Assembly: GCA_035041965.1 (NCBI GenBank)
Contig: JAPYMA010000865.1
Coordinates: forward strand, 1 to 64,000
DNA: 64,000 nucleotides
Direction: 5' to 3'
Source: Anisakis pegreffii
Lineage: Eukaryota; Nematoda; Chromadorea; Rhabditida; Anisakidae
A program made the position numbers and the translations under genes. Shown one piece after another: positions 1-64,000 of this stretch; position 1 is the first letter of the stretch, and each line of letters starts with the position of its first letter. The notes below the pieces were generated by a model. It made no database searches. It saw nothing but the letters and a program-made list of their open reading frames with translations, and was not told where the DNA came from.

Positions 1-87
1 TATATATATATATTACTGCACTCTTGTACATACAGATTAGTACAAATACAGTGTGATTGAAGTTGGATGTGTTTTAAGTTTGAACTA

Positions 88-1045
88 TTCCATGCAACTA
101 TTCCATGCAATTTAAAAATAGGAAATTTTGGAAAGATCCATTGAGAAAGTTTTCGAAAGAAAGATTTGATAGTGGGATTTTATGGAAATTTCAGTTCCGG
201 AAAGAAAGATTCCATGCTATTTGAAAATCAGAAATTGTGGAACGAATCATTGAGAAAGTTTTCGAAAGAAGGTTTAGATAGTGAGATGGTATGAAAATTT
301 TAAATCCGGTAAGAAAGATTCCATGCAATTCGAGAACCAGAATTTGTAGAAAAAATCACTGAGAAAGATTTAGAAAGATTTTTAAAATTTTCGAAAGAAA
401 GTCTTGACAGTAAGGTTTTATGGAAATTTTAGTTCCGGAAAAAAAGATTCCATGCAATTCGAGAACCAGAATTTGTGGAAAGAATCATTGAGAAAGTTTT
501 CGTAAGAAAGTTTTGATTGTAAGATTCTATGGAAATTTAGTTGCTGAAAGAAGGATTCCATGCAATTAAGAATCAGAAGTTGTGGAAAGAATTATTGAGA
601 ATGTTTTGGAAAGAAAGATTTTTGAAAATTTTCGAAATAAACTTTTGATAGTAAGATTTTATGGAAATTTTAGTTCCGGAAAGAAAGATTCCATGCAATT
701 TTAAAATCGGAAATTCTGGAAGGAATCATTAACAGAACTTTCAAAAGAAGGATTTTTGAATGTTTTCGTAACAGAGTTTTCATTGTAAGATTGCATGGAA
801 ATTTTAGTTCCGGAAAGAAAGATTCCATGCAATTAAGAATTAGAAGTTGTGGGAAGATTTTGATTTAAGAAGGTATTCGAAATAAGGTTTCCCAGAAATT
901 TTTCTGTAAGTTGAGAAAGTGAGATTTTTTGGGAATTTTGGTTTCGGGAATCGACAATGAAGGATTTCTTGGAATTTTGTGTTAAGAAGGGTTTCGAAAG
1001 AAAGGTTTACAGGAATTTTGATTCCGGAAGTTTGATTTTGACTTG
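88..1045. repeat. Degenerate minisatellite, unit roughly 105-135 bp
   Basis: A unit containing the words ATTCCATGCAATT, GAGAAAGTTTTCGAAAGAA and TTTTAGTTCCGGAAAGAAAG recurs about eight times (CCATGCAA/CCATGCTA copies near 90, 102, 212, 332, 452, 559, 692 and 826). Copies differ by substitutions and by loss or gain of blocks, and they decay into GAAAG/TTTCGAAA-rich sequence by about 1,040. There is no open frame of note. It looks like an old tandem array of non-coding DNA rather than part of a gene. Confidence 0.8.
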
Positions 1046-2100
1046 ATCCGGAAGTTTGATTTTGATTTTGACGTCACATCACTTGCTCTGGTCGCTTCCC
1101 GCTCTGTGGCAAATCATTCAGCTTCGATTTGTTCGAGGGTAATATTGTTTGTTTGAATGATATTATTTTGATTTTTGATTGACTTCATCATAATTTTTGA
1201 TTATATTTCTGATTTTGATCGTAGTTTTGATTATAATCTTAAATTATAATGATATAAGTATGGTAAATATAATTTGCGATTTACACCGATCGAATTCCTG
1301 AAAGGAACCGAGTAGAATCGTCAAACATTATGCATATTAAATCAAAAAATATTACCTAGTAACATCATTAACTACGATTCGAGTTGCAAATTCGAGTTTC
1401 GAGTTGCAAACTACGATGTGTGCCAACTAGATGCCGTCTTGATTTTAGCAATCTGAACTGTATTAAGCTGGTGGAATTATTTGTCATCAACGGCAGAATT
1501 AAAAAGTTCTGTCATTCGTACGTAACAAGTAGGATGTTATTTGCAGTATATAGTATGTTGTGTAGTTACGACCTGTATTTTATGTTTCTAGTATGTAGAA
1601 CCTTATAATGAACTGTTGTTTCTTTATGTGCAACATCCAACTTATAATACAGTTTAATGTTATTATAATACTATAATTGTAATCCATACGGTTAATCGTC
1701 ATCATTATCCGCTAACCACTGATACTCATTATAATCCAGATAGCCTGAAGTCATATTCAGCTTTCAAAATTCAACATGATATTAGAGTTTTTGAGTTTAT
1801 ATTGATATCCAGTTGACAGTATTGATTATGTGACTCGTATTGTCGTACTTGTGTAGTTCGTATTCGTTTGATTACATATGATAGTCGTGATTATATGTGA
1901 TAGCCGTTGAAGACGTATTGAATATTGGTATTTATTATCGTTTACATATGATAGCCGTGATTATATCTATATATGATAGTCGTTGTCGCTTCTTATTACG
2001 GAGTTTATATTGATTTGAGTTGAATCCATTAAAGTAGTAGCAGTTTCGAAATTCGACACTTCATATGATACATCTGAAAATGAAGCAATAGAACATTTTC
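1046..2100. other. AT-rich stretch with no gene seen
   Basis: The sequence is AT-rich with short local repeats such as TGATTTTGATT near 1,040-1,215 and CATATGATAGCCGTGATTATAT near 1,875-1,985. The only open frame of note (74 codons at 1384) is not coding-like. I see nothing else to annotate. Confidence 0.5.
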
Positions 2101-2848
2101 CCTCTCTATTTGTCCGGGCTGGGGACCGGCGCTAAGCTGGTTTGACTAGCTGTTTTGCCAGTCAAGCCAACTCAGTGGCTAGATTAAAAATGTTTTTTTG
2201 CTGCTGAGGCAGGAACCTGTAGAAGAGGAAAGAAGGTTCCAAACCTCAAAAGGCCAACCGTGGCCACAGCGGAAAAGACGGGGCATAAGCTTACCGAACT
2301 CAAGACAGACAACTAAAAGACAGTCATGCTCAGTCAAGCTCACTCAGCTCAAAGCTCAAGACAGACAAGAAGACGCTCATGTCAAACTCACTCATGCTCA
2401 AGACGGAGAAGAAGACGCTCGAAGACAAGGCTTACCTCAAAACGACCCCCAAAAAATTCTATCTCATGGCTCACGTTAAAGTCCCGATGAGCCCTACCTC
2501 ACGCCTCTCCGACTGGTCGCCGGCGATACCCCCTCTCCTTATCCCTCGCCCTTCCCTCACCCTCCTCCCCTCCTTCCCGCCTCCCTCTCTGCCCAGAGGG
2601 CAGAGAGTTCAGCGGGAAGGGGAGAAAGAAAGGGGAGGAGGGGTGAGGGTCGGGAGAGGGACAGGAAAGGGGGTGGTGCCGGCGAACCAGCCGGAGAGGC
2701 GTGCTGTAGGACTCCTAACCCCCCTCTCCCCGCTCAAAGACCTTAAGGGAAAGGAAACAAAGAGGAAGAGAGAGAGATCCGGCTGCACCATCGTCCGTCC
2801 GTCCGTCGTCCGTCGTCCGTCCAGTCGTCCATCCAGCGAACAAAAGAA

Positions 2849-2882
<34 letters not shown>

Positions 2883-3240
2883 CGGCTTCGCACCATCGTC
2901 CGTCCTCGTCGCACGTCCAGTCGTCCATCCGGCGAACAAAGGAATGGAGGAGAACAAAGAGAGAGAGAAGAAAAGAGAGAGAGGGAGAGGGAGAAAAGAG
3001 AGAGAGATCCGGCTGCGCCATCGTCCGTCCGTCCAGTCGTCCATCCAGCGAACAAAAGAACAAGAGAGAGAGAGAGGGAGAGAGAGAGAACCGGCTTCGC
3101 ACCATCGTCCGTCCTCGTCGCACGTCCAGTCGTCCATCCGGCGAACAAAGGAGAAAGAGAATGGAGGAGAAGAAAGAGAGAGAGAGAAAAAGAGAGAGAG
3201 AGAGAGAGAGAGAGGAAGAGAGAGAGAGAACCGGCGAAAG
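2100..3240. repeat. GC-rich block with GA-tract / CGTCC higher-order repeat
   Basis: This island is much richer in G+C than its surroundings and strongly strand-asymmetric. From about 2,776 two copies of a roughly 220-bp compound unit follow each other (about 2,776-3,007 and 3,008-3,225). Each has GATCCGGCTG then a CATCGTCCGTCC run, CCATCCAGCGAACAAAAG, a (GA)n tract, ACCGGCTTCGCACC, another CGTCC run, CCATCCGGCGAACAAAGG and a second (GA)n tract. Upstream, 2,290-2,440 holds shorter repeats of CTCAAGACAGACA and CTCACTCATGCTC. Long open frames on both strands are low-complexity translations of the repeat (Arg-Glu on +, Ser-Leu on -) and are not genes. Confidence 0.85.
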
Positions 3241-3794
3241 CCTGAAAATGCGAAAATATTGTATCAAATCCAGAAGATGTATTGAAATTGAAACATTGAC
3301 ATTATCTAGTAACTACAACATCACTGTTTTCATCTCAATGTCTATCACATAAAAGTATTCCACACAGTGACGATACTAACTGTATACTCTGAAATAGAAT
3401 CACTCAAACTCCAATAATCATCGACTGATTCCATCCGCATGAATTGTGTTTATTTTATCGATACTTCATTATTCTACCACGTTGATTATAGTTATTGCAT
3501 TACTTTCTCATGTTGCACCATATGAGCAATTAATTGAATAGATAATATCAACTGATACCTCGGATTTATTGAGGCTTATGTAAGTGTTGATCCATCACAT
3601 CGTTAATCCGTGTTAAACCAACGATCCGTCATTGTCGTCCGGTCATCACGTATCGCTCTTGTAAATATCCATCTTAGAATACAACCATATAACCATGTAG
3701 ACATATAGTCATATCGTAGTAATATATTGTCCCATTAGAATTCACTATAGAGCCATATATCCAGATATTAATCATGTAATAACCACCATAATTT

Positions 3795-3960
3795 GGTATT
3801 TAGTATAACCGTTTATTGATATATCATTAACCATTAACCATAATGATATATTATTAACCATATTAACCACTTTATTATCGACCATATTAAACCACTAAAC
3901 CATATTAACCATATTAACCACTAAACCATATTAACCACTTTATTATCGACCGTATTGAAC
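3795..3960. repeat. AT-rich tandem repeat based on CCATATTAACCA
   Basis: Words of the form CCATATTAACCACTAAA and AACCACTTTATTATCGACC are repeated head to tail; the latter occurs twice (about 3,865-3,890 and 3,933-3,955). It is a short degenerate satellite-like array in non-coding sequence upstream of the hnRNP U-type gene. Confidence 0.75.
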
Positions 3961-5160
3961 GAGCAGCAATACTCACCGATTTCATCGAACTGGAATTAAG
4001 TTATGCTATGAAAAAGAACCCTTTTATACATTTCGCTTTGGGCGTATTCCCGCTTCGGGAATATTTAAATTCGGTTTCGCCAAATCAAATATTTCAAAAT
4101 TCCCACCAGCTGAATGTGATGATCTATTGAAGAATAATTTATCAATGCATAGAAACTAATGATGATGCTGATGATCAAAACTTATTGGTGATAATGACCG
4201 CGATAAAAAAGAATGCAGCGAGCGATTTTTTTTGCAATTTTGATAGGGAGAGCGGGATCAGTTTCATATTCGATCAGCATCATATTCTCTTTTAATGGAT
4301 TACTTGGCATTGACCGATCAAATTTCTGTTCCGGTACTTTTTTCATCTCAATTGCTCGCCAAGGATTATTTTTCGTTATGAAGGTTCATTTTAAGTTACA
4401 GTCTCGAAAACTAGATTATGAATTCTGCTGAGACCTTCTGTGCTTGTAGAGAATTAAATTTGGAATCAGTCGCGAATGTTGCGCTACGACGATTTCTCGT
4501 TGTTAACTTTCACAGCCACATTCATTCTGTTCGCTTTGTGCGCATTTACGAAACGTCTTCCTCTAATTGTCATCTTATAGAGCTTTTCAAGCTCTACAAA
4601 TTGTGCCTAGTCTCATAGCATAAACATTGTTCTTTCACCCTAAAATTTGGTACTACATAAATGTGTCTTTCATTTTTGCCCAACATTTTCTACTTTAGGA
4701 CCGGTCAAGTTTTTTTATAATGGACGTATCTCAGAATATGATAGTTCATATGATAGAGAATTTTATTCTATACAAAATGGTCACAATTTCTCTAATCAAT
4801 CCGCAGTGAATCACCCCTCAAAACGGTCCTTTTCTGGTATACCATCGATATAAATTTTGCTCATTCAAGAGCTGATTAACGCGTTGACCTGCGATTGCGC
4901 ATGCTCTTCGCTGACTACGCCCCTGCGCTCAGACGCGTTTTTATGGCGAAGTGCGACGACGCCTGTCGAATTATCTTTGAAATTATTTTTTCATCTCAAC
5001 AAACAGCGTTTCGATTATATATAAGTGAATGATAATGTATGTTTAGATAGTTCCTTTTCCTGTATTTGATTTTATAATTAATCTAATGGAATTGTAGCGA
5101 TTATCGTACAAACGTGCATCTCTCGCATTCAGAATGCGCTCGTATGATGCTAATGATAGA
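3961..5160. other. Upstream flank of the hnRNP U-type gene
   Basis: No exon could be supported. A CpG-containing, GC-richer stretch at about 4,878-4,972 (around GATTGCGCATGC and CAGACGCGTTT) stands out from the AT-rich background about 200 bp before the start of the downstream gene. It is a reasonable place to look for a promoter, but no defined element can be named. Confidence 0.35.
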
Positions 5161-5178
5161 ATTTTTGCAGAGATTAAA
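5161..5178 (+). promoter_or_regulatory. Probable trans-splice acceptor and 8-nt leader of the hnRNP U-type gene
   Basis: ATTTTTGCAG at 5,161-5,170 is a good 3' splice site. It leaves only eight bases (5,171-5,178) before ATG at 5,179, and no coding sequence is evident upstream. In nematodes this arrangement marks the site where a spliced leader is joined. An ordinary 5'-UTR intron is the alternative. Confidence 0.55.
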
Positions 5179-8100
5179 ATGGCAACGAGGAGCCGAAGAA
5201 GTGGTGCTGGATCAGATACTCTTAACCCAGCAATGATTTATTTGTTGGGTACGGGTAGACTGAAAAAAGAATTGGAACAGCGGGGCTTGGACATCACGGG
5301 CAATAAAAATTTGCTTGCAGATCGTTTGCAGGTCCGATTTTTTTAAAAGTCTTTTCAGTGATTCTGACGAAGATATCTCACCATCAATGCCATTCGAAAC
5401 TGATCGCGTCCGAGTATGTCGGAGAATAAAATGTGATCAGTACGTCAGTTCGATTTGGATTGGCGATACAATTGATGCATTGAATGCTTGCGGTGGGAAT
5501 ATGATCTGCTCTATAATTAATGTTTCAGCAAGCAGTTGATCTGGAACGTATGGGGCATCATTCGTATTCTCCGCCACCCGTCACTGAGAAATGTCCTCGA
5601 AAAACAGCAACAAAAAGAACAGCAAAAGCGGTTGGCATTCACCGAAATCGTTCTAATTGTACTTTATTTTTTGTGGAGTTGTGAATCTTCGTAGATGTAT
5701 TGTAAGCTGTCTTCGTTTTACGGCAATTCTCTCTTCATCAGGCAGTTTTCGATGATATCCTGTTAGCAACTGTAAAAAATTCAATGCTAGAATTGACGGA
5801 GTGAATTTCAGAAAGCGCAAGTGGAAGTTAGCGAAAACGAGGTATTGGCTGACGAATCAGAACCAGTAATAACATCACCGCAGGCAAAAAAGAAGAAGGT
5901 TGATCAGAGTGAAGCGGAACGGATCGAAGAGATCGAAATCGTTGAAGAATCGTTTTCAATCGAATTTTCAGTTCGTTTGTTTTGATTTCAACTCAGTGAA
6001 GATGAAAGTATTGACTTTAGGCAAATCTTATTTTGCTGGATTCCCTGTTTAACTGTAAAGCGGTGAATTTTTTCAGTTTTGAGTAGTTGGCCAATAGGTG
6101 TTATTCTACCGTGTACGTCTCAATAAGCTGACTGACTTTGCGTGACATTAAAATGAACTGCTCATTCCAGGATGAAACTTCCACGGATCTGAATGCAGTA
6201 GCTGGAGTTTCATCTTTGCCTTCTGAAAAACCAGCTGACTTAGAAGCACCAGTAAACAACACTAAGAAGAGTCAGTCTAAAAGCAAAAAAACTTCTCCAA
6301 CTCGCAAAAAACCTTCTACTAAAAAATCAAGTCATCAGCGATTATCTAAAGATGATTCTACGGAAGCGCCTGCGGCTCATCGTACAAGGGTGAGTTATTC
6401 TCTAGTTTTTCTGATCAGAATTAATTCATTATTCAACTCGTTTAGTATTATTTGTTAGCACTACTTTAATTCCCTTATCAACGTTCTTGTTTGGATGAGA
6501 AGGCTTCATCTCGCTATGATTGTAGGTATGTTGGTGTTGTTATGTCTCAGTTCAATGATTGGATGAGTACAGCTCCATCGTCAATTATTTCCTATTTTTC
6601 AGAGAAGTAGTGAGGAGATGAAGCTGGAAATAGCGGAAGAAAACGAATCAACGGATAGTACAGACAGTGAACAAGAGGAACAGCTGGGATTGAAATTGAA
6701 GATCGATATGAAAAACAAAAAGATTGAAAAAGAGAAATCGGTTACAAAGGTCAGAAAAGAAAAGGAAGCGGAGAAAAATTGTTCAGCTGAGAATGAATCG
6801 AACGACTCAAAACCAAAAAAAGGTCTCGTTCTGAAATTGAAACTCGATCTCAACAAGAGCATTCGTATGTCGGAAAGTGAGCCGAAGAAAGCACCACCGT
6901 CGGTGTTGATAAAGACCGTTACGGTAGATTCTGATTCTGAAACGAGCAAGGCGGCCAGTGGGTCAGAAAGGAGTTCGGCCAAAGAAGAGGGCGAATCGAG
7001 CAAACTGGTCATAAAATTACCGAGCGATCGTTCGTGTGGTTCAGCGTCACCTCTTTCACAAATCAGTCCATCGAATGTATGTTCCTGCGATCATTTGCAT
7101 CATTCGATGATTTATTTATTACATTCAATCTTTTGCTACAAACGATTGATCATCTCAATATTAATTGTGAACCCAAAACGAGAATGTGATTAATGATCTG
7201 TTTTGCAGTCATCAACAGATATGAGTAAGGGGAAACAACAGTCATCGGAAAGTGGTGCAGTTGATAAGTCCAAAGTCTTATCATCAGATGCCGAAAAGAA
7301 GAAAGCATCGTTAAGTCGCAAGAAGATCCCGTTGCGTATGCAGGCACCAATTGATGTGCTTGATTCCATTTTCGATAAACAGGTTCATTCTTCTGCAGTT
7401 CTGATTACACAAGTGGTTACGTTTTACAGTTTAACAGTTGTTTTATCGGTGCCGGCGGGCACAGCAGTAAAGTAATTCTTAAAGTTTTCCCTTACGGTAA
7501 ACTTACACTGCTATCCCTTTCTTGGTTCGTCCCCTTTTTCCATTTATATTGAAATACAGCCATGCTGGAGTCTTCGTTGTTTCCTCACAATGTTAGAGTA
7601 TTCGTTGTCAGTATCAGCGATTCGTAATTTTTCACCTTATTCTGTCATATATTCCATTTCAGACGGAATTATTGTCGAGCAAGTTCAAAACTGAACAGGA
7701 GAAAGCGGATGAAAGACAGAAAATTGAAATGGAAAAACGCCGTTTGAGTGGAGCAAGCAACATCGGATTGGGACCAATGATCGATCGACGAAAATATCCT
7801 TTGACTTCCCAACAGCATCAGCCTTCACAACACCACTCTCCTATTTCACCAAGATTCAGTACACATCCACAAAAAAATCGTATCTCTTTCATTTGCAGTG
7901 ATATTGCATTATTTCATTTCGTTTCCAGAAATAAATCTCACAAATTACTCATTACACCAACTGACCATCCATGAGCCAGAATTATTTGAACGAACAGTAA
8001 TTACTGAAAGAAATTCGGTCTGAATCAATTAGTCTTTAGCGATTTCGAAATAAAGTTAACAGTTCATTTGGGTATTAACGGCAGAACGATGAAATGAATT

Positions 8101-11100
8101 ATTGTTATTTGTTTTTCGCATCATATTCCATTCAGTTTAGCCAGTGAATTTATCAATTTGAAGAAGTATCAGTCTCGTTGAATGATCACCGCGACAGTAA
8201 ATGGATGTTCGGTGTTGTCGATAATAAATGAACATTTTAAGGTTCGTTGTCGGATGATCGAATGCAACAGCTATCGCGATTACCAGCTCCCCCACCGCCC
8301 CCTAACCTATCCTCTTTACCGCCTCCCCCACCACCACCACCCGCACTCCCTCCGAGCCGTTTACCCCCTCCACCTCCGCCACCCAAGCCAACATACGCTA
8401 ATGTAACGCCGATAGAAGATGCACTGTTGTCACCGTTATCGCGTCCACCCTCAGTACCACCGTATTCGTCGCCAACACCCGCCTCGGCATCAATCAAGCA
8501 CTATCCCGATGTGCCGTCAACGTCGGCGATCGCCTCACAACTCTCCTCTTCCGACCTATCACCAGACCGTATCAAAGAAATGGCATCTGCGCTACAAGCG
8601 GTTTTTGCACGGATTGGTGATGCCAATTCGATGAAACTCCCAATCAGTAACGACGACGACGCAGCCGTAAATGATTATTCATTTGATAGCTTGCAGTTGT
8701 CATCATCCTCGTTCCTTCAACAACATGCTGATAGGAGACTTGATGAACTTCGTACGTCGTCAGATTTAGCGGAGACTGAAGCTGAAACTCCGAACTCAGA
8801 TAGCATTGTTGATGATGCAAAAGTGGAACCGTCTTCATCTAATGTATTCATTCCTCCTCCTGCAGCCACTCACCTCATACCACTTCCTCAAACTGAACCA
8901 ACAGCGAATTTACTGACTTCGAACATTTTGGAAGTAATACCACTTCCCGATGATGTTGATCGGCAACGATCACCACCAAATGAGTTGATAAGCATGCCTG
9001 TTGTAAGTGCTCCTATAACAACCCCAATTGATACGTCTCTTTCAAATTATCAATCAGATGAGTCAAAACCGATGTCAACTGCGAATGTCACCAAACAACA
9101 AACAGTCCAGTCGACAGCAGTCATCGATCACAACATAAGCGTTGATTCGGATGAGTGTGCTATCTCAAAACCAAACAGCGATGACGAAATAAGGCGAGAT
9201 GTCAGTACAACCTTAAATTCAGTGCTTCAGATGGCTTCGGGTTCCGGTGAAACTAAACTGACGCCATTGGCCTTAAATGAAGACGTTAATATGACCGATG
9301 AAACAAGAGCGCAGTCCAGTGATGAGCTGCCAATACCTAGCTCGAGTTGTGAGATGAGTCAACTCGAAAAGGATGTGCGTAGCATCCTAATGGAGGTAGT
9401 GGCCACGGTGGTAGCATCCTATGAGTTGTTATCATTCAACGAAAATGTTTTGCATTTCTCATCGAGCAACTCAAGTGAAGAAGAACATCCCAAAGAGAAT
9501 ATTTCTGATGAAGCATCCATCTCACCAAATACCGTCTCCACTGATCAGGTATTTCATTTCATCATTTCTTTGAATATGCATACAGTTGATTCCGTCAATC
9601 CACTGATCATCACAAAATCAAATTCTGCATCCAAAGTTATGCAGTTGAAAGACTCAGTTGTTCATTTCTCTTCTCTTTCCTAATGTTTCAAATCTTTTCC
9701 GGCATATTCCCTTCCAAAATGCACGTGAAATCCATTTGAATGATGCGTTATGCTGTAAATGAATGAATGTATAAGTTTCTTTTGTTTTGTTCATGGACAA
9801 TTCCATTTGTATTTCAGGATAAAGAATCAACAAACGATTCAACCGCCAACTCCACTTCAAAGGAACCGGGGACTGAAAGGTTCATTCATTTATCGCTTTT
9901 TCTCTGATGCAATATGGATTGCAGTTCTTTTCTCGTCTGTCATTAATCCAAAACTAGAGCACAGATCAGAATGGCGGTGATGGCTCCAATAACGACATAA
10001 TGAACCTAGAGAACTTCAGCTTGTTCCACAATACAGATTTTATGGCTAGGCACTTTTGTACCTAGTGTGCGTTAAGATGAACATTTTCAAAATCAGTGTT
10101 ATGAAATGACAAAGAATATACACCGAATCAAATTCAACCGGTATTATGCATGCATTCTGGATGCCCCGCAACCGCATGCGTCTCATACAACATGCAGTAT
10201 ATGGCCACCACAATGTCCGCGTCCCCATCGTCGTTGTCATGTTCTCGCTAGCCAATTGCATTCTTTCATAATATCCAAAGGGTGTGGGATTTCTGCATTC
10301 ACTCCTCAAGAGTGCTCACTATTTTGCGAGTAAAATCGAGTGCGTACGTAGTATTATCATTTTTTTTGTAGTGGCCTTGCAGTTATCAGCATTCCTACTT
10401 CACTGAAACAGCTAGCTAAAATTGCGCAAAACTAGAAACAGAATAATTTGAAGGGTTTAAAGATTGCATACGCACGTTCTCTTATTGGTTAGAAAACGCA
10501 CTTGGGGAGCACGTTACCCAGTCGATTCAAACCACAATAGCAATGCTGGAATAAAAAATAAAAGAAATGGGAAAGAAATTGACCGAAAAAGCAAAATTTC
10601 GGAAACTGTAGAGCACATTCTTTATAGATTTAATAAAAATTCAAGGAAAATATAAACTGTCATCAGAATGAATGTCATTGTTAGGCTGACACAATTTTGT
10701 TGCATCAATTGCCTGTGAGCATTTTTGGTCCCGCCTTAGAATTATGTTATCATATATCGGAGAACGTGTGTTCTTTTGCACTAGTAACTTCAATATAATA
10801 GGGATGATTAGATTCGCAAATTCGTTCTCCTGTCAGCTCAGACAAATAGTTACGTGCTTGCTGTTTTCACGGTGTAACGTTTCAATGAAATTTACCTAAA
10901 GTCTACTTGTTTGGATTCCTCATCAATTCGAAATTGAATACAATCAGTGTTTGTTCAACTAGTGAACGTTTATCGCGTGTATTTGTAACTATTCGATATC
11001 AAGTCATCATTAAACAAGTGTTAGCACGCAAAGAGATCATTTTAAAGTTCGGACCAAGGTCATTCAGTTGACACGTATAGATTGATCTGAACTCGTCATA

Positions 11101-14100
11101 TTGAGAGGGAGGTGATCGCGAATAGTTTCATCCATCTTTGCCAGTCTTTCTGATCGGCATGAATGAGCTCAGTTCAGTGTGTTCTCTTGTCAGATGTGAA
11201 TCGGAACCATTAGAAACATATCGTATTTTCTGGAAAAAAAGCTTTCATATTGGATTACACAGATACTTTTGATTACTTATGTCGTTTTCAGCAAGCCTGA
11301 TATCTGCGAGAAATTACTGCGTGATCCACGCTTATTACTCCAGAAGGCATCGGCTGTTTTGAAGAATTTAACTTCACAAGAAAATGTTAATGGTATATTC
11401 GTTTCTCATTGATATTGCCTATCTTTTTTTTTCTTCATATTTTACGAGTCCCATGATGTAATTCGTTAATTGTTTTCCAGAGGAACACGGTCAACACTAC
11501 GAGCAGATAACTCCTGATCCAGACTATGAGATTCCAGAGGAGGACAAACCGTTACCTGAATTTCATGGTGAACCGGTGCCCGATTCAGATGATGACATCA
11601 TCATTGAGGGAGTTTCAAAGCGAAAGTCGAATGCGGCCAAGAAGAACTCAGTGCAAGAAGAGGAGCCAATCCCTGGTGACGAGCATGTTGAACTGGACTT
11701 CTGTATGTTTTATTTGATTGTTCACTGATGGAATTTTTCATAGGGAATTCCATTTTTTCACACATTGTTGTCTTACTTTATTTAATCTTATAACCATTTA
11801 GCCATGACAAGCAGAAATCTTGTTTTGTTTGGTATCAGTTAATTGTATTTTGTGGTAGAGACGGTGAACTCATTCAACCAGGGAAATCGTTAACTGTCAC
11901 AAATGTGGATGGCGCAGTCATTTCTGTGCTGATCATCTCAACAGTATGGATGTATCGTTTTGTGTGAATGAGAAAATGCTACAGATAATGCCGATTTGCA
12001 CATCAAGGCAAGTGAGACTGATCGTATGATAATCGATCCGGACAACGGTGACGGATTTGCATTGATGTGGGGTGGTGTTCGTTCGACGTACGGTATTCGT
12101 GTACCTCGGCAGTTCGACGATTCATTCCCTGTTACCGTTTTCCAAGCGAAGGTTTGTTTAATTTATTACTTTTTCTTTCCGTTATTCACGTGTTCATCGA
12201 GCGCAAACAAATTTTGTTAACTTTCGCTGTGCGATTCTGCTCCACGTTTTGTTTACTCCAGCTTAAATTATACAGGCTCATCGCGATAACATCTGTAATT
12301 CCTTATGAGTTATAGGTTCTTGAGCACTTAACGATGAAGCACATTCCCTTCGAAGAGGTGGATGCCTACGACGCTCGTATTGGTTGGTCACTGCAAAATA
12401 CACAAACGATCGTAAATTTTTTTCTTTGTCAATTACCTCTGATCTGAAAATGTCATTCGAGCGTGGGAATTCGTGGTAGAACTAGCAGTGATATAACTAA
12501 ATTCAGTTCTCATCGAATTCGGGAATGAGTTGAAATTAAGATACATTACCAGAATTAAATCCAGCCTGTGAAATTAACGTTATTCAGGGATTTTTGTAAA
12601 TGAACTCAGCAGATTGATTGCGGCAGGAATTTGATGCGTGTGTCATTGATTCGAGCGTCACAATAGAAATTTCAGCTAGGAGAATCAGCACATTCGTACT
12701 CGTTCAGTTTGACGGCGCGGAAAGCACTCGGAAACGTTTTTACGGATTACGGTGAGCCGTTCCAGATCGGTGATATCATCACAACTGCTGTTGTGAGTTT
12801 CATTTTAAACTATTCAATGTGCGTTTGTTCCGTCCCATTAAATTTCCAACGGTTTCTGTTCTCTTTGTCGCTCCAAACATAAAACGTTATCACTTATCTT
12901 TACATGTGATCACCATCGCTCGTTATCATTTAATGAAGTGATTCTCCATCTGTACTACTAATAGCTATAAGTGCATTTGTTCAAGGATTTGGCCAAAGGC
13001 GAGATATCCTACTGGATAAATAAGCAGTGGATGGGCGTTGCCTTCTCTGAGGTTCATTTAATGCCCGATGAAGCACTCTTCCCTCATATTTGCACAAAGA
13101 ACTGTAAAGTGGCAGTCAATTTTGGTAATTCCAAAGCGGATGATTGGATTGATTTGAGTGAGCTGAATCGGGACAATTCAAAGCAAGAGCAGCAGCAACA
13201 AAAGTTGACTTTTATTGATCACGTCTCAAAAGACAAACTCGTTCGAGGACCTGTTGCTCCATCAAGCAAAAACGAATGCACGGTTCGTTCGTCTTGAAAT
13301 TCTTCATGTTCTCTGAGTCTTCGTTTGAAATGTTCCATTTTATTGAGTATATTTTATTTTCATTCGTATCATTAACTGACGTTACTATGTTTTTGCTGGA
13401 TAAAGCGATCATAGCGACAATTAAGAGTGAGCAGTTATACTATTCATGATGGAAGATACTGTTCGGCGAATGCTATTTCCATAAAGAGACATTGGTATAA
13501 TTTGAGGTTTTGATGATGGTTGGTTTGCCTGGTGTTGGTAAGACGACATGGGTACGTCAATATCTGAAAGATCATCCTCATGAACAATGGACATTGATCA
13601 GTACGGATGTGATTCTTGCAGCGATGAAAATAAATGGTGTTGCCAGAAGTCGAGTGCATCAGGTATGTACATAGAGTTGGGGTGCGTTTCTAAGTTGGCG
13701 TTGATGTTACTGTAATTGTTTGCAGGGTCGTTGGGATATGGTGATGGGTTTAACGGCAAAGGCGTTAACACGTTCTTTACATTTGGCATGTCGGCGGCGA
13801 CGCAATTATATTATCGATCAGACGAACGTTTCTAAAGATGCCAGGCGCAAAAAACTTTCGCAGTTTAAAGATTTTCAGGTTGTGATTTGTGTGCGAACCA
13901 CTGATTGAATTCAAGCATATCCAGTTAATTGAAATGCTGCATTCAATTGGTTTTTGAATTGTATTGAATCATTCGATAAAAATAGAATGTATACGTTTTG
14001 AAGCGTAAGTGTGTCGTGATAATACCAAAGGAAGAGGAGATGTTGAATCGTCAAATAAGACAGTCACGCGCTGATGGCTTTGGACAGATACCCGTTGAAG

Positions 14101-15951
14101 CTATGCTTGAGCTGAAAGGTATTCTTTCAGAACTTTCGTAACTCATTCCAGTTTTGCACTGAAATAACTTAATGAATGTTAATTAGTTCAGAATTGCTCT
14201 TTCATCAACACTTTCTACTGAAATTTATTCTAATTTTAATCCATTCCTCTCTCAGAGAATGAATCAGTCGAGCGCATTGAAGAGATCATGATTTCGTATT
14301 GTGCATATCCTAATTGTATTTGAAAGATCTTCGTATTGCAGCCACATTCACCATTCCGAACATTGAAACCGAGCCAATTGAAGATGTTTATTTCGTTGAA
14401 CCTCCAATTGAAAGGATCAGTGATGCCATTGAAATTGTCAGAAGGTTGGTTGACAAATACTCTTTTCATCTTATCATCCGATTATTTTTATATTGAATTG
14501 TTAATGGGCTCAGAATATCAGCTGCGCAAGTATATGGTTCCTTTTTGAATTACAAATCCTGCATGCGAGGGAAAGATTTGTTCGAAACCAAATGATGCAT
14601 CAGTTTCTTTTGTAAATTCTTGCCTCTAATTATTAACCCAATTATATGTGACTACTGACGAAATCGTTTCAGTATTTTGTTAGATCTAATTTCAGTATGC
14701 TAGTTTATTATTCGTTTGTGCTATGTGCTACGTTGCTGTCGATCGCTGTTCAATTTGATCAAATATTTTGCCAATCGTTTTCATTGAAATAATCGTTTCT
14801 TGCTGTCAGTCACCGAATGCTATCGTTCAGATTTAACGAGGAGGCCAGACCGTGGTGCCAGAAGAAACGTGGTCGAAGGGGTGGTGGTGGTGGTGGTGGT
14901 GACAATAGACGTTCGTATGGATCTCGTTCGAATGAAAATAGACAATTCTCGTTCAATTCAAATCGTCGACATTCATCAGGTAGTGATTAGGGTTTCCAAA
15001 TTTCAACGATTTTCGCAACTTTTGAAGAAGCAAAATTGATCGACCGTGACGAATTGAATACAGAGCAACAGTGATGACACTATGAATAACGATGCTACTC
15101 TTGTTTTTTGTTTTTTTTTTGTGGTAAACGAAAGACGAAGTGGCGCCATTGTACAGTAATTCATCATTCCATTACCGTTTTGGTGATTAGAAAACAAGTA
15201 TTATGAATGAGCTGGAGATGGTTATTGCGTGATTCGAGATCGGTGTATTACCAAAATCACACAGGATGCCTTGTTCAGTCAAATCCCTGGATTTTGCCGA
15301 AGCTGATATCGGGGATCGGAATTCGGTATTCCGGAATGCTATACAAACCCTAGTAGTGATATCAAATCCATTTGATGGATTCTTTTTGTTTGTTTGTGTG
15401 TAACAATCAGTGATATTCACACACAAGTGCGATCCGATCGTTTGGCAATTACTTTCATTGAGATCGTTGTTTCGAAGCAATTCATTTGCAATAAATTATT
15501 GTTGTATCGTTTACAGATTCTGCTGCTCCAAAACAATCATCCCATGCACAACCAAGGTTTGCGTTTTTGTTTTGCGACTGATCGTTTAGTTTCTGATCTA
15601 GTATTCCATCTCCTATTCTCGTCAATTCTAATGTTTTTTTTTTCAATTAAGTTTTCAATCTCTCAGAATTGTTTCCATTGAAGGAAATTTGGCAAAGCAT
15701 GAACTAATAATGCAAATTTGTTCTTCAAGAATGTTTTTTTAAAATAACAATGCTGCTCTTACTTCTTGGGATCTTCTTTTCCGTTGCTTTTCGCTGACTT
15801 TTTGTCTCAGTCCATTTCAAAAACCGTTTTTCGAATACATTTGATGTGTTGTAGGCCAAAGGAAGGATACTGCGGCTTCGGTGGAGCAATGCCGCCATCA
15901 ATGGTACCGACGTCCACTCTTTGGGCGGAACACAAAAGCACTTCTAACTAA
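5179..15951 (+). CDS. HNRNPU: hnRNP U-type RNA/chromatin-binding protein (SAP-SPRY-P-loop-RGG), 22 exons
   Basis: Exons: 5179-5331, 5529-5630, 5812-5970, 6171-6389, 6603-7076, 7209-7382, 7663-7879, 8242-9548, 9818-9879, 11292-11392, 11481-11702, 11985-12151, 12316-12411, 12676-12792, 12986-13282, 13507-13662, 13726-13878, 14004-14118, 14342-14444, 14810-14979, 15517-15556, 15855-15951. All joins keep phase, giving 1,566 aa. Seen: an N-terminal SAP DNA-binding fold (about aa 13-50), then about 940 residues of acidic, Lys- and Ser-rich sequence with a basic patch (AKKKKVD) and proline runs near aa 512-550. A SPRY domain follows (about aa 1064-1230; YNADLHIKAS, ARIGWS, LFPHI), then a kinase-like domain with Walker A GLPGVGKTTW (about aa 1295) and NYIIDQTNVS, and a short RGG tail (RGRRGGGGGGG). 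Human hnRNP U has the same domain order in about 825 aa; it binds nascent RNA and scaffold DNA in the nucleus. The acceptor of the 12986 exon is uncertain. That exons 1-9 belong to the same gene rests on phase and domain order. Confidence 0.9.
8280..8395 (+). other. Poly-proline segment inside the hnRNP U-type protein
   Basis: Three runs of five to eight prolines separated by Leu/Ser/Arg are encoded by CCN-rich DNA in the large 8242-9548 exon. Such runs can bind EVH1, SH3 or WW partners. The antisense strand gives a glycine-rich open frame that is only the mirror image of this repeat. Confidence 0.8.
9880..11291 (+). other. Longest intron of the hnRNP U-type gene
   Basis: This 1.4-kb intron separates the disordered N-terminal half from the exon that leads into the acidic linker and SPRY domain. 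I see no exon or repeat in it. Its length and position make it the most likely place for an internal promoter or a gene boundary, should the two halves be separate genes. Confidence 0.5.
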
Positions 15952-18678
15952 TAGTACATTGTTTGTATATTCAAATTTAGAGTGAATCGTTGTTTCTCAT
16001 TTGGAATAAACTGTGAAATTTCATATTTTTGAGTATGATCTAACAAATAGTGTATGCGTTCTGCTTGTGTGCGTTGATTGTCATAATGCCATCGAGCGCA
16101 TGTTTATCATTTATGCATATTACGAAGCGTGTTCGTCGTCGGCCGGTTTCTTTTTGCCCTTTGTTATACATGCGTAGGACTGATTGTAAGGGTATTCCCG
16201 AAGTGCGCACTGGACTCTCGTCCTCTGTTTATGTACGTTTTCAAAGAATTCCAATTCACTTGAAAATTGCTGATAGAAATTGGCCGAGTAAAGCAACCGA
16301 CTGACTAAATCGTCAATTGAATATGAACATGGAATATGTAACGTTTGATTGAGTGCTTAATTGATTGAATATTATTGCATTAACATTTCATGTAAAATAA
16401 TACATAGCATATTGTTTAGTTGTTTTCTAGTTCATTTTCATTTGTTTTTGTATAAAAGTGTCAGTGTTTTCACGTTGTTTTCTATGGTTGAATACGATTG
16501 TTGTGCTCAAGCGATCACTGTGTCGATAGAAAGCGATGAAAATTGTGGAAAGCAAATTTTGCTCGCTCGCGTTCATCCTTATTTCAAATCCGAATCAAAG
16601 CTTTGAACTCACAAATATCGATGTAATCTCTAGAGCCATTAATTTCATGACGTTGTGCACTAAAATTTTTTTTTAAATGATGAATTTTGTGGCATCGCTT
16701 TCAAATTTTTCTTCAACCTATTACAACTAGGAGAATTTTGTTTCGTCTGTGCGTTTCTGGATTCGCTGATCTTTTCTTTTCTTTTGTGTGCAATGAAGAG
16801 GTAGGGTCAATAGAGACGAATGCAGAATATTACAGATTATTTTCACACAATTCATCATTTCTGTACGTTTGTTAAACACAGTATAACAATCTTTAAATTA
16901 GAAGGGGGTGTTGAAAGCGATTAGTAATAAAGCGACTCTCCGTAAAGATTTGATAACTCTTCGGTGCATCTAATCCGTTCCATCATTCGTCTTCATGCTC
17001 ATTATTTTGAAGTTCAATTGTGTGAGCAATAAAAGACAATCTCCTATTATGCACTATTTATCATTAGAAAAACTTTCGGAACAATAATCCTATCCCTGTG
17101 TCGATCGTTATCAACTGAATCTTCTCTCGGTCGTCCAACAATTAATTCGTTTCTCCTTTGGTGTTGAACACAAGCAGGTTGAGATGTTAACTGTTGATCT
17201 CTGCTTAAATTTTAATAATTTGCCCCGTTCTACCAATTTATATTTTCGTTCTTCCGTAAATTTTGTTATGATTTGTATTCCCGATCTTAGCATATTTTGT
17301 TGATTGATTTTTTTTCGGTTGTTATTGTGTTGAAATAATTCGTAAATTTCTTTGTCTATATAATAAAGGTGTTTCGATCCCCATATTGCGATTCGTCGAA
17401 CACGACGACACAGTGGAATTGTAAGTGTTCGAATGATTACTTTCGTATATTACGAAAGTTTAAAATTATACGACTGACTTCTTATAATTTCAAATGTGGA
17501 ATTTGAATGAATGTTCGACGAATTATCTCGCAACAAAATTATACGATTTCGTATAATTTTAAATTGAATGAATGTTCGACAAATTTTTTCGTACATTAAA
17601 GAGGTATTGGGATGATGAAATGAGATCATACCAGGAACGCTCTTAGTATTGTCTCGTATCATCACTTTTGTTCAGGACAAACTTTGGCTTTGTGTCGACG
17701 TTTTCGAGAATTAAAATTTACTACAAAGTTGTCAATGTCAAGAAGGTTTTCTCAGTTTCATTAAGACTCTTTGAAGAGAGTAAAAGGGGTTTGTTGGCTG
17801 GCAAGTTTGAGTGGTTGATAACGTTTTCGGGAGAGGAAATGATCCTCTGGATTCATCTAGAATACATCGTGATTACTTGTTGTGGATGGCGGGATAGTGC
17901 AGAGTTGATTTTATTCACAATATGAACGATCAGTTCTAGTTGTCATTCACAACAAAGTATTCTGTTCAAAATTTTCGCATTTCCCATCGTTTTTCAAACC
18001 CTCGTTGAATTCATTCTTTTGAAATGTGGAATTCCTCAGTTCTGTAAAAACGTTCAAATGAGATAAGTCTCCATCTCGTGCCATCCCAAAACATTTGATG
18101 GCGATCGACCGAAGTTCGGTGGGTAAACTCCGACTAATCTCGGAATCTCAAAAGGTGAATTCGGTTGGGCCCCGAGTGAGGAATTTCGGAGTTTGGTCAG
18201 AATACCGAATTTCGGAATGTTGAAAAGTGGATGCGGTTGAATTATGACAGAATTGAAATTTCGTTTGAATGCCACCATTAATTTGAGGTGGCTGTTGATC
18301 ATTATCTCTTGCATCTTTTCAAAGATATTTCTCAAGTTTCACCCTAATTTTACAACGGATTAGATGTTTCAATTCGTCGTATACTCTATTACATTGTATA
18401 CTCTAGTCAAGCACTTTGAGGTCCTGTTTGTTTAACAACGATAGTTGTACCAGAGAACCATATCAATCAGATATTCACGAAAGGAAAGTAAAATTTCAGA
18501 ACCAAAACTGAGCAAACAATGCATATTTACCGACAGTCTATTGGGACAATCTTTCTGAAAGGAAGGTTGAAATTGCGGGGTGTTTAAGTCGCTCATTCGA
18601 TAGCGTAAAGTTTTAAAAAACTGTGGTGAATATTTCGTGAGAAAAGTGCACTGAGAGGTTTGTTTGCTGATGCGTAGA
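15952..18678. other. Intergenic stretch, nothing supported
   Basis: This follows the stop codon of the hnRNP U-type gene and probably includes its 3' UTR (AATAAA at about 16,006). Open frames are short and not coding-like. GAATTTCGG/TTCCGGAA words occur at about 15,255-15,335 and 18,105-18,215, possibly two relics of one dispersed repeat. Confidence 0.45.
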
Positions 18679-18886
18679 TTATAAGCTGTTTTCAACAGCA
18701 GAATGTTGATCCAAAATTTTGTTCAATTTCTCAATATCGATCGAAATTGCCTCATTCATTTTGTGATCTTCGGACAAACTTTGAAGGAAAAAACAATTTA
18801 ACGAAGTGATGTTGTGCAATAACTGAATGAATAAACGTAGAAAAGATCGATCAAACGACTCAGAAATAAGTAAACTGTCTATCAGA
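18679..18886 (-). CDS. Candidate last exon of a small unidentified gene
   Basis: On the minus strand an acceptor (CTCATTCAG) at 18,887-18,895 is followed by an open stretch to TAA at 18,679-18,681. The last part has mixed helical composition (SLSEDHKMNEAISIDIEKLN, near the end) that looks like real protein. I could not find upstream exons with confidence and do not recognise the family. It could be a chance frame in AT-rich DNA. Confidence 0.3.
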
Positions 18887-19041
18887 CTGAATGAGAAAGC
18901 ACACACGAACTTTTTTTGAGAGCAACAATGAAAAGTATGATACAGGGTAATGGTGAGAAAACGATTCAGAATTGCCGATTGGTGTTTATGAGTGATGAGT
19001 TATAAAACATTACGAGACTGTAGCGATTACGTTTTTTGCAG

Positions 19042-19301
19042 ACAACATCCATCGCTCACTGTTTTTTAGATGTTATGAAAAACGAGAAGAATGTACTAAA
19101 AATAGCACCTCATCCCACCGGTTCCAATGTACTCTGTGTTTTCCTCATCTCAATGATCCTCCAGCATTTATTCTTCTAAACTCTAATAACTGCTTTATTT
19201 GTGAACCAACTCACTCACCATCCACCGTCCCCTCTCTAAATGCTGCTCCACTTCTGGAGAAGTTTAATGTGAATGTACATATTCCAGTTGTCGTCGTAAG
19301 G
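19042..19301 (+). CDS. Orphan exon-like stretch with paired CxxC motifs
   Basis: After a strong acceptor (TTTTTTGCAG, ending 19,041) the plus strand is open in one frame for about 86 codons to a donor (AAG|GTATAT) at 19,301/19,302, and open beyond it to TAA near 19,370. It encodes several cysteines, including FQCTLC and NCFICEP about 20 residues apart, a spacing that could bind zinc. It has no initiator Met. It lies 290 bp upstream of the ACOT9-type start but is not needed for that gene. No partner exons were found. Confidence 0.35.
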
Positions 19302-19589
19302 TATATGATGACAATAATACCAACAACTGTTCTTCATGTTAAATGTCTTGAATCCGTTAGGAGTATTTAATGCCATTACAGATCAACAAATTTCTTATAA
19401 GAAATCCAATAGCAGCCATCTTGATTATTAAACCCACTCGTTGGTTTTACCGTCAGTTTCGTAGGATTTGACTGGTCGGTGTTCGAGAGCAGCCGACGTT
19501 TGAACTATCATTAAGAAAATGGGAAATGCGTAGAGTAGTGAAAATTTTCAGTTGAAGAGAAAGGTACTAGATCTTCGTTACTCTCTTAA

Positions 19590-22500
19590 ATGGCATCGTT
19601 ACTATTCAAGGTTGTTCGCCGAGTCGAATCGACCCACATCGTTCAACCGAAAACCATTCGATACGGTATTCGATAGACTCTCTTTACTTCTTATTCGTAA
19701 AATCGTTAATGACACCACCTTGAGAAGATCATCTAAGAGATTATCTTCTCAAAGTGGTATCTTTTACAAGCGAACGCTTATAACATAGCTTGAAAACGGT
19801 AGTAATTTGCAAAACGTCGAAAATGCTACTTATTTTATTCGCTTAGTCAATTTGTTATTTTCAACACTCATTGTTTTATGCAGCGATGAGTTATTTTTCA
19901 AACTGTACTATAATATTAGTCTCAGCGTGCGTTTCCCACTTTTGCAAGAAAGGAATATTCGAATTTGGTGGATATTCTCAGAAGTGTCGGTGTTTCGGAA
20001 CTGTCCTTTTATGCTTTGATCAACTTTCAATTACCAATTCAAAGAAAACATCCAACCTTATAATTTGCATTTTTTGAAATTTTCAGTGGCTGAAACACTT
20101 CAGAAGCATGTATCTGCAATTAAATATGCCCAACAGCGGAGGTGTATTTTGTCTCATTGATTATTCACTAACAATAACAATAAGGACATTTCGTTATCAT
20201 ATTCGCCCCAATGATCAGTCATTATGTTTTGTTATTTTGAGTTTTACTGAATCGAGTATAAATTATCTCGCATTTCTTGCCTTCAACGTACAAAAAATCT
20301 CTCTTTTGAATTCATTCCTAAATTCTCGAATTTCTCCTACGGGCAACAAGCATTCTTTTAATTGAAGTGAGATACAATCATGAATTAAATCAAGTATTTT
20401 GGCCAGCACTACTCTCCTTTCAAGACATCCAATACAATTTTGTGAATGACACAACGAAATAAGTGCCTAAAAATGTGTTACTCAGTGGTGATATCGCATG
20501 TCTGGAAGGTCGCACGATGAATGAGAGCCGCGATAGTATTGCCATACCGCTGGGCAGTGAACCATCATTGCGACTGCAATATATGAACTATAAGAATTTT
20601 GTTCGTTTCGGAAAGTTACTTGAAGATTTGGACACATTTGCGGGTACCTTTCGTTATTGGCTGTTTGTTTATATGCTCGTCGTTTCTCGTGAAATGCACA
20701 CGATCAGTCGAGTGGAAAAAATGACTGCTTATTTCACGTTTATTTCGTCGGATTTATTAAAAAACTATTCAGTGGATAATTAATTGTAAACATACCATTA
20801 GTGAGAAAGAAAAAGTTTATTCTTTTTAAACTTGTTCGTTCGGAGTGTGCAATTTTTCTTAATTAACTCATAATTGAAATGATCATTCATAGTTTTAGTA
20901 TGGATCTCTTATAAGCACAATCAAAGAAGTGGACCAATGGGTATACCAAGCCATCATCCCATGGTAATCGTTACGGCAGCAGTGGATGAGATACGTGAGT
21001 GTTTTTGATCTAACAATTGCAAACCCTGAAGTTTGACATTTCGAGTTGTGGAAGAGTGGTGAAGGCAAGTAAAAATGACTTTGACACGCAAATGTTACAG
21101 ATATAATGGCTGATTACAACATATTACCAACCTCGGATATTTCAATGGAGGGTTTCGTTAGTTGGGTAGGAAGATCGAGTCAACACATATCAATGGATCT
21201 CTATCAGGAAGTTGAAGTCAGTGATCCAGATATTTTTTCTTAGGTTTAACATCACCATCGCATTTGTGAACTGAAAAGGTAAGAATTGATGTGATGAGAA
21301 ATGATAGAGGAATAGAACTATCTATACTTGGTGGTATCGACTAGATCAATTCAAAAAGCAAATCGCTTGATCGTCGCACGAATGAGCGTGTTCCTTAAGC
21401 AGCATTGCATTTAAAGCACATTTCCATTGTTGTTGACCATTCATCAGGGACGTCGTGTTAACTTCTTATCTGCGAGATTTGTCACCGTATCTCAAGACCC
21501 GATCACTGGACGAGCAACACCGAATATGCCTTTAATAACGACTGATCCTGAGCAAGAAGAAATTGTTCGAAGGGGACGTGGTATCTCACTGCTGCATTTT
21601 GTTTAATTTTCTAACTTATTGTCTGAACTTTTCAAAAGTTGTATTGTTTCTGCTCGGAAAATCGTACCTACTTCACGCACACATTATTGACTGTGCACAG
21701 TAAATTGCTCATCTATAGAACTGAAATCGAGATGAACACATCAAATCATTCATCGGCATTGGTTAAATTCTTTTCAGCTGCTCGCGAAATTCATAAGCTC
21801 GACGAAGAACATTCACTACTCCGAGAGCCACCTAATGAAAGTGAACGGAAACTATTGCACGACATTTTCCTGAAAACCGTCGACCACAAGTAGGTTACAT
21901 ATCCATCGGAAATTTAGTTCGAGCCTTGTGAGTGCCTGCCAACATTAAAATCAGACCAGTCTCTTTAGTGTGATTGTGTTACGTGCATTTCCTAACAAAT
22001 ATACAGAAATTCTCCATGAGCATTTCATTAGACATTGTTGAAAGCGACCCGACCGAGTGAGGTTCCGCTTTCAATAAACATTACCGAATTCGATTTGGAT
22101 CAGGTGATGGTTTCGAAATAAACATTCGGCACTATTATCTTAAACAAAAACTTATTGTTCGGCGACGTGATTGAGCGGGAATGACTGATTTGCAGTAGTC
22201 ATTCGTTCGAGCACCGTCGACTGCCAGAGAATCACGTTTGGCTCGAAGATGCGAAACTGAAAAATGCGATTATATGTTTTCCGATTGATCGAAATGTTCA
22301 CGGGAAAATTTTTGGTGGTTACATTATGCGACTTGCGTTCGAATTAGCCTGGTCAAATGCTGCTATATATGCGTACGTTTGTTTCATTTGCAAACGCACA
22401 TCTCATTCGAGTTGTAGTCAGGGCATGCGTAATTTCATTCAAATTTTCTTTCCCAATTTTTGTTTCTAAAATTTATCTTACATTTAGACAAGGTCATGTA

Positions 22501-24466
22501 GAGAAGTCATTTTTGAATGTTGAATGTTAGCATTAGGAGATGATGAAGAGTTTTGGCCGTTGCGGGAGCTTTTTGCATAAAACCGATGGGAGAAATGCAG
22601 AGATTGAATAATAGGACTGGTTCTAGGAGTGGACGTTGCGAAGTAATGTCAGTGTGCGAGATTATCTTCCGCAGGCCAGTTGAAGTTGGTTCACTGCTTC
22701 TACTCTCCAGTCAGGTGCTGTGTTTTCGTTCAGATCGTACCCACACTAGTAGCATTCAACATTTAAAGTAGTAATTAACTCTGAATGCAACATGAACGCC
22801 TCGTATGCGTACGGTGCAGAAAAGTCGGCCGAATGGATGCGATCGGGACGGGTCTGTTTTGTGATTCTCGATGTACTCTACCTGACATTCGTCTACTACG
22901 CACCACAAATACTACGACACAGACGAAAACCCGAACTTCGAGAAGTGATGTTTGTATGGAATTGGTTCAATTTGTTCAGCGATCTCCTAATGCTACTCTC
23001 AATTCTGCCCAATTTTATTCGGTCGCTCCGTCACGGACTTTACGGCAGCGTGTGCCTCTGCGAAGGACTGTACACATCAAGGCTGAGCGGGTATGCGATG
23101 TTCATGTTTCATTTGAGCAAAGCATGGGAACTATTCGATACGGTGTTGCTGATTCTACGTGGACGACCTTTGCTCGTTGTGCATGTCTACCATCATGCAA
23201 TCACTCTGCTGCTAGCCACGTTCACGTACTATCGTATTGGAGCGATTGCTCGATGGGGTGTGTTCATGAATTTAAGCACGCATATTCTCATGTACGGCTA
23301 TTTCTGCGCACAAACACTCACCAAACAAATACCGAGGCGTTTTGCTGTGATCATAACGTTCCTGCAAACAGCACAATTCGCTGCTGGATTCTTGATTGTT
23401 CTTCTTGCAAAACGATACTTAAAACTCGGCATGAAGTGCGAAGTGAACACAGCTCTGTTGAATTTCAATTTACTTGCATTGACTGCTTTCTTCGTTCTTT
23501 TCTCACATCACTACGCCACAAAATTCTGCAACTTGGATGCACAAAGGCAATATCACCGACAAGAACGACTGAAACGTTTTTGAAATTTTTGGTAAGGGTT
23601 CAGTTGAATTTCAAAAATTGTAAATTCATAGAATTATCAACATTTTATTAATCGCCATTCTTAACACTGTTCTTACTGTATTCTGTGTTCTTACTTGAAT
23701 CACTGGCAGCAATTTTTAAATTCGTCAACTATTCGTTAACAAAAATGAATTTTCATGGTTGTGTTCCAAATATATTATTCTCAGTTTGCTGAACACCACT
23801 GATCATAACCGTGCAAATTCCCATCAAAGATAGTATCTATAAATCAGTCAAAAATCCATATGTGCATAAATTACCGCTTGAAAACCACCATCGACGTCCA
23901 CTCGTAATTTGAATTTAATCGATCAATGATCAAGTGTCCGTCATTTTGGAGTATCTGCGAAAACGAGATGCGTATTTTCAGATATGCTATACGGTAGGTG
24001 ATCGAATGGAAGTTAGTGTGCACGCCGAAATCGCTGATCTTAGAGGCTGTAGCACACAAGAAATTCTGGTAATTTTTCGGTTCTTTGTCGTTTTCCAAAG
24101 AATTTTTCGAGTTCCTCGAAATGTCGGATTCAGTGATTTTGAATACTGCTAAAATCTTGATCACTTTAGACGTCGAATACGTTCTATTTTATGCTCAAAG
24201 CCAATCAGGATGTTCCTTGTGTTATTCCAAAATCATATGCAGGTAAGGCTCTTTTTTACAATCAGTCGTTAACGGTTCGAGGAGAAAGGAAAGTTTCTCT
24301 TATGGAGAAGCTTGAGTGCTCGTTGAGAAAGCTTAAAGCTAGTTTTGATACTCTCGAGCGCATTCAAGATCCAGCAGTTGGAATTGATAAAAGCAGATTA
24401 ATAAGTGTAATAATTTGCCTTTCGCACCAGTTCGAGTATTTAAATGAAGCAAGGCTTTCTCATTAA
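19590..24466 (+). CDS. ACOT9: ACOT9-type mitochondrial acyl-CoA thioesterase, 11 exons
   Basis: Exons: 19590-19665, 20087-20141, 20486-20643, 20899-20994, 21101-21216, 21448-21580, 21778-21889, 22196-22372, 22627-22714, 23982-24068, 24170-24466. All phases agree, giving 464 aa (human ACOT9 about 440). The first exon encodes an Arg-containing, acid-free start (MASLLFKVVRRVE) typical of a mitochondrial targeting peptide. Family matches run in order: IPLGSEPSLRLQY, VRFGKLLEDLD, GFVSWVGRSSQ, FGGYIMRLAFELAW, RPVEVGSLLLLSSQ, VSVHAEIADL, TNTFYFMLKA. These belong to the double hot-dog fold that hydrolyses acyl-CoA to free fatty acid and CoA. Start: the ATG lies 38 nt after an acceptor (AATTTTCAG). 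The ninth intron (22715-23981) contains the complete elongase gene described separately, and the thioesterase exons must be joined across it. Confidence 0.93.
22792..23583 (+). CDS. ELO-family very-long-chain fatty-acid elongase, single exon, nested in an intron
   Basis: An uninterrupted 263-aa frame carries every hallmark of the ELO condensing enzymes: K110-x2-E113-x2-D116-T117, the catalytic histidine box HVYHH (131-135), N160-x3-H164-x2-M167-Y168-x-Y170-F171, and T189-x2-Q192-x2-Q195. About seven hydrophobic membrane spans and the basic C-terminus (RQERLKRF) fit an ER protein. It would join malonyl-CoA to an acyl-CoA in the first step of chain elongation. His, not Gln, at the first box position is the form usual in enzymes acting on saturated or monounsaturated chains. 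It lies wholly in the 1,267-bp ninth intron of the ACOT9-type gene, same strand, 77 bp after the host donor. It has no intron although its neighbours have many. No separate promoter is evident. Confidence 0.95.
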   Translation: MNASYAYGAEKSAEWMRSGRVCFVILDVLYLTFVYYAPQILRHRRKPELREVMFVWNWFNLFSDLLMLLSILPNFIRSLRHGLYGSVCLCEGLYTSRLSGYAMFMFHLSKAWELFDTVLLILRGRPLLVVHVYHHAITLLLATFTYYRIGAIARWGVFMNLSTHILMYGYFCAQTLTKQIPRRFAVIITFLQTAQFAAGFLIVLLAKRYLKLGMKCEVNTALLNFNLLALTAFFVLFSHHYATKFCNLDAQRQYHRQERLKRF

Positions 24467-26609
24467 GTTTGATGACAGTTCAAATTGTCAAACTCAATAC
24501 GAACTCATCCTACACCAGCCACATCGATTTTCGCGGAAATCGCCATCTAATGCCGTTGAAAAGTAGTCACATTCGATCATTTCAGACAGTATGTTGTATA
24601 TAAAAGCGAAACGGCGATACGATCGATCGGAGAATCGACTTTGAAATGAAAACATAAATTGCTATCATCTGCTGGCTTCGATGCTTTCTGCGACCTGGAA
24701 CCATGATTTGTCGCTTCTTTGTTTTGTTAACAAAAAGTCGAAAATCGCTGACATGTTTTGATTGTGTGGTAGAATCCTTTAAGAGTGACATACGCACGCC
24801 ATCGACAGAAGTACACAATTAGAAGTTCAAAAATTTAATCATTTATTGGTTCATTCTGCGTTGCTTTAATAGGTTAAGCACAACCTATTTGCCATAAATA
24901 TCGTGAATATGCCACAATAATTTGATTAGCAAACCTAGTGCAACAGTTTACAGAGACAGTATATCATACGAATTGGTTCAGCAATACAGAAGTGTGCTGA
25001 ATCAACTCTTTCATTTTTTGGGTGTTTGTAACTTTACCGTCTTCTACCATACCCTATTCATTTCAAGTAATTTTGTTCGAGTCTCCTCCTAACGGTTTAA
25101 ACGTTATCATTTTGAGTTCATAACATGCATGCCATTGACAGAACGTCAAGCCATCTTGTAAGTACGCCTCGTATGTTCGAAAGGGTCATATTTGCTCTGG
25201 TCACGTATTATTCTTAGAGAGTGATTTACGGGCCATTTTATTTCGTTTTGAGTAGCACCACGGTGATCGGCAACAAAGCTTCTGCTCGAGAGATGACGAC
25301 GATGTTGACCGGTGAATTTTTTTGTTCACCGATTCACCGACCAATAAATTCACTGATTACTGATCGAATATTTTTTAAATGGTTGAGCGTTTTATGACTA
25401 TATGTATATGTTTCGTGAACATGTGCACTCGAGAGGTAAAGTGCCGTAAAACTGTCGAGGATGAAACCTAAATTTGTGAAACTTTTACATATTTTCACGC
25501 CTTCTCTCCCGTATTATGTGAGAGGCTTCGCTCAATTCTACGTCTCTGCAAAGTACGTGCTAATAATACTTGGGTTGTCTAGCTTCATTTGGAATATTTT
25601 TCAAGAATTCTTTGATCCGTTCGACATCAATTCGTTTTTCTTAGCTTTCAATAACACTTTGCTCGCTAATTTTACGGCAGCCGTAAATCATCCATGGAAC
25701 GTCACCAATTATTGCCATTAAACAAAGTTTTCATCTCATTGTTAGAAGGTTGCGAAAATCGTAAGCTCAACGGAAATCATGTTTTCCATTCATATGATTG
25801 CATATAACTCATTGCTTCCACCAAAATACCAGTTTCTTCGCCATTTATTAATTCAGTTTCGCTTGGTATTATATACTTCTAAAATCTCACGTTGCAACAA
25901 CTCTCGTGTATCAGAAGCTTACAGATCAAATTGCTATGTAAACAAGGAATCATATTTGTTGTATACGTAGTCCGTACTTAATTACATAAATTATGAGGAT
26001 GAACGAAATTAATAACGAAGCATTTAATGGCATATAACAAATTACAGCAGATCATAAAATAATGATGTTACTCTGAAACATTTTGCCCTAAAGTATGGTT
26101 TTGAATGTTTTTGTTACGGTGAATATCACAATAATTTGTTTAGTGGATAGGAAGAAATATAATAAAATTGATGTTTATTTCAAATCTATTGAACAATAAT
26201 AACCTAGAAACAGGCATTCACTGAAGCTTCAATCTACTGAACTTCAAAATATCGCACAAAAGCTTTGTTTTCGTGAAAATGCACATATATAAGCAAATAA
26301 ACAAAATTTACACCGGCGGAAATATTTCCTTAACTTAAAAATTTGATAATAAATTTACCGAATTCAAAAACCGGTTTCTATCCAAAAGTGTCCATCACAG
26401 ACAAAAACGAAAGACAGTTGTTCTAAGGAATCCATCTCATTCATCGTATGTGTAAGCAACCATGATCGAACTCCATTGGTCATTCAAACAAATTAGCCAT
26501 AACAACGGATGATTAAATTCAAAGGAGATGAAATCTTCACAACGATTGTGGTTAACACCCGAAAATACATTATCACATTCGATGCAAACAGATTAATGGT
26601 ACGAATAAA
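24467..26609. other. Intergenic stretch between convergent ACOT9-type and ARMH3 genes
   Basis: This lies tail-to-tail between the two genes and should hold both 3' ends. One 86-codon plus-strand frame (25,461-25,721) has a hydrophobic segment and two N-glycosylation-like sites near its end, but no splice context or family match; I do not call it a gene. Nothing else is supported. Confidence 0.5.
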
Positions 26610-29600
26610 TTACGAATCAATTGACGCGGATGACTTTCGCGAATGAGTACGGGACACTGCGGACGACTTTCGTGATTCGATTGAAGATAACGCATTCAGC
26701 ATATCTGAATACTCAAAATTCTGCAAGCTGTAACGCTTCTTAGAGTTTCTTTTCACGAACAATCTCTGCAATGAACACATTCATTTAGACGCCATAAAAT
26801 GTTTCAGCAGTTCATTCCAAGCATGAATTAGCAAATGACAATGGACAGAAGAAAAGTTGTTTCTCATTTTGAAATGATAGAATGCCGTGATGTAATGCCA
26901 ACTATACGAATGACAACTGAACGCTATCTGCATTCAGTTACCGAAACTGATACAAACTTCTTCGTAGTTGATCTCAACCTAACGGAAAAACTTTTGCTGG
27001 TGCCGACACAAATTTACGTTCAAAAAGCGAGGGAATATGGGAATGAAATTCAATAATGACTTACCAAATCATCCAACAATGCATTTATACAATTAGGATC
27101 ATATGGTTCTGCCGTTTCAAGACCTTCGTAGAGTTTCAGATGAAGAGAGTCAAAATTCTTTCGCACCACTTCAAGAACCTGAATTACGCGATCACGGTTT
27201 CGAAATTTCAATCTGATGATATCTCAAATTCATTGCCAATTTGAGGGAATTTCAATCGAATTAAAAAGTGCTCAAATGGAATCGACGGTCGAGTAGCATA
27301 TTCTCTAAATTTTTATGAATTGATGAAGTAATCGAATGAATGAAGAAGCATCTAACTGAAGGTGCTAACCTCTTCTTCAGAAAAACTCGTGGTATTCAGC
27401 TGCGCAAGTTTATCTTTAAAATGGCTCACTATCTCCAACGGATTCTCCAGCTGGCTGATTATTTTCGTGGCACTGAAACAAAAAAAAATTCGCTCGAGAA
27501 AGACAATTCAATATACATTGGTATCAAATTCTTCTGAATACGAAAACACATTATGCAACAATAACCTTTTTTGAATTATATAAAAGCACAAGAACGAATA
27601 ATTAAGAAGAGATAAGTGAAATTAAGACGTACGTTCTTGAGTTCTCCTCATTCTCGGAATCAGTTTCTCGTAATTTTGCAGCGGATTTGAGAAGTTTCCG
27701 AAAGACGGCTTCTTGTCTAATGATCTCGTAGCACATATGATCATAGGCAATGTCATTCGGCAGGAACGTATCACCGTAAGTGATGAAAAGATTCAACAGA
27801 ATCATAATTTGTACACATATCTGGTGCACTGCTGTTACGTCAACGTGCATTTCGTTCGATGCAAGAAAGTTGAGTAGTGCTAACAGCGCTGAAATGATAA
27901 TTACAGTGAATGCTCATCAGATTGATCAGTGACTTTTATGATTGAATTTAATCCTTTCCGATTCTAAAAATATGCTAAATCGAGTATAATTTATTCACTA
28001 AGGAAATCGAACTTCACTGAAGAAATACCTTCGAAAATTGGCTTCCATTTCGTGATTCGGCAAGAAGTTCGCTTCTCAAACGCAACCATTCTGTGTATAA
28101 TACCAATTGCCAATCTAAGCACAAACCACTTTATTACACTGCATTTGGGAACAATTCTAAGTAAGAATATTGCAAAATGTTCAGCTGCATCGATGTTTGT
28201 TTACTTATCGAGATCGTAATCAGAGAAATTATATCTGTCGAATGTGCTCATGAATGATTTCAAAACGACATGAGAATTGATGAAACTTACTGGTAAAGAT
28301 GATGAGGGAAAGTGATCAGCATATGCGACATAATAAATTCATAGATAAGGTCGTAGAAAGCAGCAGCGATGGTGCACGCTTGAGGTTTATCGACGAATTC
28401 AGCGTCACGATGCAGCATCGGTGGACGATATAACGGTGTCGACAGCAAAAGGTTTGGGTTATGCATTACACTCAATGCGTGCATATCATCAACAATACTC
28501 ATCAATATCAGCAAACATATCTCACAACGACGCTTGCTGTATTCATCTAAATTGCTTTTGGGTTTCAATCCACAAACTTTTTTTGGCTCTTGCGCTTTCG
28601 GTGCTGACAGTTCACAGGCCATAAGGTAATATATAGGAAGAAATATTGAATTATAACAGAACAGAACGTCAACTCTATCATAGCACGAGAGATGGTACAC
28701 AATTCAGCAACGAACAAAAAGTGATATCAAGTAATTTCGCAATTATCGACATATTGAATTTCTGCAGCGTTATTATCAAATGTCAATGAATGGAGAACGT
28801 TCTCACGTTTGCTATCGTGAATAATGAAGGAGCAATATGTGAGGAATACTGAAAGGAAATTTGTTTCCTTCACTGTATCCAATTCACTGTTAACGTTAGG
28901 CCGAGTCTGCTTCATCTGAAAACGATCATTAATACTCAACTAATTAATACTTAAAATCAACTGTTTCTTACTTGTCGAAATAAATTAAAGGGATCAAGCA
29001 ATTACTGAAAGCATTTTTAAAAAACAGCTAAGAGCCATAACCCGACGTGCTTCCTGAATGTAATTGATGAACATACATCACGACTAATATTTTAGTGTTA
29101 TAAAATGAAATTCTCCTTGCAAAAATGGTTTCAAACAAGGATAAGGAAGGCTGCTTCATTAATCCTTAACCGCATTCAATTTTGATGAATGTAATTATAA
29201 AGATATGCGCATTTTGAAGTTCAGTTGAAAGAGTAAAAAGCAATGAGAGAATTACCTTTGATGTTACGACCTTAAGATGCGCAGTATGATATGGAGGTGT
29301 GCAGATTGAGAATAATAACAGTGGGTATAGTAAAAACAGTAATAGTAAAAATAAGGCCAGGATGAGTTGAGAAATAGAATAGAATCAAATAGAATAAACA
29401 ATTTAAAATAAGACGGGGGAAATTGGTAGACGTTTCCTTGTAAAACACCAGCTTCAATATTACAAACAGCCGTTATTTGTCGACTTGTCCGGCCCTTATT
29501 ATTACTATAACTAATATTATTCTCATTCTACACACCTCCATGTAATAATGCACATGTTAAGGTCGTAACATCACAGGTAATTTTCTCATTACTTTAATCT

Positions 29601-32474
29601 CTTTCAACTGAGCATTCAGTTTTGTTTTGCTTCAATGAAACATATCAACAGCAGCAATACGCATATGATGTACGTATTCTACAGTGATACAATTCTGAAT
29701 GAATGACTAAAACAGAACCACTGTAAGGAGCGATGTAAATTTTTGATTACTCCGCACAGCATAATATAGAGCCAATAGATTTTCCAATTCATCATCACTG
29801 GAACCGAATTCAATAATCGATTTCTCTTCACCCATCGTTAAAAAACTTGACATCTAAAATAGAATATATGGAATAATCGTTATGTTTACATAAAATAATC
29901 CAAAACTAAAATGCAGTAGTGATCATTTACACCTAAGTATTCAAACAGCAATACCGTGTTCACCAACGATCCAAACAATGATGGTGACCCACAAGCCAAC
30001 TTGTCTTTATAAACATTCACACAATCAACAATCCATTCGTATATGATGCTTTCATAACCCTATAAAATGATTCTATTGTCATCATTCAATTGCTATTCCA
30101 CAACCATAATCATTATTATCACTGCTGCTAAAACAAGTCAATGATAATTTTCTGATCACTATTACTGATCACAACAGGGGATGAAAAGTCATGAATGCGA
30201 ACAATTTTTACACAACTAAGGAATCTTTCCACCCGCTAACGTCCATAATTATTAAGGTCCTGGTAAAATATCACTTCAAAGCTTTTTATTGAAATGCTCA
30301 AGAATTTGAAAGCGAGCAAACACAATGTTAATAAATACAACGAACACATTCAAAATCGTACACGATTTTTGTCTGAAGTTTATGAAAGAAGTGTCAGTGA
30401 TCAAGAAAAATGCAGTTTTCCTTACTGCAAAGAAGACTGCCCAATGCACTTTAATGCGTTCAACCGAAAACGATTCACTCACCGTCAACGACGAATCCCT
30501 GAACTCGGCTATTAATTTTTCTGCAAAGAAATCAGTGTCCGCGGAATATTTATCACCAGCCAACAACGTCAATAGTAACACTGAAAATAAATTAACATAT
30601 GAAGAGAGCCATAAGAAAGAATTGATCAAATTATTCCACGCTTATTTCCCTTGAAGATTATCATGATTGAATTCGACAGTATATCCAATTGATAAACATT
30701 ACACAAAAAAAGAACAGATTTGCTTCAACCCCTCTGCTTCGAAAATCCCACTCTTTTCACTTCATCACAACAATTTTTACCCCTTTCAAGTGAGCAACTA
30801 TTCCAATGCAACTGACCGAATCTGAGTGAAATTAAAAAATAATTAAAGTATAAATGCATTACGTGATGCAGGCCCATCAGATGAGCACAATTCGGAATCA
30901 TTAAGGATCGAGAGGATTGACGGATAAATACTTGTTGACTGAATAAGAGACCGGATCAGTGAAGGTGACGATGACACGCTTAATAAACAAATCAGCAGAT
31001 GTAAGCTTAACGTTCGTAATGTGCAATTATTCGACAACGATAGCAACTCATCACATCGTTCTGCCAATTTCTGCAGTTCAATTCATTTTATATACGAACT
31101 ATAAGCAATCCATCACATCAGAACAACGTATACAATCAAACAATCAAACATGATATCAATCCAAATTCCATCAAGCCTTCATCAGAGTTGAAAGAAATTT
31201 TTTCCACTTAAAAAGTCTACTTCAAACCGATCGCAGGATGTTTTAAAATAACAGGTAATCTCAATAAATGAATCTTAAAAAATGAGGACCGTCATAAATT
31301 GAGAATGGCTGAAGAGCATGTTTTGTGGTGCATTTCAGTCATGACGTACAACACCTCATTTCCAGCTCTGATTGGAATTAAAGCGGAAATTCATGGGAAA
31401 ACTGAACAGTAGGTGAACCTTCACAACAGCATTCGTGTCGTTCCCAAGAAGAAAACCGAACGCATCGGTCTTCTGACTGATTCGTGGCGAAACATGTTCG
31501 ATCGTATCACAGATTGCCTTCAACGACGAATTATTCCAATTATGCATTCATGAATCAATCAAGAGACAACCTACGAAAGTGTTACATTTCTTAACGAATA
31601 TACTTTCAGACGAAATCCGAGTACACTTTCAACACACATTCAGATGGCATGCATCAAAAATTCGTCAAAAATTATGAAATGTGAAAAAAATCTAACCAAC
31701 AGGAATAATTCTGGACGTATTCTAGTAGTGATAATGGAAGAAAAAGTATTAATTTAATGCTTAACATACTTGTGCGGCATTGAATATTCGTATGCCACAT
31801 TCTGTACAAAACACATCGATACTTTTCACCAAATAAACTTTCATCAATGATTTTTTCTTAGTGTAGAGATCATTTTCGATCTGAAACGTATCAACAATAT
31901 ATTGAAAGCAATGGCTGCTGCTTCGTTTACAATCATTCAGATTGTCAACAGACACACGATTGACTTTCGACAATATGGGGGTGAAATCAACGAAATTTCA
32001 TGACCTTTGAGAATGTCGAGAGAATAAGTTTCGAATTGTAACGGAGCGTGAAGAATTGTAGCCAGTCGAATTCATTGACCTTCTGCTGAAAATGTAACTT
32101 CATTCATGTTAAGTGCTCGTCTTCATTGTTAAAGGAAATGTGCCTTGAATTCATTCAGCTGTTCACTTTTTGAATGGCTCGAAGAAGTATCTAAGTGATA
32201 TTTTACAAAAGGATCAAAACCACTGAATCTCGTGTAAACGTTCTTATGAAGAAAAAGGTTTGATACCCGAATATTTTTGAAATGAACATCTTCTGTATAC
32301 TTCCAACTGACTACCTATTCTGGCTTTTAGTTCAAACACGACTTCTGGAATCAAACTAATAATTTTGACTTTATTCAACGCTTACTCGATCTCTATCAAA
32401 AAATAACGAATGAAACATACATCAATAAATATTTCCTTAATACAATATGCCAATTTTGAAACACCCTTCTCCAT
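26610..32474 (-). CDS. ARMH3: ARMH3 (C10orf76) armadillo-like helical protein, PI4KB partner, 15 exons
   Basis: Exons, 5' to 3' on the minus strand: 32474-32421, 32085-32005, 31880-31770, 31517-31419, 31070-30863, 30580-30483, 30059-29931, 29853-29722, 28915-28807, 28603-28291, 28114-28029, 27888-27633, 27472-27370, 27178-27065, 26765-26610. Every junction keeps phase, giving 682 aa (human 689). Family matches include RRCEICLLILMSIVDDMHAL, LYRPPMLHRDAE, LNLFITYGDTFLPND, SFSEEEVLEVVRKNFDSL and LKLYEGLE. The human protein, at the Golgi, recruits and activates PI4KB to make PI4P and has been linked to GBF1; here the role is inferred by homology. About 20 extra residues (PPKAQEPKK...) precede SKRRCEICL. 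The second exon has a CAGCAG acceptor. The ATG lies six bases after a splice acceptor. The gene is head-to-head with AACS. Confidence 0.93.
29221..29611. repeat. Long inverted repeat (hairpin/MITE-like) in an ARMH3 intron
   Basis: The left arm (about 29,221-29,357) and the right arm (about 29,490-29,611) are imperfect reverse complements. The left reads CAGTTGAAAGAG, then ATTACC, GATGTTACGACCTTAA and ATGGAGGTGTG; the right arm carries the complements in reverse order. They flank a loop of about 130 bp. It encodes nothing and lies in the 28,916-29,721 intron. This is the shape of a foldback element or non-autonomous DNA transposon. No clear target-site duplication could be settled by eye. Confidence 0.8.
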
Positions 32475-32489
32475 AGCGATCTGCAACAA
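32475..32489 (-). promoter_or_regulatory. Probable trans-splice acceptor of ARMH3
   Basis: Read on the minus strand, TTGTTGCAG is followed by the six bases ATCGCT and then ATG. No upstream coding exon is needed, because the reconstructed protein already has the family's full length. This fits leader trans-splicing. Confidence 0.55.
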
Positions 32490-34827
32490 CTGATAGTGAG
32501 TAATAAAAACTTTCACTTCAAAAAAATGAAACAATGCGTCACAATTTCCTCAACCGTTTTTTGACTTTCAATTTTAAAATGCTTTTAAAATATTAATGAA
32601 TCGACAAAAATGAAAATAGTTCATCAAACAATTATACGTCCTAGTTTGATAATTGAAAAGTCAAAAAAAAACCCTTAAAGAAAATCAGAGAAACAATTCA
32701 GAAATGAAATGATCATGAACAAATTCCAAAATCAGTAAGAGAATTGTCGCAAAAATGAGAACGTTACTATGTGCGGCATTGAAATGTGATGATAGTGTTC
32801 GATTAGGAAAGTGTTCGACGACAGAAACATTCACGTCAGATGAAACTGATACTTAACAAAACTTCAAACATCATAAAACAAAAGTATCCAAGTTCATTAA
32901 TTGTTGAATCGGTGTTGTTTTCTTGAATCGTTCATTACGTTTGTTCATAATGTGATTTGTCGTGACACGGTAAAGGGATGCGTAATTACATGTGTTATGA
33001 TTACAATACTAAGAAATCACGAGCGTTATGAATATAACCGAAAACAATTCCCAGGGAATGTTCATTCAACAGACACGCTTCAGGGCTATAAACCATGTCT
33101 GATAAGGTGTATGCTAATGTCGTACATCTAATTGTCACATGGCCAAAGGAAAGCACTGACCGGCGTGTCTCCATGAGAAGTTATCTCTTAATAATTGATT
33201 TGTTTTCACGTTACATTTAGATATAACATTACAAAGCGTGAATTTATGTGTTTTCAACGTAACAGTCAGATTACAACGCATACAACTACGTCATTAATGT
33301 GTGGCATGTGTTACTGGTGGAGAATGATGTATGTGCATGTTTGTTATCCTAATAGTCGAGCTGACTATAGTTGACTATAGTCGAGTCTGAATCAGTTGAT
33401 CCATCGCCTTAGGATTTTCGATTCAATGTTTGGTGTGTTCTGTTTGATATTTGGAAATGTCTGCTATTGTCATCTGATTTCTCCTTCACTTAGAGTATCA
33501 CTCTTAGAAATACAGGTGATTCTGTGAATAAAAATTGCTTTCTTGATCTGATCGCTGTAACAAATGACCGTTAACGAACATTTCAAAGAGATCGAGAAAT
33601 GATGAAGTGAATCGGCGAAAGAAACTGATCAGTGCCGAATGAATGATGATACCAAAGTCATTAAATGAACATCATCGAATACCACCATTTGATCGCTCTG
33701 TTCATGAAATAGATCAGCAGTACCGTTTCAGGGAACGATGCAAGCATGAAACAATCATTCATTGTTAAACAAAATCTAGTGAAGAATTTATAATTCCGAA
33801 GTCATCAGAAGTTCAAATGCATGTCCGTGTTCATACGTATGCCTAGCAATCGCAAAAATTACCTATTTCTTCAAAGTGCATGGCAAATGCTGTAAACGGA
33901 CATATCATCCATATCGCATTTATGTACCTCAGCACATTGCTGTTCCAATGAAAATTTTAAAAAATTATGTGAAACATTTTAAAATTATACCACATCAAAT
34001 ACTCTACTGCACTTTTACATTACTAATGTTTTCGTGGAAAGTTTACTATTAATACATACTGAATTTTCAGTGTATATTCTGAAAGCTCTGCAGTGAATTT
34101 AGTAACAAGCAACTGATGACCGTAAAATGATATATTCCCATGATTTCAAAACGAACGTCTAAAACTAGAACAGACATTGTGCATCTTGTATTTGCGTTGA
34201 ACCATTAAAACCTGTACTTCCTCCGACTCACATGGTTCTTGTTTTATTCTCTCTTATCTCGTTTTTATTATGACTGTAACGTTGCTTATTGACATTCACT
34301 GGTGATACCAGTTATTTGATCTCTTATCAAAAGTGGCGTGACTTAATCAGATGACAATTGATTTTCTTCTGCCATATCTCCGCAACCATAGTTCGCCTAT
34401 CCTTTGGAAATTTATCATCAGCTCTTGCCCATAAACCATACGAAATTCATTCTTAGTATATTATAGATTCAAATAAATTTTATTCTGTGACGAAGGTCAG
34501 TTTCTAGAACTATCGTTTATTTCCCAATTGATTGGCGTCAATCACTGTTTGCATTCAACATAGAGGTTTTCTAGAGTGTAATACGCGAAACTAACGCACA
34601 TGTACATAAATACTCACTCGACTGTCATGTTGTTGTTTTTCCTTCTCGTTTCCTTCCGATGAGCAGGTTATTGTATGTAGAGTGATATCGCTATTGTAAT
34701 AACGCAAGCTATTACCTTACTTCAATATAAATTTGCTTTCATTTATCGCAATACTTATTCTGTCGACAGTAACTGTCAATCGCAAATGTTTGTTTCAAAG
34801 CAGTGATATTAAATTAACAATAATTCA
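32490..34827. other. Divergent intergenic region between ARMH3 and AACS
   Basis: This 2.3-kb region lies between two gene 5' ends and must hold both promoters, or the promoters of their outrons. A short near-palindrome with GACTATAG twice and CTATAGTC occurs at about 33,362-33,386. No longer frame, RNA gene or named element is supported. Confidence 0.45.
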
Positions 34828-34833
34828 GCACAG
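34820..34833 (+). promoter_or_regulatory. Probable trans-splice acceptor of AACS
   Basis: AATAATTCAG ending at 34,828, or CACAG ending at 34,833, lies zero to five bases before ATG at 34,834. No 5' coding exon is missing from the full-length reconstruction. A spliced-leader site is the likeliest reading. Confidence 0.5.
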
Positions 34834-37800
34834 ATGACTGCTTCAGAAGTTTCGTATTATTCACCACCGAGCGATAAACAACAACTCAACGAACTTCCTG
34901 TTATTAAGTTCATTAAATTCGTTGAACAACATTATAATCGCAAATTTGGTAAGCACAACGAAAATTCTCAATTGTTACTTTCAGATTTTAAAAAACGTCG
35001 AGAGTGCGATGAATATATAAAAAGTCATGTTAAAGTATTGAAAGGCATCCAACGATATGATTTTAGAAAGAATGTTCATTTCAAAAGCATTAACGCACTT
35101 ATTGCAGTTACTTTCTGAGCTTTTACACTGGACTTATTCATGGCAATTTTCGTGATTCGTGTCAAATATTGACAGATGGTGAACGATCGAATCAGAAGAA
35201 AGTATTTGAAAGGGATTTCAGGTTCATATGCATCGTTGCATCGATGGTCATGCGATCATTATGCCGACTTTTGGGAAGCAGTGTTAAAATTCAGCGGCGT
35301 TCTCTTGAAATCGCAATATTCTCAGGTTGCTCGTTTGTCCATCTGCTATTCATAATTCAGATTGCCATTCTCATGCAGTCTAAGTATCGTTCGAATCTCA
35401 CTAATCCAGATTCATGCTTCCAATTGAATTGATCAGTGTTTTCGGAATGTATCAGATGAATCACGAAATGAGCATCGATTCATATGTATTCATGAATGTC
35501 CATGTTGAGGTGGTTGAAACGGTAAGAATGGACAAAGTCCCGAAATGGTTCATGGGTGCGGAATTGAACTACGCTGAGAATCTTCTGTATGCTCATCAAA
35601 ATACTGATCCAGAGAAGATTGCGGTTATTGATGCGAGTACGTGAAATAATGCAAAACGTTACTGAATAATCGCCTTTGCTATTTCCATCGAAACGTTAGC
35701 ACACCTTATTCCGAGCACTGTGACCAGATAAGTGAGCATTCTCATCGACACTTTATCAACACAACATAAAATTGTTAATTCAGAATCAGAAACCGTCTGT
35801 AAATACTACACGTATGACCGCCTACGAAGTGATGTGAAACGATTAGCGATAGCATTAAAACACGAAGGCATCACAAAGGGTGATCGAATCGTTGGTTTTT
35901 TAACAAATTCTTACGAAACTGCCGTCGCCATGCTCGCTACAACGGCCATTGGTGCCGTTTGGTCATCTGCATCTGTTGATTTCGGGACACTCGGTGTATT
36001 GGATCGTTTTCAACAGGTTTTTTTTATGTTCTGACTTTTTGTGAAAGTGCGCGACTAGGAAATGACCATTCCACAGCGCAATACTCCAGCCAGTCAAAAT
36101 TTGTTGGGAAGCATCATAGATGGCGATTTCTGGTATAGGTTGCATTCGGTTCATGGAGGTTTTGTGGATCATTCTTGAGACAATAGCTGAATTTTGATTG
36201 GCAACTGAGTGGAAGCAGATAAGAAATTAGGTTTTGTACGAACTATCACTCTAAGATGTGTTCATGAATAGCGTTCTTTTGTCAGGGCTGGTATTCACAA
36301 TGTTTGTTTAATGAAGATGTTGAACTGTTGTTGATCACTCGTTATACAATGCTTTATTTTCAGTTGAATCCTGTGGTATTGTTCTCAGCCGTTCGTACTA
36401 CCTACAAAGGGAAAGAATTTAATTTGGAAAATAAGATTACAGAGATAATCAAGGGTTCGACATTAAAATATTTAACGCTGTGATTCATACTGAATTGAAG
36501 CATTTCTTCTCCTCGAACCGTTTTGTGTGTTTATGTTAGATTATTGAGAAATGACTCGTAAGAACAAAATTATTGTCTGGTAACTGTTCTCATACTGAAT
36601 GATGTTCAGAACGTGTGTTTCGACATATTGTTGCCTATACTGTTGCATACATCCAGGATTACCATCTCTCCGGAAAGTTATTTTAACAAATGTCCATCAA
36701 TCAGAGATTCCCGCATCACTAGAAGCAGATCCTTTATGCGTTCCGTTCGTTCAGTTCCTACAAGGTACTTCATCCACTGAAAATTTTCAGTTCACCCATG
36801 TAAGTGACTTTCAGTTCACCGTGTAAGTAGTTTTATCTTTCCAGTTTTTTTTAATACCTCATAGTTATGCAGTTATCAAAATATCATCTCTAGCAGCGTT
36901 AAACAGAGCATGAAAACAAGCAAATTCAAGAGTACTATCATACTTACAAGTGAGGAATCTTGCTTTGCTGATGTGTATTGGAATCTGCAAATGAATAATA
37001 GTCAGCATGATATTTAGTAACAGCAGAATGACTTCGATGATGAAATGCGGGTGTTCCTTAAATTAAAAAGAAACTTAAACGTTTAATAAAAGCGAATAAA
37101 TATATCAATTCTAGCGAAATGAATTATTTCAGTGGATTCGATTGAAACCAATCGATTGGTTTTGCTATCATGTTAACATAGAAATTCAACGATGAAATCA
37201 TTGAATCGCTTTCATTTGTCGATTATACGAACATGGATATATAATAATAAGCCTTTCATTATTATTTTACATTTGCATTTAATATTTCAGGTTCCATTTG
37301 GACATCCTCTCTTTATAATGTTTTCGAGCGGCACTACTGGATCACCGAAGGGATTGGTGCATACAGTTGGAGTAAGTGGTACTATTCATTCGTATATATG
37401 CATATGCACTGAGCAAACCGAGGGTTGTAAGAGGGAGAGCAGGTGAGTGTTAATGATGTAGTGAAGGGAATGGCCCTCTGGAATCGGAGAAAGCATGAGA
37501 GTTCTTCATTGTCAATATGAGTTTACTTATGGTGAAAGGATCATTCAAGGGTACATTACTGAAACATCTCGCAGAACATTTACTGCAAACAGGATTTCAA
37601 TCGGATGACTCTATTCTTTTTTATACGACCTGTGGATGGATGATGTGGAATTGGTTGATGTCCTCGTTTTTTATTGGTTTGTGCTCATGTTTTACTCAGT
37701 TCATCATTTCATATAATCTAAGTACTCAGTGGGTTTAGTTTATACATTCTTATAAATGAGTACTACCATACTCAATGCATTATTAATCCGAATATCCATT

Positions 37801-40537
37801 TGTTTTGAAAATCAAATTCCTGCATATATAGTTTAATGTCAGAACTTTATGGACTCAACTGCAGTAACCGATCGAAATGCTTGATTATCAGATTAAATGA
37901 CGCCGTGCTTTTGCCATTCGTTTATCTCATGTTCTATTCTCTATCTCAAATTTTCATATTTTTGTAAGAAAAACATGCGTACACTAAGTTTAGTACTGTT
38001 TGTTTCAGGTATGAGTGTGGTTCTATTTGACGAATCACCATTATTGCCAGATCCACATATTCTTTTCAAAATTGTTGCAAAACATCGATGCACCATACTT
38101 GGTATGGGAGCTAAAGTTTATGAGGAATACGTTAAACTTGATGATTGCCCTGGTTCGTTTTACACTGTTTCAATTTGGAAGGAAAAACTAAAGCGAATTT
38201 GACTGTACGATCTGTTTAAATAAGTGATAAATTTTCAGCAAAAATTTATGATTTATCATCCGTTCGGATGGTACTGTCTACTGGATCACCTTTGAGCAAT
38301 AGTTGCTTTCGATACATTAATAATAGTATTCGTGCAAAAGTATGTTTCTGTCTCTTAGCATCTTTCACTCAATTTGCATTTCTAAGAAACTACATTGATG
38401 AAGCTTTAATAGGATGAAGCTGGACAAAGTTTTCGTTTTTGAGGATAATTCCTATATAGTACAATTCGAAGTTATCTTTTTAACACAAGTAGTTCTCATT
38501 GATGAAAAACGTTCTCTTAGAGCTGTATCGTTCAAATCTAATTGCTGTTTTCAGGCAGTGATCGGTTCGATCAGCGGCGGAACAGACATAATTGGTTGTT
38601 TTATGGGTGCATCTGAATTATTACCTGTAATCGAAGGTGAATGTCAGTGTTCTTATCTTGGTATGGACATGGCATCTTATAATGATCAAGGTGTGTTCTA
38701 TTGTTTACTTCAACTTTCTTATCGATTAATTTCAGTTCGACTAACATCAATAAACTAATTTCTCGGACTTGTCCAGGTGAACCAGTGTTGGGTGTGCAAG
38801 GTGAACTGGTGTGTCGTAAACCGTTTCCATCGATGCCGTCACATTTCATCAATGATCCTGATGGTGTAAAATATAAGAAGGCATATTTCGATAGATTCGA
38901 CGGGATATGGACACATGGTGATTATTGCTGTATTAATCCCGACACTGGTGGTATCATCATGCTCGGAAGGTTGCCTTCTCTTAATTCTGATCTGTTTTTA
39001 ATCGCTCACATATAGTCAGTCCATTTAATTATGATGTTCAAAATCATTTGCTTAGTAAAATTGCGAGAACGGTTAATGTGAATTTAGATGCTCGTAATTT
39101 GCTACTACAGACGCCTATAGCAGCAAGGGTAGAGATCATTCCTCTAAAATCATTTATAGAAGTGTAATAAATGGATGTATATTTCTTCACAGTGTTAACT
39201 CTGTCTCAATAAAGTTGGTTAAATATTGAACTGATAATTGAATCTCCGAAAATGATAAATTTTTTCTTTGAAGAAGCGATGCAACGCTGAACCGCGGTGG
39301 AGTTCGTATTGGTACGGCAGAGATTTACGAAGTGGTGCAAAAATTCGATGAAATAGTCGACAGTATTGTCGCACCACAAAAATTGTTCGTTCCTGCATAT
39401 TGTTTACTTTAATCGATTATTTTTGTTTGAGCATGACCCACGGCATCGAACTGTCATTGGTACAGATCGAATGCATTAACACGTTCCCTCTTGGAAACCT
39501 AATCCCAGAGCCTATCCTGAACACATCCTGATACACACTCTAATGTGCCATTATTCAAGGAATGGAAATATCGATGAGCGCATTATATTGTTTGTTAAAA
39601 TGGCACCATCTTATGATTTAACTGATCAACTGATATCGAAACTGAAACAACAACTTCGAACGCTGATGTCACCTCGCCATGCACCAGACACTGTCGTGGC
39701 TGTTGATGATATTCCGGTTTCAGTTTTGAATCTTTTTTATTCACAAAGTGTCACTTCACCTCGCCGTTACGTGCTCATACCAATATTGTGTGGAGGTTTT
39801 GAAATAGATTTGCATGCAGTCCTAAGTGCTGAAATGAACACCATCAATGTTCTAGTTTAACTCTCAATGTATTGCATTTATAAGTTATTTTCAAATAGTG
39901 AAGGAATGAAATCGGATTGCTACTCAGTCACCAACTCAACAGCAGATTTTGGTTGTGTTGAATAAGTTGACGCAAGACATTGTTTATAATTGCAAACAGC
40001 AATATTTTATTAATCGTGAAAGGACTGGAACAAATTTTTTAACAAATTGAATTTGCAGTATACAATCAGTGGCAAGAAAATGGAAGTGGCCGTAAGGGAG
40101 GTTTTGAATGAAGAAAAGGTGAATTGATCATTTGATGGTCAACATTGGTTCAAGTGACTGACCCCTTACTTTTTGACGTAAATTTTGACTCGGCTGAACA
40201 TAGGAACACCACCTATTCAAGTGAAACACTGACGATGAGTTGTAGTTGGATTGTTATCCGCTCAAAAAGTTCACTTCAATAAATTTAGCTGTAGAAGTTA
40301 TATGACCGAATATGGAACCGTTTCATAACTACACATAACTCAAAAAATTTCAAAGTTATTTTCGAACAAATGCGTTTCTACTTTATATCGTCAACCGGCT
40401 TTCCTTCATTCCTAATTGATCATCCAATGCTATAATTATAGGTTGCTCGAAAAACGTCGATGAGGAATCCTGAATCACTTGAATATTTCCGGCCAAAATT
40501 ATTGACTACTCAACAATCAAATAAACTCATCTCGTAA
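34834..40537 (+). CDS. AACS: Acetoacetyl-CoA synthetase (AACS / SUR-5 type), 16 exons
   Basis: Exons: 34834-34948, 35222-35325, 35510-35636, 35784-36016, 36364-36454, 36657-36799, 37291-37371, 37550-37676, 38009-38152, 38239-38339, 38555-38690, 38777-38969, 39277-39384, 39560-39716, 40059-40118, 40442-40537. All phases agree and give 671 aa, as long as human AACS (672). It is an ANL-superfamily adenylate-forming enzyme joining acetoacetate to CoA in the cytosol with ATP, feeding sterol and fatty-acid synthesis from ketone bodies. Landmarks: LNYAENLL, the AMP-binding loop [11 protein letters not shown] (aa 282-292), [41 protein letters not shown], and near the C-terminus [11 protein letters not shown] with the lysine position typical of the catalytic residue (about aa 626-627). 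C. elegans SUR-5 belongs to this family. No key motif is broken. Confidence 0.95.
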
Positions 40538-41040
40538 TAAAATAAGTATTCAATGAAACCTGAAATTGTTATAGTTGCGTTGATGTGTGATTTGCGTTTT
40601 TACCTTGATCGTTCGCAATTGAAATTTATAATTGTAATTCGCAAAACATATATCTCAGTTGAAATGAATGTTTCAAGTAAACGATATATGTTCACGTGTC
40701 AGATCAGATTGTACATTCGAAAATGGATATCACTCCCTAGGATTATCACCTATCGAACTGAATCATTATTTTTTCGTCTAACATAATATCATATTGCACG
40801 GATGTGTTCAAGCCGTAAATATTTCAGCAGGTATCGACATGCGAAATGTTGTCCAATAGCACAAAACTTCTTTTGGGCAGATATATGGATGAAATGAGTA
40901 AAAACAATGTAAATGCAAGCAATAATAATGCAAAAAATTTGATGAAGATGTGTGTTGGTGGTGGATTCATTCTCGTAAAATTAAACCGCCCTCAATATAC
41001 CCATGATATTTGACTAATTCACAGATTCATCGATCCATTT
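40538..41040. other. Tail-to-tail spacer after AACS
   Basis: About 500 bp separates the AACS stop codon from the putative last exon of the minus-strand gene to the right. It should hold both 3' UTRs. No exon is seen; the 77-codon plus frame at 40,553 is not coding-like. Confidence 0.5.
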
Positions 41041-44000
41041 TTAAACTGTGTACAATTTTGTTCGAACATCAAGTTGGAACGTGTTTCGTAGAGATCTGAT
41101 CAGTTGGATCTGATGTGCGCTCCGTAAATTATACTTCCGCATTTGCGCAGACTTATAAAAACGGGTATCACGATTGCAAACAATCCTGAAATTCAGCTCA
41201 TGTGATCCCATAGTGTTGTCGCTTGCGATTTCTCTTAAGCGATACACTTCAGATGAAAAATGCAATATACATTGCGCTAAATCAAGCCATCGAACAATTA
41301 TCAAAAATTGATGTTGGTGATTCATAAAGAGTTTTTCTCACAGCGCAGTTTCGTAGTCAACATCGTGTCCTCGTCATACATGCAATGTATTTGGCGTGAC
41401 TAAAAGTAAGCGAATTAAACTGCATTCTTCTAAGTACAGCTGAATAAATACGGTTTTTTGAGAGATTTAAGTGATTTTTAACGAGAGTTTTATAGCGTAC
41501 ACATGGCAAGGAATCAAGGAAACAGACATTCTCTACAACTGCTAACCATTAAAGTAATCGGATTTGATTCGATGAGCACAAGGCGATTATTCTTTTGCTC
41601 AATACGATAAAGCGGTAGAGATGAACCGAATAGCCTATCTGCTTTCACTTCGTACTGGATTATCCAGTGAACAAAGCTTTACGTTCACTTGACGCAGATG
41701 AATGTAAAAAAATGATTTATTGAAGTTTTTTTACAATAGCAGAAAATTCATTAGATTCACTGAACGAACCAGTGGGCAAAAACTCTATGGACCACATCGG
41801 AGATAAAAGGAACAATAAAGTTGATTTGAAGGTATATCGCAGTTTATGCATTCTCTCCAAAAACCGTGTGCCCTCCAATTATGACACATTTTGTCTTTAA
41901 ACCATGGCTTTTACCATCTGATTGCATTCCCATTCCTTTAACTCGTATATTAATACTCAAAGTCATCTGAAAAGTAACACTCTCAAATCATCACGCATAT
42001 AGAGATACGTTTACCATTCAGGAAAGAAACAATCGGATGTAACTGAACGTTTTCGAATGAAACTGTCCATTCAATGAGGACGAAACCATTTAAACCGACC
42101 AGTTTGTCAATTCGTGCCATTAAGATGTAATGATTCGAATTTGAACACAAAATAAGACACACTAAGGTGTACAAACCACTATATTATTAGGACCAGCCGA
42201 TTCAATGACAATTGTATCTGAACTATCGGAATGCTGCGATCCGTTCGACGATTGAACCGTTGAGGGCAGTTGATCCGGTGCGTGCAAACGGTCTGAGAAT
42301 AAATTGACGCTTCTTTGACACTCTTTCAGCGCATTCCCTTCAATGATTCAATGGAGGACTGATTCGAAAATTGAATTGAATGCACGAAACAGTTTGAAAT
42401 TGGACAACGTTTTTCTATGGACGAGATGAAATCTATTTTGAAGATCGATGAACTTGATCAGTTTTTCCATGAATGGGACTAACGATAATCTAATGTGTCT
42501 GTAATGTTTTCTGAGGATTGTTGATGAGAAAAAATTGGTTTGCAAAAAGCGATATCGGGAACCTTCTGGTGTGGTAGCTTGTTGCCCTCCTTCAGCTGCC
42601 AAGTGTTCATCTGAAAGTGAAATAAGAGAATTATAAACGTAGATTATTTCTTATCGTAACAGTAACAAATGCTAAAAGCATTTATTATATTCTAGATGTT
42701 GTGTTGCGATGCCGTAATTTTGGAAAAAAATAACGGAAGTTTAGCGATCACTTCGGAGACAAATACATCAACTCTGACTGATCGAATGAGATGAATCATG
42801 AAAAAAAAGGTACTTTTTGATGTAAGTGACGAAGTACGTTGCGATGACGTTCTTGTATCAACATCATGAGGTGTCTTTAGCATTGCTGCAATCAAACAAC
42901 GCATTGGCTTTAGCTCATCCCGTTTCATTAGCACAGAACAAAATGGAATGGTCTTTCTCGACGCCTACAGATTTGCTCAATTCTCACGGTCAGCTAGCAG
43001 TGGAAGTATTATTCGACAAGAAACGAACCGGACTGTGATGAAAGAGAAACGGAATTTGATCGTTCCACACGAGCTTCATGAAGATTCCAGCTACCTAAAG
43101 CAGTTGCTGAGCTTCCTGAAATGGTAAACGGTTACTGTTCCGAAAAAGTATTTATTGTTAGACTCTTAAGACAAAGGTAAATACATGTGATCTTGAGTAC
43201 GTATGTCAGGACATATGGCTGAGGATAAAATGATGAGGATGGTGAACTTAAACAGCATCAAAAAGTTTTGCGTCTGATGCAGTAGATCCCAGTAGCCTTA
43301 TTCTCCTCATTTTCAGATAACAGTTGTCGACTGAAAATGTTTACGGTTAATTCCACGGACATTTTGAATGCCTCTCGAAAACTATTCATCTCAAATGTTG
43401 GTTCCTGTTTCATATGATTACTCTCACGTTGTACAAACAAGGAATAAATAGTTTCTTGAAATGGAAACTCATTGTGATGACAATCGTTTTTCAGTACTTT
43501 TAGTCGATGTTCCGATTTGTGTTTGATTCTTCGCCGTGCTGACAGTCTTAACACCACCATTTGTGGACCTTAATTCAGCTACTGAAATTACCATACCATC
43601 ATAGTGTATATGAAAGCAATCAGTTGGGTATTTTTTCGGCCATTTTGATGGAGAGAAATGTGAAATAAGCTCAAATACTTTGCGTCATTCATTACCTTGC
43701 CTCATTTTCGAATGGCACTCGGATCATTTTCCCATCTCCGCCATTGTGTGTTCGCTTCTTGGAACGCCGTCTCGGCGACCTGAACGAGAGACTTCTCGCC
43801 GTTTCGAAATCTAACACGTCATTCGAATCATCTCTAGATTGTCGTTGCTTCCTTCTGCCTGTCATACTCCCGTTGCTTTTTTGCGTCTTGTTCAGTGTCG
43901 ATCGTTTCTGTGCAAATCGCGTGTCATTTATTCGTGACTCATTTGATGACTCGATCTCATTCAATAGTTCATGTAATGATCTTGTTGGTTTGCCCACTCT

Positions 44001-47000
44001 TGAACGTCGCCGAGGCGTTTCCGAGTATTCATCTTGTCCTCTTGCTGCTTTTATTTCACAACTTTTCGAGCTCTCTTCATCCGTTTTCATTTTACTGTTA
44101 GTTTTGTCAGATTTCATATGTCCACTTTTGTTTGCATAACCATGGTCCATCATTGCTTGTTTGGTTGGTATGTTCTGGATGAGCGTCGTTTGCTCTGAAG
44201 GAACTCGAATTTTGCTTCGAGCCGTCTTCAAATTGGATAGCACAGAATCTGCGGAAGAGAATTTCTTAGCATCATTGACAGTCGAGCGTAACCCTTCAAC
44301 GGATCTTGCGCAATATGACTTCGCAGTTGACAGTTGATCTTTAGTCGATTTCTTGTCTGATCGAGCGGTGGTTAATCGCGGTTCGACATCGTTGCCATTT
44401 CTCGCCTTTTGTTTATCCCCCCGTTTACTGTTAGTTGCTCGTATAATCTTTGCCTCTTTGAACGGTCTGAAATGAGTCAGTCCGAATTTCTTTTAATTTG
44501 CTCAGCTTCCAGAAATAATTCTACGAGCTTATTTTCAAAGGCTTAGGCTTTATCTACTGATTGAAGCACACAAGCTTATTGCTCATTCTTAGCTGAAAGC
44601 TATGAGATGTTCCAGTTGAACTGCATGCGGTTGACGAATGCGCAACGTAAGAGTTGCTCTACATATCTATCCAATAGCACTCACTGTTCATCAGCTTCCT
44701 TCAGGTTGTTATCAGCGTATTCTGCAGAATAGTTTTCGTTGTGATACTCTTTTGACGGGACAACAACCCCTTGAGTCAAATTACGATGAGGGGATTTTGA
44801 AAGTTTTCTGATTGGCGCTGAAAAGAGTTTTGATGAAACAAGCGACTGAGTATAGAAAAGCGTAATGAATCAAAATCAGACATCTCCGTTGTTATCGAAA
44901 TCAACACTTGTTTACTTAGGCGGAAGGGTGGCTCCCCCCCCCCAAAGTAAACAAAAGTGAACAAGTGCCCTGTAAGGTTTTATCGCAGAAACAGATTATT
45001 CGGCTCTGAAGTTATTTGCGACTGTCATCTTAATATCACATTTTACAAATTTGTTCGTTTGTGATTGTTTTAAAAGATTTTCCTCTCAGTTTTACGTGAT
45101 TTCAATATTCATACCTTTGGGTTTCTTGAAGCCGTTAGCCTTTTGCGGTTGTTCTGAATTCATCAAATTCTTCTCCTTAATAATAATGTCACGACTCGTA
45201 TTTGCGCCGGGAGAGTGAGCTGTCTGGGAGTCACCCACAATCTTACGCCTCATTCTCCCTGATGTTATTTTAGGCTGAGGAGGTGATCGCTCTGGAGTGA
45301 GTGGCTCGACGCGAGGTGAATGTCGTCGTGGTGGTGTGCATCCACTGGGTGATCTCGCAGTACGTGTTTGATTAGAGCCTCGTGGAGTCTGCGGTTTGTT
45401 CTTGTTGAGAGCTCCTTCTGAAGCATCTGACTCAAATGCATTGCCTTGAGAATGTTGATTGAAGCAAATTGGAAGTCTGCGATATGAATGTAATGTCATT
45501 TCGAAATCAATTTTCGTTTTCAGCATGGCTGCGATTTCATCATTATCCTAGTATTAGGAAGGTTGACTGGGCATCATATATCCAGTTTCAGCGAGCATAT
45601 TTTTGAGAGATGAACTAAAAATTGGAAGCTGTTTGGCAAGCAGAAGCCAACAAGGAGGAGGAATTACACGAGTACATGACGTTCCGCTGCCAGCAATTTT
45701 ACAGGTATCAAATTTGTTCATCCCATGTGAGCCTATATCCCCACCTTGACTAATCTTCAGCCTGAAGCCGGATAAGATGAAGCCTAGGATTAAGCATCGG
45801 TTGGACTTCAGCCTAAGCACGTCTGGGTTGAGCCTGGGTTCGGCTTCAGACTAAACACTAGCCTAAGCCTAAGTGTAGGCGTAGTCCTATGTTGATTAGA
45901 AGAAATTAGCTTGCTTAGCACTTTTTTCACCGTGCATCAACTTGTTTGACATTGTTCCCACTTCGGTTGGAAGAATTGACTGTAGTTAAGCTTGAGCTAA
46001 AATGTAAGCTTTCTACGCGGTAGCTAGAAGTCCTGCAGGAGAGTGCAGAAATTTCATGGCAGCAGAAAACAGGCGACGGTGTTACGGCGGCGAAAAGACC
46101 TGATTCTGAATTATACACCTTGAGATTCGTCGGATACGGTTCCCTGTTGCATTCGCATCAGCTGCATTTGCTCGTCACCTAAACGTTTTAACAATCACAT
46201 AGTAATTCCATCTTACGAAGGTCGCATCTCCCAATAATAATGCATTCACTAAAAGACTACATCAGGTAAGAAGGTAGACGATAACATGAGGAATAAGGCG
46301 ATCTCAACAGCTGCGTTTGTGACAGCTTCCGGAACAGAAGTAAGTGTTGAAGGTGAGATTGTTCTAGAAATTCGTTTTATGATTATTTGTTTTGTGCCAT
46401 CCTGTCACGGATACAAAACATACTGGACAGTGGAGAAAAGAAGCCAGAAGATAGCTGTGAGCTGGCTGTCCGTAGTGTGGGCGATTTGGCTGTATCGTTT
46501 GGTGATATTGACAGCAGTTGCTTTGATCGCAGGCTCGAGGATGATCTGGAAAAGCTGATAGGAAATATATTTATGAGATGAGCTAAATTCAAGGTTCACT
46601 AATAGCGAGCGATTTTACGGCAGCGAGCGTGGATAGAGCAAGTTCATTCATAGGTATCAAGATGAAATGTGTTTAATAATTATGCTGAAGTGTGGAAAGC
46701 AGTACGCTCGGGAAGTGCTAAAGAAGGAGGAAGGTCAAATCGAACGAAAACGTTGTTGCTTTGAAAAGTTCACCTTTGTGTATCAGATAGAGATGAAGAT
46801 GATGTTGTTGTTTTATATGATCGCGTATCACTCATCGAGAGTAATTCGTTCTGCAAATGATTCATTCCCGTGTCACTTCACATGCCCTCTATTTGAGAAC
46901 ATTTCTCTGGCTTTGATATAACCCAGTGCTTCGTGGACTGCTTCTTATCCGCATCTTATCTTTTTTTACAGTGTTTAATGCAACCCCAAGCTTTTGAATG

Positions 47001-50000
47001 AACAAAGCATTATGCAAGTTAAATATTCATCAAAATAAATGTCGTCATAAATGCTCACATCAGTTCATCAGAATGCCCCTAAAATATTAGCAATTTTCTA
47101 AAATCATTTCCTCATTCGTGATTATTATATTAAACTGTTTCCCTGAAGTGTACATATATTTCATAAAACGTCGTAACATAATATTTTCCTCCTGCACGCA
47201 TAATAATGGAAGTCTAGTGGTGTGAAATGTCTCTTCGCCCCCAAACATACAAATGACCGCTGCTATCCTTATTTATTTAAAAGAGAACTTTACTACTCAC
47301 GAGATGGTTGTTCTCTTTAAGCACATCAGTAATTCGATATTACGATAATTTCTGTTTGTTGCAGTCGAAGAGAGTGCAATGCGCTTCAACAGAAAATCAA
47401 CTTTTTGCAATATTAACTGACATACATTTTGTGTCTTTCGCATTGGTGGCACGGTAATATCACGCTGAATTAAAATCACGTTTTCTCCGACGCAGATACG
47501 TTCGTTGTATTTGCAAGATTCTCTGTGTGCAGTTCCTTTCGTAGAGTCCTCCTTGTGTTGTTTGAAGGGAAATATTTCCTTAATAGATTACGATGCATGC
47601 AGTTGAGATGAATAATGGTAATAGAGTATCAGCATCATTCACTCAGTTTCGATGAGGGTTTCATTCTTTTGAAGAGTTGTGCAACCATCGATAATGCTTC
47701 AATCTATGGAAATTGCTTAATTTCGTCAGCACAATGCAAATTCATTTTGGCATGATGAAAAGCACAGATTCACTAGAACCATTGTAAACTGAATATTATT
47801 TTTTATTGTGTGTGATAAGTGGTGCAGCTAACTTACATCACGTGGCTCATTGGTACTTCCGTTCGCACGGAGCAGAATATCTTCTACGACAATATACCCG
47901 CCTCTTTTACCCGCGACGATTTGCTGCTTTGATTCCACCTTAAGTGGACCTCGTAAACTGAATATTCTTCTGCCATTTGATGTGCTTTCCGACTTAACGT
48001 TCCTTTCAGTATCTTTATTCACTGCAAATAAGTATCATCTCGAACACGGCGACGACGCTTTTGAAGGTGCCCATCTAATATTCGATCAGCATTAAGCAAA
48101 AGTTTGCAGACAGTTATTTTCTCGAATTCAAAAAATGAAATCCAGTTTGAGAAACTGGATTTCATTTTTTGAAATAAAATTTGAAATAATCCAGTGAAAT
48201 AATTGAACCAATTTCTACGATTCAGAGAATAGAAGAGAACAAGTCTCACCTAAATGAGGTGTTCTTATTTGATAGGTATGCGTCTCTTCGAATCGTTTTG
48301 ATTTTCCATCCGACAGAATCATTGGCTTGAGTGTTGATGATCGTTCAATGACAATATAATTGTCACCAATTTTTATTGATTGACTTGTTTTTGGTTTCAC
48401 TTTAACGTTCTCAAAAATTTTATTTTCTAGACATCACGATTACAGTTGTAAGCGTTATTTGTGATTCTATTATAATACAACTACAGAAACTTTCTTCTTT
48501 GCGACAAAAATTTGAGCTTTCTTCGCGACTTATTTGAAGGTTCACTTCTCGAGTGCTGATCTTTAACGATATCCTCAAACTGTTTTATGTCCCCAACTTG
48601 GTGCCAATACAATCATCAGTACTGCACTCATCAGTTTTTGAATGCACCTGACTGCGATGCACTTCTCCCTGACTCATAATGACTGAATGATATTGTCACT
48701 GTGCAGGTACCTCATCGCATCGTTGGCATATTCTCGGTGTAATCGCAATAAGTTTTTTCGTAGTGTCGCGTACACCAGAGCCGATCAGCTCAATACGATC
48801 CTCTATTAAAATGTCCGCATTTGCTTGACGTGACATCTTTCTCGAAGTATCAACTCTAATTGGCCCTTAAAATTATTGCTTAAATTAAATTATGCTCTTG
48901 TTGATATTGTTATTGTTGATATTGTTATAAATAATTTCACTGTATTTTGCAGTTAGATTTCAATACGCATACTCGTTAATTTCGGTTACCATCAACGGCG
49001 AACGAAATTTTGAATATGAGACAAGTTCCATTCATCGAATCATTCTCACAAATCAAACTGCAATAAAACTGAATTTTAAATTTACCGATGAGATTCGCGA
49101 TTGGTTGAGATCGTATAGGTTGTTCAATATCACTTTCTCTTACTAATGTTTCACTACCTCGAGATATCTACAAATGCACTACACAATTAAACATCATTTT
49201 ATGATGGTTATGGTAAACGCCAATTTGAACACAATAACTGTCTGAGATGTGGTCTGAAGGTGCTAAAAAAGGTGAATTATATCAAACCGTTAATCCACAA
49301 CACGATGAAAAATTTAAATTCGACGGTTTTTCACGTTACATTTTGCGAATGTAACGGTTTTTCATTACTTCATCATCATTTAGGGGTCAAACCATTTTCT
49401 CCATCACTTCCTGATGACGTTAGAATGTGCAACGAACAATGAATGGATAATAACGGTAAAATTGTCAGGTATACTCAAACATTCCAATATCTGACCGTTC
49501 TTTGAGTCTTTCTCGGATCTTTAATTGATTTAGATTGAAGCAGTCCTGGAGCTGATGCTGAAAGATAACGTGGATGCATTCATTAAGTGTCCTCTCTTGA
49601 ATTACTGAACAATTCGGGCACTATGATCATGTTCCATTAAAACAGCAGTTTACCATGAATATTACTAGTGTATGACAATTTTTAAGTGAATGAACATAGT
49701 CGATACTGAAGTTATGAGTGATAATCGAGATGTTAGCGTGAAATGTGGTGCGTTCCGGTGTGCGGGAATGACAGTCGCATATTCTTTCACTGGGTTGCAT
49801 AAGTGAATGTTCGATTGCAACATAACCGTCAAAAGTCTTCAGAAAACAGCTCTTTAATGACATTGTTCTGTAATTTACCTGACCGTGATATACCATACGT
49901 TTGCTCTGATGCAGGAATTTGTTCGTCTGTTTGCCTCATAACTGTGTACTCAGACGTACATTTGTTTAGCTGACATGATTCAGTTGCGAACCTTCCGCTT

Positions 50001-50657
50001 TCAAGGCTTCGATTTTTGTCACTGCAAAGTGATGAAAACAATGCGAGTAAAAGTGTTGCTGAGTTTAGCATTCCTTTCTGCGCTAGATTTGAATGAAACG
50101 TTTCGAATACTCTGCACAACTAAGAAGAACCGTCGGGATAAAATATTGAAAATGAAGATGTTTTCGTTTGTAGACATATGCATAATAACGGAACTACGTT
50201 TGACGTTCAGCTGAAACTTGTGCTTTAACGTTGTCGATAACTGTATTATTCAGATTGTGTTTAAGTGGCTCAAGCATTCCTTCCAGTGCATCCATTGCAT
50301 TTTGCATCTTAACATGCATCGCATAATCAACGAAATAGATCAGTACTCACAATCGCAATCAATTTCAACTTCATCATCGAGGATAGTTCGTAACTTGCGT
50401 TCGAATACATATATTAATTTCTACTTCATCACCGCCTTTTATCCTTTCCATCTAACGAATTTATGTGAATTCTTTTCGTCAGCTGAGCAAATGAAATTAG
50501 GTGACTATGAGTAATTTTGTGGTCGTCAAAGCTGACTGTAACTCAAATGAAGAAATGTGATACATACAATTATATCAGATTCCAACAAAGCGTTATCGGC
50601 TGTTAGATCGTGTTTATTCGAATTGAACGTTGCATTCAGCATGACGTTTCCTTCACC
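41041..50657 (-). CDS. Unidentified multi-exon gene: internal-repeat N-terminal half, basic Ser/Arg-rich C-terminal half
   Basis: Exons with good splice sites (minus, 5' to 3'): 50657-50568, about 50453-50350 (limits unclear), 50021-49879, 49167-49086, 48865-48711, 48409-48250, 48021-47837, 47578-47426, about 45478-45115, 44769-44685, 44466-43696, one near 43540-43400, one from 42610 down to about 42350, about 42320-42162, and a last exon ending 41041. Phase carries through 49167-47426 and through 45115-43696; the rest is tentative and two genes are possible. The first half holds four diverged repeats around G-x-N-x-I-V-I-E-R (ANADILIEDR, GDNYIVIERS, GGYIVVEDIL, GENVILIQRD). The second half is Lys/Arg/Ser/Pro-rich (SPRVEPLTPERSPPQP; RSPRRRSKKR), suggesting a nuclear, phosphorylated protein. 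A weak likeness of one C-terminal exon to the end of a SANTA domain was not good enough to name a family. Confidence 0.65.
45757..45885. repeat. Degenerate GCCTAA / AGCCTGGG telomere-like repeat
   Basis: Runs such as CTTCAGCCTAAGC, GAGCCTGGGTT and AGCCTAAGCCTAAG are repeated with variation. GCCTAA is the complement of the nematode telomere unit TTAGGC. The tract lies in an intron or spacer of the minus-strand gene. Confidence 0.65.
46357..46581 (+). CDS. Unassigned candidate coding exon
   Basis: The plus strand is open from about 46,357 to TGA at 46,579-46,581 with a balanced, helical composition (RIQNILDSGEKKPEDSCELA, then RRLEDDLEKLIGNIF). This is more protein-like than the serine-rich frames opposite it. 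A possible first exon begins with ATG at 46,286 and ends at a GTAAGT at 46,340, but the intron left between them would be only about 28 bp. It lies inside the span of the minus-strand gene. The family is not recognised. Confidence 0.35.
   Translation, partial: DCSRNSFYDYLFCAILSRIQNILDSGEKKPEDSCELAVRSVGDLAVSFGDIDSSCFDRRLEDDLEKLIGNIFMR
48127..48173. repeat. Perfect 22-bp inverted repeat with 3-nt loop
   Basis: TTCAAAAAATGAAATCCAG plus TTT (48,127-48,148), the loop GAG, then the exact reverse complement (48,152-48,173). It sits in the 48,022-48,249 intron of the minus-strand repeat gene, so any transcript would carry an unbroken 22-bp stem. Confidence 0.95.
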
Positions 50658-52016
50658 CTGCGAAATCGTTCTTTCATGTTCAAAGGATTTTTTGAAAGCT
50701 GATCAGCGCATTCAAACTTGACGAACAATGATATGATATGTTGGATGGAGTATGATTTCAGTATCCAAGAGAGTATCGACTGGGAATCCCTCGTTTAGAC
50801 TTCATTCTCCTAATCCTGAATGCTAACAGTGCTGTATGCTGAGCCTGTGAATTCCAGCAGGTATCATCTTCGGACCATGCGCATGCACTGGCTTGAACAC
50901 GGAGATAATGATATATTCTTCTTCCCTAACAAAACCTGACTATATATGCATACTCTCTCAACTGTCTGTTGTTTAGTCGTGGAATCACATGTCAAAATTT
51001 CGTTTACTCCCGAAGTTACCCTTGAAGTTTCATGAGGCTCATCTTATTGCATACCTTGATCAAGTCAAGGACCGCTGTTCCAATTTGATTCCGACTTAGT
51101 TTCGGGCTGAATTCTTCCCGTAATGTGTCTGCTCAATGAATTTTTACTACCAAATATTTTCCATAACACAACCAGCGGTATTTCTCAATAAGGTTCATTT
51201 GATTAGATCTATTCAATGACTAACCGAAGACTCACTCATGTTGACGTGACCGCGACCACTTATCAAATAACAACCGCTAAGCGGTCAAACTTAAACAAAC
51301 AATGCTTTAAGGTCCAATAATCGGTTATTTCGTCAAACCTTGCTTGCAGAAAATTTTCATGAGCCACGCAAATTCTCAAAGTTGAATGGTTTTTCAGATG
51401 CAAAATATTTTCGCCTCAACGGAACGTTATCAACCTGGTTCGGTAATTCTATGGCACCTTGCGCTGTGCCGTAAGCGAAAATCATAGTTTTCAGTACATT
51501 TCCGAATTGGATGTTTTCATCTAGGATCTGCACCTGAACTGAAGGTTAAGTTACAGCCTAAGCCTAACAGTAACTGTGAACCTAAGTCTGAGCCCAGTTC
51601 TAGCGGATGAGATTTCGGTTCATTTGGATGTATTTGAAAAGAAGTATGAGATTTGCAATTTGACGTCAGTTAACATGTTTTGTTATGGAACACCCTATCG
51701 CTTTTGGTTATAAATTGCGTTTTAAATTTTTAAGGGTGTATAAAATACTGAAAATTCACTCACTTCAGTTTATTCACAACACTTCCGAAATTGTTTAAAG
51801 TTGAAATTTAAAGTTGAAACAAACAATTTTACAATATTCGTTGAATGGTCGATTTATTCTTTCCTCTGCGATTCTATTCAAAATATCTTCAAAATATGTC
51901 CATTACTATTCAAATTGTTATTTTCATCTGATTATATAAACTTGCTTCAGCTGGCCATTTTCATTTGCACACCGTGCCGTCCACTTACACGGGTCGGCTT
52001 ATCTTCTCTACCAAAT
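50658..52016. other. Divergent region between the unidentified gene and the PITP gene
   Basis: No exon is supported here, although the 5' end of the minus-strand gene may extend into it. A short GCCTAAGCCTAA-type tract lies at about 51,547-51,600. A pyrimidine-rich acceptor-like GCTTCAG (51,944-51,950) precedes the PITP start by about 65 bp and may be its leader-splice site. Confidence 0.4.
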
Positions 52017-55000
52017 ATGATCGTTAAGGTAGAGGAATTTCGAGAGTTACTTTAGTCGTGACCTGTTGAAGTTATTCAAAGAATTACGATGCTGGAGGAA
52101 TAGCGGATGGGAAGATGATCGCAATGTTGCTCTATTACTCTTTCTAGAACGAATGATTTGTTGCTTGTGAAAAAAGAGTCTTATTTTTTCAACTGCGTAA
52201 AAGGCTGGTGTGGAAGCTTGCAAATATTTTCATTGCAAAGAAATGGTTAGATGAGTGATTAGAAGCGATTGTTACTGCAACTTTCAGGAGTATCGCATTT
52301 TAATGCCCTTATCGACAGCTGAATATCGCAAGGGTCAACTATTTGCTGTGGCTGAAGCAAGCAAAAATGAAACGGGCGGAGGTGAAGGTGTTGAGGTAAT
52401 TTTCTCCGCATCTTAAACGAATATAGCCGGAATTTGAAAATGTTCGCTACGTTTCTTTTCGAAAGGATAGCCACGATACACTTGTCTTTTTCATTATGAC
52501 GCCCCTGAGCATCGATATTCTAAGGACGTTCACTCATAAAGTTATCGTTCAACCTTGCCATCGTCGCATGAAGTGGTTACTGTAAGATACGAGCGATTGA
52601 TGCGGCACCACTGTCGCATCCATCTACCATAAATCAATGTACCGTTGCATACAGCACATATCAGCTCACAAATAGATGATCGCAGCACGAAATTAATGGT
52701 GATTACAGGTTATAAAGCAAGAATATTTCGAAAGTGCAAAAGTGAAACCAGGTGAAACGATATCGGGTATTTACACGTTAAAGATTTATCGAATAAAGTC
52801 AAAAATACCATGGATGGCACGTAAAACGTTTCCGGATAGTGCATTCACTCTGCGTGAAGATTGTTGGAATGCTTATCCGTACTGTAAAACCATCCTCACG
52901 GTCGGTTTGAACTCAATTCGTATGTCGTGTTCGTCAAGAAGTCACGAGCTGTGAGCCATTTTGAAGAAAAAGAAAATTCTCGCTGAAATTTTTTGACTTC
53001 CTTGAAATGGGATAAATATTAGTACAACAGCAAAAAATGTTCTGGGAAGACGTATTGACTGATTATAATAAACTCATGAGAAGTACTAGATTAAACAAAA
53101 CGAGTCGATATGTTGAAGTTGCTTCTAAGGACTGAGTAATCCCTTCTGAGATCAGTCTATGAGGTAATCAGCATGAAATTTCGTTGCTGAATAATCGGAG
53201 AAACTTCGTCTTTAAGAATCCGGATTATATGGGTAAAAATTTCTACATAACTATTGAATCGATGCACATCGAAGACGACGGAACAACGGAAAACGTTCGT
53301 TTATTTTGTTGGTATTTACCTTGTTATGAGCAACTCTTTATTTATAATGTAAATTATATCTGATTTCTCAAGTGTGTTATTGGGGGTCGTTTGATTAAAA
53401 AATGGTCGAAGAAAAAACATTTTACGTGCTGACAAAAAAAAGAGGAGTTTAAAAAAATGACACCAAGCCTAAACCGCAACCCAAGCGTCCGCCCAAGCCT
53501 GATCTGGAACTAAGCCTAAGTCTTAAGGTACTCTTCGGTTTAAGCCTAAACCTTAGTCTCACTCTGAGTAGGTAGTCAATGTATAATCTTTGACTGTCTT
53601 TACTGTCTACTTTTAGATGTGTTCGATAGTCTTTTTCAATCGTCTGGTTGGGAATATTATATCCATTTCAAAAGGCACCTGTTGTCATGCATTTTTGATG
53701 AGATTCAGATGTTCGTTGGTGCAAATGATTATCCCAGGCTAACGAAGGTTTACTTCAGGCATTGAATTTAGACAAAAAATTGTTAAAACGCCGTCAGGTC
53801 GTAATGCTGGATATATACGACGAAAAATATCTCAAGACAACGGCAAGTGTTCAGTTGCATTCGAAATTGAATACTTACACTACAAACACAATATAATGGG
53901 CAGTAGACGATCAACGTAATCTTGAAACATGGTTCAAATGCAGAATTTGCAGGATATAACTGACGAAACGAATCCGCGAGTATTTCATTCCGAAGTAACC
54001 GGACGAGGTCCTCTTGAAGAAGACTGGGCTCAAACAACAGAACCTATAATGTGCTGTTATAAGGTGATGGAAGCATGACTGCAAATAACTGATGACACTT
54101 AATTTTAGCACAGTTTTGATTGTGGAATGAAAATTGATGTGAAATGAAGTCGTTTTCAGTGTTCTTCAGTATTCGTGTAGAAAGGCAGATGCTCTTTCGG
54201 AGCTCCACATTATTTCTTTTGAAACGACAAAGCAATGAGAAGCATGTGGGACAGTTTTTTAGAGAAAAACAAGACGAATGAAAAAAAACACTACCGAGGG
54301 TAAGGCCCACCCTAAGCTTAGGTGTAAACCTGAGCGTGAGTGAGTGGGCACTGTTTGCTCCTTCAGTTGTATGTTCCATGTGGTTCTAGATGGACTGGCA
54401 TTGTTTAGTTGTTAGACTGCAAATAGCAAACTGCTATGAAAAAAATATTTACGGTAGTGAACATTTACCTGGTTTTTCTTTGGTTTCCAAGCAGAGCAGT
54501 GACATCATACAATAGTTTTTGATGTAGTTATGGACACAACCAATATTATACTTTAAAAAATCATCAGTCATTGAATTTCAGGTCGTGCAAGTTTTGTTTA
54601 AATGGAGAGGTTTACAGGGAACAATAGAAAAAATGACTCACAAACAATATCGACGAATATTTGCAAAATTTCATAGGCATTGTTTCTTTTTTAATAACTC
54701 TCATTCGGTGATTTTTTTCACTGATTATCGCAAAAAACGGAATGGTGCAATACTCGGCGAAACCTTCATGGCAGTTCTTCGCCTTGTTTTCCAGTCGTCT
54801 TGGTGACTGTAGTAAAAGTACAATTGAGAGTGATAGGTAACAACTGCAGATAAAAAGAATTGTTCCATTTCAAAGCTGAAGGTAGGATTGCTGATATCTA
54901 TCTGAAAAGAATTATACGTTTTCTGGTTGTAAAAAACATGCACAGCCGTGTAATTGGGACGAAAAGACATCAGATGTGAATTTGAAATCTAACGAAGCTG

Positions 55001-55683
55001 GAAAATATTGCAGAGAAACATTCTGTTGGATAGATCGATGGTATAATTTGTCAGTGAAAGAAATTAATGAACTCGAAGAGAGCACTGCTGTACAACTGAA
55101 GAAACAATTGACTAATCCTCAGAAAAGAGGAATTTCTGCTGATGATGACGATGGCTGCAGTCGTGGACGGTCAATTCGAGAGTCTCTGAGAGAATGTTTC
55201 CGAAGAGGTAAGTCTCATATGTATAAGAGAGATGTGTTGCGACCGCAAGAGCTGAAATCAAGATCGAATTTACATTCAGACCATTAAGGCTTGCGCTTAG
55301 GCTTGTGATCAGGTTCACGCTGATATCTTAACTCTGAAGGAGTGAGTGGGTGGAGTGCACTGCTACAACTTACAAGTCGACTGCAGGATAACTGTTATCA
55401 GGTCGTATTGGCTGGATTCGTTCGAATAATCAGCGTTATTATCACTGTGAAAATCTCCGCTCCATCACCTTGCACGGCCTTCTGACCATCAACATTAGGA
55501 TCGATTGAATCAAACATGATCGGAGAAGTTTGGACCATGAGAAGAATAGACTGGTGTAAAAACACTGCAGAATGACATAGATTTGAAAACAGTAAAAGAT
55601 TCCTTTCAGCTGACCAAGATAGTGATAAAGATTGTGATAAGGACAGTGGTAAAGACAGTAATCCAGAGGAAACAAAAACCTAG
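52017..55683 (+). CDS. PITPNA: Class I phosphatidylinositol transfer protein (PITP alpha/beta type), 9 exons
   Basis: Exons: 52017-52028, 52288-52395, 52709-52900, 53217-53294, 53759-53848, 53944-54063, 54582-54676, 55014-55207, 55610-55683. The joined frame is 320 aa; vertebrate class I PITPs are about 270. The first exon encodes only MIVK. The second carries [16 protein letters not shown], practically the vertebrate sequence; further matches are [43 protein letters not shown] and [11 protein letters not shown]. The family carries phosphatidylinositol and phosphatidylcholine between membranes and feeds PI kinases. Beyond the domain is a Ser/Arg stretch and a final exon rich in Asp and Lys (about aa 297-320), giving a charged tail not found in vertebrate PITP alpha. 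The seventh intron appears to start with GC (AG|GCATTG), since the conserved join FHR-ETFCW requires it. The start of the 53944 exon could instead be 53953. Confidence 0.92.
53461..53560. repeat. Degenerate AAGCCTAA telomere-like repeat in a PITP intron
   Basis: CCAAGCCTAAACC, CCGCCCAAGCCTGA, AACTAAGCCTAAGTC and TTTAAGCCTAAACC follow each other in the fourth intron (53,295-53,758). It resembles the tracts near 45.8 and 51.55 kb and a shorter one near 54,300. Confidence 0.65.
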
Positions 55684-58600
55684 ATACAGCAGATCCCAGC
55701 TTTGACGCTGAAGGGGCAAAAGATGCTTCAATCTACAAGTGTTGAAGAAATTCGTTATCGAATAATTCTACATGATTGTAATCTATCATCTTTTGTCACA
55801 TTTGTACGTAATTTCTTGTAAAACCCATTCTTAGATATCTGCATTTCCCATCACTACTACCGATTTTGTCGTTTCATCTCGAGAGGTATTATTAACAACG
55901 CTAAAACAATGAGGGGTATCGGTTTGCGGGTCCCCAGTTTTGATGCTTCTCCGATAAAACGCAATAGTTATGGACTGATTCTTCAACGGAAAGGAAATTG
56001 GAAATGTGATATTTATATTGAGTTGAGATAAGAGGATGCAAATGTCTAGTTGTAAGCATTTTCTCAATTTATGCACAGAGTTATGACAATACAACGAATT
56101 TGTTCAAGCTGTTCAGAAATTAATGCACTGCTTGCAGTCCCATTGGTTTCATTAATTTGCTTGTTTGCAACAGTCGTTATTAGTGAACAATCAGATGCCT
56201 TACAGATAGGGATTCTCACCATATTCTCACCATATTATTTCTCACCATATTATAGCAGTTCAATTAAAATCCATCTTATTGGTTCTTTCGAAGCGTTGAG
56301 TATAAAACAGGGAAAGTATATATTACATGAGTATTTTGTGCATCTAAAACGAAACACTATCGCACATACAAGTGCGGTGTCTGTTTTCGAATCTTGGAGT
56401 CCTTCTGATCTCTTCCCTCAAAGACGTTCCATGTTGACAGAAATTTGGTAAAATTCAACGAAAAATTTAGACTTGAAAACTGTAGTATCAATGTGCTTTC
56501 GCTCAAGACGGTGCAATGTACGAATTTCGATTGGTATTCTGTCAGCATTACTTCGAAGATGTTGAGTTTTCTGCTGAGAATAACCTCTGAATGTTCGTCG
56601 GAAAATGGCTTTGAAACGTGTCATGAACTGCTTGCTCACACGCTTCATAATCAAGTAATGTAATATCGGATGAGGCTAGCTATCAACGTATAATAGTTTT
56701 TTTTTGATGGAATCCCATAGAGATTGTTTGCAACCAAACAGTCACCCTCTCAGAATGTGAAATCAGGAAATTCCAAAATTCGAAATTTCCACGTTAGGAC
56801 ATCTTACTATCAGGTGAAAAACAATGATATCCGTCGACCGTTGCAGTTGATTTATATTTGGTAGAATTTCACGCAGCTTATTTCTGATATTCCCATGCAA
56901 CGCCTCCAATAAAAAATACTTCCGAGAGGTGAAACAGAAATTTTCGAGCAAAATCTACTCGAATAGGTAGTTGAATGGAAGCTGGATCACAGCCTGGTTA
57001 ATGTTTTAATAACACCGATGACATTAGTGCACCATTCGGTTTCGAGCAAAGTTTTCAGGACTCGAACCCACGACGTACCATTTCCAGTCGTAAGCTACAC
57101 CAACACTATTACATTTCGTTTGGTTGTTGATGAACGGAAGGAAATGACGTCTAGTCGAAATTCGGGTTGTGATTAATTCGAGTTGACAAAAAAAACGACT
57201 TTTTTTATTGTCAGACAACGAAAATGTGATAAATTTCAACGAACATTTTTCCATTCCACTCTCAGCTGACAATCACAACGTTATCTGAAATAAATGCCAT
57301 TCTGATCCATTCATCAAAAACAGTTCGCCGAGTGTGTGCTGTGCTGTAACCTGACTCGTAATGTAGCGTACTTTTATTTTTCGAGCAATTCACTCTGGGC
57401 TTTACATGTTCAATCACGGGTGTGTTTAGAATTTGCCCTACACGAAATGTTTGCTCAATTCAACGGACCACCTAATAATTCACCAAACAGTGAGTTTTTC
57501 GTACTTGGAAACTTGGATGGTTTTGTTTTTGCCGAGAATCAGTAGTTTAGAAAAATGCTCATGACAGTTTTAAAAACGGCTGAACGATGAGGCTAACCAG
57601 ATAAACCGATTGATTTTTCCCTTTTGCTTCCTTCGTTCACATTCAGATATCCGTTCGCATATTGCAATTCATGCAGGTAGACACGTGAATACTTTTCATA
57701 TAGACGCACTGAAGCACTTGAATGAACTTTCTTCGTCGATCTCATTCGGTCAAGATCGCTAAGATTGCACACATAATTAGGAATCGATAAATCACGCCTT
57801 ATTGGATGAATAATCCGTTAGATGAATCTGGTTATTTAACAATTGCCAAATTATATTGATAAACTGCGCCATAATAAAATACTTTCAACGTTCGTTCATA
57901 AGAGGAGGCTCGGCGTTCGTCATTCGTCAAATATGCTTGCACAATTTCCATCCTCCTCATTATCATCATCATAATGATCTTTGACTTGTTACTAAAGTGG
58001 CTGTCGCGCAAAGGAAATTATGAGAAATACTCCAATTTTTTACTGATTTCATTGCTTCAGGTTTTTTAAATTCAGTTTTTCAATTCGTATTGGAAACATA
58101 GTTTAAAAACAAACATAGTTTAATAAAAAGGCGTATGAAAATTTGCTCCAAAAATTGTTTTAAAAAGTGATTGGATCATCTTTTTTGATGTTGTAAGGAA
58201 ACACTTTCATACTCCAGTTTGCTTGGAATATGCTTACGTTAATATGATGCCGACATAACAGCAGCTTCATCCATCATCAACGAATTCGGGTGAAAGTTAG
58301 TAGCAAATGTATTTGATTGATAGGTCACATCTTCTATTTTATACGCTTAGTGCTAGAGAAGAGAGACAGTTTGAGTTCTTTACAGCCTAGAAGGTATGTT
58401 TTCGAGGGATACGATCGTGAAAATGCCGAAACCAAAAATCACTCACCAATGCGTCGCAAGTGAAAAAGCATGTTGATCCACTAAAGTGTTCACCTGATAT
58501 CAGTTGAACTCGCACAAAGATTGTTTCAAATTGACTCGCATCTTTATGAGTTGTGGGGCCTAGGAAATTCTAAAAAATTCCGAAAAATGTAATACTTTAA

Positions 58601-60850
58601 TTGACAGTTGGTGCAATTGATGCGAATTTATCTCACCTACGCAGTTTTCCGATTTCCAATAAAAATCATCAACTGCATTAAGATGACAATGGTGAATGAA
58701 CTGAAAATGATTCCGACTCTTCTACGGCCGAAGTAATTCCGTGAAGCAGTGATAAACTTCCAAATTATCATGCATAACAAGGATGCTTAAAAATGGTAAC
58801 AATGTGTCGTATCGGAATCACGTAAGGAGTGTTCTTGAATGTGTGGGACATACGACAGTAATAGTAATAGTACGATTCAAGTGCGAAATCACTTTAATCA
58901 CCAATGCACAGTACGAAGCAATCATATTAAAAAAAAAGCTTCAGAATTCCAATTCATTGTAACATCTTATTTACAACAGAAGAAAACAACTTCCCTGAAA
59001 ACTTTTTCACCTTAGACACGATCAACAAATATACCTTCGTATTTCTAAGATCATCATTAATAACGACATTCCAATTACACACAGTCTCATCGTTTTGTGC
59101 TATCACACTCTCGTAAGTACAAATATTCTTGTATTTTGCATCTCTTACTGGTCTCTCATCAGTTCACTTCGAGTTACCTTCAAACGGTAATCGCTTACTT
59201 AACTCGTCTAGAAAAGGTCATTAATTTAGCTGTTGTCCCCTACGAATATTCAAAACCAACTTGCTCGTCATCACTGTCAGTTCACTGGAGTTTATGGAAG
59301 TCGAACGGCTTCGTCCTATCGAATCATCTGATTATCGCGTTTCGTCATTTATTCACTTCAAGCAGCTTTTTTTTCCATGGCAGTCCATATCGCTTACGCC
59401 AATTTATTTTTGAGACACAATTTTATCAAAATGTTAAACTGAAGCAAAATTTTAATTGTTTCTAGAATTCCTTATCTTATTTCGTGCGCAAGAAGTGAAT
59501 GTTGCGTTTTTGTTGGGTTGAGAAACAAACTTGTAGTGGAATAAATGTTTAAAAAGCATCAAAAGTAACAACGTTTGAGTGGTGTTTTTTACATGAACTG
59601 CTTTTATGGTGTGCGACAATTTATGATAAACGATAAATTTATTTGTGATGAGCGATTGCTTACATTGGATCGATTCCAGTTTGCAGTAATATTTGCAAAA
59701 CGCAGTAATGAAACACTGAAACACTCAACTTAATCGGTTCAACTTTACTTTTCACAGTAGTTCATTTATGGTCATTGTTCTTGCTCAGCATTCCTCTCTA
59801 CATTTAGCATCTGTTCACCCTCAGAACAACACTCGATTGCTGCTAGCCCAACATTTGCTGTCCTCTGGTTAGTTCATCAACAAAGTTTCTCATTTATGAT
59901 AAGAGCTCTTTGTTTCACCGTAGAACGCTGGTGATCATGCTGGCCACTTGGTGACCACAGCGAAACCAAACAAATCTGTGCCATCTGATGGTAGATCTGT
60001 TGTTCTTGCATCAAGTCTGTTCAACCAACGGAATAAAAACAAAAGCTTGTTAAGCGAACCACCTTTCAAGTACTTTCCGTTCACCATTTGAGAAGAACCT
60101 TTCTATAACGTCTTTCACATGTTTGCCAATCCTCGAAAAGGACATTTTCTTTGATTGCTTCATTCGTCGGCAAGGAACAATTTTGATGAATTACCATAGT
60201 TCAATTCGGAATAAGAAAGATATGATTACTGAACACTTTGAAAGCATCAAATTAATAAACCACCAAAAATATGACGTTTCATTCATTATTTGTTTGATTC
60301 ATTCAATCAGAAGCTGAATTGAATATGGTGAGACCGAATGAAGTGAAAATTCACTCGATAGTTTTGCAATTTTATGATGTACCACATCGGTGTAACTTTC
60401 TTTATCTACGGTGGCAGAGAAATTGATCGTTTCCTATTGACAAACTCATTCAACAGTGTATTTTTTCTGCAGCAAAATGCCATTCAAATTCATACTGCAG
60501 CTTCTGTACAAATGAAATCCACGAAGTGATCACGACCCAATTAGAATATAAGCAATCATCACATCAAACATTCATTTAAGCATACTTTCTCACATATTTT
60601 TGCCTTGTTGCCATTCGTCCATCATTTGTCGGTCTTCTGCTGAGGTTTTTTCTTCAGAAAATGTTATTCATATGATCAATATCTGAGTCTTTTTTGTTAC
60701 TATACTTCATAAGTGAAGTTGGTACTATCCAAGTGAAATGAACAAATGGTCAGGTTATGGGAATTGAGAGTTGATTTTATCACAGCTTTGCTTAGAGCAT
60801 AACCTCGATTGAAATGAATTTTTGATAAAACCGAACAGTAGAAGACAATT
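55684..60850. other. Gene-poor stretch, nothing supported
   Basis: Two open frames stand out by length only. One at 56,071-56,451 (126 codons) has a hydrophobic segment but includes a CTCACCATATT triplication near 56,216-56,257. The other is at 59,097-59,465 (122 codons). Neither has splice context or a recognisable family, and both look like chance frames in AT-rich DNA. A tRNA-like B-box (GGGTTCGAGTCC, minus strand, near 57,055-57,066) lacks pairing arms. Confidence 0.45.
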
Positions 60851-60864
60851 ATTTTCAGACAAAC
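60851..60864 (+). promoter_or_regulatory. Probable trans-splice acceptor of the CAP-domain gene
   Basis: ATTTTCAG at 60,851-60,858 is followed by six bases (ACAAAC) and ATG at 60,865. The protein begins at once with a signal peptide, so no upstream coding exon is expected. Confidence 0.55.
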
Positions 60865-61958
60865 ATGGGCTCCGGAATCCGCTTATCGATACTCCTGCTG
60901 AATGTTTTCATTGCAAGGACATTGGGTAAGTTTTCGTGGAATCATTCTTTCTTGAAAGCAGTCATTAGTGAATTCTTCATTGACCGTTGAAACAACGTCT
61001 ACAGTTCATCGGAAAAGTTATTAACACGACTGTTTGAAACTTTTCGGATATTATCTGAGATACTTTAACTGTAGTTACATCGTTATGGCGTAATAAGGAA
61101 TAGAATGGTAGTGGAACAGAAAAGGTAATGATCACCGAAAGGAATGAGGAAGTGAATGTGAATGATGTTGGTAAAGTAAATTGTTGAAATGTGCTTTGCA
61201 GTAGAATGAAAAACAAAAGTAAACGTAGTGTCAATCGCTGAACTAGCTTTTTTCGGAAATGAAACACAGAGTTTTGCGTTTCATCAAAAAATAGAATATG
61301 TTGTTTGAAACGAATGAAATTGTCACATTAGAGTGCTTAAATTACGACCGCCTTAATTGATTCAGATGTTTCAGAGGCATCAAAATTAATGAGCACCTAT
61401 AAACTTAAACGTCCCAAAATGACGTAGCTGTCCGATATTTTTGTAGAATGCCAGAGCATTTTCACCTCACATATTAGTTCGCTAAAGTCCTGCTGAGAAA
61501 TCCATCACAAACTATAAAGTGCAATATGATCTGGGAACGCATATACAAGCAGTACGAGCAACATTACGATTTCTGCAGTGTTTAAAGAACGAGCTGAAAA
61601 AGTCGAAAGGGAGCATGAATCAACGAGTGTTTAAGAAAAATGTGCATGTATTTTGATGTGTGTGTGTATTTTGATGAAGTTTATTTAAATGTTCCTCCAA
61701 GCAAGTCATAAGTGCTTGTCCAATGTGTCGATTGAACGGCAATTTTCATAAACGTCAAGCAAAACTTTGCAATTCTAGCACAGATAATCTACGGTACTTA
61801 TTGGTTCAACGATGACCAGAAGCGACGAATCATACAAATGCATAATCAGTTGCGTGCATCCGAACCTGCATCGAACATGCAAGAGCTCGTTTGGGATGAT
61901 CGACTAGCTGCCTTAGCGCATGGACATGTGCAACGATGTGACGCGTGGCACCGTAGCG
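60865..61958 (+). CDS. Secreted CAP/SCP-domain protein, first two exons
   Basis: Exon 1 (60865-60925) encodes a signal peptide beginning MGSGIRLSILLLNVFIARTL. The join to exon 2 (61779-61958) keeps phase and gives a likely cleavage region near GAQIIYG. Exon 2 encodes the start of a CAP fold: a charged helix with IIQMHNQLRASEP, a tryptophan-containing ELVWDDRLAALA and then HVQRCDAWHR. HNxxR followed by LxWDxxLAxxA is the family's opening pattern. Nematodes have many such secreted proteins (SCP/TAPS, ASP or peptidase-inhibitor-16-like); function cannot be read from this piece. The rest of the domain, with its GEN and HYTQ-type motifs, was not found before the end of the window. Either the gene runs off the end through long introns, or it is truncated. 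Confidence 0.75.
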
Positions 61959-64000
61959 GTTTGTACTTAAGTTTATAATTGAAATTTGTGCAGTGATTGG
62001 AAAGCTGCAATAACAACAGAATACTAATCCAAGGAATCCTCTCTCCACAGCAGTGGCAGAATCCATCAGTCTTTAAAAGTAGACTGTTCAAGCTCGAATC
62101 GAGCCTTCTGTTGTCGAGAACGCAACTAGATATCAGTGATATAAGTGTTTATTGTGACTTTCACTCATGTTTTTTGTTATTTTTACTAAATGCAATACAG
62201 AGGCATTACTTAGCTACTGCAGCACACAATAGTCATAAGAAATGAACGAATCTGCCTACAAGTTTAATCGAATTTCCGTTAAAATTCAGCAAAGATTTCT
62301 GAACGACCATTCATAAAACTTTTTTTGCACATCAATTAGTTGCAAACTGTGACAGTAATGGCATGTTTAGATTGCCCTTTTTACAACGCAACATTTTATT
62401 GTGTGACGTAATCGCTGACATATTGCAATAGCGTAATCACTGTCATCAATTTGTGCCACTTTAAGTAATCAATGCTATTTGTCAGTGTTAACTTGAATTG
62501 TATGGTGATGACGATTCCTCAGAAATTCATGGCCGCATCACCTATCGCTAAAAGTATAGAGAAGTAAAGATAATGATAGACTAAATAACCAAACTGGATG
62601 GCATCGTTTCCATGAATTAGTTCAGGAAGATGAATGGTGAATCGAAAGATCCGTTGAAAGGATGAGGGTTAGGTATGGTAATTAATCCGATCACCGTGGT
62701 GATCTAAGTGCTACTTTCTTTACGCTTCGTTTCAGCAGAAAAGAATTTGCCATGTTCAATGGCTGCTTTTGAAGAATAGCGAACGATACCTCCTCCGAAA
62801 ATATCAAATTCTTCAGTTCACTGAATTTGTTCCGATCAACGGAACAAGTTTCATACAAGTACATTGACAGCACTTTTGGTATTCATTTCACTCTGCGAGC
62901 CAACGTCAAAAACTTCGAAACGCTGTGATCGGTGAACATCGCAAATGAATTGATTTATGAAGCGATCATTATTGATGCGAATCAATCGCAAAATAATTCA
63001 TCGAATCGTTTCCTAAAGGAACACTCACGAAGAGAACACATTTTAAGGTGTCTTCAAATCAAATGAAAAGTGCAGAAATAAATTTTACAAACGTCGCAAC
63101 CTAACGACACTCTTTATGGCGCTCTATACACTACATAATACAACGTTCCGAAAACGCGCAAATGATGAATAGAAATTGCGATGGATAATCAATAAAACAT
63201 CATGCGATTGTTAATAGATCAACATAGTCCATTTTTGTGCATAAAACAAACGACTTAAGGAAGAATGAGTTAATTTTCGATTATGGATGAACAGTTGAAT
63301 TTTATTTGCATAATTATAACGGATGACATTAAAAGCAACAGCGTTAGTTGAATGCAATCTCACATTCAGTTTCGCAGTTCAACGATGTACTGAATCAAGG
63401 TTGATGTTAGAGCCCTTGGCGGTGATGTATACTAGTTTGCAAAATTTTTGATTCGAACGATGTCCTCATCATTTTTCATTGCAAATTTGGACTGCTGAAA
63501 TTTTTGTTCCACTGCATTAGGTGAATCAACGCACAAAATGATTTGCAAGTTCATTTTGTCGTTCTGAAGACATTTCTCTTCTCAGAAAGACGAAAAAAAA
63601 CTACATCATTTGGAAGAAAAGTTGAAGAATTTATGGTGTCACGATGGAACAAGTTTTTTAAACTTTCGCAAAAAGTACGGACATATTCGAATGGAAGCAC
63701 ATGATCAACCATATTACGCTATTGAGTGTAAATTTTGCATGAGATCATAGGGATGTTTTCCTTTTGAATTTTGTTCCATTCTTTGAGATGCCTACGTTTC
63801 AGCGTACGAACGCTTATTGTCAGTAATATTGTTTCTCCGAGTTCACAACTTTGCTATGCACATAAATTGTTGATAATTTCTAAATTGGATCATCAAGAGA
63901 AATCCACAGTTTATAAGGCAATTATCGCTCCTCTATTCATCGAACTCGTTGTCAATAATGCGAACTCACTGTTCATCCAAAAAGCGATTAAGACCATCTT
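61959..64000. other. No further exon identified
   Basis: If the CAP-domain gene is intact this is intron sequence. Both strands show only short frames. Nothing else is supported. Confidence 0.4.

Follow-up and report, generated by a model that had tools for sequence, protein, structure and literature searches.

The cholinergic locus of Caenorhabditis elegans, unc-17/cha-1, carries the VAChT and ChAT genes on the same strand. Nesting of one gene within another is expected to cause transcriptional interference. In the portion of PMC3053374 available to us, the VAChT frame is described as a single exon within the first ChAT intron, an arrangement conserved in nematode, Drosophila and mammals. 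Nested genes, short intronless inner ones included, are well known, and 76 of 296 human simple nested pairs have both members on the same strand, which is the rarer orientation (PMC8467205, in excerpt).

Here, a 64,000-nucleotide stretch of the Anisakis pegreffii genome (GenBank assembly GCA_035041965.1, contig JAPYMA010000865.1, positions 1 to 64,000 of the forward strand), called the window below, was analyzed. It contains an intronless fatty acid elongase (ELO) gene within an intron of an ACOT9-like acyl-CoA thioesterase gene. This pair is a new example of the same-strand intronless nesting known from the cholinergic type. As in the cholinergic locus (PMC3053374, in the part available), the single-exon frame of a functionally related gene sits in a host intron and is kept across deep lineages; there the inner gene is a transporter whose cargo the host enzyme makes, the closest parallel to the ELO/thioesterase pair. 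The two loci differ in that VAChT lies in a first intron, with multiple promoters, whereas the ELO gene lies in intron 9 of 11, inside a region coding for a folded domain. Moreover, the cholinergic arrangement is conserved to mammals, whereas ELO/thioesterase nesting was seen only within nematodes.

Other described systems share single aspects with this locus. The nesting of ceh-10 in polq-1 is likewise kept across nematodes but, unlike the ELO/thioesterase pair, involves opposite strands, according to the accessible text of PMC12274878. In C. elegans sma-9, a choice between cis and trans splicing is made on one pre-mRNA (PMC2904332, partial text), which resembles the route considered below. 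There the choice concerns parts of one protein and SL2, whereas here the inner product belongs to a different gene and it was SL1 genes that were searched. In the H13/Mcts2 pair, as excerpted from PMC13309782, the nested gene affects host transcript ends, a point of likeness; that pair differs in being mammalian and imprinted, and in having its own CpG-island promoter. Among the papers listed by a literature search on the pair or its parts, judged by titles and the starts of abstracts, none dealt with a thioesterase gene harboring an elongase, and a search on Steinernema annotation found no paper on that subject.

The host thioesterase gene

The host gene, modeled by hand-splicing and comparison, extends from 19590 to 24644 on the forward strand and has 12 exons encoding 409 amino acids (Table 1). 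In the spliced model, all 11 introns are GT-AG and their phases are consistent. Intron 9 measures 1267 bp, as against 101 to 421 bp for the remaining ten. The thioesterase P0007 of Parascaris univalens aligned with this model at 64% identity over 407 columns. An earlier note on this DNA had joined the host exons in phase at SSQ/ICYTV, and this was borne out: the intron is in phase 0, and P0007 reads SSQVCYTVG at the junction.

Table 1. Positions of the two genes and of putative processing signals in the window.
Feature	Position	Strand	Basis or remark
Host exons 1-5	19590-19665, 20087-20141, 20486-20643, 20899-20994, 21101-21216	+	Spliced model
Host exons 6-9	21448-21580, 21778-21889, 22196-22372, 22627-22714	+	Spliced model
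Host exons 10-12	23982-24068, 24170-24242, 24586-24644 (stop)	+	Spliced model
Host intron 9, phase 0, 1267 bp	22715-23981	+	CAG/GTGCTG...GTATTTTCAG/ATA; acceptor reads TTTTCAG/ATA
Nested intronless ELO (fatty acid elongase) CDS, 263 aa + TGA	22792-23583	+	Pfam, alignment, fold search
TTCAG, candidate trans-splice acceptor (cut after 22733)	22729-22733	+	Putative function
GTAAGG donor-like hexamer, possible splice from ELO exon to host exon 10	23592-23597	+	Putative function
Variant poly(A)-like hexamers	AATGAA 23744, AATATA 23769, TATAAA 23838, CATAAA 23865	+	Within 23744-23870

The Pfam 4HBT domain was found at host residues 284-358 (31.8 bits, cut-off 20.6), and individual acyl-CoA hydrolase chains from PDB entries aligned with host residues 274-403 on chain residues 19-150. 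The intron 9 junction falls after residue 337, within one hot-dog domain. This domain and the full-length similarity to P0007 identify the host as a member of the ACOT9 type. Because the 4HBT and PDB hydrolase matches run across the junction, the exons before 22714 and after 23982 belong to one gene, as the earlier note had supposed. The possibility that two different host genes flank intron 9 was ruled out by the full-length alignment together with the single-domain match across the junction.

A search of the genome (122.7 Mb in 1740 contigs, the window being contig C627) with a 464-aa host model gave 10 matches at E<=0.001, all 10 at the host locus; this query, also used for the protein search below, was partly wrong, having a read-through tail after KSYAG. 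The truncated Anisakis simplex thioesterase record P0010 was 86% identical to the host in a gapped alignment of 254 columns. Its tail corresponds, with one difference, to the letters of the window's host intron 8 read through.

The nested elongase and its paralogues

The ELO codons run from 22792 to 23580 and the stop codon ends at 23583, with no internal stop or break. The whole CDS lies within a single host intron and on the host strand, which is the structure of a nested gene. Pfam assigned the frame to the ELO family (PF01151) with an E of 3.3e-47 and 161.5 bits, against a cut-off of 27, over residues 22-247. In an alignment of nine ELO proteins, 16 columns were invariant, including K110, E113, D116, T117, H131, H134 and H135 as well as N160, H164, M167, Y168, T189, Q192 and Q195. 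All positions of KxxExxDT, HxxHH, NxxxHxxMY and TxxQxxQ, which we take to be the usual names of the ELO motifs, are thus among them.

The AlphaFold model of the nested ELO has a pLDDT of 77.1, which corresponds to moderate confidence. When it was used in a fold search, the sole PDB matches at E<=0.001 were two chains of 6y7f, human ELOVL7, the best with an E of 9.8e-7 and TM scores of 0.66/0.68. The protein is accordingly modeled with a helical membrane fold like that of ELOVL7. A sequence search of the PDB with the same protein returned nothing at E<=0.01.

An intact and intronless ELO gene on the same strand within a real thioesterase intron, as claimed in the earlier note, is therefore what this 263-codon frame with its Pfam match and invariant motifs represents. 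Two of the details given there need correction. The intron is not almost filled by the ELO frame, which occupies 792 of its 1267 bases, and 22715-23981, given as the coordinates of the gene, are those of the intron.

Searching the genome with the nested ELO gave 13 matches, namely the nested gene itself over all 263 residues and 12 others, none of which covers more than 104 of the 263. These 12 were read as 11 genes, two matches on contig C331 being one gene. ELO genes are clustered, with three matches each on contigs C642 and C318. Nine paralogues on eight stretches were inspected, the C318 matches at 330247 and 342948 lying outside this set. An unbroken ELO frame was found in none of the nine, the similarity being split into one to three partial pieces in each. 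In four of them (on C1697, C555, C39 and C513) a donor-like GT follows two bases after the HxxMY codons, at a point where the nested ELO reads through; on C39, similarity resumes some 550 bases past this GT. Three other paralogue frames read on through HxxMY, like the nested ELO. The intron-containing paralogues that the earlier note had suggested looking for thus seem to be present in the genome, and the nested ELO appears to be free of introns that its paralogues have. Since three paralogues read on where four have a donor-like site, intron content appears to vary within the family.

Conservation and age of the nested pair

In the host protein search, 7995 candidates were scored, 928 of which had E<=0.001, and the best 120 of these 928 were listed. 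Among the 120 matches listed, thioesterase and ELO domains occur together in one record, P0014 of Steinernema hermaphroditum (665 aa). Its letters run from the host, ending in VGRLLLLSSQ, through a complete ELO to VCYSIDRS and the rest of the host. In the alignment, host residues 9-337 fall on 10-340, ELO residues 7-237 on 345-579, and the host segment beyond the junction on 599-653. In Steinernema carpocapsae, L596_014413 (P0024) contains host sequence as far as LLLLSSK; L596_014412 (P0127) contains an ELO cut before its C-terminus, followed by VCYSVERS and host sequence. The two locus tags follow one another in number, and the contig given for each has 7,362,381 bases. The Steinernema evidence consists of annotated protein records, whose models fuse both genes, and their letter orders are what a same-strand ELO between those two host exons would give. 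As to the comparison with related species recommended in the earlier note, the protein records of two Steinernema species place the same ELO at the same SSQ junction.

By taxonomy, Anisakis is a member of the suborder Spirurina, and the two Steinernema species, both insect-killing, fall in Tylenchina. Because the ELO stands at the identical host junction in the records of both Steinernema species, the nesting appears to be ancient, and the simplest reading would be a single nesting event before the Spirurina-Tylenchina split. Before that split, an ELO gene would have arrived in an ACOT9-type intron at the SSQ/(V/I)CY junction, and it would then have been kept there as a working gene. Leaving aside how its message is made, we consider it highly probable that this is an old, conserved and functional same-strand nested pair. 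Since two acyl-CoA enzymes stay nested at one codon boundary across two suborders, the data suggest that nesting is of use here or, at any rate, does little harm.

With the Ascaris lumbricoides protein P0001, the nested ELO shares 66% identity. This value is close to the 64% between the host and its Parascaris counterpart, which fits similar constraint on both genes. In a 20-row ELO tree, five nested-type proteins (from the window, Ascaris P0001, the two Steinernema and Aphelenchoides P0128) were placed on one side of a branch with support 81/72, which is moderate and below the star threshold, and none of the nine paralogues was on that side. The term nested-type denotes this tree grouping, an ELO at the host junction having been seen only for the window and the two Steinernema.

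Host records of Thelazia (P0048), Loa (P0119), Panagrellus (P0041) and Toxocara (P0033) also go astray at or just after the junction, the last with 13 extra residues at or just after SSQ. Such models would fit the presence of an intron there, its content being a separate matter. In many other host records, including those of Parascaris, Setaria, Dirofilaria and Onchocerca, the junction is read through normally, which is uninformative on intron content. As the public thioesterase models P0014, P0127, P0024, P0048, P0119, P0041 and P0033 are fused, cut or misread at or after SSQ, nematode gene sets need correction here. Two ELO protein searches, which need shared five-residue words and returned six and four proteins, gave no record named Caenorhabditis or filarial; as evidence of loss, this would be weak.

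Origin of the nested elongase

A retrocopy that became functional had been put forward in the earlier note, with its age unstated. The retrocopy itself is favored by the absence of introns, set against nine paralogues of which none has an unbroken frame; the age is supplied by the Steinernema records, which make the event ancient. A functional retrocopy, but an old one, is on these comparisons a possible origin. Direct repeats of 10 nt or longer were not found on either side of the ELO frame, nor was a run of six A between the ELO stop and the host acceptor; at the age of the nesting, such traces of retroposition would be expected to have decayed. A recognizable parent was not found either, because the best paralogue in the same genome is only 46% identical over 85 residues.

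The contrast between an intronless nested ELO and nine paralogues with broken frames would also be produced by a recent, lineage-specific functional retrocopy, but the identical insertion place in the records of two Steinernema species rules this out, and both the distance of the best paralogue and the lack of flanking direct repeats speak against it, so that we hold it to be very improbable. Alternatively, the ELO gene may have been duplicated at the DNA level into the host intron and have lost its introns piecemeal afterwards. No hallmarks of retrotransposition are left, and three paralogue frames are without the HxxMY intron seen in four others, so that family intron content varies, both of which favor such a history. 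The total absence of introns is nevertheless made more simply in one step of reverse transcription. Duplication at the DNA level is rather unlikely in our judgment, and it is compatible with our best explanation of the locus.

Messages of the two genes

The host donor and the ELO ATG are 77 nt apart. This leader has a single TTCAG, which ends 19 nt past the host donor with 58 nt left to the ATG; by chance, 0.08 would be expected in 73 nt on base composition and about 0.16 on the motif's observed frequency of 2.25 per kb. In a nine-site matrix the candidate acceptor ending at 22733 took rank 13 among 39 AG sites; the splice-site matrix gives this acceptor no preference, and it rests on 9-10 sites, too few to rank sites well. 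The host donor CAG/GTGCTG came 8th among the first 10 host donors in a small leave-one-out matrix. On the other side of the frame, the GTAAGG at 23592 begins at the 9th base after the ELO stop and matches the intron 11 donor (24243) in all six bases; it took rank 14 among 77 GT sites in the nine-site matrix. No AATAAA was found between the ELO stop and the host acceptor. In the annotated models of both Steinernema genomes, the ELO is spliced to the host exon that follows. SL1 genes (RF00198) gave at least 31 matches in the genome, at least 24 of them over the Rfam cut-off and most in tandem, these counts being lower bounds from 50 candidates scored.

Based on these features, cis-splicing of exon 9 to exon 10 would remove the elongase and yield the thioesterase message, while the 5' end of the elongase message would be formed at the acceptor ending at 22733, through trans-splicing of a spliced leader. 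Use of this acceptor in cis with the adjacent donor is unlikely because the two are 19 nt apart and the shortest host intron is 101 nt. Spliced-leader addition at 22734 is favored because the TTCAG is near the donor and such addition needs no donor in the transcript. The 3' end of the elongase message would be formed by polyadenylation in the intron, or by a splice from 23591 to host exon 10. A 3' end in the intron or via exons 10-12 is favored by the GTAAGG, by the Steinernema models and by the fact that the poly(A)-like hexamers are variants only. Trans-splicing as the main route to the elongase message is put forward tentatively, as a real possibility that falls somewhat short of an even chance.

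Instead, the elongase might have a promoter of its own within the host sequence upstream, together with a separate poly(A) site, its nesting being a mere matter of location and its processing independent of the host transcript. The variant hexamers at 23744-23870 are consistent with such a site, and VAChT promoters lie within the ChAT intron at the cholinergic locus, according to a title cited in PMC3053374. Because the gap between donor and ATG is only 77 nt, this promoter would need to overlap host exons or be placed in intron 8, and the intron after the ELO has no AATAAA; neither point is decisive, and we regard a separate promoter as a doubtful but serious candidate. That the elongase is an in-frame exon of one bifunctional thioesterase-elongase polypeptide could be read from the single 665-aa record P0014 with both domains. 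It was ruled out by the ELO's own TGA in the window and by the hot-dog domain, which a fusion would interrupt with a membrane protein. In addition, exon 9 joined to the 22733 acceptor runs into a stop before the ELO start, and S. carpocapsae is annotated with two models, cut differently, so that a bifunctional protein appears extremely unlikely.

Trans-splicing of the elongase message could also take the more specific form of a splice choice on one primary transcript, in which cis-splicing gives the thioesterase and SL1 trans-splicing 19 nt further on gives the elongase, as a message that either ends within the intron or takes over host exons 10-12. We judge this form unlikely. If it were true, thioesterase and elongase outputs would be mutually exclusive per transcript, and this would account for the persistence of the nesting at a single place from before the divergence of Spirurina and Tylenchina onward. 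The locus, accessible to experiment in Steinernema, could be used to test whether trans-splicing of a spliced leader lets nematodes sustain same-strand nesting by freeing the inner message.

An overlapping open frame and other features of the window

A second frame, offset by +2, is open over the whole ELO at 22785-23651 on the forward strand (288 aa), its ATG being 7 nt upstream. It has no stops, against about six expected under synonymous shuffling, and 2 of 5000 shuffles were as low; in further shuffles, none of 1500 was as low in each of two schemes. The hypergeometric P was 0.0005, or 0.0026 with the next base kept, and in both calculations changes at the first base of Leu, Arg and Ser codons were disregarded. 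The frame was chosen only once it had been noticed, and P is uncorrected for the five frames that were compared. None of the 39 ELO codons standing before AA, AG or GA ends in T, as against 61 of 263 overall. The frame of the same offset shows nothing like it in the host (P 0.18) or in six paralogue exons (lowest P 0.10). One antisense ELO frame (P 0.0016) and the +1 frame of the host (P 0.013) are also low in stops. A Pfam search with the product of the overlapping frame returned no match. Chance is the likelier explanation, and dual coding is possible.

Elsewhere, an imperfect tandem array, its units about 107-134 bp long, occupies positions 83-857 of the window. At 2814-3227, a 209-bp unit containing AG runs and CGTCC motifs occurs in about two copies; it is probably this repeat that gives rise to the several long, overlapping open frames seen there on the two strands. 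The longest open frame of the window, 480 codons at 8241-9680 on the forward strand, had no Pfam match at E<=0.01. Finally, 54895-55284 on the forward strand matched weakly the C-terminal end of phosphatidylinositol transfer protein (PF02121, E 1.8e-5) and is probably one exon of such a gene.
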